From: Malikia spinosa
Lineage (GTDB): Bacteria > Pseudomonadota > Gammaproteobacteria > Burkholderiales > Burkholderiaceae_C
Length of the DNA: 47,217 nucleotides
Reading direction: 5' to 3'
Assembly: GCF_002980625.1 (NCBI RefSeq)
Contig: NZ_PVLR01000032.1
Location: 1 to 47,217 of the forward strand
The position numbers were made by a program, and so were the translations under genes. Position 1 is the first letter of the stretch. Each line of letters starts with the position of its first letter. The notes below the pieces were generated by a model that did not search any database, was not told the origin of the DNA, and saw only the letters and a list, made by a program, of their open reading frames with translations. Below, in pieces: positions 1 through 47,217 of the stretch.

Positions 1-788
1 CGCGCGCCCAGTACGGCACGAGTCAGCTGATCTTCAGCCCCGAGTTCCTGCGCGAGGGCAAGGCGCTGCACGACAACCTGTATCCGAGCCGGATCGTGGT
101 CGGCGAGGACTCCGAGCGCGCGCGCGTCTTTGCCGGCCTGCTGCAGGCCGCCGCGATCAAGACCGACATCCCGCTGTTGTTCACCGGCAGCACCGAGGCC
201 GAGGCGATCAAGCTGTTCGCCAACACCTACCTGGCGCTGCGCGTGGCCTATTTCAACGAGCTCGACAGCTACGCCGCCAGCCACGGCCTGGACACGCGCC
301 AGATCATCGACGGCGTCTGCCTCGACCCGCGCATCGGCAGCCATTACAACAACCCGAGCTTCGGCTATGGCGGCTACTGCCTGCCCAAGGACACCAAGCA
401 GCTGCTGGCCAACTACCAGGATGTGCCGCAAACGCTGATCAGCGCGATCGTCAGCGCCAACAGCACGCGCAAGGACTTCATCGCCGACGACATCCTGCGC
501 CGCCAACCCAAGGTGGTCGGGGTCTACCGCCTGGTCATGAAGGCCGGCAGCGACAACTTCCGCGCCAGCAGCGTGCAGGGCGTGATGAAGCGGCTGAAGG
601 CCAAGGGCGTCAAGGTCATCGTCTACGAACCGGTGCTCGAGCAGGACGATTTCTTCGGCTCCGAGGTGGTGCGCGACCTGGGCCGCTTCAAGCGCGACTG
701 CGATGTGATCGTCGCGAATCGCCAGACCGCTGATCTCGACGATGTGAGCCAGAAGGTCTACACGCGCGACCTGTTCGGCAGCGACTGA
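1..788 (+). CDS. ugd: UDP-glucose 6-dehydrogenase, C-terminal part (5' truncated by window edge)
   Basis: Oxidises UDP-glucose to UDP-glucuronate with NAD+ in the cytoplasm. The frame is open from base 3 and reads straight into the middle domain, so the N-terminal Rossmann domain lies outside the window. Visible family signatures are [13 protein letters not shown], the helix with [17 protein letters not shown], and [11 protein letters not shown], whose Cys is the catalytic thiolesterase residue. The C-terminal UDP-binding domain ends with [10 protein letters not shown], as in enterobacterial-type Ugd. It heads a run of envelope-sugar genes; the last gene of that run encodes a UDP-glucuronate epimerase-like protein, which would use this enzyme's product. 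The gap of about 70 bases to the next gene leaves open whether they share a transcript. Identity is very secure. Confidence 0.95.
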
Positions 789-860
789 CGGGATCCGCTA
801 AAAACTGATACAGCTGGCAAGGGATAAAATCAATTTCCCTTGTTTTCAGCCAGCACCGCC

Positions 861-1685
861 ATGCCCGCTCCCTCGAAACCGGCGCCCAGCGCCCGCCCAG
901 GCCGGGCTGCACAGGCTGTTCCCCGCCACTGGTGGGGGCTGGCGCTGGCCTTGATGCTGGCCGGTGCGCTGCTGCAAGGCTCGCCCTGGAACCAGGCGGC
1001 CATGCTGTGGGGCAATGGGCTGGGGCTGCTGCCCGATACGGTCTGGGCCGGGCTGACGCTGCTGGCCTTTGGCTGGTCGGCCTTGATCCTGGTGGCCGGG
1101 GCTGACCGCGGGGCCGAAGGCGGCCGGGCCGTGCTGCTGGCCTTCCTGCTCGGCGGCGGACTGGCGCAGGTCCTCAAGAACTGGTTCGCCCAACCCAGGC
1201 CGGGACTGGTGCTGCCCGAGGGCGCATTGCATTTCATCGGCAGTCCGGTGCTGGGCAGCCCGGCCATGCCGTCGGGTCACGCGCTGGCCGCGTTCAGCAT
1301 CGCGACGCTCTGGGTCTGCCTGCTGCGCCGCGACGGCCGGCCGCAATGGCTGCAGGCACTGGCCTGGGCGCTGGGTGCGGCGATGGCGTTTTCGCGCGTC
1401 GCGGTCGGCGCGCACTGGCCGGCCGACATCCTGGTCGGCGCCGGCCTCGGCATCGCGGTCGCCGCGCTGTGCTGGCAACTGCAGTCAGGCTGGCTGCGTC
1501 AGGGCGGCTGGATGTCGCTCTGGATTCCGCTGGCGGTCGAGCTGCTCGGCGCGCTGGCCGCCTTCACGGCACGCGAAGGTTACCCCGAGGTCCAGGCGCT
1601 GCAATGGGCGCTCGGCCTGGCCGCGCTGGCCAGCGCCGGCTGGCGGCTGGCCAGCCATCTGGGTCAACGCCGCAGCCACGGCTGA
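861..1685 (+). CDS. PAP2-family membrane phosphatase (lipid phosphatase)
   Basis: Integral membrane phosphatase of 274 residues with the three PAP2 motifs: K106 and RP112-113 in KNWFAQPRP, PSGH at 137-140, and SR178-179 with H185 and D189 in SRVAVGAHWPADI. The family dephosphorylates lipid phosphates on the outer face of the inner membrane, for example lipid A (LpxE/LpxF), undecaprenyl pyrophosphate or phosphatidylglycerophosphate. The first 20 residues are Pro/Ala rich, followed by about six membrane segments. I chose ATG 861; an in-frame TTG at 840 would add seven residues, and neither has a strong ribosome site. Because the surrounding genes handle UDP-uronic acids and lipid-linked sugars, a lipid A 1- or 4'-phosphatase role is the best inference, but substrate cannot be read from sequence. 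Confidence 0.85.
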   Translation: MPAPSKPAPSARPGRAAQAVPRHWWGLALALMLAGALLQGSPWNQAAMLWGNGLGLLPDTVWAGLTLLAFGWSALILVAGADRGAEGGRAVLLAFLLGGGLAQVLKNWFAQPRPGLVLPEGALHFIGSPVLGSPAMPSGHALAAFSIATLWVCLLRRDGRPQWLQALAWALGAAMAFSRVAVGAHWPADILVGAGLGIAVAALCWQLQSGWLRQGGWMSLWIPLAVELLGALAAFTAREGYPEVQALQWALGLAALASAGWRLASHLGQRRSHG

Positions 1686-1726
1686 TGGCGGCCGACAGCG
1701 ACAGCAGGCAGTGACACAAGGCAGCG

Positions 1727-2662
1727 ATGAGCGAACCACACAAGAAATCAGGCAAGAAACTCTGGCTCAGCCTGCTCGTCACGCTGGTGGCCGTGCTCGC
1801 GCTGGGCTGGATGCTGCGCCAGGTCGACTGGCAGCAGGCGGCGCAGGCCGGCGCGCGCGTGCCGCTCCATGTCTGGCTGCTGTCGGCGCTCGGCATGGCG
1901 GCCAGCCATCTGCTGCGCGCAGGCCGGGTGCGCGCCGAATGGCGCAGCCAGCTGCGCATGGGCTGGCGCGAGGCCTGGGGGCTGATGGTGCGCCACAGCG
2001 CCTGGGTCGTGCTGGTGCCGATGCGCGGCGGCGAAGCGATCTATGTCTGGGCGCTGCACCGCCAGGGCGGCGTGCCGCTGCGCCAAGCCGGCTTGAGCCT
2101 GCTGCGGCTGCGACTGCAGGACATGGCGGTGCTGGCGGTGCTGGCGCTGGCCTTGTTTGCACCCTTTGACTGGCCCTTGCGCCTGCTGCTGCTGCTGGCC
2201 ATGCTGGTGGCAGCGGTCTGGCTGCTGCCCATGGTCTGGTTCATCGCGCAGGAGCGCGCGATCCGCCGCAGCGGCGAGAGCGGACGCAAGCTGCCCGCGC
2301 CGGCCTGGGCCAGCTGGGCCTATGCGGTGTCGAACTGGGTCGTTAAACTCGCCGCCATCGCCTGGCCGCTGCTGAGCCTGCTGCCGCTCGACTTCGACGC
2401 CGCGCTCAAGGGCGCGGCCGGCGGCGAATTGGCCGCCGCGCTGCCGGTGCAACCACCGGCCGGCTTCGGCCCCTACGAGGCGGGCGTCATCGCCGCCATC
2501 CGCAGCGCAGCCGAAGTCGCCTGGAGCGATATCGCCGTCGCGGCGCTGGTCGTGCATCTGCTCGCACTGGCCGTCACGGTCGGCTCGTCGGTCCTGGCCC
2601 GCCTGCTGGGCTGGAGTCACCGCGACCTGCGCCTGCCCCATTCCGGACCTGGTCCGGCCTGA
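1727..2662 (+). CDS. LPG-synthase-like transmembrane protein (UPF0104 type)
   Basis: A 311-residue polytopic protein resembling the flippase/transmembrane half of lysylphosphatidylglycerol synthases (MprF) without the aminoacyl-transferase domain. Hydrophobic segments lie near 12-30, 48-65, 130-148, 150-175, 200-220 and 262-292. Family-like conserved points are GGE at 101-103 and the GGEL...LPVQPPAGFGPYEAG stretch at 232-253. Stand-alone members commonly sit beside GT2 glycosyltransferases and lipid-carrier enzymes, as here, and may move lipids or lipid-linked sugars across the membrane. Function is inferred only. It begins 41 bases after the PAP2 gene and is followed after 19 bases by the GT2 gene, so co-transcription is likely. 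Confidence 0.7.
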   Translation: MSEPHKKSGKKLWLSLLVTLVAVLALGWMLRQVDWQQAAQAGARVPLHVWLLSALGMAASHLLRAGRVRAEWRSQLRMGWREAWGLMVRHSAWVVLVPMRGGEAIYVWALHRQGGVPLRQAGLSLLRLRLQDMAVLAVLALALFAPFDWPLRLLLLLAMLVAAVWLLPMVWFIAQERAIRRSGESGRKLPAPAWASWAYAVSNWVVKLAAIAWPLLSLLPLDFDAALKGAAGGELAAALPVQPPAGFGPYEAGVIAAIRSAAEVAWSDIAVAALVVHLLALAVTVGSSVLARLLGWSHRDLRLPHSGPGPA

Positions 2663-2681
2663 CAACACAAGATTGCTATCC

Positions 2682-3710
2682 ATGTCCGAACCGACCTTCC
2701 TCCTGCCGCCCCACCGTCTGTCGGTCGTGGTGCCGATGTACAACGAGAAAGACAACGCCAAGCTGCAGATCGACGCGGTGCAGGAAGCGCTGCAGGACTA
2801 CCCGCAGCCCTGGGAGCTGATCGTGGTCGACGATGGCAGCACCGACGGCACACCGCGCGCGCTGCGCCAGCGCGCCGCCGAACTCGGCAACCATGTCCAT
2901 GTGGTCGAGCTGCGGCGCAACTTCCGCCAGACCGCCGCGATGCAGGCCGGCATCGACACCGCGCGCGGCGACGTGATCGTGACGATGGATGGCGACCTGC
3001 AGAACGACCCGCGCGACATCCCCAAGCTGGTCTCGCGCCTGCTGAACGAGGACCTCGACATGGTCGCGGGCTGGCGTCAGAAGCGCCAGGACGGTTTCCT
3101 GCTGCGCAAGCTGCCCTCGATGATCGCGAACCGGCTGATCCGCAAGGTTTCGGGGCTGGAGTTCAAGGATCTGGGCTGCAGCCTGAAGGCCTTCCGCGGC
3201 GATGTGCTGCGCCAGGTCCGCCTCTATGGCGAGATGCACCGCTTCATCCCGGCCTGGCTGGCCACCGTGACCTCGCCGGGCCGCATGGCCGAGGAACCGG
3301 TGCGGCACCATGCGCGCCGCATGGGCGAGTCCAAGTACGGCATCTCGCGCACCTTCCGCGTCATCGTCGATCTGCTGGCGATGCATTACTTCCTGCGCTT
3401 CGGCACCCGCCCGGGCCATTTCTTCGGCGGTTTCGGCCTGATCCTGTCCGCGATCGGCGGTCTGATGCTGGCCTATCTCGGCGTGCTCAAGCTGCTGGGC
3501 GAGGATGTCGGCGGCCGACCGCTGCTCTGGCTGGGCTTCTTCTCGGTGCTGGCCGGGGTGCAGATGCTGACCACCGGCGTGCTGGCCGAGATCCTGATGC
3601 GCAGCTACTTCGACCAGTCCGGTGCGCGTTCCTACCAGGTGATGCGACCGGACCCGCGCAGCACCGAAGAGGGCTGGCATGACCAGGATGCTGCCGATGC
3701 AGCCGTCTGA
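2682..3710 (+). CDS. GT2 polyprenyl-phosphate glycosyltransferase (ArnC/GtrB/RgtE-like)
   Basis: A 342-residue GT2 enzyme expected to transfer a sugar from a nucleotide donor to undecaprenyl or dodecaprenyl phosphate at the cytoplasmic face. The catalytic GT-A domain begins at SVVVPMYNE (14-22), with VVDDGSTDGT at 48-57 and the metal-binding DGDLQ at 103-107. ARRMGESKYG at 211-220 is typical of the dolichol-phosphate-mannose-synthase-like group. Two membrane helices follow at roughly 248-270 and 282-305. ATG 2682 is preferred; TTG 2673 would add three residues. With ugd and an epimerase in the same cluster and no arnA or arnB, the sugar is more likely a uronic acid (galacturonic acid as in RgtE) than L-Ara4N; that choice is inference. 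Confidence 0.85.
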   Translation: MSEPTFLLPPHRLSVVVPMYNEKDNAKLQIDAVQEALQDYPQPWELIVVDDGSTDGTPRALRQRAAELGNHVHVVELRRNFRQTAAMQAGIDTARGDVIVTMDGDLQNDPRDIPKLVSRLLNEDLDMVAGWRQKRQDGFLLRKLPSMIANRLIRKVSGLEFKDLGCSLKAFRGDVLRQVRLYGEMHRFIPAWLATVTSPGRMAEEPVRHHARRMGESKYGISRTFRVIVDLLAMHYFLRFGTRPGHFFGGFGLILSAIGGLMLAYLGVLKLLGEDVGGRPLLWLGFFSVLAGVQMLTTGVLAEILMRSYFDQSGARSYQVMRPDPRSTEEGWHDQDAADAAV

Positions 3711-5250
3711 GCGGGCGGCACCCCGGCTCTGGGCCGTGGCGCTCGCGCTGGTCCTGCTCTATCTGTGGCAGCTCGGCGCGGCACCGCTGTTCGATGTCGA
3801 TGAAGGCGCTTTCTCCGAGGCCACGCGCGAGCTGCTGAGCTCGGGCGACTGGGGCCACACCACGCTCAACGGCACCGACCGCTTCGACAAGCCGATCCTG
3901 GTCTACTGGCTGCAGGCGGCGTCTATGGCGGTCTTCGGTGTCAACGAGTGGGCAACCCGCCTGCCGTCGGCGCTGTGCGTGCTGGCCTCCACCTGGGCCG
4001 CAGGCCGCTTTGCCGCCCGGCGCTGGGGCCAGCCCACGGGTGCGCTGGCCGCGCTGGTGCTGGGCAGCGGCCTGGGCCTGCTCTCGATCGGCCGCGCCTC
4101 GACCGCCGACGGCCTGCTCAACGCGCTGCTGGTCGCGATTTCGCTCTCGCTGTGGCAGTTTGCCGAAAGCGGCGCGCGCAAGCCCTTGCGCTGGGCCTAT
4201 TTCTGGTGCGGCCTCGGGCTGCTGGCCAAGGGGCCGGTCGCGGTGATCGTGCCGGGTGGCGCCTTGGTGCTGTGGTCGCTGTTCAGCGACCGCGGCCGCA
4301 CCGCGCTGCGCGCGGCCTGGGAGCCGCTGGGCTGGCTGATCGCACTGGCGGTCGCGCTGCCCTGGTACCTGTACGCGCTGAACCGCCACGGCCAGGCCTT
4401 CATCGACGGCTTCTTCCTGAAGCACAACGTCGAGCGCTTCTCGGGCACGCTCGAAGGCCATGGCGGCGGCTTCGCCTACTACCTGGTCGTGCTGCCACTG
4501 CTGCTGCTGCCCTGGTCGCCGCTGCTGGTGGCCGTGCTGGCGCGGGCGCGCGAGCTGTGGCGCGAGCCGCTGGCGCGCTTCCTGCTGATCTGGGCCGGCT
4601 TCGTCTTCCTGCTGTTCTCGGCGTCGGGCACCAAGCTGCCGCACTACATGCTGTATGGCGTGGCACCGCTGGCGCTGCTGATGGCGCGCCAGCTCGGGGC
4701 GATCGGCCGCTTCGGCCGCGCCGCGCTCTGGTCCGCGCTGGCCTTGCAGCTGGCGCTGGCCGCCGCGCTGCCGACCCTGCTGCCGGCACTGGCACCCCAG
4801 GTCAAGGATGTCTGGGTGCGTGGCCTGTTCGAGACCGCCCCAGGCGCTGGCTGGCTGCCGCTCTGGACCGGGCTGGCAGCTGTGCTGGCCCTGGCGGCGC
4901 TGCTGCTGCGCCGCTTCGACTTCGGCCAGCGCTACGGCGCCGCCGTGCTGGCGGTCGCGCTGCTGTGGGTCGGCGCGGTGATTCCCTGGCTGTCCGACAC
5001 GCTGCAGGGGCCGTTCAAGGCCGCCGGCGTCTGGGCCAGCGGGCGCAGCGAGACCATGGTCCAGTGGCGCATGCACCAGCCCAGCTTTGCCTATTACCGC
5101 GGCATCCCGACGCCGCAGCGTGATCCTGCGGCTGGCGAACTCGCGCTGGTCAAGCGGCACCGGCTGGGCGATTTCCCCTACCCGCATGAAGTCGTTTTCG
5201 AGCAGCGCGGCCTGCTGCTGGTACGCCGGCTGACGGAGCCGCAGCCATGA
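3679..5250 (+). CDS. GT39-family lipid-linked glycosyltransferase (ArnT/RgtA-D-like), first copy
   Basis: A 523-residue membrane glycosyltransferase with about 12 hydrophobic segments. The first periplasmic loop carries the family catalytic acid pair, D41-E42 in LFDVDEGAFSEATREL, and the FDKPILVYW segment (69-77), which matches the ArnT/PMT fold. Such enzymes take a sugar from a polyprenyl phosphate and place it on lipid A, LPS core or protein on the periplasmic side. It overlaps the GT2 gene by 32 bases in another frame, which suggests translational coupling between the enzyme that makes the lipid donor and one that uses it. A soluble C-terminal portion ends in EVVFEQRGLLLVRRL. In-frame ATGs at 3688 and 3697 are alternative starts. 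Confidence 0.85.
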   Translation: MTRMLPMQPSERAAPRLWAVALALVLLYLWQLGAAPLFDVDEGAFSEATRELLSSGDWGHTTLNGTDRFDKPILVYWLQAASMAVFGVNEWATRLPSALCVLASTWAAGRFAARRWGQPTGALAALVLGSGLGLLSIGRASTADGLLNALLVAISLSLWQFAESGARKPLRWAYFWCGLGLLAKGPVAVIVPGGALVLWSLFSDRGRTALRAAWEPLGWLIALAVALPWYLYALNRHGQAFIDGFFLKHNVERFSGTLEGHGGGFAYYLVVLPLLLLPWSPLLVAVLARARELWREPLARFLLIWAGFVFLLFSASGTKLPHYMLYGVAPLALLMARQLGAIGRFGRAALWSALALQLALAAALPTLLPALAPQVKDVWVRGLFETAPGAGWLPLWTGLAAVLALAALLLRRFDFGQRYGAAVLAVALLWVGAVIPWLSDTLQGPFKAAGVWASGRSETMVQWRMHQPSFAYYRGIPTPQRDPAAGELALVKRHRLGDFPYPHEVVFEQRGLLLVRRLTEPQP

Positions 5251-6812
5251 TCGGCAGCCGGCTCAAGCCAGCGCTGGCGGTCGCGCTGGGTCTGGCGCTG
5301 CTGCTGGCCTGGCGCTGCTGGCAGGTGCTGCACAGCGGCGCCGGCCTGCATGTCGACGAGGCGCAATACTGGTACTGGTCGTCACGACCGCTGGACTGGG
5401 GCTATTTCTCCAAGCCGCCGCTGCTGGTCGGGCTGATCCGGCTCTCGACCGATTTATTCGGCCACGGCCTGCTCGGCGTCAAGGCGCTGACGATGGTGGC
5501 CTGGCTGCTCGCCTCGGCCGTACTCTGGCGCCTCGGCGCCGCGATGGGCAGCGAACGCGCCGGCCTGATCGCCGCCGCGCTGCTGGCCGCGACACCGGCT
5601 TCCGGGCTGCTGGGCCTGAGCGCCACCACCGACTCGGTGTTGATGCTGTTCTGGTCGCTCGTGATGTGGGGCAGCTGGCGCGCGGCGCATGCCGAGGGCG
5701 CTGTGGCCTGGCGCTGGTGGGCGCTGACCGGGCTGGCGCTCGGGCTGGGCCTGCTGTCCAAGTACACCGCCGGCGCCTTGAGCCTGTCGGCGCTCTGGCT
5801 GCTCTGGCGCTGTCCGCCGGCCCGGCGTGGCCAGCTGCTGGCCGGGCTGGCACTGGCCGCCGGCATCGCCATCCTGCTGCTGCTGCCGCACCTGTTCTGG
5901 AACATGCACAACGGCTGGCCGACGCTGCACCACACGCTCGACATCACGGTCCAGGGCGGCGCGGCTTCAGCGGCGGACCGCGCAGCCGGCTGGGGCCACA
6001 AGCTGGGCTCGGCAGCCGAATTCGGCCTCGGCCAGTTGCTGCTGCTCGGCCCGGCCGGTCTGGCGGTGCTGGCGCTGGCCTGGAAGCGCCGCCACCAGCC
6101 GGTCGCCCAGCCTGCGACGACCGCAACGCCCGCGCTCTGGTCCGCACTGGGCTACGCCTGGGCTTTTGCCTGGCCGCTGCTCGCGCTCGGGCTGCTGCAG
6201 GCCCTGCGCGCCAAGGCCCAGGTCAACTGGGCGCTGCCGGCGCTGCTCGGCATCTGCCTGGCAGCAGGCTGGCTGGCGGTACGCAGCAAGATCTCCGGCA
6301 AGGTACTGGCGACCTGGGTGCTGGCCGGCCTGCTGCTGTCGGCGGCGATCGCGCAAGGCGGCGACCTGCGGCGCTGGATCGGCCGCCCGGCCGCAGCCGG
6401 CAAGCCGGCCTGGGACATCTGGAGCCGTATGCGCGGCTGGCACGAGGCACTCGGCGCGCTGGCACCGGCGCTGGCGCCGCATCGCGACCTGCCCTGGGTC
6501 ACCAGCGACCGCACCCTGCTGGTCCAGACCGGCTACGAACTGCGTGCGCTGCAGCCTGAGCTGCGCTCGTGGAGTCCGGGCGGCCAGGTGCGGCACCATT
6601 TCGACTGGAAGCAGCCGCTGCGCCCCGAGGCCGCACCGGCAGCACTGGTCTTCCTGGGCGACGAAACGCCTGACGCCGCCCTGCTGGCCCTTTATCCGCT
6701 GGCCCGCCCGCTGGCAGCGGTCGAATCGGGCCGGGTCCGGTTGCAGGCCTGGCTGCTGGAGCGTCCTGGCACCGCGCTGGCCACCCTGACACCGACCGGA
6801 CAACACCCATGA
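5247..6812 (+). CDS. GT39-family lipid-linked glycosyltransferase (ArnT/RgtA-D-like), second copy
   Basis: A second 521-residue GT39/PMT-type membrane enzyme, overlapping the first by four bases (ATGA). Catalytic acid pair D37-E38 lies in LHVDEAQYWYW, followed by YFSKPPLL (54-60), the same layout as in the first copy though the two proteins are clearly divergent. About ten to twelve membrane helices precede a short periplasmic C-terminal domain. Two GT39 enzymes served by a single GT2 donor synthase suggest that the same sugar is placed at two positions, as with the RgtA-D set in Rhizobium; that comparison comes from family knowledge, and the acceptors here are unknown. Confidence 0.85.
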   Translation: MIGSRLKPALAVALGLALLLAWRCWQVLHSGAGLHVDEAQYWYWSSRPLDWGYFSKPPLLVGLIRLSTDLFGHGLLGVKALTMVAWLLASAVLWRLGAAMGSERAGLIAAALLAATPASGLLGLSATTDSVLMLFWSLVMWGSWRAAHAEGAVAWRWWALTGLALGLGLLSKYTAGALSLSALWLLWRCPPARRGQLLAGLALAAGIAILLLLPHLFWNMHNGWPTLHHTLDITVQGGAASAADRAAGWGHKLGSAAEFGLGQLLLLGPAGLAVLALAWKRRHQPVAQPATTATPALWSALGYAWAFAWPLLALGLLQALRAKAQVNWALPALLGICLAAGWLAVRSKISGKVLATWVLAGLLLSAAIAQGGDLRRWIGRPAAAGKPAWDIWSRMRGWHEALGALAPALAPHRDLPWVTSDRTLLVQTGYELRALQPELRSWSPGGQVRHHFDWKQPLRPEAAPAALVFLGDETPDAALLALYPLARPLAAVESGRVRLQAWLLERPGTALATLTPTGQHP

Positions 6813-7525
6813 GCGCCACCCGCCGCGAAACCCGACTCTGGCTGGCGCTCTTGCTGGCGCTGCTGCTGATCTATGTCGTCTGGCCCGGCCTCGACCTGCC
6901 GGTCAGCGCCTGGTTCTATCGCCCCGACAGCGGCTTTTGGGTCGACGACCAGCCCTGGGTGCAGGCGGTGCACCACACCGTGCCCTGGATCGGCCGGCTG
7001 CTGCTGGTCGGCTCGCTGGCCGGCTGGCTGCTTGGAAGCTATGGCCGTCGGCCTGGACTGCGCCAGCTGCGCCGGCCAGCCGCCGCCCTGTTCCTCGGCC
7101 TGGTGTTCGGGCTCGGACTGCTGGCACATGGCGCACTGAAGGAACACTGGGGCCGCGCGCGCCCGCTGCAGGTGAGCCAGTTCGGCGGAACAGCCGCCTA
7201 CACCCCGCCCTGGCAACCGGCGACGCAATGCCAGCGCAACTGCTCCTTCGTCAGCGGCCACGCCGGCACCGGCTTTGCACTGATCGCGCTCGGCACGCTG
7301 GGCACGGTCCGCAGCCGCCGGCGCTGGCTGATCGCGGGCTGGAGCACCGGCCTGCTGCTGGGCGCGCTGCGCATTGCCCAGGGTGGACATTTCCTGTCCG
7401 ACGTGCTGTTCGGCGGCCTGTTGCTGTGGGGCACCAGCCTGGCCATCCGCGCGTGCTGGACCCGCTGGCGCCTGCGGCGCTGGCATAAGCTGCAGCCCAT
7501 CAACACCAAAAAGGCTACGACATGA
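6809..7525 (+). CDS. PAP2-family membrane phosphatase, second copy (LpxE/LpxF-like)
   Basis: A 238-residue integral membrane phosphatase overlapping the upstream GT39 gene by four bases. PAP2 motifs are K111 with RP118-119 in KEHWGRARP, FVSGH at 147-151, and R188, H194, D198 in RIAQGGHFLSDV. The extra periplasmic loop between motifs 1 and 2 contains two Cys (CQRNC, 141-145), possibly a disulfide. This layout is close to lipid A phosphatases of the LpxE/LpxF/LpxT group. It differs strongly from the PAP2 protein at the other end of the cluster, so the two probably act on different phosphates. It overlaps the epimerase gene by four bases. Confidence 0.85.
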   Translation: MSATRRETRLWLALLLALLLIYVVWPGLDLPVSAWFYRPDSGFWVDDQPWVQAVHHTVPWIGRLLLVGSLAGWLLGSYGRRPGLRQLRRPAAALFLGLVFGLGLLAHGALKEHWGRARPLQVSQFGGTAAYTPPWQPATQCQRNCSFVSGHAGTGFALIALGTLGTVRSRRRWLIAGWSTGLLLGALRIAQGGHFLSDVLFGGLLLWGTSLAIRACWTRWRLRRWHKLQPINTKKATT

Positions 7526-8529
7526 AAATCCTGCTCACCGGCGCGGCCGGCTTCATCGGCATGCACGCGGCGCTGCGCCTGCTGCAGCGCGGCGACGAGG
7601 TGGTCGGCATCGACAACATCACGCCCTATTACGAGGTCAGCCTCAAGCGCGCGCGCCTGGCCCAACTCGCGGCCTATCCCAACTTCCGCTTCATCGAACA
7701 GGACCTGGCCGACCTCGCAGGTGTGCAGGTCGCCTTGGGCGACTGGAAGCCGCAGCGCGTGCTGCACCTGGCGGCCCAGCCCGGCGTGCGCTATTCGATC
7801 GACCACCCGCATACCTATGCCCAGGCCAATCTGGTTGCGTTCCTGAACGTGCTCGAACTCTGCCGCCACTGGAACGTCGAGCACCTGGCCTATGCCAGCA
7901 GCTCGAGCGTCTATGGCGCCAATGCCCAGCTGCCGTTCAGCGAGGACCATTCCGTCGATCACCCGGTCAGCCTGTACGCCGCGACCAAGAAGGCCAACGA
8001 GCTGATGGCGCATACCTACAGCCACCTGTACCAGCTGCCGACCAGCGGCCTGCGCTTCTTCACGGTCTATGGGCCCTGGGGCCGGCCCGACATGGCACCG
8101 TTCAAGTTCGTCAAGGCGATCACTGAAGGCCAGGGCATCGACATCTACAACTATGGTCGCCAGATGCGCGACTTCACCTATGTCGACGACATCGTCGAAT
8201 CGACGCTGCGCGTTCTCGACAAGCCCGCCACACCCGACGCGGACTTCGACCGCCAGCAACCGCGCAGCTCGACCAGCTTCGCGCCCTATCGCGTCTTCAA
8301 CATCGGCAACGCCGACCCGGTGCAGCTGATGGACTTCGTCGGCACGATCGAGCAGGCCGTGGGCCGCGAAGCCGACAAGCGCATGCTGCCGGCCCAGCCC
8401 GGCGACGTCGAGGCCACGTTCGCCGACACGAGCGCGCTGCGCGACTGGATCGGCTTCCAGCCAGCGACGCCGCTGAAGGACGGCGTGGCGCGCTTCGTCG
8501 ACTGGTACCGCGGCTACTACGGCCATTGA
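7522..8529 (+). CDS. NAD-dependent epimerase, UDP-glucuronate 4-epimerase-like
   Basis: A 335-residue short-chain dehydrogenase/epimerase. The NAD-binding motif GAAGFIG is at 7-13, a catalytic Ser lies in YASSSSVYG (125-132), and the Tyr/Lys pair is Y152 and K156 in SLYAATKKANE. VYGPWGRPDMAPFKF is characteristic of UDP-glucuronate 4-epimerases such as LpsL, which make UDP-galacturonate. UDP-glucuronate would come from the ugd product at the other end of the cluster, and UDP-galacturonate could feed the GT2 enzyme. UDP-glucose 4-epimerase activity cannot be excluded from sequence. ATG 7522 overlaps the PAP2 stop (ATGA). It is the last gene of the run; the next gene has its own leader. Confidence 0.88.
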   Translation: MKILLTGAAGFIGMHAALRLLQRGDEVVGIDNITPYYEVSLKRARLAQLAAYPNFRFIEQDLADLAGVQVALGDWKPQRVLHLAAQPGVRYSIDHPHTYAQANLVAFLNVLELCRHWNVEHLAYASSSSVYGANAQLPFSEDHSVDHPVSLYAATKKANELMAHTYSHLYQLPTSGLRFFTVYGPWGRPDMAPFKFVKAITEGQGIDIYNYGRQMRDFTYVDDIVESTLRVLDKPATPDADFDRQQPRSSTSFAPYRVFNIGNADPVQLMDFVGTIEQAVGREADKRMLPAQPGDVEATFADTSALRDWIGFQPATPLKDGVARFVDWYRGYYGH

Positions 8530-8570
8530 GGCGCTGCGGAACCGGGTCATGCCGGAACAAGAACCGCAAG

Positions 8571-8599
8571 TTGAACTCCGAACGTTACCCGCATGTCAT
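8571..8599 (+). promoter_or_regulatory. Weak sigma-70 promoter candidate upstream of pyk
   Basis: TTGAAC at 8571-8576, a 17-base spacer and TGTCAT at 8594-8599 match four of six bases in each hexamer. A second possible -10, GATAAT at 8610-8615, has no good -35. The gene start at 8678 has a clear ribosome site (AAGGAA at 8669-8674). Which box is used cannot be decided by eye. Confidence 0.3.
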
Positions 8600-8677
8600 A
8601 TCGGTCCCGGATAATGAGATAGCGGAGTCACCGCAATGTCACGGACAAGAAACCCGCCGCTTTCCTGAAGGAATCTC

Positions 8678-10108
8678 ATGCCCCAGCGCGCCACCAAAAT
8701 CGTCGCCACCCTTGGTCCCGCCTCCAGCGATCCCGCCCTGCTCGAACAGATGATCCGTGCCGGCGTCAACGTCGTGCGGCTGAATTTCTCGCACGGCAAG
8801 GCCCAGGACCATATCGACCGCGCCGAGATGGTTCGCGCGGCGGCCAAGCGTGCCGGCGTCGAGGTAGCGATCATGGCCGACCTGCAGGGCCCCAAGATCC
8901 GGGTCGGCAAGTTCGCCGATGGCAAGGTGATGCTGGAGGATGGCGCAGCGTTCGTGCTCGACGCGGCGCGCAGCGAGCCGGGCGACCTCGACGGCGTGGG
9001 CCTGGACTACAAGGACCTGCCGCGCGATGTCAAGGCCGGCGACCGACTGCTGCTCAACGACGGCCTGATCGTGCTCGAAGTCACGCGGGTGGCCGGCGAG
9101 GCGGTGCACACGGTGGTCGTGATCGGCGGCGAGCTGTCCAACAACAAGGGCATCAACAAGCAGGGCGGCGGCCTGACCGCGCCGGCGCTGACCGGCAAGG
9201 ACATGGACGACATCAAGACCGCGATGGGCCTGAAGGCCGACTATGTCGCGGTCAGCTTCCCGAAGACCGCCACCGACATGGAGCTGGCGCGCCAGCTGTG
9301 CCAGGTCGCGGCACCGGCCGGCCACAAGCCGGGCCTGATCGCCAAGATCGAGCGCGCCGAGGCCATCCCCGAGCTCGAGAACATCCTGCGCGTCTCGGAC
9401 GGCATCATGGTCGCACGCGGTGACCTGGCGGTCGAGGTCGGCAACGCCGCCGTGCCGGCACTGCAAAAGCGCATGATCAAGCTCGCGCTGGCCAACGACA
9501 AGGTCGTGATCACCGCGACCCAGATGATGGAAAGCATGATCACCAACCCGGTGCCGACCCGCGCCGAGGTCAGCGACGTCGCCAACGCGGTGCTCGACGG
9601 CACCGACGCCGTGATGCTGAGCGCCGAGACCGCCGCCGGCAAATACCCGCTGCAGACGATCCAGGAGATGGCCAAGATCTGCGAAGCGGCCGAAGCCGCC
9701 GACAGCTACGAGCTCGAGGCCGACTTCACCGGCAAGACCTTCGACCGCATCGACCACACCATCGCGATGGGCGCGCTGTTCACCGCCAGCCACCTGGGCG
9801 CCAAGGCCATCGTCGCGCTGACCGACTCGGGCTCGACCGCGCTCTGGATGAGCCGGCACAAGGTCGCGATGCCGATCTACGCCGTGACCTCCAAGCTGTC
9901 GGCCCAGCGCAAGATGGCGCTCTACCGCAACGTACGCCCGCTGCTGATGGACACCAGCGCCGACCGCGACACCGCGCTGCAGCAGGCCGAACAGCATCTG
10001 AAGGATCGCGGCATCGTGCAAAGCGGCGATGTCTACGCCATCACCTGCGGCGAGCCGATGGGCACGCCGGGCGGCACCAACATGCTCAAGATCTGCCGCG
10101 CACAGTAA
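8678..10108 (+). CDS. pyk: Pyruvate kinase
   Basis: Last step of glycolysis: phosphoenolpyruvate plus ADP gives pyruvate plus ATP in the cytoplasm. The 476-residue length is normal. N-terminal RATKIVATLGPASSD and RLNFSHG are family signatures; LQGPKIRVG starts the B domain; IAKIERAEA carries the catalytic Lys-Glu segment; MVARGDLAVEV and the Mg-binding region follow; the C-terminal regulatory domain spans roughly 350-476 and ends TNMLKICRAQ. AAGGAA about four bases before ATG supports the start. In many Burkholderiales pyk is followed directly by fba; here about 3 kb with a LysR/MBL/DsbA-like module separates them. Confidence 0.97.
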   Translation: MPQRATKIVATLGPASSDPALLEQMIRAGVNVVRLNFSHGKAQDHIDRAEMVRAAAKRAGVEVAIMADLQGPKIRVGKFADGKVMLEDGAAFVLDAARSEPGDLDGVGLDYKDLPRDVKAGDRLLLNDGLIVLEVTRVAGEAVHTVVVIGGELSNNKGINKQGGGLTAPALTGKDMDDIKTAMGLKADYVAVSFPKTATDMELARQLCQVAAPAGHKPGLIAKIERAEAIPELENILRVSDGIMVARGDLAVEVGNAAVPALQKRMIKLALANDKVVITATQMMESMITNPVPTRAEVSDVANAVLDGTDAVMLSAETAAGKYPLQTIQEMAKICEAAEAADSYELEADFTGKTFDRIDHTIAMGALFTASHLGAKAIVALTDSGSTALWMSRHKVAMPIYAVTSKLSAQRKMALYRNVRPLLMDTSADRDTALQQAEQHLKDRGIVQSGDVYAITCGEPMGTPGGTNMLKICRAQ

Positions 10109-10119
10109 AGCCAGCGCCA

Positions 10120-10137
10120 ACCCCGGACTGAAGGGGT
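10120..10137 (+). terminator. Weak hairpin after pyk
   Basis: ACCCC and GGGGT form a five-base stem with an eight-base loop 11 bases after the pyk stop, without a T tract. It may end or pause transcription but is marginal. The rest of the gap to 10330 shows no gene. Confidence 0.25.
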
Positions 10138-10330
10138 CGTCAGTGCAGTCGGCGTGAGTGCCGCTGGCCCAACTGCAAACGGCGAAGCACAACAACGATG
10201 GCGCGCAGACATGAATGTCGTCGCACGCTATCCACATCGACCGGCCGGACCAGTTCCCGTGCCTGTGACCTGCTTGATAGAAAAACCGAAGTCCCGCCTG
10301 CGGCGAATGAAGACGAGACGTCGAATCGTC

Positions 10331-11251
10331 TCACTCGACCACGGCAGGCTGCCTCCGGTCCCAGGGCGCCACATCGCCCCCGAACCGCTCTGCCAGAAAC
10401 TCGATGAGCTTGCGCAATGGCTGCGGTTGATGTCGGCGCGAGAGGTAGACGGCCTGGATGTCCAAGGGGTCTACCGTGTACTCGGGCAGGACGACCCGCA
10501 GTTGCTTGCGCGCGAGTTCCTCCGTGACATAGTAGGTTGGCAACATGGCGATACCCGCTCCCGCCAGCGCTCCAGCACGAATGATGGAGGTTTCGTTCGC
10601 CGTCAGCACCGCGTGCGTACTGACGGTGGTGGTACTGTCACCGCGTCGCAGCTTGTACGAGGGCGCAAACCCTGCGCTGTGAACGACGCAACGGTGCCTC
10701 TCCAGGTCTTCGGGCTTCTTGGGAACACCAGCGCGCGCCAGGTACGACGGTGATGCACACAAGACCGAGTGACACACCGCGAGCCGCCGCGCGACCAGGG
10801 TATCGTCGATGCGGTTGCTCAATCGGATGGCCAGGTCGATGCGGTCCTGCACCAGGTCGACGGTGCGGTCGACCATCATCAGGTCGATTTCGACCTTGGG
10901 GTATTCCTGCTGGAAGTCGACGACCGCCGCCGTCAGCTGCGCTTGCGCGAACGAGGGCGAGGATGTGATGCGCAGCCGCCCCTGGACCTCCCCTTGCTGG
11001 CTGGCCTGCGCATGGACGTCGTCGGCGAGCGCGACCATCTCCCTGAAGCCCTTCAGCGCTTGCTCGCCAGCATCGCTCAGCGCGAGCTTGCGCGTGGTGC
11101 GATGGAGTAGCCGCACCCCCAGCCAACTTTCCAGCCCTTCCAGGTAGCGGCTCGCCATCGCCCGGGACATGTCCAGTGCGTCAGCCGCCGCGCTGATGCT
11201 GCCGCGGTCCACGATTTCGACGAACACCCGCATTGCGGTGACACGGTCCAT
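10331..11251 (-). CDS. LysR-family transcriptional regulator
   Basis: A 306-residue LysR-type regulator. The N-terminal winged helix-turn-helix covers about 1-60 (AMRVFVEIVDRGSISAAADALDMSRAMASRYLEGLE), followed by a linker and a periplasmic-binding-protein-like effector domain from about 90 (GRLRITSSPSFAQAQL) to 295. It is divergent from the MBL-like gene 114 bases away, the classic arrangement in which a LysR protein controls the neighbouring operon and itself. The inter-gene region contains a dyad (11290-11304) that could be its site. Effector unknown. The LysR/MBL/DsbA unit lies between pyk and fba and looks like an accessory insertion. Confidence 0.93.
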   Translation of the reverse strand: MDRVTAMRVFVEIVDRGSISAAADALDMSRAMASRYLEGLESWLGVRLLHRTTRKLALSDAGEQALKGFREMVALADDVHAQASQQGEVQGRLRITSSPSFAQAQLTAAVVDFQQEYPKVEIDLMMVDRTVDLVQDRIDLAIRLSNRIDDTLVARRLAVCHSVLCASPSYLARAGVPKKPEDLERHRCVVHSAGFAPSYKLRRGDSTTTVSTHAVLTANETSIIRAGALAGAGIAMLPTYYVTEELARKQLRVVLPEYTVDPLDIQAVYLSRRHQPQPLRKLIEFLAERFGGDVAPWDRRQPAVVE

Positions 11252-11289
11252 ATGTTTGCTCGATTCAGTTGACAGTCATGCCGAACAAG

Positions 11290-11304
11290 TGAAGTTTATC
11301 TTCA
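11290..11304. promoter_or_regulatory. Dyad between divergent lysR and MBL-like genes, possible LysR site
   Basis: TGAAG-TTTAT-CTTCA is a perfect 5-5-5 inverted repeat in the 114-base divergent gap. A consensus -35 hexamer TTGACA lies just upstream at 11269-11274, but no good -10 sits at 17 bases from it, consistent with an activator-dependent promoter. LysR sites usually follow T-N11-A, which this dyad matches only loosely. Confidence 0.4.
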
Positions 11305-11365
11305 TGGCAAGAGCAAATAAAGTTCATTCATCGACAGCTCGTTGCTGCCGCCAAGGAGAACCGAA

Positions 11366-12244
11366 ATGTCCATCGCTCGCACTGTTTCCAGCCTCGCTGC
11401 CGTCGCTCTTGCCCTGTCCACCACGGCGGCTAATGCGCAAACGGCTCCCCTGACCTTGAAGGTCCATCACGCCGACGCCGACAGCTTCAACGTCAATGCC
11501 GTGCTCGTGGCCGGCAAGACCGACGCAGTGCTGTTCGACGCCGGTTTCACCCGTGCCGATGCGCTGCGCATCGCCGCCATGGTGCTCGACAGCCGCAAGA
11601 CGCTGAAAACCATTTACATCAGCCAGCCGGACCCGGACTACTACTTCGGCATCGACATCCTGAAGTCGTACTTCCCGGACGCAAAGGTCGTCGCGACCGC
11701 TGCCACCGTCAAGAAAATCGAGGCGACGCTGCCGACGAAGCTGGGCTTCTGGCCATCGAAGATGGGCGCCAACGCCCCCAAGTCCGTCAGCCTGCCCGAG
11801 GTGCTGGTCGGCAACACGCTGACGCTGGAGAACGAAGCCCTCGAAATCCGTGGCACGGACGACCGGCTGCCCCACCGCAGCTACGTGTGGATTCCCTCCA
11901 TCAAGGCCGTGGTCGGTGGTGTCAACGTGTTCGCCGGCTTGCACGTCTGGACTGCCGACGCTGCCAGCGCCGAAGACCGCGCCGCGTGGTCCAAGAAGCT
12001 GAGTGACATCGCCGCGCTCAAGCCGGCCGTCGTTGTGCCGGGCCACGCGGCAGCTGGCGCTGCCCAAGACGCTTCGCAGGTCGCCTTTACGCAGACCTAC
12101 CTGCAGCGCTGGGACGCCGAGCTGAAGAAAGCCAGCGACAGCGCCACGCTCATCGGCGCCATGAAGGCGGCCTATCCGACCGCAGGCCTGGGCATCGCCT
12201 TGGAAATCGGTGCCAAGGTCGCCACCGGCGAGATGAAGTGGTAA
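11366..12244 (+). CDS. Secreted metallo-beta-lactamase-fold protein with degenerate metal motif
   Basis: A 292-residue protein with a Sec signal peptide (about 1-24, cut after ...TTAANAQ), so it is probably periplasmic. The body has the MBL-fold order: VNAVLVAGKTDAVLFDAGFT (43-62), a segment at 82-98 where HxHxDH should be, VVGGVNVFAGLHVW (182-195) and VVPGHAAAG (223-231). In place of HxHxDH the protein has SQPDPDYYFG (86-95), with Gln, Asp and Tyr where the zinc-binding His residues belong and only one Asp kept. PGH retains its His. ATG 11366 follows a good AAGGAG site, ruling out the in-frame codon at 11342. Hydrolase activity is uncertain; a different metal or a non-enzymatic role is possible. 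Confidence 0.8.
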   Translation: MSIARTVSSLAAVALALSTTAANAQTAPLTLKVHHADADSFNVNAVLVAGKTDAVLFDAGFTRADALRIAAMVLDSRKTLKTIYISQPDPDYYFGIDILKSYFPDAKVVATAATVKKIEATLPTKLGFWPSKMGANAPKSVSLPEVLVGNTLTLENEALEIRGTDDRLPHRSYVWIPSIKAVVGGVNVFAGLHVWTADAASAEDRAAWSKKLSDIAALKPAVVVPGHAAAGAAQDASQVAFTQTYLQRWDAELKKASDSATLIGAMKAAYPTAGLGIALEIGAKVATGEMKW

Positions 12245-12267
12245 CCCCATCCACGCAAGGAACCTTC

Positions 12268-12909
12268 ATGAACGCCTTCAACCTGCCCCCCAAGTCCGTC
12301 GTCTATGTCATGGACGCCTACTGCGGCTGGTGCTGGGGCTTTTCGGAGCGGCTGGGCGAGTTCGAGGCCGCCAACCGCCACCGGGTGCCCTTCACGGCCA
12401 TCAGTGGCGGCTTGTTCGTCGGCGAGCGGGCCAAGCCCATCGCCGCCTATCCTCACATCCCCGAGGCCAATGCCCACATCGCCCGCCTGACCGGCGCCGT
12501 CTTTGGCGATGCGTACAACGGCTTGCTCAAGGACGGCCATCTGGTGATGGACTCGGTGGACGCCGGCGCCGGACTGGCAGTGCTTCGTGCGCACGCGCCG
12601 ACAAGGGCTGTGCACTGGGCCCATGAACTGCAAGCCGCGTGCTACGACCGAGGCCTCAGTCTGTCGGACCCGGCCACGATTGCCGGTATCGCAGCGGCCA
12701 ATGGTCTGGACGAGGCCGCCGTGCTGCGCGACCTGAAGAGCGGCGCAGGCCAAGCGCAGGCGCAAGCCGACTTCACGTTGGCCCGTCAATTGGGTGTGAC
12801 GTCTTATCCGACGCTGCTCTTCGTTGACGGCGACAGCGTGCACCCGCTCCGCGCGACTGGCACGTCCTTGAGCATGCTGAACGACAAGCTGGACGCGCTC
12901 CTGGTTTGA
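12268..12909 (+). CDS. DsbA-family thiol oxidoreductase-like protein, cytoplasmic
   Basis: A 213-residue thioredoxin-fold protein of the DsbA/FrnE type. CxxC is CGWC at 19-22 (DAYCGWCWGF), a helical insertion spans about 60-150, and the cis-Pro loop is TSYPTLLF near 185. No signal peptide is present, so unlike DsbA it should act in the cytoplasm, as FrnE-like proteins do. ATG 12268 is preceded by AAGGA. It follows the MBL-like gene by 23 bases and probably shares its LysR-controlled transcript, which hints at a response to oxidative or electrophile stress; that link is inference. Confidence 0.83.
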   Translation: MNAFNLPPKSVVYVMDAYCGWCWGFSERLGEFEAANRHRVPFTAISGGLFVGERAKPIAAYPHIPEANAHIARLTGAVFGDAYNGLLKDGHLVMDSVDAGAGLAVLRAHAPTRAVHWAHELQAACYDRGLSLSDPATIAGIAAANGLDEAAVLRDLKSGAGQAQAQADFTLARQLGVTSYPTLLFVDGDSVHPLRATGTSLSMLNDKLDALLV

Positions 12910-13142
12910 CGCCAACGCGACAGGCTCATGCTGTGAGCCAGCCAAGACGCATGATGGTCGTTCGACCAGGAGGCACACCATGCCGTGCCGAAACGACAGG
13001 AACGGCCCGCGATCAGGAGGCCTTACAGGCCTGCGGCATGTCATGGGCTGATAGCTCTGCGACGCTAGAATGGATGGATAGACCTGCCCGGAAAACTCCC
13101 GGTCACTAGGCCCCGCTTTTCAAACTCCACAGGAAAATCCCC

Positions 13143-14207
13143 ATGGCTCTCGTCTCGATGCGCGAACTGCTGGACCATGCTGCTGCCAACGGCTACGGCA
13201 TTCCGGCCTTCAACGTCAACAACCTGGAACAGTTCCAGGCCGTCATGGAGGCGGCGAAGGAAGTCGGCGCTCCGGTGATCCTGCAGGCCAGCGCCGGTGC
13301 GCGCAAGTACGCGGGCGAGCATTTCATCAAGCACCTGATCCAGGCAGCGGTCGAGGCCTATCCGACCATCCCGCTGGTCATGCACCAGGACCACGGCCAG
13401 AGCCCGGCGATCTGCCAGGGCGCGATCGACCTGGGCTTCTCCTCGGTCATGATGGACGGCTCGCTGATGGAAGACGGCAAGACCCCGGCCAGCTTCGAGT
13501 ACAACGTCGACGTCACGCGCCGCGTGGTCGAGCTGGCGCACAAGCTCGGCGTCTCGGTCGAGGGCGAACTCGGCTGCCTGGGCAACCTGGAAACCGGTGA
13601 AGCCGGCGAGGAAGACGGCATCGGCGCGGTCGGCAAGCTCGACCACAGCCAGATGCTGACCGACCCCGAGGAAGCGGCCCAGTTCGTCCAGGCGACCCAG
13701 CTCGACGCGCTCGCGATCGCGATCGGCACCAGCCACGGCGCCTACAAGTTCAGCCGCAAGCCCACCGGCGACATCCTGGCGATCTCGCGCGTGAAGGAAA
13801 TCCACGCCCGCATCCCCAACACCCACCTCGTGATGCACGGCTCGTCGAGCGTGCCGCAGGACCTGCTGGCGATCATCAACCAGTACGGCGGTCAGATGAA
13901 GGAAACCTACGGCGTGCCGGTCGAGGAAATCCAGGAAGCGATCAAGTACGGCGTGCGCAAGATCAACATCGACACCGACATCCGCCTCGCGATGACCGGT
14001 GCCGTGCGCAAGTTCCTGTTCGAGAACCCGGACAAGTTCGACGCCCGCGAATGGCTCAAGCCCGCGCGCGCCGCGGCCCAGGCCCTGTGCAAGCAGCGCT
14101 TCCTCGAATTCGGCTGCGAAGGCCAGGCCGGCAAGATCAAGGGCCACAGCCTGCAGGTCGTAGCATCCCAATACGCCGCCGGCCAGCTGACCCAGGTGGT
14201 CAACTGA
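13143..14207 (+). CDS. fba: Fructose-bisphosphate aldolase, class II (Calvin-type)
   Basis: Zinc-dependent aldolase cleaving fructose 1,6-bisphosphate to triose phosphates. The 354-residue sequence begins with [13 protein letters not shown] and GIPAFNVNN; metal and substrate residues are visible in [26 protein letters not shown] and [21 protein letters not shown] binds phosphate. The length and these motifs fit the Calvin-cycle subtype (CbbA/Fba) common in betaproteobacteria. AGGAAA a few bases before ATG supports the start; a TAGAAT at 13066-13071 may be its -10. The stop codon overlaps the probable start of the LRR kinase gene. Confidence 0.97.
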
Positions 14208-15526
14208 TCCAGACGCTGGAGCAGCTGCGCGCCGGCGCGCTCGCCGGTGCCAGCCGGCTCACGCTGCGGGCGGGGCTGACCGAGTTCCCGCGCGAGATCT
14301 TCGACCTCGCCGACTCGCTTGAAATCCTGGACCTGTCGGGCAATGCGCTGAGCGCGCTGCCCGAGGACCTGCCGCGCCTGCACCGGCTACGCGTGCTGTT
14401 TGGCTCGGACAATCCGTTCACCGAGCTGCCCGCGGTGCTGGGCCGCTGCGAACAGCTCGAACTGGTGGGCTTCAAGTCCTGCCGCATCGAGCAGGTCCCT
14501 GCCGCCGCGCTGCCGCCCCGGCTACGCTGGCTGATACTGACCGACAACCAGATCGAAGCGCTGCCGCCCGAGATCGGCCGCTGCGCCCGGCTGCAGAAAC
14601 TCGCGCTGGCCGGCAACCGGCTGCAGGCGCTGCCGGCCGAACTGGCAGCCTGCCACAACCTCGAACTGCTGCGGATTGCCGCCAACCGCCTGACCGAACT
14701 GCCGGCCTGGCTGCTGGAACTGCCCCGACTGACCTGGCTGGCCTATGCCGGCAATCCCTGCTGCCTCGAGCAGGAACAGGCGACGCTGACGCAGAGCCCG
14801 ATCGCCGCCATAGCCTGGCAATCGCTGCAACTGCAGCAGATCCTGGGCGCCGGGGCTTCAGGAGTGATCCACCTGGCCGAGCAGCGCCAAGACGATGCGA
14901 CCCGGCAGGTGGCCGTCAAGCTGTTCAAGGGCGAGATGACCAGCGACGGACTGCCGGAATCCGAAATGGCTGCCTGCCTCGCGGGCGGCGACCATCCGCA
15001 CCTGATTCCGCTGCTAGGCCGGATCGAAGGCCATCCGCAAGCCGGCCAAGGTCTGGTGATGGCGCTGGTCAGCGCGCAATTCCGCAGCCTGGCCGGTCCG
15101 CCCAGCCTGGACTCCTGCACGCGCGACATCTACCCTGCCGACAGCCGCTGGAGCCCGGCGATCGCGCTCAAGCTGGCCAGCAGCATGGCCTCGACCCTGG
15201 CCCATCTGCACGCCCGCGGCGTGCTGCATGGCGACTTCTATGGCCACAACATCCTGCATGACGGCAGCGGCCAGGCGCTGCTGGGCGACTTTGGCGCCGC
15301 TACCCTGCTGAGCGGCTTGCCAGCGCCTCTGGCAGCGGGACTGCAAAAGCTCGAAGTGCGCGCCTTCGGCTGCCTGCTGGAGGAACTGCTGGAACGCACA
15401 GTCCCCGCCGCAGGCGACGACCTGCTGCTGGCCCGACTGACCGCATTGCGCGACGCCTGCCTGGACCCGCTGCCAACCAGCCGGCCCGACTTCAAGACCC
15501 TGGTCGCAGCACTGACTCAGCGGTAG
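14204..15526 (+). CDS. Leucine-rich-repeat protein kinase, probable CTG start
   Basis: A protein of about 440 residues fusing leucine-rich repeats to a compact Ser/Thr-kinase-like domain. LRR units of the LxxLxLxxNxLxxLP type run from about 25 to 188. The kinase part has a glycine loop GAGASG (215-220), the ATP lysine in VAVKLF (K239), a catalytic loop HGDFYGHN (342-349) in which HGD replaces the usual HRD, and DFG at 362-364; the C-lobe is short. No ATG, GTG or TTG occurs in frame near the beginning; homologous proteins as I recall them begin at [10 protein letters not shown], which places the start at CTG 14204, overlapping the fba stop by four bases. The in-frame ATG at 14051 lies deep inside fba and is unlikely. 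Substrate unknown. Confidence 0.82.
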
Positions 15527-15601
15527 TGACCGCCGCGCCCCGGCACAGGCTCAGCAATACCCCCACCCTGCACGTCCAAGCGCCAGCCGACATAGCGTGG
15601 A

Positions 15602-15628
15602 CAAAAAAAGAGCCCCACGAGGGGGCTT
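15602..15628 (-). terminator. Orphan intrinsic terminator on the minus strand
   Basis: Read on the minus strand, AGCCCC-CTCGT-GGGGCT forms a perfect six-base stem followed by C and seven Ts. The only genes nearby run on the plus strand, where the hairpin is preceded, not followed, by the homopolymer tract. It therefore ends a minus-strand transcript that has no annotated gene. Confidence 0.75.
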
Positions 15629-15712
15629 GGAAAGCCTTGCGGCTCGTCGCCAGGGAGGTGAGCGACGGGGACGAATCCCGGCTGCAAATTTACTACAAAT
15701 CCTTTTGATTCG
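15602..15712 (-). ncRNA. Candidate small RNA ending at the orphan terminator
   Basis: A minus-strand transcript of about 110 bases is suggested by the orphan terminator and by a weak promoter (TTGAAT at 15742-15747, 17-base spacer, TGAAAT at 15719-15724, minus-strand sense). In the RNA, GTCGC and GCGAC (15646-15666) pair to present an 11-base loop containing CACCTCCCT, complementary to Shine-Dalgarno sequences. A small AGCC/GGCT hairpin and the terminator follow. Such C-rich loops are known in trans-acting small RNAs of alphaproteobacteria; the analogy and the transcription start are inference. No protein is encoded. Confidence 0.4.
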
Positions 15713-15838
15713 CCAGCAATTTCATTTCATTTTTTCAATAGATTCAAATTAATCACATTATTCATGGTATGGCCACTGACAGTCATTGCCAGGCTGGCAG
15801 CAACAGGCCTAGCTTGGCTGGGCGCAAAACGCAAGACT

Positions 15839-15847
15839 TGCGATAAT
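15839..15847 (+). promoter_or_regulatory. Extended -10 promoter for purC
   Basis: TG-C-GATAAT is an extended -10 element with five of six bases matching TATAAT. Start of transcription would fall near 15854, leaving a leader of about 23 bases before ATG 15877. No good -35 is visible, as is common with extended -10 promoters. Confidence 0.45.
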
Positions 15848-15876
15848 CGAATATTTGATCCTGGCCCGCTCTGTCC

Positions 15877-16785
15877 ATGACCCACGCACTCCACACCTCC
15901 GCCCTCAAGTCCCTGCCCTTGCTCGCACGCGGCAAGGTGCGCGACAACTACGCCGTGGGCGACGACCGCATCCTGATGGTCGCCTCCGACCGCATCAGCG
16001 CCTTCGACGTCATCATGGGCGAGCCGATTCCTGGCAAGGGTGAGCTGCTGACCCGCCTGAGCCTGTTCTGGTTCGACTTGCTGGGCCCGAACGGCCAGAA
16101 CATCTGCCCGATCCACCTGACCGGCCAGGACCCGACCAGCGTCGTCAGCGCCGAGGAAGCGCCCCAGGTCGCGGGCCGCTCGATGCTGGTCAAGCGCCTG
16201 AAGCCGATCCCGGTCGAGGCCGTGGTGCGCGGCTACCTGGCCGGCAGCGGCTGGAAGGAATACCAGGACAGCCGCTCGGTCTGCGGCGTGGCCCTGCCCG
16301 AAGGCCTGCAGAACGCCTCCAAGCTGCCCGAGCCGATCTACACCCCGGCCGCCAAGGCCGAGGTCGGCGAGCATGACGAGAACATCACCTTCGAGAAGAC
16401 GGTCGAGATGATCGGCCCCGAGTTGGCCGCGCAGATCCGCGACACCTCGATCCGGCTCTACCAGGCTGCGGCCGAATTTGCGCTGACCAAGGGCATCATC
16501 ATCGCCGACACCAAGTTCGAGTTCGGCCTCGATGCCGACGGCACCCTGGTGCTGATGGACGAGGTGCTGACCCCGGACAGCTCGCGCTACTGGCCGGCCG
16601 ACAGCTATGTCGAGGGCAGCAACCCGCCGAGCTTCGACAAGCAGTTCCTGCGCGACTGGCTCGAGACCGCGACCGTCAACGGCCAGCTCTGGAACAAGAC
16701 CGCACCGGCGCCACGCCTGCCGCAGGAAGTCATCACCCAGACCGCCGCCAAGTACCAGGAAGCGCTGCAGCGCGTGCTGGGCTGA
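15877..16785 (+). CDS. purC: Phosphoribosylaminoimidazole-succinocarboxamide synthase (SAICAR synthase)
   Basis: Joins aspartate to CAIR using ATP in purine synthesis. The 302-residue sequence has ARGKVRDNY and [22 protein letters not shown] near the start, then [34 protein letters not shown] and [13 protein letters not shown], all hallmarks of the longer PurC form found in betaproteobacteria and yeast-like enzymes. It is separated from purE and purK by about 20 kb, whereas these genes are often adjacent in related bacteria. A hairpin follows the stop. Confidence 0.97.
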
Positions 16786-16788
16786 ACC

Positions 16789-16813
16789 GCTGGCGGTCCG
16801 GGTGGCCGCCAGC
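16789..16813. terminator. Bidirectional terminator hairpin between purC and glpQ
   Basis: GCTGGCGG and CCGCCAGC form a perfect eight-base stem with a nine-base loop between the converging purC and glpQ genes, followed on the plus strand by TTGTCTGCTT. Confidence 0.55.
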
Positions 16814-16822
16814 TTGTCTGCT

Positions 16823-17974
16823 TCAGGGCTTGAAGCTGTTCACGGCGGCGCGGCCGACGGCCGAGTCGTCGGTGAAGAAGCCATCGATGCCGGTCTTCAG
16901 GTAGGCCTGGATTTCGGCGATGCTGTTGCCGCGTGCGCTGGCATCGCTGGTCGGGGCGCCCTTGAGGCTGGCCGGCAGGAAGCTGTTTTCCGGGCGCAGG
17001 GTCCAGGTATGGACCACGAGACCGGCGGCATGCGCGTCCTTGACGAAGCTGGTCGGTGCGCCGAGCTCGGTCGCCACGCCGTTCACGCGCACGAAGGGAA
17101 TGATCCACTCCTTGTACGGGCCCACGGCATAGGCATAGCTGGCGATTTCCTTCAGGCCGGCTGGGGTCACCATGTCGGCATAGCTGCGGGTGTTGGATGC
17201 ACCTTCAGCCACGAAGTCGTAGGGACGACCGCTGCCGTTGATCAGCTGTGCCAGGCGGACCGTGCTGAGCTTGCTGATTTCCTTCAGGTTGCCGACCTCG
17301 AACGACTGCACGAACACCGGAGCGCCGCGGTGGTTCCAGCCGTTCTTCTCGAGCGTGGCCAGCAGCGGCTTTTCCAGCGGCAGGCCGATCGACTTGAAAT
17401 AGGTCGGGTGCTTGGTTTCCGGCTCGATCGCGATCACGCGGCCCTTGGCGGCGGACTGGGCCTTGGCCAGGTCGATGACCTCCTGCAGCGTCGGCACCTC
17501 GAACTGGTCGTTGTACTGGGTGTTGGCGGGACGAATTGCCGGGATGCGCTCGCGCGCGCGCAGGGTCTTGAGTTCGGCCAGCGTGAAGTCTTCGGTGAAC
17601 CAGCCGGTGATGCTGGTGCCATCGACGACCTTGGTGGTCTTGCGCGAGGCGAACTGCGGCAGCTCGGCGACGTTGGTGGTGGCTTCCTTGACCGAGCCGT
17701 CGGCGTTGAGGATCGCGATGGCGTTCTCGTGCCGGTCGACCAGCACGCCATCCTTGGTGATGACCAGATCGGGTTCGATGATGTCGGCACCGTCGTCGAT
17801 CGCCTTCTGATAGGCCGCCAGCGTGTGCTCGGGACGCAGCGCCGAGGCACCGCGGTGTGCAATCACCGTCGGCGTGGGCGGCATATAGCTGTCTTCGCTG
17901 TCGTTGCAGCCAGCCAGGGAGAGCACGGCGGCCAGGGCCAGCGTCGTGGGCATGAGGAGGGTGGATTGGGTCAT
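16823..17974 (-). CDS. glpQ: Glycerophosphodiester phosphodiesterase, lipoprotein form
   Basis: Hydrolyses glycerophosphodiesters from phospholipid turnover to glycerol-3-phosphate and an alcohol. The 383-residue protein starts with a signal peptide ending in a lipobox (LSLAGC, Cys23), so it should be membrane-anchored in the periplasm. The GDPD TIM barrel has VIAHRGAS (H40, R41), IIEPDLV with E67 and D69 as metal ligands, and VDRH with H82 as catalytic residue; IEPETKHP and the C-terminal FFTDD complete the signature. It follows gph on the same strand after about 80 bases. ATG 17974 gives a slightly long n-region; ATG 17953 would still keep the lipobox. Confidence 0.93.
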   Translation of the reverse strand: MTQSTLLMPTTLALAAVLSLAGCNDSEDSYMPPTPTVIAHRGASALRPEHTLAAYQKAIDDGADIIEPDLVITKDGVLVDRHENAIAILNADGSVKEATTNVAELPQFASRKTTKVVDGTSITGWFTEDFTLAELKTLRARERIPAIRPANTQYNDQFEVPTLQEVIDLAKAQSAAKGRVIAIEPETKHPTYFKSIGLPLEKPLLATLEKNGWNHRGAPVFVQSFEVGNLKEISKLSTVRLAQLINGSGRPYDFVAEGASNTRSYADMVTPAGLKEIASYAYAVGPYKEWIIPFVRVNGVATELGAPTSFVKDAHAAGLVVHTWTLRPENSFLPASLKGAPTSDASARGNSIAEIQAYLKTGIDGFFTDDSAVGRAAVNSFKP

Positions 17975-18055
17975 GAGGGCTTCTCTGGGGGGAAACCGCC
18001 CAATCTAGGCCGGCCCCGTGAAGCCCCGGTGATCGCTCAATGAAGATCTCGTGAA

Positions 18056-18736
18056 TCAGCCCAGCAGCTGGCCGATCCGGTCCAGATAGGCCGCTGCCGG
18101 CACGGCGCGGATCGGCTCGCCATGGTTGTAGCCATAGCTCACGAGCGCGACCGGGCAGCCGGCCGCATGCGCCGCCTCGGCATCGTTGCGCGAGTCGCCG
18201 ACCATCAGCGTGCGCGCCGGCAGGGTACCGAGCGCCCGGCAGGTCTCCAGCAGCGGCAGCGGATCGGGCTTCTTGCGCGCGAACGAGTCGCCGCCGAAGA
18301 CGAACTCGAAATAGCCGTCCAGCCCCTTGGCCGCCAGCAACGGCCGCGCGAAGGCCAGCGGCTTGTTGGTCAGGCAGGCCAGGCGCAGGCCGGCGTCGCG
18401 CAGCGACTGCAGGCCCTCGACCACGCCAGCGAAGACCGCGGCAAACTCCCCGTTGATGCCCAGGTAATGGCGCTGGTAGGCAGCCCAGGCCAGCTCGTAG
18501 CGCGCCGGGTCGCCACCGACCGCGGCCAGGGTCTGGCGGATCAGGTGCTCGCTGCCCTTGCCGACGGTGCGCTCGACGAAGGCGCGCTCCACGCGCGGCA
18601 GGCCAAGCTCGTCCAGCGTCAGGCCCAGCACGGCGACGAAGTCGCCCAGCGTGTCGATCATGGTGCCGTCGAGGTCGATGATGGCGGCGTCGAGGCCGGA
18701 TGGAAGGTCGGGAGGCAGGTGGCTGGCGCTTGTCAT
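18056..18736 (-). CDS. gph: HAD-family phosphatase, phosphoglycolate phosphatase-like
   Basis: A 226-residue haloacid-dehalogenase-type hydrolase. Motif I is DLDGTMIDT (D22, D24 by count from ATG 18736), motif II is CLTNKP, the Lys of motif III lies in ARKKPDP, and motif IV is VGDSRNDAEAA. A helical cap sits between motifs I and II (Gph/PGP subclass I). Gph removes 2-phosphoglycolate produced by oxygenase activity or DNA repair; other small phosphoesters are possible. The frame stays open well upstream, but only from ATG 18736 does it read as this family. It is divergent from modA, 96 bases away. Confidence 0.85.
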   Translation of the reverse strand: MTSASHLPPDLPSGLDAAIIDLDGTMIDTLGDFVAVLGLTLDELGLPRVERAFVERTVGKGSEHLIRQTLAAVGGDPARYELAWAAYQRHYLGINGEFAAVFAGVVEGLQSLRDAGLRLACLTNKPLAFARPLLAAKGLDGYFEFVFGGDSFARKKPDPLPLLETCRALGTLPARTLMVGDSRNDAEAAHAAGCPVALVSYGYNHGEPIRAVPAAAYLDRIGQLLG

Positions 18737-18832
18737 GGTCAGGCAGTGGCGGTGGATCGGTGGCTGGTGATCGCTCGGGCCGGGCAAGGCCGTACACTTT
18801 CTCCATCCATCAGACAGATAGTAAGATTTTTC

Positions 18833-19579
18833 ATGAAGCGAATGCTCGCGGCCTGCTTTTGTGCACTGGGATTGGTGCTGCCGACCCAGGCAGCCGAGGT
18901 CTCCGTGGCCGTGGCCGCCAACTTCACGGCGCCGATGCAGAAGATCGCCGCCGCGTTCGAGCAGGACAGCGGCCACCAGGCCCGGCTGGCCTTCGGCTCG
19001 ACCGGCCGCTTCTACGCCCAGATCCAGCAAGGCGCGCCGTTCCAGCTGCTGCTGGCTGCGGACGACGAGACCCCGGCCCGGCTCGAGCGTGAAGGCCTGG
19101 GGGTGGCCGGCAGCCGCTTCACCTACGCGATCGGCCGGCTCGTGCTCTGGAGTCCGCAGCCCGGCCTGGTCGACGATCAAGGCCTGGTACTCAGGCAGGG
19201 CCGCTTCGACAAACTGGCCCTGGCCGACCCGAAACTCGCCCCCTATGGCGCCGCCGCGATCGAAAGCCTGACCCGGCTCGGCCTGCTGCAGGACCTGCAA
19301 GCCAAGTTCGTGCAGGGCGAGAACATCGCCCAGGCCTACCAGTTCGTCGCCAGCGGCAATGCCCAGCTCGGCCTGCTGGCCCTGTCGCAGGTCCATGCCG
19401 ACGGCCGATTGCGCGCGGGCTCGGCCTGGGTCCTGCCGGCCTGGCTGCACCGCCCGATCCGGCAGGATGCCCTGCTGCTGACGCAGGGCAAGGACAATCC
19501 GGCTGCCGCGGCGCTGCTGCGCTACCTGCAAGGCGACAAGGCGCGCGCCATCATCCGCGCCCACGGCTACGAGTTCTGA
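18833..19579 (+). CDS. modA: Molybdate ABC transporter substrate-binding protein
   Basis: Periplasmic binding protein that captures molybdate or tungstate. The 248-residue precursor has a signal peptide ([21 protein letters not shown]) and a mature start [22 protein letters not shown], the ModA hallmark; [25 protein letters not shown] follows, with [20 protein letters not shown] near the second lobe. The frame extends upstream, but ATG 18833 is the only start placing the signal peptide at the N-terminus. First gene of modABC; modB begins two bases after its stop. No molybdenum-cofactor riboswitch or ModE-like palindrome was recognised in the 96-base leader. Confidence 0.95.
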
Positions 19580-19580
19580 C

Positions 19581-20264
19581 ATGCCTTTCGACCCGGCTGC
19601 CCTGCAGGCGATCTGGCTCACGCTCAAGCTCGCAACGCTGACCACGGTGCTGCTGCTGCTGATCGCGACGCCGCTGGCCTGGTGGCTGGCGCGGACCGGC
19701 TCGCGCTGGCGCGCCCCGATCAGCGCGCTGGTGACGCTGCCGCTGGTGCTACCACCCTCGGTGCTGGGCTTCTACCTGCTGCTGGCAATGGGTCCGCACG
19801 GCCCGCTGGGCCAGCTGACGCAGGCGCTCGGCTGGGGCTTGCTGTCGTTCAGCTTCACGGGTCTGCTGATCGGCTCGGTCATCTTCTCGCTGCCGTTCGC
19901 GGTGCAGCCGCTGCAACATGCCTTCGAGGCCCAGGGCCAGCGTGCGATGGAAGTCGCCGCCACGCTGCGCGCGCGCCCGCTGGACGCCTTCTTCACGGTC
20001 GCGCTGCCGCAGGCGCGGACCGGGCTGGTCACGGCGGCGATCCTGAGCTTCGCGCACACGGTCGGCGAGTTCGGCGTCGTGCTGATGATAGGCGGCAACA
20101 TCCCGGGCCAGACCCGGGTGGTGTCGACCCAGATCTACGGCCATGTCGAGGCGATGGAATATGCCCAGGCGCACTGGCTGGCCGGCGCCATGGTGCTGTT
20201 CTCCTTCGTGGTGCTGCTGAGCCTGGCGCTGCTCAAGCGCCAGCGCGGCCCGGGACTGCCATGA
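19581..20264 (+). CDS. modB: Molybdate ABC transporter permease
   Basis: Inner-membrane channel subunit of 227 residues with five to six helices. [19 protein letters not shown] and the EAA-type cytoplasmic loop ([29 protein letters not shown]) are typical of ModB, as is [32 protein letters not shown] near the C-terminus. It pairs with modA upstream and overlaps modC by four bases (ATGA), indicating tight translational coupling. Confidence 0.96.
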
Positions 20265-21346
20265 GCGAGCCGGCGCTGCAGATCCGGCTCACGCTGCCAC
20301 GGGCCGATTTCGCGCTGCAGGTCGACCTGCAATTGCCCGCGCGCGGCATCACGGTGCTGTTCGGGGCCTCCGGCTCGGGCAAGACCAGCCTGCTGCGCTG
20401 CGTCGCCGGGCTGGAGCGGGCGCAACAGGCCCATGTCGCCATCGCTGGCGAGGTCTGGCAGGACGATGCAACCGGCCTGTTCCTGCCGACCCACCGGCGC
20501 GCGCTGGGCTATGTGTTCCAGGAAGCCAGCCTGTTCGAGCATCTGGACGTGCAGGGCAACCTCGATTACGGCGTCAAGCGCGCGCGCACGCCGCAAGCCA
20601 GGCAGCAGCTGCAAGCGGCGATCGAGCTGCTGGGCATCGCCGAGCTGCTGCGGCGCCGGCCGGCCCAACTCTCGGGCGGCGAGCGCCAGCGGGTCGCGAT
20701 CGCGCGCGCGCTGGCCACGGCGCCGCGGGTGCTGCTGCTCGACGAACCGATGGCCGCGCTCGACCTGGCGCGCCGGCTCGAGATCATGCCCTGGCTCGAA
20801 CGCCTGCGCGACGAGCTCAGCATTCCGATGCTCTATGTCACCCATTCTGCCGACGAGCTGGCGCGGCTGGCCGACCATCTGGTGGTGCTCGCGCGCGGGC
20901 AGGTGCAGGCAGTCGGTCCGGTGCAGCAGGTGCTGGACTCGCTGCAGAGCCCGGTCGTGGTCGGTGAGGACGCAGGCGTGCTGCTGCAAGGCCAGATCGC
21001 CGAACGCGATGGCGACTGGCAGCTGGCCCGGGTGGCGTTCGAGGGCGGCGAGCTCTGGGTGCGCGACCGCGACATCCCCGTCGGGCAGACCGTGCGGCTG
21101 CGCGTGCTGGCGCGCGACGTGAGCCTGACGACCACCGAACCGCATCACACCAGCATCCAGAACCATCTGCCGGGACGGATCGATTCGATCGCCCCCGATG
21201 CCCATCCGTCGCAGGTGCTGGTGCGCGTGCGTTGCGGCGAGGCGGTGCTGCTGGCGCGCATCACCCGGCGCGCCCAGGCCCTGCTGCACTTGCAGCCGAG
21301 CAGCATCGTCTGGGTGCAGGTGAAGTCGGTGGCCGTGGTGCAATAA
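20261..21346 (+). CDS. modC: Molybdate ABC transporter ATP-binding protein
   Basis: A 361-residue ATPase powering molybdate uptake. Walker A is GASGSGKTS, the Q-loop lies in [13 protein letters not shown], the signature is [15 protein letters not shown], Walker B is [12 protein letters not shown] and the switch His is in YVTHSADE. The C-terminal part (about 295-361; [19 protein letters not shown]) is a MOP domain that binds oxyanions and feeds back on transport. ATG 20261 overlaps the modB stop. The stop codon forms part of a hairpin shared with the converging FUSC gene. Confidence 0.96.
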
Positions 21347-21364
21347 GGCCGGCCAGAGGCCTTA
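21344..21364. terminator. Hairpin spanning both stop codons of modC and the FUSC gene
   Basis: TAAGGCC-GGCCAGA-GGCCTTA is a perfect seven-base inverted repeat whose outer bases are the TAA stops of the two converging genes. It probably acts as a two-way terminator, though no T tract follows on either side. Confidence 0.45.
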
Positions 21365-23578
21365 CTGGCGCGACTGGGCCAGCGCCGCCAGGACCTGGTC
21401 GGCCTCGGCCCGGACCCGGCCCGACACCGCGGTCGCGAGCTGCAGCCGCCTGAGCAACCAGGGCTCCAGGGCATCGTCGAGCGGCGCCACGAACGACGGG
21501 AGCTCGGCCAAGGGCAAGGCGTCTGCGGGCAAGCTGGCCACCTCGGGTTGGGTCAGGACGGTCCCGATCGCATCGACCGCCTGCGCCAGCGGCGGCTGCA
21601 ACGGCAGCAGGTCGATCCGGTCCCGATGCTGGACCAGCATCGTCTTGACCGCCGTCAACTGGGCCAGCAGCTGGTAGCTGTAGGCCAGCAAGCGCTCCAG
21701 CGGCTCCAGCGGCGGCCTGACGGCGCGCGGCTCGGACAGCGAGCGCTGGATCGCCTGCATCAGTGCGGACAGGCTGTCATGGGCCTCGCGGCGGGCCAGC
21801 CGCCATTCGATCTCGGGCGCGTTGTCTATCGCCTGCAGCTGGCCCAGTCCGAGCGCGACCTCGGCATGGCGGGCCTGCGCCTTCAACGTCCGGTTCAGCA
21901 GCGATGGCATGGCCTGGCGTTCCCAGGACGGCAGGAAATAGCTATACAGCCAGGCAAAGCCGACCCCGATCAGCGTGTCGGCCATGCGCTCGATCACGTC
22001 GAACACCGGCGAGGCTCCGGCATTGAGCATATGGGCCTGGACCAACCCGAGCAGCGTGGCCGCCACGGCAGTGACCAGATAGCGCCTGGCCGCGAAGGCA
22101 TGGGCGCAGGCCTGGGCCAGCGTCAGGACCAGCAGCAGCTGCAGCGCCGACAGATGGGCCGACAGCAGCGCAGCCGACAGCAGGCAACCGATCAAGGTGC
22201 CCAGCACGCGGTGGTTGCGGCGCTCCAGGGTCTGGGCCAGGCTGCCGCGCAGCACGACGACAATCGTCAACAGGATCCAGTAATCATGCGTGCCCCAGGG
22301 CAGGACCTGCGCCAGGGCATAGGCCGAGCCCAGCGCCAGGCTGGCCCGGATCGCATGCCGCAGCGAGGGTGCGTTCCAGCGCCAGAGCGAGGCCAGAGGC
22401 CGCCAGCTCCAGTAGGTGGGACTCACGAACAACTGCCAGGCGGTGCGGACCGCTGCCAGGTTCGGCGCTGCCTGGCCACGCCCGAGCTCGATCAGGCGCA
22501 AGACATCATCGCTCAGATTGGCGACCCGGTTGGCCAGGCTCAGTGTCAGCGCCGCCGGCAGGGCATCGGACGCTTCGCGGGCGTGATCGGCGGCACAGTC
22601 GACCTGGCGCCAGGGCGCCAGCGGCTGGCCCAGATCCGGGAAGGCCGGCGGCAGATCGCCGCGCAACAAGGCGTCGGCCACCTGCTCGGTCGCACTGGCG
22701 CAATCCTGCATGACCCGGGACAGCAGCGGCAAGGCCGATCGATGTCCGGGCCGGGCCCGGATCGCGTCGAGGTCGAGCTCGCAGGCCAGCAGATGGTCAC
22801 GCAGTTCCATGACCAGCAGCAGCATGGCCACCAGCTGCTGGCGGCGCGGGGTGCGCGGCGACTCGAGCAGGATGTCGCGCGCCGCTTGCAGCTGATCGGC
22901 CAGCTGGGCCTGCTGGCGCAGCACGGCGCCGATGACCGGCAGGCCGGACGCCGATGCCGGCTCGTCCCGGGGCTGGAACTGCCTGGCCTGCAACCGCATC
23001 AGCGCCACCAGCGAGAACAGGGTGTTGGCCAGGGTCGCCATCCGGTAGAACGGGTTCAGCCAGGCATTGGCCACCGTGGCCCAGACCAGGTAGACGCCAG
23101 CGCCGAGCGCGAAGCAGGCACTGTTGAACAGCACGCTGGCCTGCCGGGGCATGGCCATCGAGAACAAGGCCGCGAACATCAGCGACATGACGATCGGCAG
23201 GCCCCGCTTGCCCCAGGCACCGGCCAGGAAGGCCAGAAAGGTGGCCGAGACCAGCAGCAAGCCCAGGTAGAGCGGCGAGGCATGCAGTGCCTGCACGGCA
23301 GCGAACAAGGGCAGGCCCAGGATGGCCGAGGGCAGCAGCAGCCAGATCTTGCCGCGCTGGGGCGAGGCCTGGTCAGGCGGAATGCAGACGATCACGCCGA
23401 CCGAAGCGGCGGCAGCCGCTTCCGGCCCGAGCCAGAGCCGAACCAGACCGGAAATCAGCAGCAGGCCAAGCGCAGCCATGGCCCCGTTGCCAAAATAGGG
23501 ACTCAACAACACCCGTGCGGCGGCCCGCAGGCGCGGATGGCTCATCGCTTGCCTGATCATGTCCATGGTGACAGTCAT
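21362..23578 (-). CDS. FUSC-family inner membrane protein (YccS/YhfK-like)
   Basis: A protein of about 738 residues with two hydrophobic blocks, near 25-185 and 400-520, each made of about six helices and followed by a helical cytoplasmic domain. This duplicated layout is that of the FUSC/YccS/aromatic-acid-exporter family. In the second block, THDYWILLTIVVVLRGSLAQTLERRNHRVLGTLIG is a strong family signature. Members such as AaeB export aromatic acids; most, including this one, have no assigned substrate. Several start codons are possible (ATG 23578, 23566, 23560; TTG 23602); I took the first ATG. No AaeA-type membrane fusion protein is next to it. Confidence 0.85.
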   Translation of the reverse strand: MTVTMDMIRQAMSHPRLRAAARVLLSPYFGNGAMAALGLLLISGLVRLWLGPEAAAAASVGVIVCIPPDQASPQRGKIWLLLPSAILGLPLFAAVQALHASPLYLGLLLVSATFLAFLAGAWGKRGLPIVMSLMFAALFSMAMPRQASVLFNSACFALGAGVYLVWATVANAWLNPFYRMATLANTLFSLVALMRLQARQFQPRDEPASASGLPVIGAVLRQQAQLADQLQAARDILLESPRTPRRQQLVAMLLLVMELRDHLLACELDLDAIRARPGHRSALPLLSRVMQDCASATEQVADALLRGDLPPAFPDLGQPLAPWRQVDCAADHAREASDALPAALTLSLANRVANLSDDVLRLIELGRGQAAPNLAAVRTAWQLFVSPTYWSWRPLASLWRWNAPSLRHAIRASLALGSAYALAQVLPWGTHDYWILLTIVVVLRGSLAQTLERRNHRVLGTLIGCLLSAALLSAHLSALQLLLVLTLAQACAHAFAARRYLVTAVAATLLGLVQAHMLNAGASPVFDVIERMADTLIGVGFAWLYSYFLPSWERQAMPSLLNRTLKAQARHAEVALGLGQLQAIDNAPEIEWRLARREAHDSLSALMQAIQRSLSEPRAVRPPLEPLERLLAYSYQLLAQLTAVKTMLVQHRDRIDLLPLQPPLAQAVDAIGTVLTQPEVASLPADALPLAELPSFVAPLDDALEPWLLRRLQLATAVSGRVRAEADQVLAALAQSRQ

Positions 23579-23600
23579 GGTACGCCAGGGAACCGGCAGC

Positions 23601-23637
23601 AAAACAAAAGCCCCGCCTGAATCAACAGGAGGGGCTT
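23601..23637 (-). terminator. Intrinsic terminator of tRNA-Gly
   Basis: On the minus strand AAGCCCCTCCTG pairs with CAGGCGGGGCTT (12 positions, one mismatch, six-base loop) and is followed by TTGTTTTG. It lies 24 bases beyond the tRNA-Gly 3' end and just upstream of the FUSC start. Confidence 0.85.
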
Positions 23638-23661
23638 GTGCCTAGCCACTGGGGCTTGATC

Positions 23662-23737
23662 TGGAGCGGGATAAGAGACTCGAACTCTCGACCTATACCT
23701 TGGCAAGGTATCGCTCTACCAACTGAGCTAATCCCGC
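23662..23737 (-). tRNA. tRNA-Gly (anticodon GCC)
   Basis: A 76-base cloverleaf on the minus strand. Acceptor GCGGGAT pairs with the 3' strand before the discriminator base and an encoded CCA; the D arm is GCTC-AGTTGGTA-GAGC; the anticodon stem ATACC/GGTAT holds loop TTGCCAA with anticodon GCC; the T arm carries GTTCGAGTC. It reads GGC and GGU codons. A strong terminator follows, so it is likely transcribed alone. Confidence 0.97.
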
Positions 23738-23847
23738 GAAATTTGGTGGCGTGATTGTAGCAGAAGAAAATCCCCGACTACACAGCCGCCAGGCAGCGCA
23801 TCTCTTGACCAGTGGATCAGCTGGGGCGTAACCGGGTCCGACGGGCA

Positions 23848-24780
23848 TCAGCTTGAACCGCGCTGCGCCCGGGTCGCCAGCCAGGCCTGGTAGCCTCCCT
23901 TCAGGGGCTTGGCCGATGAATAACCGGCTTGCTGCAGCTGGCGCGCCGCCTGCACGGCACTGGCGTCCTCGGGGCAGGCACACAGGGTCACGATCGGCCG
24001 CTCCTTGGGCCAGTCGCCGACCGCCTCCAGCAGCCAGTCATGTTCGGCCACCCGGGTGCCATCGATCGGACCGGTCTCGGCGATCATCGTGGCGCTGCGC
24101 AGGTCGAGCACGAGCGGCGGCTCGGCACCGGCCAAGGCTGCGATCAGCTCGTCTGGCGTGATGTGCGGCACGGCGCTGAGTTGCCTGAAGCGGTATTTCT
24201 GCCATAGCTTCCAACCGATCCCGCTGACCAGCAACACGAGCACCAGCAACAACAGCCAGCTGGCATGACGGTCCAGCAGCGCGATGACTGACTGCACGGC
24301 ATCCTGCAACAGCCAGCCGGCGCCGAGCGCGAGTCCGGCCCATAGCGCGGACCCGACAGCCGCCGCCAGCAGGAAGCCCAGCGGGTTCATGCGCATCGCA
24401 CCGGCAATCGGCGGCGCCACGGTCGAAAAACCCGGGATGAACTTGGCCACGACCAGCGACGACACCCCCCAGCGGATGAAGCGCGCCTCGGTCAGGCTGA
24501 CGCAGGACGAGGGATTGATCGAGAGCTTGCACAGACCGGCCAGCACCCGGTAGCCAAACAGCTTGCCGGTCAGGTACCAGATCCAGTCGGCAATCACCGA
24601 GGCAACGACCGCCGCCGCCAGGATCTGGCCGAGGCTGCCCGAGGTCGCCGCCAGGCTGCCGGCAAGCAACAGGGTCGGCACAGCCGGCACCGGCAGGCCG
24701 ATCTGCTGCAACAGGACGTTCACGAACACGACGGTGATCGCGTCCTCGCGAAGGGTCTGGCTGATCTGATTGATATCCAT
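23848..24780 (-). CDS. DedA-family membrane protein fused to a rhodanese domain
   Basis: A 310-residue fusion. Residues 1-195 are a DedA/SNARE-associated membrane protein: QIGLPVPAVPTLLLAGSLA near the N-terminus, KFIPGFSTVAPPIAGAMRM (113-131) as the family motif, and a last helix at about 174-193. Residues 205-305 form a rhodanese domain with VLDLRS (224-229) and an active-site loop at CACPEDAS with Cys267, closing with KGGYQAWLA. DedA proteins flip undecaprenyl phosphate or support membrane potential; rhodaneses move sulfane sulfur. The combined role is not known. It is divergent from the sigma-54 activator, 141 bases away. Confidence 0.9.
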   Translation of the reverse strand: MDINQISQTLREDAITVVFVNVLLQQIGLPVPAVPTLLLAGSLAATSGSLGQILAAAVVASVIADWIWYLTGKLFGYRVLAGLCKLSINPSSCVSLTEARFIRWGVSSLVVAKFIPGFSTVAPPIAGAMRMNPLGFLLAAAVGSALWAGLALGAGWLLQDAVQSVIALLDRHASWLLLLVLVLLVSGIGWKLWQKYRFRQLSAVPHITPDELIAALAGAEPPLVLDLRSATMIAETGPIDGTRVAEHDWLLEAVGDWPKERPIVTLCACPEDASAVQAARQLQQAGYSSAKPLKGGYQAWLATRAQRGSS

Positions 24781-24921
24781 GAATTCGCTCTGCGACGCAA
24801 CTGGCCGGCCTGTTCCTCATGATACAAGGCTGGCTGGAGTCCCAGCAAAGCAGCGTGAATCTCTGCCGCCCGACCCAGGTCTGCCACGGGTGAGGTGCCA
24901 GCTGGCGCTACCATCGTTCGC

Positions 24922-26454
24922 ATGTCCACCACCTTGCACGACAACAGCTCAACGCTGCCCCTGGACGCCCAGCACATTCTGGAATTGGCCGCCCAGTCCA
25001 TGTTCCACCTGTTCTCCAGCGTCAGCCAAGGCATGTTCCTGGTGAACCGCAAAGGCCGTATCGTATGGGTGAACGAGGGCTACCAGCGCTTCTTGCCCAG
25101 CCTGGGTTTCTCCTCGCTGAGCCAGTTCCTGGGCCGGATGGTCGAGGAGGTGATCCCAAACACCCAGATGCGCCGCGTGCTGGAGACGGGCGAGCCCGTG
25201 CTGCTGGACCTGCTTGACAACCGGGCCGGCACCTTCGTCGTCAGCCGCATTCCCTTGCGCGATGAAGCCCAGCAGGTGATCGGTGCGATTGGCATCGTGC
25301 TGTTCGATCAGCCCAAAACCACGCTGCAACCCTTGATCAGCAAGTTTGCCCTGCTGCAGCGCGACCTGGATGAGGCCCGCCGTGAGCTGGTATTGCAGCG
25401 GGGCCACTCGCTGGCCGGTGCAGGAACGGGGGAACGCCGAGCCAAGTACACCTTCGCCAGCTTTGTCGGTTCGAGCGCCGCCGCCACCGAAGTCAAGCGC
25501 CAGGCCCGCCGCGCCGCCCAGTCCGCCAGTCCGGTGCTGCTGCTGGGCGAAACCGGCACCGGCAAGGAGCTGCTGGCCCATGCGATCCATGCCGCGTCGG
25601 CGCGCGCCAGCGGGCCGTTCGTCAGCGTGAACATTGCCGCCGTGCCCGACACGCTGCTGGAGGCCGAGTTCTTTGGCGTGGCCCCCGGGGCCTACACCGG
25701 CGCCGACCGCAAGCGACGCGATGGCAAGTTCAAGCTGGCCGATGGCGGCACCCTGTTCCTGGACGAGATCGGCGACATGCCACTGAGCCTGCAAGCCAAG
25801 TTGCTGCGCGCCTTGCAGGAGGGCGAGATCGAGCCGCTGGGCTCGAACCAGTTGGTGCCGTTCAATGTGCGCCTGGTGGCCGCCACCTCGCGCGACCTGG
25901 TGGCCATGGTGCAGGGCGGCCAGTTCCGTGAAGACCTGTTCTACCGCCTGCATGTGCTGCCGCTGCGCGTACCGCCGCTGCGGGCGCGGCGCAGCGACAT
26001 CCCGGCCCTGGTCGAGGTGCTGGGCGAAGACCTGGCGCTGCGCAACGGCACCGCGCCGCCCGAGCTGCTGCCCGATGCCCTGGCCCTGCTGGTAGCCCAG
26101 CCCTGGCGCGGCAATATCCGCGAGCTGCGCAATGTGCTGGAACAGGCGGTGCTGGGCAGTGAGTCGCGGGCGATCGATGCCGCGCAACTGGAGCATGTGC
26201 TGCGCGAAGCCGGGCTGGAGCCGGCCGCGCCGGCGGCCTGTGGCTTACTGCCCGACGGTACGGCCACCCGTCCGGAGGACGCGGCGGACGAGACGGCCTT
26301 GTTGCGCCCGCTGGCCGAACAGGTGGCGTCCTTGGAGCGCCGGGCGATTGCCGCCGCACTCAAGGCGCATGGCGGCAACAAGCAAGCGGTCGCCCGCCAA
26401 CTGGGCATTTCGCGTGCGACCTTGTACGCGCGCCTGGAAAACCCTGACAAGTAA
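24922..26454 (+). CDS. PAS-containing sigma-54-dependent transcriptional activator
   Basis: A 510-residue enhancer-binding protein. A PAS-like sensor covers about 20-130 (GMFLVNRKGRIVWVNEGYQRF), a coiled linker follows (140-165), then the AAA+ domain with Walker A GETGTGKE (209-216), the sigma-54-contact loop as GAYTGA (256-261; GAFTGA is usual), Walker B LFLDEI (278-283) and the arginine-finger region FREDLFYRL. The C-terminal Fis-type helix-turn-helix is GGNKQAVARQLGISRATLYARL. ATG 24922 is preferred over GTG 24895. Immediately downstream lie inverted and direct repeats and a -24/-12 promoter serving the 3-hydroxybutyrate-oligomer hydrolase, its probable target. The PAS ligand is unknown. 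Confidence 0.93.
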   Translation: MSTTLHDNSSTLPLDAQHILELAAQSMFHLFSSVSQGMFLVNRKGRIVWVNEGYQRFLPSLGFSSLSQFLGRMVEEVIPNTQMRRVLETGEPVLLDLLDNRAGTFVVSRIPLRDEAQQVIGAIGIVLFDQPKTTLQPLISKFALLQRDLDEARRELVLQRGHSLAGAGTGERRAKYTFASFVGSSAAATEVKRQARRAAQSASPVLLLGETGTGKELLAHAIHAASARASGPFVSVNIAAVPDTLLEAEFFGVAPGAYTGADRKRRDGKFKLADGGTLFLDEIGDMPLSLQAKLLRALQEGEIEPLGSNQLVPFNVRLVAATSRDLVAMVQGGQFREDLFYRLHVLPLRVPPLRARRSDIPALVEVLGEDLALRNGTAPPELLPDALALLVAQPWRGNIRELRNVLEQAVLGSESRAIDAAQLEHVLREAGLEPAAPAACGLLPDGTATRPEDAADETALLRPLAEQVASLERRAIAAALKAHGGNKQAVARQLGISRATLYARLENPDK

Positions 26455-26470
26455 TCAGACAACTGTCTGA
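26455..26470. promoter_or_regulatory. Perfect inverted repeat, candidate activator-binding site
   Basis: TCAGACAACTGTCTGA is a 7-2-7 perfect dyad starting on the first base after the activator's stop codon and about 120 bases upstream of the -24 box, a typical distance for an enhancer site bound by Fis-type helix-turn-helix dimers. Confidence 0.6.
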
Positions 26471-26525
26471 ATTTCAGGCACTCCAACCGTCTGCAAATTG
26501 AACACTTTATCCAGGCGGTCCCGAT

Positions 26526-26556
26526 CCTGTTGCCCAGACCCAGCCCTGTTGCCCAG
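26526..26556 (+). repeat. Direct repeat of CCTGTTGCCCAG in the activator target region
   Basis: Two identical 12-base copies at 26526-26537 and 26545-26556, offset by 19 bases, sit between the two dyads and the sigma-54 promoter. They could be accessory protein sites or a chance duplication. Confidence 0.55.
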
Positions 26557-26570
26557 GGAACGCCAATCGT

Positions 26571-26583
26571 CAGGCATTGCCTG
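26571..26583. promoter_or_regulatory. Palindrome next to the sigma-54 promoter
   Basis: CAGGCA-T-TGCCTG is a perfect 6-1-6 dyad seven bases upstream of the -24 element. It resembles the CAG-rich first dyad in part, so it may be a second, proximal regulator site. Confidence 0.45.
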
Positions 26584-26589
26584 GGGCTA

Positions 26590-26605
26590 TTGGCATGATC
26601 CCTGC
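26590..26605 (+). promoter_or_regulatory. Sigma-54 (-24/-12) promoter
   Basis: TTGGCATGATCCCTGC matches the sigma-54 consensus with GG at -24 and GC at -12 separated by exactly ten bases. It lies between the activator gene and the hydrolase gene and would give a leader of about 40 bases before ATG 26658. Confidence 0.8.
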
Positions 26606-26657
26606 GTGTTGCGCGTCAAGCACGCCTTTGTGTCAATAGAAAAAAAGAGGAGACAAC

Positions 26658-28847
26658 ATGAAAGCGAATCTGCAACCACCTCGGGCCGCGAAACTGGCCC
26701 TGACCGCCTTGACAGGCGCCGTGCTGGCCGCCTGCGGCGGCTCGGACGACCCCAGCAACGACCTGCCCGCAGGCATCACGCCACTGAGCGCCTCGGTCTA
26801 TCCCGCCACCACGGTCGGCAAGGGTGACAGTGCTGCCACGCAAGACCTGCTGACCGGCGGCATTGGTAAAACCGGACTGGGCCTGGCCACAGCCCCCGCT
26901 TATGCCGACCCTGCCAACCCCACGGCAGCCGAACTGCGGCGCAATGCCCTGTATTCCAACTACCGCGGCATTCTCGATGGCAGCAGCGCAGGCGGTTACG
27001 GCAGTCTGTATGGCCCGAACGTCACGGCCGCGGGCGCGGTGACCAGCAATGAAGGCCTGATTCCGGGCCGTGAATATGTGGCCGTGCTCGATGATGGCTC
27101 GGGCCGCAAGAAGACCGTGATCGCCGTGCAACTGCCAGACAGCTTCAATCCCTCGAACCCCTGCGTGGTGCTCGGCGCATCATCGGGCTCGCGCGGCGTG
27201 TACGGCGCGATCGGCACGGCAGGCGAATGGGGCCTGAAGAATGGCTGCGCCGTGGCACTCACCGATGCCGGCAAGGGCGTGGGCATCTACAACATGACGG
27301 ACGACACCGTCCACCAGATCGATGGCACACGCGCCAGCCGCGCCGCTGCCGGCAGCCTGGGCTTCTTTGCCGCCAACATCACCGATACGGCCCGCGCGGC
27401 CTACAACGCGCTGTTCCCGAACCGCCTGGCCATCAAGCATGCCCATTCCCAGATGAATCCTGAAAAGGACTGGGGCAACGACACGCTGGCGGCAGGCCGC
27501 TATGCGATGTATGTGCTGAACGACCGTTATGGCACGGCTGACAACCGGGTTCCGTTCACGCCCGAGAACACCCTCGTGATCGCGGGATCTGCCTCCAACG
27601 GCGGCGCGGCCTCGCTGCGTGCGGCCGAGCAAGACGGCAACGGCCTGATCGACGGCGTGGTGGCCTCCGAACCGGTGACCGAAATGCCCACCAGCAGCGG
27701 CTATGGCATCCAGTTTGGCGGCGTTGCAGTGACAGGCTACGGCAAGACGCTGGCCGACTTCGTGACCTACGCCAACCTCTACCAGCCCTGTGCCGCGCTG
27801 GCGGCCGATGCGGCGCTGAGCGAAACCTCCATCTTCAACTACATCGGACTGGTCGGCATGACGGCACGGGCCCAGGCACGCTGCGATGGCCTGGCCGCCA
27901 AGGGCCTGGTCAGCGGCGCCGACACCGCCGCCCGGGCCCAGGACGCGCTGAACAAGCTGCGCGCCTACGGCTGGACGCGTGACAGCGACCCGATGCACAA
28001 CGCCCACTATGCACTGGGCAACGGCCCCATCCTGTCGGCCATGTACCCGGTGAGCTATGGCCGCTTTGCCGTCGATGCCAATGTCTGCAACACCAGTTTT
28101 GCGGCGGTCAATCCCGCCACGGGCGTGCCGGTAGCGGTAGCGCCGACGGCGCTGGCACAGAGCTTTGCCACCGCCAACGGCACCTCCAACGGCACGCCGG
28201 TTGCCGTGGTCTATAACGACTCGGTGGGCGGCGCCAAGTCGTGGCAGTTTGCGGTATCGCCATCGACCGGCGTGGCCGATTTCGGTCTGGACAACGCCTT
28301 GTGCCAGCGCGCGCTGGTGACGGGAGTGGACTCGGTCAGCGGCGCGGCGCTCACGGCCAGCAGCCAGCCCAGCAAGGCCCAGAGCGACGCCGTGCGCGCG
28401 GGCATTGCCGAGGTCGTGCTGAACGGCAACCTGCGTGGCAAGCCCACCATCATCGTCAGCGGCCGCAGCGATGCGCTGATTCCGGTCAACAACAACTCGC
28501 GCGCCTACACCGCCTACAACCGGGTAGTCGAGGGCAATGCCAGCCAGCTGCGCTACATCGAGGTCACGAACGGCCAGCATTTCGACAGCTTCCTGCCGTT
28601 CAGCGGCTTCGACACCCGCTTCGTGCCGCTGCACCCCTACTTCAACCAGGCCATGGATGCGATGCTGGCCCACCTGAAGTCCGGCAGCGCCTTGCCACCC
28701 AGCCAGGTGGTGCGCACCACGCCGCGCGGTGGCTTGCCAGGGGCAGCGCCCGCCATCACGGCAGCCAACGTGCCACCGTTCGTGGCGGTGCCCACGGCGG
28801 GCAACCAGATCGGCTTTGCCGGCACTTCGATCAGCGTGCCGAACTGA
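26658..28847 (+). CDS. D-(-)-3-hydroxybutyrate oligomer hydrolase
   Basis: A 729-residue hydrolase that cleaves oligomers of 3-hydroxybutyrate released during polyhydroxybutyrate breakdown. It has a signal peptide with a lipobox (AVLAAC, Cys26), suggesting export and lipid anchoring. Family-type features include VVLGASSGSRGVYGAIGTAGEWGL, KHAHSQMNPEKDWG and the nucleophile context AGSASNGGAASLRAAEQDG, with Ser313 as the likely active Ser, and a C-terminal GRSDALIPVNNNSRAY...GQHFDSF containing the probable Asp and His. ATG 26658 follows GAGGAG. It has a sigma-54 promoter and a divergent-free upstream activator gene, so expression is probably induced by a signal sensed by that activator. Confidence 0.92.
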   Translation: MKANLQPPRAAKLALTALTGAVLAACGGSDDPSNDLPAGITPLSASVYPATTVGKGDSAATQDLLTGGIGKTGLGLATAPAYADPANPTAAELRRNALYSNYRGILDGSSAGGYGSLYGPNVTAAGAVTSNEGLIPGREYVAVLDDGSGRKKTVIAVQLPDSFNPSNPCVVLGASSGSRGVYGAIGTAGEWGLKNGCAVALTDAGKGVGIYNMTDDTVHQIDGTRASRAAAGSLGFFAANITDTARAAYNALFPNRLAIKHAHSQMNPEKDWGNDTLAAGRYAMYVLNDRYGTADNRVPFTPENTLVIAGSASNGGAASLRAAEQDGNGLIDGVVASEPVTEMPTSSGYGIQFGGVAVTGYGKTLADFVTYANLYQPCAALAADAALSETSIFNYIGLVGMTARAQARCDGLAAKGLVSGADTAARAQDALNKLRAYGWTRDSDPMHNAHYALGNGPILSAMYPVSYGRFAVDANVCNTSFAAVNPATGVPVAVAPTALAQSFATANGTSNGTPVAVVYNDSVGGAKSWQFAVSPSTGVADFGLDNALCQRALVTGVDSVSGAALTASSQPSKAQSDAVRAGIAEVVLNGNLRGKPTIIVSGRSDALIPVNNNSRAYTAYNRVVEGNASQLRYIEVTNGQHFDSFLPFSGFDTRFVPLHPYFNQAMDAMLAHLKSGSALPPSQVVRTTPRGGLPGAAPAITAANVPPFVAVPTAGNQIGFAGTSISVPN

Positions 28848-28858
28848 GCGCTGGATTG

Positions 28859-28890
28859 TGCAGGGCGTCTCTTGAGATAGTCGCCCTGCA
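28859..28890. terminator. Bidirectional hairpin between converging genes
   Basis: TGCAGGGCG and CGCCCTGCA form a perfect nine-base stem, with a further small TCTC/GAGA stem inside the loop. It lies between the ends of the hydrolase and the TIM-barrel isomerase genes. No T tract is present. Confidence 0.5.
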
Positions 28891-28915
28891 TCCCACCTGA
28901 AAGCAGGCGACCCAT

Positions 28916-29980
28916 TCAGGCATTGTGCAATGTCAATTCAGCCAGCAACTTGAATTCCTGCAGCAGGCCGCGCACATAGGTGATTTGATCAATAGCCCAG
29001 CGCTCCTCCAGTTCCAGCACCTGTTCCAGACTCATGCCGACCGGGATCTCGGTCTCGCTCATCGGGCGGTAGGGAATAAAAGGATCGGCGTCTTCGTTGG
29101 TGTAGCGGAAGGCTGGTGCGCGGTAATGGTTTTCCTGCTCCAGGCAAAATGCAATCACCTGAGGGGCGGCATCGCCCAGCATGAGCAACTCATACAGCAT
29201 GCGAGGGCTGGGCAAGTCGTCTTGCGCACTGCCCTGCAACACGCCATAGTGACCCCATCCGTGCGGCTCCGGAACAACTTGCACCCCCTTCAAGTGCACC
29301 TGCCGGATGCGGGGCGCCAGCGTGTGCAGGGCGGCCAGCGGCCGCTCGCCGGCGTTGACCATGTTGCCAAAGTCCAGTAGCGCGTTCAGTCTGGGATGGT
29401 TGACATGCGTGAGCAGGGCCATGATTTCCTGGCTCTTGAGTTCTTCGTGCTGCTCGAAATCGAAATAAAGGTCGTGCAAGTCGGCTTGTGCTGCAAGGTA
29501 GCGCAAGTCGGCTGCAATCATCTGAAGCAGCTGTGACAGCCGGCCTTCATAGCGCGAATAGACCCGGATGTTTTGCACGCCCAGGATGCGCGCTGCAGCC
29601 ACCACGCGATCAACGTCGTCCTTGCGGGTGCTGCTGATTTCAAGATGAATGGCAAGACGGTATTGCGCTGCCCTGGCCGCAACGGCACGCAATCCATCCG
29701 GCCCCATGCAGTCCAGGCTGCGCTCCTCGCCGTCCAGCATATGGATGCTGATGCCGCTGAGTGCATGGGCATGGGCGAAATCCAGCAAGTCCAGCGGGCG
29801 GTAGCTGCCATGTGTGAACTGCGCCAGATGCGGGTAGGCATGGGCAAACAGACGTACCCCAGCGATGCGCTGCACCAGCTTGGCGGCGAGGGCTGGTGTC
29901 AGCACCGGGCTGGGGCTGGCTTCATCGCCTGCCAGCTTGTGCTGCATCAATGACTGGAAGCGGGATTGGATGGCGTTCAT
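28916..29980 (-). CDS. Sugar phosphate isomerase/epimerase-like TIM-barrel protein
   Basis: A 354-residue protein of the xylose-isomerase-like TIM-barrel superfamily. Typical strand ends are seen in LAIHLEISST, NIRVYSRYEG, DLYFDFEQHEE, NALLDFGNMV and IRQVHLKG, which supply acidic and His metal ligands (for example E in HLEIS, D in LDFGN, H in VHLKG). Family members isomerise or epimerise sugars, inositols or hydroxy acids. It is the last gene of the minus-strand transport cluster, 24 bases after the HAD phosphatase gene, so it probably acts on the dephosphorylated product of whatever is imported. The exact reaction is not known. Confidence 0.75.
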   Translation of the reverse strand: MNAIQSRFQSLMQHKLAGDEASPSPVLTPALAAKLVQRIAGVRLFAHAYPHLAQFTHGSYRPLDLLDFAHAHALSGISIHMLDGEERSLDCMGPDGLRAVAARAAQYRLAIHLEISSTRKDDVDRVVAAARILGVQNIRVYSRYEGRLSQLLQMIAADLRYLAAQADLHDLYFDFEQHEELKSQEIMALLTHVNHPRLNALLDFGNMVNAGERPLAALHTLAPRIRQVHLKGVQVVPEPHGWGHYGVLQGSAQDDLPSPRMLYELLMLGDAAPQVIAFCLEQENHYRAPAFRYTNEDADPFIPYRPMSETEIPVGMSLEQVLELEERWAIDQITYVRGLLQEFKLLAELTLHNA

Positions 29981-30004
29981 GGGCGAGGCACGCAGGTGCT
30001 GTGT

Positions 30005-30673
30005 TTAAACGGCGGCAGGCAGTTGCCAGCGCAACTGCGGCCACTGGCGTGGTTGAAGCATCTGCTGGAAGCCTGCGGAGGGGTTGACCACATGGGGCTT
30101 GTCCACGGCTTCCAGTAGCGGCATGTCGTTCACCGAATCGCTGTAGCCATAGCTGCCCGACAGGCTGTGGCCATAGGCCCGCATCCAGGCATTCAGGCGC
30201 TGCACCTTTCCCTCGCGGAAACTCAGCACGCCCTGTGTCGCACCCGTGTACCGGCCCTGGTGCTGCTCCAGCGCAATGGCAAGCACCTCGGTCACGCCGA
30301 GGGCGGCCGCAACCTTGCGCACAATGAAGTCAGCGGTCGCTGAAATCACCAGCAAGGTGTGCTGCTGCTGGCGGTGCCATTGCAGCTGTGCCTGCGCTTG
30401 CGCATACACCTGGTGGGGCACAATGCGGGCCACATAGTCGCTGGCCATGGCATCCACCTCGGCTACCGTCTTGCCTGCCAGGGGGCGCAACGTGAAATCC
30501 ATATAGCTTTGCATGGACAGCTCGCCAGCATGGTAGGACTGCATCATGGCCTTTTCGGTTTCCAGCATCGCCGCCGGTGCCAGCCCTTTTTCCACCAGGT
30601 AGGCCAGCCATAGCGTGGAGCTGTCGCAGGCGATCAGGGTTTCGTCCATGTCGAATATGGCCAGCACGCTCAT
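30005..30673 (-). CDS. HAD-IB family phosphatase (SerB-like)
   Basis: A 222-residue HAD phosphatase. Motif I is FDMDETL (D8, D10), motif II is the Ser in VISATADF, motif III is the Lys in REGKVQRL, and motif IV is GYSDSVNDMPLL. The all-helical cap between I and II is that of subfamily IB (phosphoserine phosphatase, CicA and PHOSPHO1-like enzymes), so it should hydrolyse a phosphomonoester. It lacks the phosphonatase (PhnX) signature. It overlaps the ATPase gene by four bases, so it is made together with an importer and probably removes phosphate from the imported compound. Confidence 0.85.
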   Translation of the reverse strand: MSVLAIFDMDETLIACDSSTLWLAYLVEKGLAPAAMLETEKAMMQSYHAGELSMQSYMDFTLRPLAGKTVAEVDAMASDYVARIVPHQVYAQAQAQLQWHRQQQHTLLVISATADFIVRKVAAALGVTEVLAIALEQHQGRYTGATQGVLSFREGKVQRLNAWMRAYGHSLSGSYGYSDSVNDMPLLEAVDKPHVVNPSAGFQQMLQPRQWPQLRWQLPAAV

Positions 30674-31686
30674 GCCACCTCCTGCAGTTCTTCGGCGTTG
30701 AATTGCAGCTGCACCGTGGCGCCTTGGGCGAGCAGGGAGGAGGCCGAGCGGTTGAGTAGATCCACCATCAGGCGGCAGCCACCCGAATCGACCACATAAC
30801 GAATCACATTGCCCAGCAACTGATGCTGCTGCACCACTGCGGGATAGGATTTGCCCTGGTTCGCCAGCGGCGTTTCACCCGGCAGCACGACATGGATGGA
30901 CTCGGGCCGGATGGCCAGATGGCCCTTGACATCCAGTCCCAGCAGTGCCCGGGCGGCGGCGGCATCCAGCAGGTTGTAATTCCCCATGAATCCCGCCACA
31001 AAGCGGCTTTCAGGTCGGGTGTAGACCGACTCGGCACTGCCGCTCTGCACAATGCGACCGGCGTTCATCAGGAAGATGCGGTCGGACAGAATCAGCGCCT
31101 CCTCCTGGTCGTGCGTCACAAAAACGGTGGTCAGCCTGATTTGCTGCTGGATGCGACGGATTTCCTCCTGCAGGTTCTTGCGTATGCGGGCGTCCAGTGC
31201 CGACAGCGGCTCGTCCAGCAACAATATGCGGGGTCGCACCACCAGGGCCCGGGCCAGGGCTACGCGCTGGCGCTGGCCGCCCGAAAGCTGGTGCACATAT
31301 TTGTCTTCGTGGCCACCCAGCTCCACCAGACGCACCACGTCCGCCACGCGCTGGGCGCACTCGTCTGCCGGCAGGTTCTTGACCCTCAGCCCGAAGGCGA
31401 TGTTGTCCGCCACGCGCAGATTGGGAAACAGGGCGTAGCTTTGAAACACCATGCCGATATTGCGTTTTTGCGGTGGCATGCGGGTGATGTCCAGCCCTGC
31501 CACCGTGATGCGGCCGGAGTCGACATCGGTCAGGCCCGCAATGCAGCGCAAGAGCGTGGACTTGCCGCAGCCACTGGGCCCCAGCAGCGTGACCAGCTCG
31601 CCTTCCTGCAAGGAGAAATGGATGTCTTCAAACACAGGCTGCTGGCCAAAGGCTTTGGACAGGGAGGAAACTTCAAGATAACTCAT
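30670..31686 (-). CDS. ABC transporter ATP-binding protein (PhnT/AfuC/PotA-like)
   Basis: A 338-residue importer ATPase. Walker A is GPSGCGKST (36-44), followed by the Q-loop in GMVFQSYALFPNL, the signature LSGGQRQRVALARAL, Walker B ILLLDEPLSALD and the switch His in FVTHDQEEA. A C-terminal OB-like TOBE domain occupies about 270-338. The sequence belongs to the polyamine/iron/phosphonate-type importer group. The frame is open much further upstream, but ATG 31686 overlaps the permease stop (ATGA) and starts the true protein (SYLEVSSLSKAFG). Confidence 0.9.
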   Translation of the reverse strand: MSYLEVSSLSKAFGQQPVFEDIHFSLQEGELVTLLGPSGCGKSTLLRCIAGLTDVDSGRITVAGLDITRMPPQKRNIGMVFQSYALFPNLRVADNIAFGLRVKNLPADECAQRVADVVRLVELGGHEDKYVHQLSGGQRQRVALARALVVRPRILLLDEPLSALDARIRKNLQEEIRRIQQQIRLTTVFVTHDQEEALILSDRIFLMNAGRIVQSGSAESVYTRPESRFVAGFMGNYNLLDAAAARALLGLDVKGHLAIRPESIHVVLPGETPLANQGKSYPAVVQQHQLLGNVIRYVVDSGGCRLMVDLLNRSASSLLAQGATVQLQFNAEELQEVA

Positions 31687-32465
31687 AGGTCTGTCTGGCG
31701 GCTCAGGCGTGTGGCGATCCAGGTCACGCCCAGGGCGAATAGGAAATAGCTCATGACAATGGCGCTGGTGAAATGCCCACTGGTGGCGCGCACCGAAAAT
31801 AGATAGACGTTCAAGGTCTCGTAGCGTGCGCCCACCAGCATGTTGGCAAACACGAAGTCGCCCAGCAGCAGCGAAAACGACAGAAACAGCGAGGCCAGCA
31901 GACTCTTGCGTATATTGGGCAAGATGATCGTCAGGAACGCGTGGGGCGTGGACGCTCCCAGCAGGTGGGCGGCATCCATCAGGTCGTGCACATGGATGCT
32001 CTTGAGCCCGTTGCTGACCGACCGGTACATGAAAGGCAGGGCAATGGTGAAATAGCAGCCCACCAGCACCCAGGGCGTCCCGATGATGGGCAGCGGACCC
32101 TCCGCATACAACTGCAGCAGCCCGACCGAAGACACCACCGGTGGTACCGCGAACTGCATCAGTATCAGGATGTTCATCCAGCGTTCCAGGCGCGGGAAGT
32201 AGTAGAAGACCACAAAGGCGGTGGGAACAATCAGCAGCGTGCTGAGCGCCAAAGTGGCTGCCGCAATCAACAGGGAATGACCAAAGGCCGCCAGGAAACG
32301 GGTGTCCTGCCAGAGCCGGAGGTACCAGTCCAGGGTCAGGCCTTCGGGCAATATGGTGGCGCCCCAACGTTGGGACAGCGAGTACAGCAGGGTGGCAAGG
32401 ACCGGGATGCCCAGCACAGCGGTAAACAGCCAGACCACGGCCTTGTGATAGTGTTCAGCGCGCAT
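31683..32465 (-). CDS. ABC transporter permease (PhnV-like)
   Basis: A 260-residue inner-membrane subunit with six predicted helices (about 10-27, 62-85, 98-118, 130-150, 185-205, 232-252). The EAA loop that contacts the ATPase is seen in MDAAHLLGASTPHAFLTIILPNIRKSL. It overlaps the ATPase gene by four bases and the upstream permease by 11, indicating a single tightly coupled transport operon. Confidence 0.9.
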   Translation of the reverse strand: MRAEHYHKAVVWLFTAVLGIPVLATLLYSLSQRWGATILPEGLTLDWYLRLWQDTRFLAAFGHSLLIAAATLALSTLLIVPTAFVVFYYFPRLERWMNILILMQFAVPPVVSSVGLLQLYAEGPLPIIGTPWVLVGCYFTIALPFMYRSVSNGLKSIHVHDLMDAAHLLGASTPHAFLTIILPNIRKSLLASLFLSFSLLLGDFVFANMLVGARYETLNVYLFSVRATSGHFTSAIVMSYFLFALGVTWIATRLSRQTDL

Positions 32466-33345
32466 GGTAGCTTCGCTTGATCAGGAATTGGTTGACCATT
32501 GCCACGCCCACCAGAATGACGATCAGCAACAGGGACAGGGCCGCCGCCAGGTTCGGCTCCAGCGAGATATCGCCGGCGACCAGGCTGGAAATGCGGATGG
32601 TGACCAGGTTGTAGTTCGAAGTCATGAGCGCGTAGGCGCTGGCATAGGCACCCAGCGCATTGGCCAGCATCAGCACAAAGGTGCCCAGGATGGCTGGCAT
32701 CAGCACGGGAAGCCCCACCTGTCGCCAGTAGGTCAAGCGACTGGCCCCCAGCAGGGCCGCGGCATCCTGCCAGTCGTCCTGCAGCGCATCGAAGGCGGGG
32801 TAGAGCAGCAACACCGCCAATGGAATCTGGAAATAGCTGTAGACCAGAATCAGGCCGCCTTGCGAGTAGATACTGAAGTCCGAGATCCAGCCCAGTTGGC
32901 GCAGCAACAAGGTGAGCGCGCCATTGGTTCCCATCACGATGATGAAGGCGAAGGCCAGCGGCACACCGCTCAGGTTGGAGGCCATGTTGGTGAAGGCCAC
33001 CACCAGATCGCGCACGCTGGAATCCACGCGGCGCAAGGAGGCCGACACCAGGGTGGCTATGGCCAGACCGATCAGGCTGGAGCACAGGGAAATCCAGACG
33101 CTGTTGGCGAACGCCTGTCGGTAAAACGCGGAGCGCAGTATCTCCGCGAAGTTGTCGAGGGACCATGCCCCTTCGTACTGAAAGCTGTTCAACGCAATCC
33201 ACAGCGTGGGCGCTATGGAGAACAGCAGCAGCATCACCATGAAGGGCAGCAAGACCAAGAGAGCTCGCCCATGGCGAACCCCCTTGAATCTGTCCTGTGC
33301 CGAGGTCGAAGCCCCGGCCAAGGCTGCAGAACCGATGGAGTCCAC
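32455..33345 (-). CDS. ABC transporter permease (PhnU-like), GTG start
   Basis: A 296-residue permease with six helices; the first is at about 32-50 (LLVLLPFMVMLLLFSIAP) and the EAA loop reads DDWQDAAALLGASRLTYWRQVGLPVLMPA. The frame is open further upstream but that part overlaps the binding-protein gene. The GTG at 33345, seven bases after the binding-protein stop, fits operon spacing and gives the usual family length (PhnU is about 286). Partners are the permease downstream and the binding protein upstream. Confidence 0.87.
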   Translation of the reverse strand: MDSIGSAALAGASTSAQDRFKGVRHGRALLVLLPFMVMLLLFSIAPTLWIALNSFQYEGAWSLDNFAEILRSAFYRQAFANSVWISLCSSLIGLAIATLVSASLRRVDSSVRDLVVAFTNMASNLSGVPLAFAFIIVMGTNGALTLLLRQLGWISDFSIYSQGGLILVYSYFQIPLAVLLLYPAFDALQDDWQDAAALLGASRLTYWRQVGLPVLMPAILGTFVLMLANALGAYASAYALMTSNYNLVTIRISSLVAGDISLEPNLAAALSLLLIVILVGVAMVNQFLIKRSYHAR

Positions 33346-33352
33346 GCTGGAT

Positions 33353-34405
33353 TTACTTCTTGTAAACCATGACCTGTTCTTGCCACTGGCGCGGAATCGC
33401 CTTGGTGGTGACTTCCCAGCCGTCGAAGTCCTGGATTGGCTTGGCGTTCTTGTACTGCTCCGAAGGCAGCATCTTGTCCTTGGCATCTTTGGGCAGCACG
33501 ACATTGCTGCGGATGGGGCGGGCATGGCCACGGGCCAGGTTGATTTGACCCGCGTCGCTCAGAATGAACTCCCGGGTCAGCTTGGCCGCATTGGGGTTCT
33601 TGGCGTACTTGTTGATGATGGTGGCGTAACCGGCGGTGACGCTGCCATCCAGCGGAATGGAGACGGTGAACAGTGCCGGGTCAATGATGGCGCGCTTGCC
33701 CAGGGCATTGAAATCCCACATCAGGGCCACTTCGACTTCACCCTTTTCCATGTTCGCCACACTGGCGTCAATGGTGGAAATGCGCCCCTGCTTGGCCAAC
33801 TCGGCAAACAGCTTGTAGGCCGGCTCCAGGTTCTTTTCGCTGCCACCCTTGGCAATCGCAGCGGCCAGCAGGGCGCTGTTGGCCTGGGCCGATACGCCCA
33901 CTTCACCCACTGTCACCTTGTAGCTGCCGCTGAGCAAGTCGTTCCAGGTCTTGGGCGGGTTCTTGACCAGCTTGTTGTTGCTGATGAAGGACATGGTTCC
34001 GGTGTAGGCAACCACCCAATGACCGTCCTCGTCCTTGGCCCAGGCGGGAATGTCTTTCCAGGTGCTGGGCTTGTAGGGCTGAGTCACGCCCTTTTTCACA
34101 GCGATGGGGCCGAAGGACTGACCCACGTCACCGATGTCACCGGAGGCATTGGTCTTTTCCGCTTCGAACTTGGCAATTTCCTGGGCCGAGCTCAGGTCGG
34201 TGTCCCTGTGGGTCAGACCATAGGTCTTGGTGATCTGGGCCCAGGTGTCCTTCCAGTTGGCCCAGTCGTCGGGCATGCCCAGGCTGTTGATCGCGCCTTC
34301 CTTTTTGGCGCCAGCGATCAGGCTGTTGAGATCCTGAGCCGAAGCCGTGCCGAAAACCAGGCTCACCGCTGCGGTGACGAGACTATGTACGAGTAGCTTG
34401 CGCAT
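33353..34405 (-). CDS. Periplasmic substrate-binding protein (PhnS/AfuA/IdiA-like)
   Basis: A 350-residue precursor with a signal peptide (about 1-23, ending FGTASAQ), then DLNSLIAGAKKEGAINSLGMPDDWANW, typical of extracellular binding proteins of the iron/phosphonate/sugar-phosphate type. Later segments YTGTMSFISNNKLVKNPPKTWNDLLSG and IPLDGSVTAGYATIINKYAKNP match the two-lobed fold. First gene of the minus-strand import operon and divergent from the GntR regulator. The ligand cannot be read directly; the downstream phosphatase and isomerase genes suggest a phosphorylated organic molecule. Confidence 0.88.
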   Translation of the reverse strand: MRKLLVHSLVTAAVSLVFGTASAQDLNSLIAGAKKEGAINSLGMPDDWANWKDTWAQITKTYGLTHRDTDLSSAQEIAKFEAEKTNASGDIGDVGQSFGPIAVKKGVTQPYKPSTWKDIPAWAKDEDGHWVVAYTGTMSFISNNKLVKNPPKTWNDLLSGSYKVTVGEVGVSAQANSALLAAAIAKGGSEKNLEPAYKLFAELAKQGRISTIDASVANMEKGEVEVALMWDFNALGKRAIIDPALFTVSIPLDGSVTAGYATIINKYAKNPNAAKLTREFILSDAGQINLARGHARPIRSNVVLPKDAKDKMLPSEQYKNAKPIQDFDGWEVTTKAIPRQWQEQVMVYKK

Positions 34406-34416
34406 GTTTGAGTCCG

Positions 34417-34428
34417 TTGACTAGTCAA
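34417..34428. promoter_or_regulatory. Palindrome TTGACTAGTCAA, candidate GntR operator
   Basis: A perfect 12-base palindrome 11 bases upstream of the binding-protein start, in the divergent gap shared with the GntR/UTRA regulator. Its GACTAGTC core resembles the alternating GT/AC dyads bound by HutC-type GntR proteins. Binding here would block the import operon's leader. Confidence 0.5.
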
Positions 34429-34584
34429 AAATTGAGTTTTCATCGTAAACAAGCAATATGACAGGCTTATGACGCAAGATTTTTGGCAAAAACAAGCCTT
34501 CAACGATGGCTTGATCCTATAATTGCACAAAATTTGGGCGTTTTGCACGGAAAATTCGTGCCGCGGCCCAGTGAATATTTGACT

Positions 34585-35358
34585 ATGCAAAATATGTCTG
34601 TGCTGCCAGCCACCCAGATCAGCCACATTCGGCAGACGCTAGAAAACCAGATCGACACGGGCCTGCTGCAAGCCGGGTCCAGGTTGCCGTCGGACCGGGT
34701 ACTGTGCGAGCTGTTCGGCACCACGCGCATCACCCTGAAAGATGCGCTGCTGGCCCTGGAGGCGGACGGGCGCATCTACCGCGAGAAACACAAGGGCTGG
34801 CATGTTTCCTACCCCAGGCTGGACTACAACCCCCTGTACAAGCTGTATTTCCAACGCATGGTGACCCTGCAGAACCGCAGTGTGGAAACCAAGGTGCTGG
34901 CGACCCGGGAATTGCTGGCCAGTGCGACATTGACACGGGAAATGGAGCTGCCAGCGTTGAGCAAGCTGTATCAGATTTGCCGGCTGCGCTATCTGGATGG
35001 CCGCATCGTCTCGTACGTGGAACACTTTCTCAAGCCCGCGCGCTTCCCCGGCATCCTGGAGCAGGACCATACCAAGTCGCTGACCCAGACCTACGAAGAG
35101 CACTACGGCCTGCATTTTTCGCGCTCGCGTTTCAGCATCTACCCGGCGGCGGCCTATGGGGAGGTCGCGCAGCAGCTCAACATTACGGCCGGCAGCCCGA
35201 TTCTGATGATCAAGCGTATCAATTACGACCAGCATGGCACCCTGGTCGATTGTGACCACGAGTATTGGCGCCACGATGCCGTGCGCATCGTCGTGGACAG
35301 CCAGGACCAGCAAACAGCGGATGCGCCGGACCCAGTCCCCGTACCCGCCGGGATGTGA
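34585..35358 (+). CDS. GntR-family (HutC/UTRA) transcriptional regulator, PhnR-like
   Basis: A 257-residue regulator. The winged helix-turn-helix covers about 10-78 (QISHIRQTLENQIDTGLL, LPSDRVLCELFGTTRITLKDALLALEADGRI) and the UTRA effector domain about 95-245 (LPALSKLYQICRLRYLDGRIVSYVEHFL). UTRA domains bind small ligands such as sugar phosphates, histidine derivatives or phosphonates, so the imported compound or a product is the likely inducer. ATG 34585 is chosen; ATG 34594 is an alternative, and a TTG at 34483 would add an unconserved tail. It is divergent from the import operon. Confidence 0.9.
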   Translation: MQNMSVLPATQISHIRQTLENQIDTGLLQAGSRLPSDRVLCELFGTTRITLKDALLALEADGRIYREKHKGWHVSYPRLDYNPLYKLYFQRMVTLQNRSVETKVLATRELLASATLTREMELPALSKLYQICRLRYLDGRIVSYVEHFLKPARFPGILEQDHTKSLTQTYEEHYGLHFSRSRFSIYPAAAYGEVAQQLNITAGSPILMIKRINYDQHGTLVDCDHEYWRHDAVRIVVDSQDQQTADAPDPVPVPAGM

Positions 35359-35367
35359 GACGCGCCC

Positions 35368-35484
35368 ATGCAGTGGCTGATCCTGGTCCTTGCCGGACTG
35401 TTGGAAGTAGCTTGGGCCATAGGGCTCAAGCTGACGGGGCCCCGTAGCAAACCAATTGCTGGCGACACCTCAGGCACCGGTTAA
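35368..35484 (+). pseudogene. N-terminal remnant of an SMR (SugE/Gdx-type) efflux gene
   Basis: A 38-codon open frame begins MQWLILVLAGLLEVAWAIGL, closely matching the first helix of SugE/Gdx guanidinium exporters, including the essential Glu13 and Trp16. After about 22 residues similarity ends (KLTGPRSKPIAGD...) and a stop follows at 35482-35484; full-length proteins have about 105 residues and four helices. The rest of the gene is absent, so it is a truncated relic. It sits between the GntR gene and tRNA-Phe and probably marks a deletion or insertion junction. Confidence 0.8.
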
Positions 35485-35540
35485 GGCAGCCCCCTGGCAC
35501 AAGCAGAGTGCGTGCAAATCCCGCGCGTTTTGTGGCAGCA

Positions 35541-35575
35541 CAAACAAAAACGCCCAACTGAGAACAGTTGGGCGT
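35541..35575 (-). terminator. Intrinsic terminator of tRNA-Phe
   Basis: On the minus strand ACGCCCAACTG-TTCT-CAGTTGGGCGT is a perfect 11-base stem with a four-base loop followed by TTTTGTTTG. It lies seven bases past the tRNA-Phe 3' end. Confidence 0.92.
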
Positions 35576-35582
35576 CAAGTTT

Positions 35583-35658
35583 TGGTGGCCTGGGACGGAA
35601 TCGAACCATCGACACGCGGATTTTCAATCCGCTGCTCTACCAACTGAGCTACCGGGCC
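35583..35658 (-). tRNA. tRNA-Phe (anticodon GAA)
   Basis: A 76-base cloverleaf on the minus strand with encoded CCA. D arm GCTC-AGTTGGTA-GAGC, anticodon stem GCGGA/TCCGC with loop TTGAAAA (anticodon GAA), T arm GATGG-TTCGATT-CCGTC. The acceptor strands GGCCCGG and CCAGGCC pair except for one C5-A68 mismatch, which is unusual; the tRNA still looks functional. Its 3' end faces the accessory region to the left. Confidence 0.95.
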
Positions 35659-35697
35659 AAGACTAATATTATGACACAAGCGCGCCTGTGTTTTGCG

Positions 35698-36099
35698 TCA
35701 GCGCTTGCCGCGCGGGCTGTACGGACAGTGATTGGGACGGGGACCGACCTGCGGATGCAGGCGGCAGGTGCCGGGGCGCTGCTCGTAGACGGTGCACAGG
35801 CGGGTCTTGGCATCGAGGAAATGGCAATCCCCGCTGGCCCGGCGCGCCAGCGTGAAGATGCTGTGGCGGAAGTTGAAATGCTCGATCAGCCCGGCCTTGC
35901 TCAGGCGCTTGGCGATCTGCTTGGGCTCCTCGTGCTCGGCCTCGAACGGATCGACCAGCCCGAGCCGCACCAGGTCCGGCAGCTTGACCTCGACCGGCAT
36001 GGTGCAGCAGTTGGCGACGCAATCCTGGCACAGGCCGTTGCGGTAGCGGGTCCAGGTCTCGGGTCGATCGACGTCGACAAATTGGATCGAAGACTTCAC
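35698..36099 (-). CDS. YkgJ-family cysteine-cluster protein
   Basis: A 133-residue cytoplasmic protein with conserved cysteines at 24, 27, 31 and 32 (CQDCVANCC) and further ones in GDCHFLDAKTRLCTVY, GTCRLHPQ and HCPYSPRG, the pattern of the YkgJ/CxxCxxCC family thought to bind zinc or an iron-sulfur cluster. Biochemical role is unknown. ATG 36099 gives the expected length. It follows the thioredoxin-TPR gene by 25 bases on the same strand. Confidence 0.88.
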   Translation of the reverse strand: MKSSIQFVDVDRPETWTRYRNGLCQDCVANCCTMPVEVKLPDLVRLGLVDPFEAEHEEPKQIAKRLSKAGLIEHFNFRHSIFTLARRASGDCHFLDAKTRLCTVYEQRPGTCRLHPQVGPRPNHCPYSPRGKR

Positions 36100-36124
36100 G
36101 TGACTGCGGGAATCGGGTTGGTTC

Positions 36125-37102
36125 TCAGTTCAGCGCCATGCTGAGCTTGCGGCGATAGCGCGCCACCAGCTCGGCCTGCGGGTCCTGCTGCTGCGTCACC
36201 GGGGCCGCGATCTCGATGCCGCCGGCGCTCTTGCCCGCTGCGCCGGGATCGGCTTTCGGCTTGGGCGGCGTCAGCAGCTCGAGCAGCGCGACATAAGTCT
36301 TGCGCGGTGCCTCGTCGGCCCATTTCTTGTCGCGCATGATGATCTCGAGCAGCTCCTCCATAGCGGCCTGCCAGTCGCCGTGGGCGATCAGCAGCCGGCT
36401 CTTGGCAAAGCGGCTGTCGAAGTCGCGCTTGTTGGCCGAGATCGCCTGCTCGAACTGCTCGACGCTCCAGCGGCCGCGCGGGTCGTTGCTGACGAACTCG
36501 AGCGCGTTGAGCCATTGCTGCAGCGACTCGAAGCGCAGCTGCAGCGGGATCTGACCCATCGCGGGCGCCAGCGCGGCGGCGGCCTCGGCCAGCTGGCCAT
36601 GGCTGATCAGCTGCTTGACATAGTCGAAGCGCAGGTCGTCGTTGCCGGGGTTCTGGGCCAGCGCGTCGGCCAGCTGCTCCAGCAGCGAACGGGCATCGGC
36701 GGCCTGGACCGGCTCCGCATCGGGCTGGACTTCGGCTTGCGCTTCGGCATCGGCCTGCGGCTCACCAACGGTCAGATGCTTGGCCAGGAAGGCGCGCAGC
36801 TGCTCCGGCGGCAGGGCGCCGACGAAGCCATCGACCGGCTGGCCGTCCTTGAACAGCACGCAGAACGGGATGCTGCGCACGCCGAACATCTGCGACAGCT
36901 GACCGGCGATTTCGGGCGTCTTGTCGGCATCGAGCTTGGCCAGCACGAAGCTGCCAGCCAGCTCGGCCTCGAGCTGTTCGAGCTGCGGACCGAGCTGCTT
37001 GCAGGGGCCGCACCATTCGGCCCAGATGTCCAGCAGCACCGGCACGCGGAGCGAGGCTTCGATGACTTCGGCTTCGAAATTGACAAGGTTGACGTCGATC
37101 AT
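36125..37102 (-). CDS. Thioredoxin domain plus TPR-like protein (CnoX/YbbN-like)
   Basis: A 325-residue protein with an N-terminal thioredoxin domain (1-108) containing WAEWCGPCK (active Cys31 and Cys34) and the cis-Pro in RSIPFCVLF, an acidic linker (about 112-130), and a helical TPR-like domain (135-290) with [27 protein letters not shown]. This matches CnoX/YbbN chaperedoxins that protect proteins from oxidative and hypochlorous stress and pass them to GroEL. A CxxC pair is present, unlike E. coli YbbN. ATG 37102 is chosen because the frame upstream has no homology. It is divergent from purE. Confidence 0.9.
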
Positions 37103-37215
37103 GGGAGGGCGCTTGTGTGAAGTGGATGAGCCGGCAGCGGCTCGGCACGGAATTGCTGAAGGATTTTGCCCTCTATCTGGGGGCCAAAAGTAAAATCGCA
37201 ACTTTTGGAGCGGTG

Positions 37216-37719
37216 ATGAGCGAAGCAATCAAGGTGGGCGTGGTGATGGGTTCCAACAGCGATTGGGACACCATGAAGCACGCTGTAGAGATTTTCCAGC
37301 AGTTCGGCGTGGCCTGCGAGGCACGCGTGGTGTCGGCGCACCGCATGCCCGACGACATGTTCGCCTATGCCGAAGCCGCCGTCGGCCGTGGCCTCAAGGC
37401 CATCGTCGCCGGTGCCGGCGGCGCCGCCCATCTGCCGGGCATGCTGGCGGCCAAGACCGTGGTGCCGGTGCTCGGCGTGCCGGTGCAGTCGAAGGCGCTG
37501 TCGGGCGTCGACTCGCTGCACAGCATCGTGCAGATGCCCAAGGGCATTCCGGTCGCGACCTTCGCCATCGGTGCCGCCGGTGCCGCCAACGCGGCGCTGT
37601 TCGCGATCGCGATGCTGGCCAACGAGGACGCCGCACTGCGCGCCAAGCTCGAAGCCTTCCGCAGCGCCCAGACCGAGGCCGCGCGCGCCATGGTCCTGCC
37701 GCCGGTGGGCCAGGCATGA
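37216..37719 (+). CDS. purE: N5-carboxyaminoimidazole ribonucleotide mutase
   Basis: Converts N5-CAIR to CAIR in purine synthesis. The 167-residue protein has the class I PurE signature GSNSDWDTM, the catalytic SAHRMPD (His), [14 protein letters not shown] and [22 protein letters not shown](K/G)GIPVAT. It works with PurK, encoded by the next gene, which overlaps by four bases. TTGCCC (37166) and TAAAAT (37191-37196) are a possible but poorly spaced promoter. Confidence 0.96.
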
Positions 37720-38930
37720 GCGCCGTCAAGACCCTGCTGCCCGGATCGGTCAATGCCGAAGGCCGGATCGCGACCCTGGGCGTGATGGGCGGCGGCCAGC
37801 TCGGCCGCATGTTCGTGCAGGCCGCGCAGGAAATGGGCTACTACACCGCCGTGCTCGACGCCGACCCGGTCAGCCCGGCCGGCCTGGTCAGCCATTTCCA
37901 CATCCAGACCGGCTACGAGGACGCAGCCGGCCTGGCCGAGCTCGCCGAACGCTGCGACGCCATCACGACCGAGTTCGAGAACGTGCCGGCCCCCGCACTG
38001 CAGACCCTGGCGGCCAGCCGCCCGGTCGCGCCGGCCGCCAGCGCGGTCGCCGTGGCGCAGGACCGCATCGCCGAGAAGGCGCATTTCGTCGCCTGCGCGC
38101 AGGCCGGCGGCGTCGGTCCGGCGCCCTATGCCGCGCTCGAGACCGAGGCCGACCTGGCTGCCGTCGGCGACTTGCTGCTGCCCGGCATCCTCAAGACCGC
38201 CCGACTGGGCTATGACGGCAAGGGCCAGGCCCGCGTCAAGGACCGGGCCGAGCTCGCCGCCGCCTGGGACAGCATGGGCCGCGTCGCCTGCGTGCTCGAG
38301 AAGATGCTGCCGCTGAAAGCCGAGCTGTCGGTCATCGTCGCACGCGGCGCCGACGACCAGGTGGTCAACTTCCCGGTCCAGCGCAACCTGCACCGCGACG
38401 GCATCCTGGCCGTGACCGAGGTGTTCGACGGCAACGTGCCGGCCGAACTGGCCGAGCGCGCCATCGCCACCACCGCCACCGTCGCACGCCAGCTCGGCTA
38501 TGTCGGCGTGCTGTGCGTCGAGTACTTCGTGATCGACGACGGCAGCGAGCATGGCGGCCTGGTCGTCAACGAGATGGCACCGCGCCCGCACAACAGCGGC
38601 CACTACACGATCAATGCCTGCGACTGCTCGCAGTTCGAGCTGCAGGTACGCGCGATGGCCGGCCTGCCGCTGGTGCAGCCGCGCCTGCACAGCCCGACCG
38701 TGATGCTGAACCTGCTGGGTGACCTCTGGTTCCAGCACGGCCAGCCGGTCGAGCCGCCCTGGGCGCAGATCCTGGCGCTGCCGGGCGCACACCTGCACCT
38801 GTACGGCAAGCTCCAGGCCCGCCCGGGCCGCAAGATGGGCCACCTCAACCTGACCGGCGCCAGCGTCGAGCAGGCGCAGGCCACCGCGCTGCGCTGCGCC
38901 GAGCTGCTGGGCATGGCGCCATGGCGCTGA
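37716..38930 (+). CDS. purK: N5-carboxyaminoimidazole ribonucleotide synthase
   Basis: ATP-grasp enzyme of 404 residues that carboxylates AIR with bicarbonate. [21 protein letters not shown] is the N-terminal PurK signature; [22 protein letters not shown], and the metal-binding [25 protein letters not shown] follow. ATG 37716 overlaps the purE stop (ATGA); the end overlaps the sua5 start by ten bases, so purE, purK and sua5 are one operon. Confidence 0.96.
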
Positions 38931-39982
38931 CACTGGACGCGCGCGCGCTGCTGCAACCGGCTCAGGCCGGTGCAGCCGCGCTCGAGCCGGCGCGGCAGGC
39001 AGTCGAACAGGCAGCCCAGGCGCTGCAGCGCGGCGCCCTGGTCGGCCTGCCGACCGAGACCGTCTATGGCCTGGCGGCGGACGCCGACCAGCCGCAGGCG
39101 GTGGGCCGCATCTTCGACGCCAAGGGCCGGCCGAAGGACCATCCGCTGATCGTGCATCTGGCTGGCGCCACTGCGGAGCAATGGCAGGCCGGCGTCGCGC
39201 ATTACGCGCGCGAGCTGCCTGACTTCGCTGAAAAGCTGATGCAGGCCTTCTGGCCCGGTCCGCTGACGCTGATCCTGCCGCGCCGGCCCGAAGTAGGCAC
39301 GGCCTCCGCTGGCGGCCAGGACTCGATCGGCCTGCGCTGCCCGGCACACCCGGTGGCACAGGCGCTGCTACAGGCCTGTCAGGCCATCGGCATCCACGGC
39401 CTGGCGGCACCGAGCGCGAACCGCTTCGGCCGCGTCAGCCCGACCTCGGCCGACCATGTGCGCGACGAGTTCGATGCCCTGCTGTCCGATGACGAGCTGC
39501 TGATCCTCGACGGTGGCCCCTGCCCGGTCGGCATCGAGTCGACCATCGTCGACTGCAGCCGCGGCCGTCCGGTGCTGCTGCGCCCCGGCATGATCGGCAT
39601 CGAGGCCTTGGAAGCCGCGCTCGGCCAGCCGGTCGCGCTGCGCGACCAGGCCGCGCCCAAGGCCTCCGGCACGCTGGAATCGCACTACGCGCCGACCGCT
39701 CGCGTGCGCCTGATGCCGCAAGCCGAGATGCAAGCCGCGCTCGACCTGCTCGGCTCGGAAGCGCGCCACATCGCGATCTATACAAGACAGCCGGTCAGCA
39801 GCGCCAGCCGGCATCTGCTGCTGCGCTACATGCCCACGCGCGCCGACGCTTGTGCGCAGGAACTGTTCGCGGTGCTGCGCGAGCTGGATCAGCCCGACAC
39901 TCGGCTGATCTGGGTCGAGACCCCGCCGGCCGATGCGGCCTGGGACGGCGTGCGCGACCGGCTGCAGCGCGCGGCAGCCTGA
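38921..39982 (+). CDS. sua5: L-threonylcarbamoyladenylate synthase, Sua5 type
   Basis: Makes threonylcarbamoyl-AMP for the t6A modification of ANN-decoding tRNAs. The 353-residue protein has the YrdC/TsaC domain (about 30-235; PTETVYGLAADA, KGRPKDHPLIVH, FWPGPLTLIL, APSANRFGRVSPTSADHV, VGIESTIVD) followed by a C-terminal Sua5 domain (about 250-353). The linker contains KASGTLESHYAP, which is typical. It overlaps purK by ten bases. A long inverted repeat begins directly after the stop. Confidence 0.95.
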   Translation: MALTLDARALLQPAQAGAAALEPARQAVEQAAQALQRGALVGLPTETVYGLAADADQPQAVGRIFDAKGRPKDHPLIVHLAGATAEQWQAGVAHYARELPDFAEKLMQAFWPGPLTLILPRRPEVGTASAGGQDSIGLRCPAHPVAQALLQACQAIGIHGLAAPSANRFGRVSPTSADHVRDEFDALLSDDELLILDGGPCPVGIESTIVDCSRGRPVLLRPGMIGIEALEAALGQPVALRDQAAPKASGTLESHYAPTARVRLMPQAEMQAALDLLGSEARHIAIYTRQPVSSASRHLLLRYMPTRADACAQELFAVLRELDQPDTRLIWVETPPADAAWDGVRDRLQRAAA

Positions 39983-39999
39983 GCCGGGCCAGGCCCGGC
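39983..39999. terminator. GC-rich hairpin after sua5
   Basis: GCCGGGCCAGGCCCGGC is an 8-1-8 perfect palindrome starting on the base after the sua5 stop. It can fold into a tight hairpin; no T tract follows. It lies between converging genes. Confidence 0.45.
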
Positions 40000-40047
40000 G
40001 CACCGGCAGGCATAGGTTCAAACCGGGCCGGAAGCGGACAGGCGGGC

Positions 40048-40626
40048 TCAGAGCCGCCAGGCGTCCAGCGTCTGGTCGATCAGGCGCAGCGCGTCGGCCC
40101 AGGCCACCAGGCCCAGCACCTGACGCGCGCCATTGGCGACCTCGGGCCGGGTCTGGCAGGCCAGCCAGACCCGGGCCAGGCGCTCGGCCGGTCCGGTCGC
40201 CGCATCGAGCAGGGCCTGCAACAGGCCGTTCTGGATCAGGATCTGCAGCATCTGCTGGATCAGGCGTGCGGCTTCGTCGCGCCTGGGCTCGAGCGCGGCC
40301 TGCGCCTCGTGCAGCAGGCCCTGCGCCTGACCCAGCAGCAAGGCACAGGCGCCTGTCGTCTGCTTGCGCGCCTGCAGCCGGCGTGCTGCCGACTCGGCCC
40401 CTTCGTGCACACCGGCAATCGCCGCCAGCGCCCGGGCCCGCAGCGCCGACAAGGGTGCCAGCTGGCTGCGGCGATGCCGTTTGAGCAGGTCCTCGCACCG
40501 GCGCAGCCAGTCAACCAGCCGGTCCGGGAAATCGGGCTGCTTGTGCTGGTACAGATCGACCAGCCGAGTCGATTCCTCGACCAGCACCTGCGACTCGTCC
40601 AGAAAGGCCGTCACGACGATCTGCAT
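40048..40626 (-). CDS. Hypothetical helical protein, third gene of the DUF2589 operon
   Basis: A 192-residue protein I do not recognise. It is predicted to be almost entirely alpha-helical and rich in Ala, Leu, Arg and Gln, with possible coiled-coil heptads around 45-120 (LLKRHRRSQLAPLSALRARALAAIAG, QGLLHEAQAALEPRRDEAARLIQQML). No signal peptide or membrane helix stands out. It starts six bases after the stop of the 240-residue protein and so is probably translated with it. The context suggests a partner or adaptor of the DUF2589 protein, but no function can be assigned. Confidence 0.65.
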   Translation of the reverse strand: MQIVVTAFLDESQVLVEESTRLVDLYQHKQPDFPDRLVDWLRRCEDLLKRHRRSQLAPLSALRARALAAIAGVHEGAESAARRLQARKQTTGACALLLGQAQGLLHEAQAALEPRRDEAARLIQQMLQILIQNGLLQALLDAATGPAERLARVWLACQTRPEVANGARQVLGLVAWADALRLIDQTLDAWRL

Positions 40627-40632
40627 GCCGGC

Positions 40633-41355
40633 TTACTCCGGCACCAGCCGGCTCAGCGCGGGCAGCTTGTCCTGGCCGGGCTCGGAGTCCTCGAACACCA
40701 TGTCCAGCCCTTCCTCGGTCACGTTGAGCTTGAGGCTGAGGCAGAAACTGCCGCCCTGATTCACTTCCTTGACCTGCTGGGTACGCGCGTCGACGCTGAT
40801 GCCGACCGGGCGCTGCGGCAGCGCATCCAGCGTGCGGTTGACCTGGGTGCGGATGATGGCGGCGATTTCCTTGAAGCGTTCCGCGCTCTGGCTCGCCGGC
40901 ACCGCCTCGCCATTGCCGGCCGCCGCCTTGGCCAGCTGGCGCTCGACCAGCCGGCGCGTGTGGTCGTGCAACTGCTCGGTCAGCAGGGTCGGCAACTGGT
41001 CGCTGACCAGGCCCTGGCTCAGGTTGGCGTCAGCGCGCACGATCTTGCGGATCTCGGTCGTGCTGACATGGATGGCCAGGCCCTTGAGCGCCTCCTTGAG
41101 GTTGGCCGACAGCGCCGACACCAGCATGTCGGGCGCCACCTTGGCGACATAGCCCTGCGGGATATGCGACACCACCACCGGCAGCGTCAGCTCGAGCTGG
41201 GGCATGCGCATGCGCGGGACCGGAAAATGGCGCAGCAAACCTCCATCGTCCTCGGCGTATTGCCGGGCGATCCGGACCGATTCGCGATCGGCCGCCATGC
41301 GGGCGCGCGTGATCTCGCACAGCAGATGTCCGAGGGTTTCGCTGAGTTCGCTCAT
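40633..41355 (-). CDS. Hypothetical protein, second gene of the DUF2589 operon
   Basis: A 240-residue protein of unknown function. The N-terminus is helical (ETLGHLLCEITRARMAADRESVRIARQYA), followed by FPVPRMRMPQLELTLPVVVSHI (43-65), which recalls the LPIPFIRVEEATIDFNAKI segment of the DUF2589 protein next door in spacing and composition; a mixed helical part (75-185) and a beta-like C-terminus (GSFCLSLKLNVTEEGLDMVF) follow. It may be a distant relative of DUF2589. It is 31 bases downstream of that gene and six bases upstream of the third gene. Confidence 0.65.
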   Translation of the reverse strand: MSELSETLGHLLCEITRARMAADRESVRIARQYAEDDGGLLRHFPVPRMRMPQLELTLPVVVSHIPQGYVAKVAPDMLVSALSANLKEALKGLAIHVSTTEIRKIVRADANLSQGLVSDQLPTLLTEQLHDHTRRLVERQLAKAAAGNGEAVPASQSAERFKEIAAIIRTQVNRTLDALPQRPVGISVDARTQQVKEVNQGGSFCLSLKLNVTEEGLDMVFEDSEPGQDKLPALSRLVPE

Positions 41356-41386
41356 GTTCCGGTCCGGGTGGCAGGTCAGGGAGGGA

Positions 41387-42226
41387 TTACTTCACAGCGC
41401 CGACCGGCGTCGAGCGCATGGCACCCTCGAGCACGCCGAGCAGCTTCTCCATGCCAGCCGGCATCTCGTCCTGCGAAGCCCTGACGAAGATATGCATCGA
41501 GTAGGTGCGCTCGACATTGCTGCCGCTGGCGGTCGTCTTCTTGTAGGAGCAGGACACATTGAGCTTGGCCGAGCCGCCCGGCCAGCGCTGCTTGACCTCG
41601 AGGTTGCCGCCGATGGCCAGGTCGCTGCTCTGGCTCTGGGTCTCGATCGAATTGATCTTGGCATTGAAGTCGATCGTCGCCTCCTCGACCCGGATGAAGG
41701 GAATCGGCAGCATGGTCAGCAGCGGGACCTCGATCTTCATGTCCTGGAACTTGGCATCCACCGCATCCTTGCGGGCCGCGAACACCACGCTGGCCACCGC
41801 CTGCGTGCCGCCAACTCCGGTCGGCGCGGCAATGGTGACGCTGGGCGCCGAACTGTAACTGCCGCCATCGGTCAGCTCGATGCGCACCACCTTGCCGTTC
41901 TCGACCACGGCCTGACCCTGAGCAGCGGTCTCGCCCGAACCGGCCGAGAAGGTCACGGCCGGTGCACTTTCGTAGCCGGTGCCCTGGTTGCTGACCGAGA
42001 CCGAAGCCACATGGGCCTCGACCGCTGGCTGGTAGGGGGCGACTTCCTTCGGATACTTGAACTCGACATAGACCGGCTTGTTGTCCTTGTCGAAGCCGAC
42101 CGTCTTGATGAAGTCGGCCGTGGCGCGCGCCGCCTGGGTCTGCGCCTCGATGACCGCGCAGAGCGGCCCCCCGATCATGTTCCCGAAGTTCAGACTCGAC
42201 AGCTCGGTTCCTGGATTGGCAGCCAT
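41387..42226 (-). CDS. DUF2589-family protein with inserted beta repeat
   Basis: A 279-residue protein. Residues 8-70 (SSLNFGNMIGGPLCAVIEAQTQAARATADFIKTVGFD) and 155-279 (KIEVPLLTMLPIPFIRVEEATIDFNAKINSIETQ) match DUF2589, a family without known function. Between them, residues about 72-150 contain two Gly-Tyr-Ser-Ala-Pro units (GTGYESAPAVTF and GGSYSSAPSVTI) of a kind seen in phage and surface beta-structures. No signal peptide is present. GGGGGTGA before ATG 42226 is a strong ribosome site, and a good promoter lies about 75 bases upstream. It heads a three-gene unit. Confidence 0.8.
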   Translation of the reverse strand: MAANPGTELSSLNFGNMIGGPLCAVIEAQTQAARATADFIKTVGFDKDNKPVYVEFKYPKEVAPYQPAVEAHVASVSVSNQGTGYESAPAVTFSAGSGETAAQGQAVVENGKVVRIELTDGGSYSSAPSVTIAAPTGVGGTQAVASVVFAARKDAVDAKFQDMKIEVPLLTMLPIPFIRVEEATIDFNAKINSIETQSQSSDLAIGGNLEVKQRWPGGSAKLNVSCSYKKTTASGSNVERTYSMHIFVRASQDEMPAGMEKLLGVLEGAMRSTPVGAVK

Positions 42227-42299
42227 GACTCACCCCCTGTATCTATGATGAAAATTGCAGGACAGAACCTGACCATCAGCGGGACCAGCCTGCTTTTTC

Positions 42300-42328
42300 A
42301 TTCTAGATCCGGGAAAATTGCCCGGCAA
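42300..42328 (-). promoter_or_regulatory. Sigma-70 promoter of the DUF2589 operon
   Basis: On the minus strand TTGCCG (42323-42328), a 17-base spacer and TAGAAT (42300-42305) match four and five bases of the consensus hexamers. Transcription would start near 42292 and give a leader of about 65 bases. The spacer and -35 overlap a CCGGG/CCCGG inverted repeat, a possible operator. Confidence 0.55.
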
Positions 42329-42351
42329 CTGCTATTTTTTCGTGGTATACC

Positions 42352-43005
42352 TCAATGCCGGTCACCCCCCTCGCCGGGTACCGGCCGGCCGCGTTCGTCG
42401 CGCCGACCAGTCTCGGGAGGATGGCGCGGGCCGGCGTCAGCGGACCGGGGCGCTGGTGGCTGGCGTTCGGCCTGAGCGCGCTCGGTCAGCCCGCGCATGA
42501 AACCGGCCCGGCCCGGCTCGGTCTGCTGGATGACCGGTGGTGCAGCGTGGCGTGGCTGAGGCTGGATCTGGGCTTGGGGCGGCAACTCATGGCGAGGAGC
42601 GCGTGGCTCGTTGCGCCAGCCGCGCTCGGGTTCATCGAAGCGCGGCCGGGCTTGCGGCGGCGGACGGCGTTCTTCCGATTGGCCGCCATGCGGTCGCCTG
42701 GGCTCGCTGTCACGCTGCCAGAACTGCGGCCCCCAGGCCTGGCTCGGGCGCTGCGCCGACCAGCGACCCGGCACCCAGAGATAGCGGGAACCGCCCCAGT
42801 TCCAGTAGCCGTCGACCCAGACCTGACCCGGGCCGGGCGGCAGTCCACGGTATTCGATCCGGGGTGGCGGCGACGGCGGCGCCGCGTAGATCGTGGTCGA
42901 GTAGGCGGGCCCGTAAGCCGGGCCGTAGTCCACCGGTCCAGGCACCACGGCACAACCCGTCAAGGCCGCCGACGCGAGCAGGAAAAACGGGAAATGAGAT
43001 GCCAT
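42352..43005 (-). CDS. YXWGXW-repeat lipoprotein
   Basis: A 217-residue protein with a signal peptide and lipobox (ALTGC, Cys18), so probably an outer-membrane or periplasmic lipoprotein. Residues about 50-95 contain the YXWGXW-type repeat (QVWVDGYWNWGGSRYLWVPGRWSAQRP...WGPQFW). The remainder is Pro/Arg/Gln-rich and probably disordered. Function of the family is unknown. A related shorter lipoprotein is encoded upstream on the same strand, 92 bases away. Confidence 0.75.
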   Translation of the reverse strand: MASHFPFFLLASAALTGCAVVPGPVDYGPAYGPAYSTTIYAAPPSPPPRIEYRGLPPGPGQVWVDGYWNWGGSRYLWVPGRWSAQRPSQAWGPQFWQRDSEPRRPHGGQSEERRPPPQARPRFDEPERGWRNEPRAPRHELPPQAQIQPQPRHAAPPVIQQTEPGRAGFMRGLTERAQAERQPPAPRSADAGPRHPPETGRRDERGRPVPGEGGDRH

Positions 43006-43097
43006 GGCGGCATTGTCGGCGTCCGCTCCGATGCGGACAAGCCCAGGCTACAGCTGCTTACAGCTGTCACACCTGGGTACAGGGCAGCGCGCGGCAG

Positions 43098-43373
43098 TCA
43101 GCGCCGACGCGGCTGGGCGAGTTCGCGCCGTTCGGACTCCCAGCGCCCGGCCTGCCATTGGTAGCGGCCGTCGATCCATTTCCAGTGACCAGCGATCCAG
43201 AACTGGCCGTTCTGGGTCGGACGCCCCGGGTGCTCCAGGCGCGGTGCCGGCGGCGCGGGCTGGCCGCGCGCGTCGAGCTCGGGCGCTGACCCGGGCTCGA
43301 CCGTCGCGGGAGCGACGACGCAACCGGCCAGCAGCGCCAGGGTCAGCGGCAACAGCCATTTCAGGGTTTGCAT
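43098..43373 (-). CDS. Small YXWGXW-like lipoprotein
   Basis: A 91-residue lipoprotein precursor with lipobox LLAGC (Cys18) and one YXWGXW-like unit at about 55-80 (NGQFWIAGHWKWIDGRYQWQAGRW). It resembles the repeat region of the 217-residue neighbour without its disordered tail, suggesting duplication. It starts 31 bases after minE on the same strand; whether it shares the min transcript is not clear. Confidence 0.72.
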   Translation of the reverse strand: MQTLKWLLPLTLALLAGCVVAPATVEPGSAPELDARGQPAPPAPRLEHPGRPTQNGQFWIAGHWKWIDGRYQWQAGRWESERRELAQPRRR

Positions 43374-43404
43374 GTCCAGCCCGGGGTTGACGGTCGAATC
43401 GGGC

Positions 43405-43665
43405 TCAACGCGGCTCGGGCAGCTCGATCTTGACTTCGAGCACCTCGAGGTTGTCCTCGCGATCGAGCTGGACCTTGATATCTTCCGGATTGATGTTGAT
43501 GTAGCGGCTGATCACCTCGATCAGGTCGCGCTGCAATGCGGGCAGATAGTCAGGCTCGGAAGTGTGGCGACCGCTGCGCTCGTGCGCCAGGATGATCTGC
43601 AGTCGCTCCTTGGCCACCGAGGCGGTCTTCTTCTTCTCGCCAAGCAGGAAGGAAAAAAAAGACAT
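43405..43665 (-). CDS. minE: Cell division topological specificity factor MinE
   Basis: An 86-residue protein that stimulates MinD ATPase and drives pole-to-pole oscillation. The N-terminal membrane-targeting and MinD-binding region is [29 protein letters not shown], followed by the dimerisation domain ([28 protein letters not shown]). It is five bases downstream of minD and last in the minCDE operon. Confidence 0.96.
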
Positions 43666-43670
43666 GGTGC

Positions 43671-44486
43671 TTATCTCCCACCGAACAGACGCTTGAAGAA
43701 ACCCGGCTTGACCGCCTCGACGAAGCGCAGCGGGCGCTCATGGCCGAGGAAACGGTCGACCAGATCCTTGTAGGCCTCGGACACGTCGCTGCCTTCCTTG
43801 TGGATCGCGGGCAGGCCTTCGTTGGAAGCCTGCAGCACGGTCTCGCTTTCGGGAATCACGCCGATCAGCCCGATGCGCAGGATGTCATGGATGTCCTCGA
43901 GCGAGAGCATCTGGCCGTCCTCGACCCGGTTCGGGTTGTAGCGCGTGATCAGCAGGTGCTCCTTGACCGGCTCCTTGCCTTCGATCGCGCGCTGGGTCTT
44001 GCTGCCGAGCATGCCGAGGATGCGGTCGGAGTCACGCACCGAGGACACCTCGGGGTTGGTCACGACCAGCGCCTCGTCGGCGTAATGCATGGCCATCAGC
44101 GCGCCGGTCTCGATGCCGGCCGGCGAGTCGCAGACGATGTACTCGAAGCCCATGTTGGCCAGCTCGGCCAGCACGCGGCCGACGCCTTCCTGGGTCAGCG
44201 CGTCCTTGTCACGCGTCTGGCTGGCAGCCAGCACGTAGAGGTTTTCGCACTGCTTGTCCTTGATCAGGGCCTGGTGCAGGTTGGCCTCGTTGTGGATGAC
44301 GTTGATGAAGTCATACACCACGCGGCGTTCGCAGCCCATGACCAGGTCGAGGTTGCGCAGGCCGACGTCGAAGTCGATCACGACCGTCTTGAAGCCCTTG
44401 AGCGCTAGACCGGTAGCGAAGCTAGCGCTGGTGGTGGTCTTGCCGACCCCACCCTTACCAGAAGTCACAACGACTATTTTTGCCAT
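43671..44486 (-). CDS. minD: Septum site-determining protein MinD
   Basis: A 271-residue ParA/MinD-type ATPase that recruits MinC to the membrane. The deviant Walker A is GKGGVGKTT (10-18), followed by [17 protein letters not shown] and [40 protein letters not shown]. The C-terminal amphipathic membrane helix is FFKRLFGGR. It lies 29 bases after minC. Confidence 0.97.
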
Positions 44487-44515
44487 TTTTGATTCTTTAT
44501 GAAAGAAGGATCAGA

Positions 44516-45265
44516 TTAGTTGATAGGTTCGAGCACCAGCTTCTCGCCATCGGGACCGGCCTGCAGTCTGACCTGTGCCGGCCGGCCTTGCACGTTGGCG
44601 GGCAATGGCTTGTCGCTGGTGCGATAGACGCCGGCGATCGAGATCAGCTCGGCTTCCAGGCTGGCGGCAAAGATGCGGGCATCGGTATAACCACGCGCAC
44701 CGGCGATCGCCTTGCCGCGCAGCGGGGCAAACACATGGATATGACCATCGGCGATCACTTCGGCACCCGGATTGACCATGGCCAGCACCACCAGATCGCG
44801 GCCGCGCGCATAGACCTGCTGGCCCGAGCGCAGCGGCTTGTCGACGATCAGCGCCGGCAGCAGCTCGGGTTCCGGCACGGGCGCAGCCGCTGCCCGCAGA
44901 ACCGCCTGGCCTGCCGCCTCGGCGCGGGCGTAGGTGGCTTCATCGCCTTGGGCCAGCCCGGCCTGCAGCGCGGATTGCATCTGCCTGGGACTGCCGCCCT
45001 TGACCGCCACCGGCACCAGGTGATAGCGGCGCAGCAGCGGCAGCAGGAAGCTCCACTCCACCGACTCTTCACTGTCGCGCAGCGCGGACAGGTCGATCAG
45101 CAGCGGATCGCCCGCGAAGAAGTCGGGATTGTTGCCATAGCGCTGCTGGAGCTCATTCGCCACCTCGTTGAGATGAGTCGACTTCAGCAACAACGTCACC
45201 AGCTGGAGCTGGGCGCTCTTGACCTCGAACAGATGGGCTGTCGAGCCCGGTGCGGCAGAAGACAT
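44516..45265 (-). CDS. minC: Septum site-determining protein MinC
   Basis: A 249-residue inhibitor of FtsZ ring assembly. The N-terminal FtsZ-binding domain spans about 10-105 and the C-terminal MinD-binding beta-helix about 140-245, with the repeats RSGQQVYARGRDLVVLAMVNPGAEVIADGHIHVFAPLRGKAIAGA that are diagnostic. First gene of minCDE; its start is beside the AT-rich region with DnaA boxes. Confidence 0.94.
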   Translation of the reverse strand: MSSAAPGSTAHLFEVKSAQLQLVTLLLKSTHLNEVANELQQRYGNNPDFFAGDPLLIDLSALRDSEESVEWSFLLPLLRRYHLVPVAVKGGSPRQMQSALQAGLAQGDEATYARAEAAGQAVLRAAAAPVPEPELLPALIVDKPLRSGQQVYARGRDLVVLAMVNPGAEVIADGHIHVFAPLRGKAIAGARGYTDARIFAASLEAELISIAGVYRTSDKPLPANVQGRPAQVRLQAGPDGEKLVLEPIN

Positions 45266-45666
45266 GCAAATAACAGTCAGAAAACATAAATCTTAACAGC
45301 CAGCGCTGAAATGCCAAAAAAGCCATTCGTGCCTCTGCAGCAAAAGCTTTGTGTCAGCCAGCAGAACTTTATCGCTTCTGTTTACTTGAATCTACTTTAA
45401 AAATAGTCGTAGTAGTAGAGGGTAGTACATATCTGTGGATAAGTTTATTTTGTGATTTTTTATCAACAGCTTTGTCATTGCACAAGCCTGTGGACGCTTG
45501 GTCTTTTTTGCTCGTTCCGCGGACTAACAAGTCAGAGAAATATGCACATCCTGTTGATAACTACGGATTAAGCATGAATCTATCCACAGACTTATGAAAA
45601 ATGCCGCCTGGTCGGGGCGGCATCGAGTGGGTCTGGGCTGGGCTGGCAGCGCCAGCGGGGGCGTGA
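45266..45666. other. AT-rich intergenic region with DnaA-box cluster (origin-like)
   Basis: A 400-base region without a gene, visibly richer in A and T than its surroundings. It carries one perfect DnaA box, TTATCCACA (minus strand, 45434-45442), two TTATCAACA boxes (45460-45468 plus; 45552-45560 minus) and CTATCCACA (45580-45588), all within 155 bases. Long AT runs such as TTTATTTTGTGATTTTTTAT lie beside the first two. This has the make-up of a replication origin, though dnaA is not adjacent; a DnaA-titration or DnaA-regulated promoter region is the alternative. The right end contains the CopZ-gene terminator. Confidence 0.6.
45597..45623 (-). terminator. Intrinsic terminator of the CopZ-like gene
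   Basis: On the minus strand ATGCCGCC pairs with GGCGGCAT around a seven-base loop and is followed by TTTTTC. It lies 43 bases after the copZ stop. Confidence 0.8.
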
Positions 45667-45864
45667 TCAGGCCTGGACCGGGTAGCCCTCCTCGGCGATC
45701 GCTCCTGCCAGCTTCTCGCGCGGTTGGGTGGACTCGACTTCGACCCGGTTCTGGCTCCGGTCGATCTGGATCTGGGCTTGCGGGTCGAGCGACCGGATCG
45801 CCTGTGTCACGGCCTTTTCGCAGTGGCCGCAAGTCATGCCGGTGACGGTGAAGATCTGTTGCAT
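45667..45864 (-). CDS. copZ: Heavy-metal-associated (CopZ-like) copper chaperone
   Basis: A 65-residue protein consisting of one HMA domain. MTCGHC (residues 10-15) holds the Cu(I)-binding Cys pair, and the fold ends with the GAIAEEGYPVQA helix-strand. It would shuttle copper in the cytoplasm, probably to the copper ATPase encoded divergently 118 bases away. GAAAGGAAC before the ATG is a good ribosome site. Confidence 0.9.
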   Translation of the reverse strand: MQQIFTVTGMTCGHCEKAVTQAIRSLDPQAQIQIDRSQNRVEVESTQPREKLAGAIAEEGYPVQA

Positions 45865-45951
45865 CAGTAGTTCCTTTCAGTGGAGTGGATGATCAGCCGT
45901 CGAAGTATCGCGCCAGCCAGCCGATGCCGCACGCCAGCCGCGGCGTCATGA

Positions 45952-45969
45952 ACCGGATCGACTTCCGGT
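45952..45969. promoter_or_regulatory. Dyad before copA, possible metal-regulator site
   Basis: ACCGGA-TCGACT-TCCGGT is a perfect 6-6-6 dyad ending just before a -10-like CATACT (45971-45976). A dyad between -35 and -10 is the layout of MerR-family (CueR) promoters, but the sequence does not match the CueR consensus and no clear -35 is present. Confidence 0.3.
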
Positions 45970-45982
45970 ACATACTTGCTGC

Positions 45983-47217
45983 ATGGAACAAGCAAGCACA
46001 GCGACCGCAGCGGTGGAGCCTTCCGCCAGCGAGACGGATTTCGGCGTCGGTGGCATGACCTGCGCCAGTTGCGTGGGACGCGTCGAGCGCGCGCTCAAGA
46101 AAATTCCCGGTGTCCAGCAGGCCAGCGTCAACCTCGCGACCGAATCGGTGCGCGTGCACTGGCAAGCGGACGCTGGCGATGCGGTCGCCATGTCGGCGCG
46201 GCTGCAGCGCGCCGTGCGCGACGCCGGTTACGAGCCCAGGCCGCTCGAAGCGGCCGAGGCCGAGCCGGCGACAGGCTGGCTCGGCTTGCCGCGCGATGCC
46301 TGGCCGGTGCTGCTGGCGGCCTTGCTGTCAGCGCCGCTGACCTTGCCGATGTTCGGCTCGCTGCTGGGCCAGCACTGGATGCTGCCGGCCTGGCTGCAGT
46401 TCGCGCTCGCGACGCCGGTGCAGTTCTGGCTTGGCGCGCGCTTCTACCGCGCGGCCTGGCATGCGCTGAAAGCGCGCAGCGGCAACATGGAGCTACTGGT
46501 GGCGATCGGTACCAGCGCGGGCTGGGGCCTGAGCAGCTGGCTCTGGTGGCGCGCCGAGGCCGGCGAGATGCCCCATCTGTACTACGAGGGCTCGGCGCTG
46601 GTGATCACGCTGGTGCTGCTGGGCAAATGGCTGGAGTCGCGCGCCAAGCGCCAGGCCACCGAGGCAATTCGCGCGTTGCACGCCTTGCGGCCCGAGGTCG
46701 CGCATCTGCTGCCTGACGGCATCAAGCGCGAACAGCTGGTCGATGTGCCGGTGGCCGAGCTGCTGCCGGGCGACCGGGTGCTGGTGCGCCCGGGCGAGCG
46801 GGTGCCGGCCGATGGCTCGCTGCTGCAGGGCAGCACCCAGGTCGACGAGTCAATGCTGACCGGCGAGCCAATGCCGGTGCCCAAGCAGCCGGGCGACCGG
46901 ATGACTGGCGGCAGCCTGAACGGCGACGGCGCGGTCGAGCTCGAGGTGGCGGCAGTCGGCGCGCAGAGCGTGCTGAACCACATCATCGCGCTGGTGCAGG
47001 ACGCGCAGGCGGCCAAGCCGCCGATCCAGCGCCTGGTCGATCAGGTCGCGGCGGTGTTCGTGCCGGTGGTGCTGCTGATCGCGCTGCTGACCTTCTGTGC
47101 CTGGTACTTCTGGCAGGGCGTGGCGCTGGAAGACGCGCTGCTGCCGGCGGTGGCGGTGCTCGTGATCGCCTGCCCCTGCGCGCTCGGGCTGGCGACGCCA
47201 GCAGCGATCATGGCGGG
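45983..47217 (+). CDS. copA: Copper-exporting P1B-type ATPase, N-terminal part (3' truncated by window edge)
   Basis: Open to the window end, so only the first 411 residues are seen. An N-terminal HMA domain has GGMTCASC (Cys27, Cys30). Membrane helices follow from about 105; the actuator domain has [11 protein letters not shown] (TGE motif) near 292, and the metal-binding helix has [12 protein letters not shown] close to the window end, the CPC typical of Cu(I) pumps. The phosphorylation DKTG motif lies outside. ATG 45983 is the first plausible start. Divergent from the copZ-like gene, consistent with a copper-resistance pair. Confidence 0.93.

Follow-up and report, generated by a model that had tools for sequence, protein, structure and literature searches.

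A candidate oriC-type element upstream of minC in Malikia spinosa, its second copy beside polyamine genes and its fixed geometry in related genomes

What is a cluster of DnaA boxes doing between the division genes minCDE and copper homeostasis genes? The DNA analysed here (the window, 47,217 nucleotides) is the entire contig C30 of a draft genome of Malikia spinosa, 3.78 Mb in 103 contigs. A sequence-only reading of it had pointed to four DnaA boxes within 155 bp, one perfect and three with a single mismatch, in an AT-rich stretch of an otherwise GC-rich region, and had offered three explanations: the chromosomal origin, the origin of a second replicon, or a site that titrates DnaA. The box coordinates agree with that description, and A+T reaches 61% across 45266-45600 against 33.5% in the whole window. 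Beyond it, we find a DnaA-trio run and a fixed 118-bp gap between two minus-strand boxes. We consider the segment 45344-45588 to be probably an oriC-type start element, one of two chromosomal copies, which would fire alone or together with the other copy. Below, M denotes this minC-side copy and P the copy beside polyamine genes on contig C14.

Architecture of the minC-side element

The segment 45404-45588 comprises a DnaA-trio run, a spacer, a perfect box A, a box B on the same strand as A and a box C on the opposite strand (Table 1). Read along the plus strand, TAGTCGTAGTAGTAG (45404-45418) is followed by AGGGTAGTACATATC and then by TGTGGATAA, which is box A of the other strand. The trio pattern TAGTNGTAGTAGTAG has a single match in the whole window, namely this run, and the identical run occurs in the C14 copy and in relatives. 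It holds three unbroken GAT trios, then GCT, then GAT, in agreement or near agreement with the published rules; in the accessible parts of the sources, one definition reads 3'-[G/A]A[T/A]-5' with more than three repeats and a GC cluster ahead, and another asks for at least three motifs with a spacer to the box of up to 16 bp. The 60 bp beyond the trio run contain 65% A+T, nearly twice the window average, and by composition would form an AT-rich unwinding side.

Table 1. Features of the minC-side element and its surroundings (window coordinates)
Feature	Position	Strand	Remark
minC, minD, minE	44516-45265, 43671-44486, 43405-43665	-	Pfam: MinC, MinD-like ATPase, MinE
minC promoter-like sequence (TTGGCA, 16 nt, TAAGAT)	45290..45317	-	1 found vs 0.6 expected, weak alone
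Candidate DNA unwinding element	45344..45403	+	60 bp, AT-rich, adjoining the trio run; limits chosen by us; melting predicted
DnaA-trio run TAG-TCG-TAG-TAG-TAG	45404..45418	+	= 3'-GAT GAT GAT GCT GAT-5'
Spacer, 15 bp	45419..45433	+	starts AGGG; between trio run and box A
DnaA box A, TTATCCACA	45434..45442	-	perfect; position conserved among elements
DnaA-box-like TTATCAACA	45460..45468	+	at conserved TCAA..CTTG sub-site; consensus of 85 elements
Sub-site CAAGCCTGTGG, half DnaA box	45483..45495	+	conserved in consensus of 85 elements; putative role
Sub-site matching consensus GAACAACTT	45525..45533	+	consensus of 85 elements
Weak box ATATGCACA	45540..45548	+	one-mismatch site
DnaA box B, TTATCAACA	45552..45560	-	118 bp from A
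DnaA box C, CTATCCACA	45580..45588	+	28 bp from B
Terminator-like stem-loop, then T run	45600..45623	-	transcript end of HMA gene; by eye, scan gave another site
HMA-domain protein, copper-chaperone-like	45667..45864	-	Pfam

With boxes counted at up to one mismatch, their total in the window is ordinary (18 found, 17.0 expected); what is unusual is the clustering, with six box starts inside 45434-45593, including extra one-mismatch sites that start at 45540 and 45593. Four boxes in 155 bp form a cluster by the definition of at least three DnaA boxes with a mean gap below 100 bp. First-order Markov sequences of the local AT-rich composition contained four boxes per 160 bp at P=0.011 and five at P=0.002, and 60 simulated whole windows never held more than three clustered boxes.

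Pfam domains support the neighbourhood as originally read, with the copper-chaperone-like protein of Table 1 followed on its far side by a protein with HMA and E1-E2 ATPase domains. Relative to minC, M is 80-320 bp upstream; within the promoter-like region of that gene, TGTTAAGAT shows little or no variation across seven aligned minC upstream regions. The only RNA genes in the window are two tRNAs. Further away, a full-length gene for a 3-hydroxybutyrate-oligomer hydrolase (3HBOH, E 6.9e-293; 26658-28847) suggests polyhydroxybutyrate use. Over 29001-36000, beside tRNA-Phe (35583-35658), G+C falls to 56-62%; our first impression of an island there was dropped, the scanned genes being ordinary transport genes with ABC-transporter, solute-binding and HAD-type domains.

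A second copy beside polyamine genes

In this assembly dnaA lies on contig C7, next to genes that we take, from their translations, to be mnmE, yidC, rnpA, dnaN and gyrB; with the element on C30, adjacency to dnaA is not seen. The gap upstream of dnaA contains two DnaA boxes, and inspection by eye revealed no trio in it. Across the genome, pairs of minus-strand boxes spaced by 118 bp occur at two sites, the one in the window and C14:38024-38150, and the reversed control pattern had no site in the host genome. The C14 site, P, agrees with M in trio run and A-B spacing, and its boxes are stronger: A and B are both perfect, and TTATTCACA is present in addition. It is flanked by a PotF-like protein on one side and, on the other, by an aminotransferase and then a glutamine-synthetase-like protein. 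About 4 kb from P, in GC-rich surroundings, lies an AT-rich reading frame of 884 amino acids (locus L034, 14370-17024), possibly a recent arrival.

P is present in all five genus members examined, four of them assigned by agreeing flanking genes and the sister species G004 by element sequence. M is intact in three of the five (G000, G001 and G004), where it keeps the trio, the A-B-C geometry and the sub-sites, and has decayed in G002 and G003. In the sister species a single contig carries the two copies in inverted orientation, 38 kb apart, with P at 91,721 (+) and M at 129,620 (-); in G002 the polyamine-side copy is 37.6 kb from minC. G002, besides this copy and its decayed minC copy, has a third site at C8:85152-85306 (locus L159), between a BLUF-domain and an ABC-transporter-like protein.

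A rigid geometry in the host's family

How widespread is this arrangement? A search pattern built from boxes A, B and C and their distances, with the trio left free, matched 118 of 399 family genomes, spread over 50 of 141 genera; 281 of the 399 had no match to this strict form, and the reversed pattern matched none. The pattern misses real copies, for both C14 and genome G252 escaped it and were recovered otherwise. When the order was sampled, the pattern matched 7/12 family genomes versus 2/387 from other families (G523 and G638), which together with the family-wide count makes the element mostly specific to the host's family. An initial pattern consisting of the trio only had matched 98 of 299 genomes and, when reversed, 19 of 299; lone trio matches can therefore arise by chance, and we relied on the A-B-C pattern. 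Named minC loci identify the relatives as Comamonadaceae (Hydrogenophaga, Polaromonas, Ramlibacter, Limnohabitans, Acidovorax and others).

Thirty-odd relative loci, mostly fetched by the trio alone, share one layout: the trio is followed about 27 bp on by box A, box B comes on the strand of A after 118 or 119 bp, and 28 or 40 bp past B lies box C in the opposite orientation, with more than one mismatch in C in some rows. Across 88 distinct copies, gathered with an allowed A-B spacing of 117-120 bp, the distance was 119 bp in 50, 118 bp in 35 and 120 bp in 3. A profile of spacings likewise peaks at 119 (59) and 118 (45), followed by 159 (9), 89 (8) and 136 (8), counts that are inflated by loci fetched for matching and by overlapping loci counted repeatedly. 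Between A and B, the consensus of 85 elements has the sub-sites TTTT, TCAA..aCTTg, cAAgCCTGTGg and GaACAACTT.

Position relative to dnaA and minC

Positions were surveyed in 80 of the 118 matching genomes, picked for longer contigs, of which 78 remained after leaving out G020 and G024; distances ignore circularity, except in G148, for which a circle length was assumed. Element and dnaA share a contig in 60 of the 78, at a median distance of 68 kb. The classic position also occurs, with at most 2 kb between the two in five of these 60 (G089, G186, G200, G210 and G211). For minC, a shared contig was found in 48 of the 78 genomes; the element adjoins minC in 14 of the 48, from 8 genera, lies 10-120 kb away in 21 and at least 120 kb away in 12. 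A separate set of 80 named minC loci contained the element in 25 cases, 15 of them at most 400 bp upstream of minC. Taken together (14/48 and 15/80 against 5/60), the minC side is a recurrent home of the element, and dnaA is usually not its neighbour.

Twin copies and their descent

At least two non-overlapping copies are present in 33 of the 118 matching genomes, some pairs being split over contigs; this count takes the separation in G020 from the trio-pattern search, and the window's own genome, missed by the strict pattern, comes in addition. On one contig, twins are 0.3 to ~100 kb apart. In the large genomes of genus g76 (G079, G194, G271 and G701), two elements lie 98-102 kb apart on one contig, an arrangement reminiscent of the two distant box clusters of C. 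metallidurans CH34, as far as the accessible part of that report describes them. In Comamonadaceae bacterium 2FH (locus L175), inverted elements at 5800 and 9764, 4 kb apart, flank the start of minC.

A tree built from 47 copies over 216 columns places the M copies in one group (support 100/99) and the P copies in a weak one (84/60), and M and P come together (98/93). Likewise, genera g5 and g96 have their copies divided between two groups, with both genera represented in each (97/91 and 99/97). The grouping thus tends to follow position rather than genome, which implies that the duplications predate the species and that both copies were retained. Two other pairs cluster by genome and look like recent duplications: one in G234 and another, less firmly supported, in two named loci.

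Strand composition

Does strand composition point to the elements? In the single-contig chromosome of G099, dnaA lies at 134 kb and twin elements at 394.7 and 398.9 kb. With windows treated as independent, GC skew places the best origin at 390 kb, dnaA being worse by 9.0 lnL; KOPS-like sites favour 350 kb, from which the twins fall short by 8.0 lnL and dnaA by 10.3; and the joint optimum, again at 350 kb, is 5.6 lnL above the twins, with dnaA 11.3 lnL below the twins. In this genome dnaA is rejected as the origin site, GC skew points to the twin elements, and KOPS-like sites point ~40 kb off.

G019, chosen for its minC-side element, has that element at 139 kb and dnaA at 1 kb. Its GC skew is best at 4.21 Mb (dnaA -1.8, element -2.6 lnL), KOPS-like sites give -3.4 for the element versus -6.0 for dnaA, and jointly the minC site leads dnaA by 1.8 lnL with the optimum at 180 kb. 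A preference for the minC side drawn from raw counts was dropped, the likelihoods being split between dnaA and element. Of two local skew minima in G252, one coincides with its twin elements and the other, 170 kb away, is deeper. Within the genus, the skew of G000 is -0.0077 left of P, -0.0084 between P and M and +0.0087 right of M, and local skew around P and M is of mixed sign among the host contigs and congeners. Plain GC skew, taken in windows of 10 and 20 kb, proved noisy, and third-codon-position skew by gene strand gave no help. Skew, proposed as a check of the original reading, therefore favours the elements over dnaA in G099 and leaves the host draft and G019 divided.

Discussion

The description of the locus as origin-like has gained in substance: a trio-and-box unwinding architecture is present, and it belongs to a family-wide element. 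That it is the chromosomal origin is plausible on this anatomy, with the qualification that an intact second copy lies on C14 and that skew in the draft genome picks neither. Our argument for origin function draws on the anatomy, its conservation, the strand composition of one relative (G099) and the precedent of C. metallidurans CH34, and from it we infer DnaA binding, melting, looping and initiation at the element. DnaA would load on box A and polymerise over the spacer to reach the TAG trios on one strand, and the filament would open the AT-rich side toward minC. Boxes B and C, set 118 and 146 bp from A in a constant helical register, would feed DnaA by looping, in the way that a distal box acts through a loop in B. 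subtilis according to the accessible part of the source (PMC6669920). Since the promoter-like sequence of minC is found past the unwinding side, transcription of this gene and initiation may affect each other. If two copies 38 kb apart both fired, forks would meet at once between them and the pair would act as one origin zone; at the 40-kb scale skew is blind to which twin fires, which fits its indecision.

The likeliest rival to an active minC-side start element turns on whether M works at all. P alone may be the working origin, with M an older minC-side origin that is dormant or decaying and at most holds DnaA. We judge this somewhat unlikely, yet it deserves real weight: P occurs in every genus member examined and has the stronger boxes, M is intact in only three of five, and the minC-side position, found in seven further genera as well, may for that reason be the older one. 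Against it, M keeps the trio, the geometry and the sub-sites where it is intact and forms its own well-supported group, and the skew of G000 favours M, if anything. At the other extreme, chromosomes of this family could naturally have two complete DnaA origins, in some cases three, that share an ancestor, were maintained together as species diverged and are both used, with origin identity moving between copies; the minC-side and polyamine-side sites would then be alternative or joint start points. On present evidence we think this unlikely.

It is quite improbable that M is instead a DnaA-responsive control site for minCDE, or a datA-like DnaA sink that links division to the initiator. Its location shortly upstream of minC, and the recurrence of that placement, would suit such a role, but in many genomes the element is far from minC, between unrelated genes, and a sink or repressor would have no need of a trio run at a fixed distance. 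In E. coli, datA and DARS are titration or reactivation loci, non-coding clusters of DnaA boxes away from oriC; to our knowledge they have no trio or unwinding module. The element here has a trio and thus differs from a datA/DARS-like class, marked by an IHF site and the lack of an unwinding module. Pure titration, as suggested at the outset, accordingly loses ground, the trio run being conserved along with the boxes. The proposal of a second replicon, a chromid or plasmid carrying C30, fares worst and is in our view scarcely credible. The assembly is a draft and C30 ends at 47217, so linkage to dnaA is unseen; against this, a Pfam scan of six neighbouring proteins found no replication-initiator family, blastn against 72,556 plasmid records returned no similar element (only a 41-bp match to the HMA gene, in two records), and in G019 and G243 minC-side elements share a single-contig chromosome with dnaA.

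How does the start element that we favour compare with known systems? With the bacterial oriC BUS of B. subtilis, as described in the accessible sources, it shares a DnaA box, a short spacer that starts with GC, an AT-rich flank, 3'-GAT-5' trios on the strand leading away from the box, and a distal box, which here would act via a loop as it does there. It differs in that it does not lie at dnaA, its distal boxes stand at a rigid 118/119 bp, box C is on the opposite strand, and there are often two copies per chromosome. Displacement from dnaA has a precedent in C. metallidurans CH34, where, in the portion of the report available, the GC-skew transition of CHR1 lies ~90 kb from dnaA at a 213-nt region with three perfect boxes, and another four-box cluster lies further off (PMC2864759); that portion describes neither trios nor geometry, and our comparison is with the description only. 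For chromosome 1 of Ralstonia pickettii 12D, two origins were predicted, at hemE and at dnaA (PMC4403523), called by skew, adjacent genes and boxes; the part accessible shows neither a trio element common to the two nor their descent from one copy. The bipartite oriC of H. pylori and C. difficile also has two box clusters with a trio on one side, but these clusters flank dnaA about one gene apart, whereas complete trio and A-B-C copies here are 0.3 to ~100 kb apart.

Trio-type origins, an origin away from dnaA (CH34) and a putative double origin (R. pickettii 12D) have thus been reported before, the latter two within Burkholderiales. We found no printed description of the rigid A-118/119-B-C plan, of the recurring placement at minC or of twin copies that are both kept; our search for an account of this geometry, of Comamonadaceae trio elements or of a minC-side origin is a weak negative, subscription papers being mostly outside our reach.

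What would such an element mean for these bacteria? A rigid, searchable trio element offers concrete origin sites to test across the family, and it explains how DnaA boxes in the vicinity of dnaA can lead origin calls astray. With natural pairs of origin copies, the use, redundancy and turnover of origins would become measurable, and whether one bacterium can use two sites could be tested. Should only one copy work, the element would still pinpoint the origin where skew is weak.
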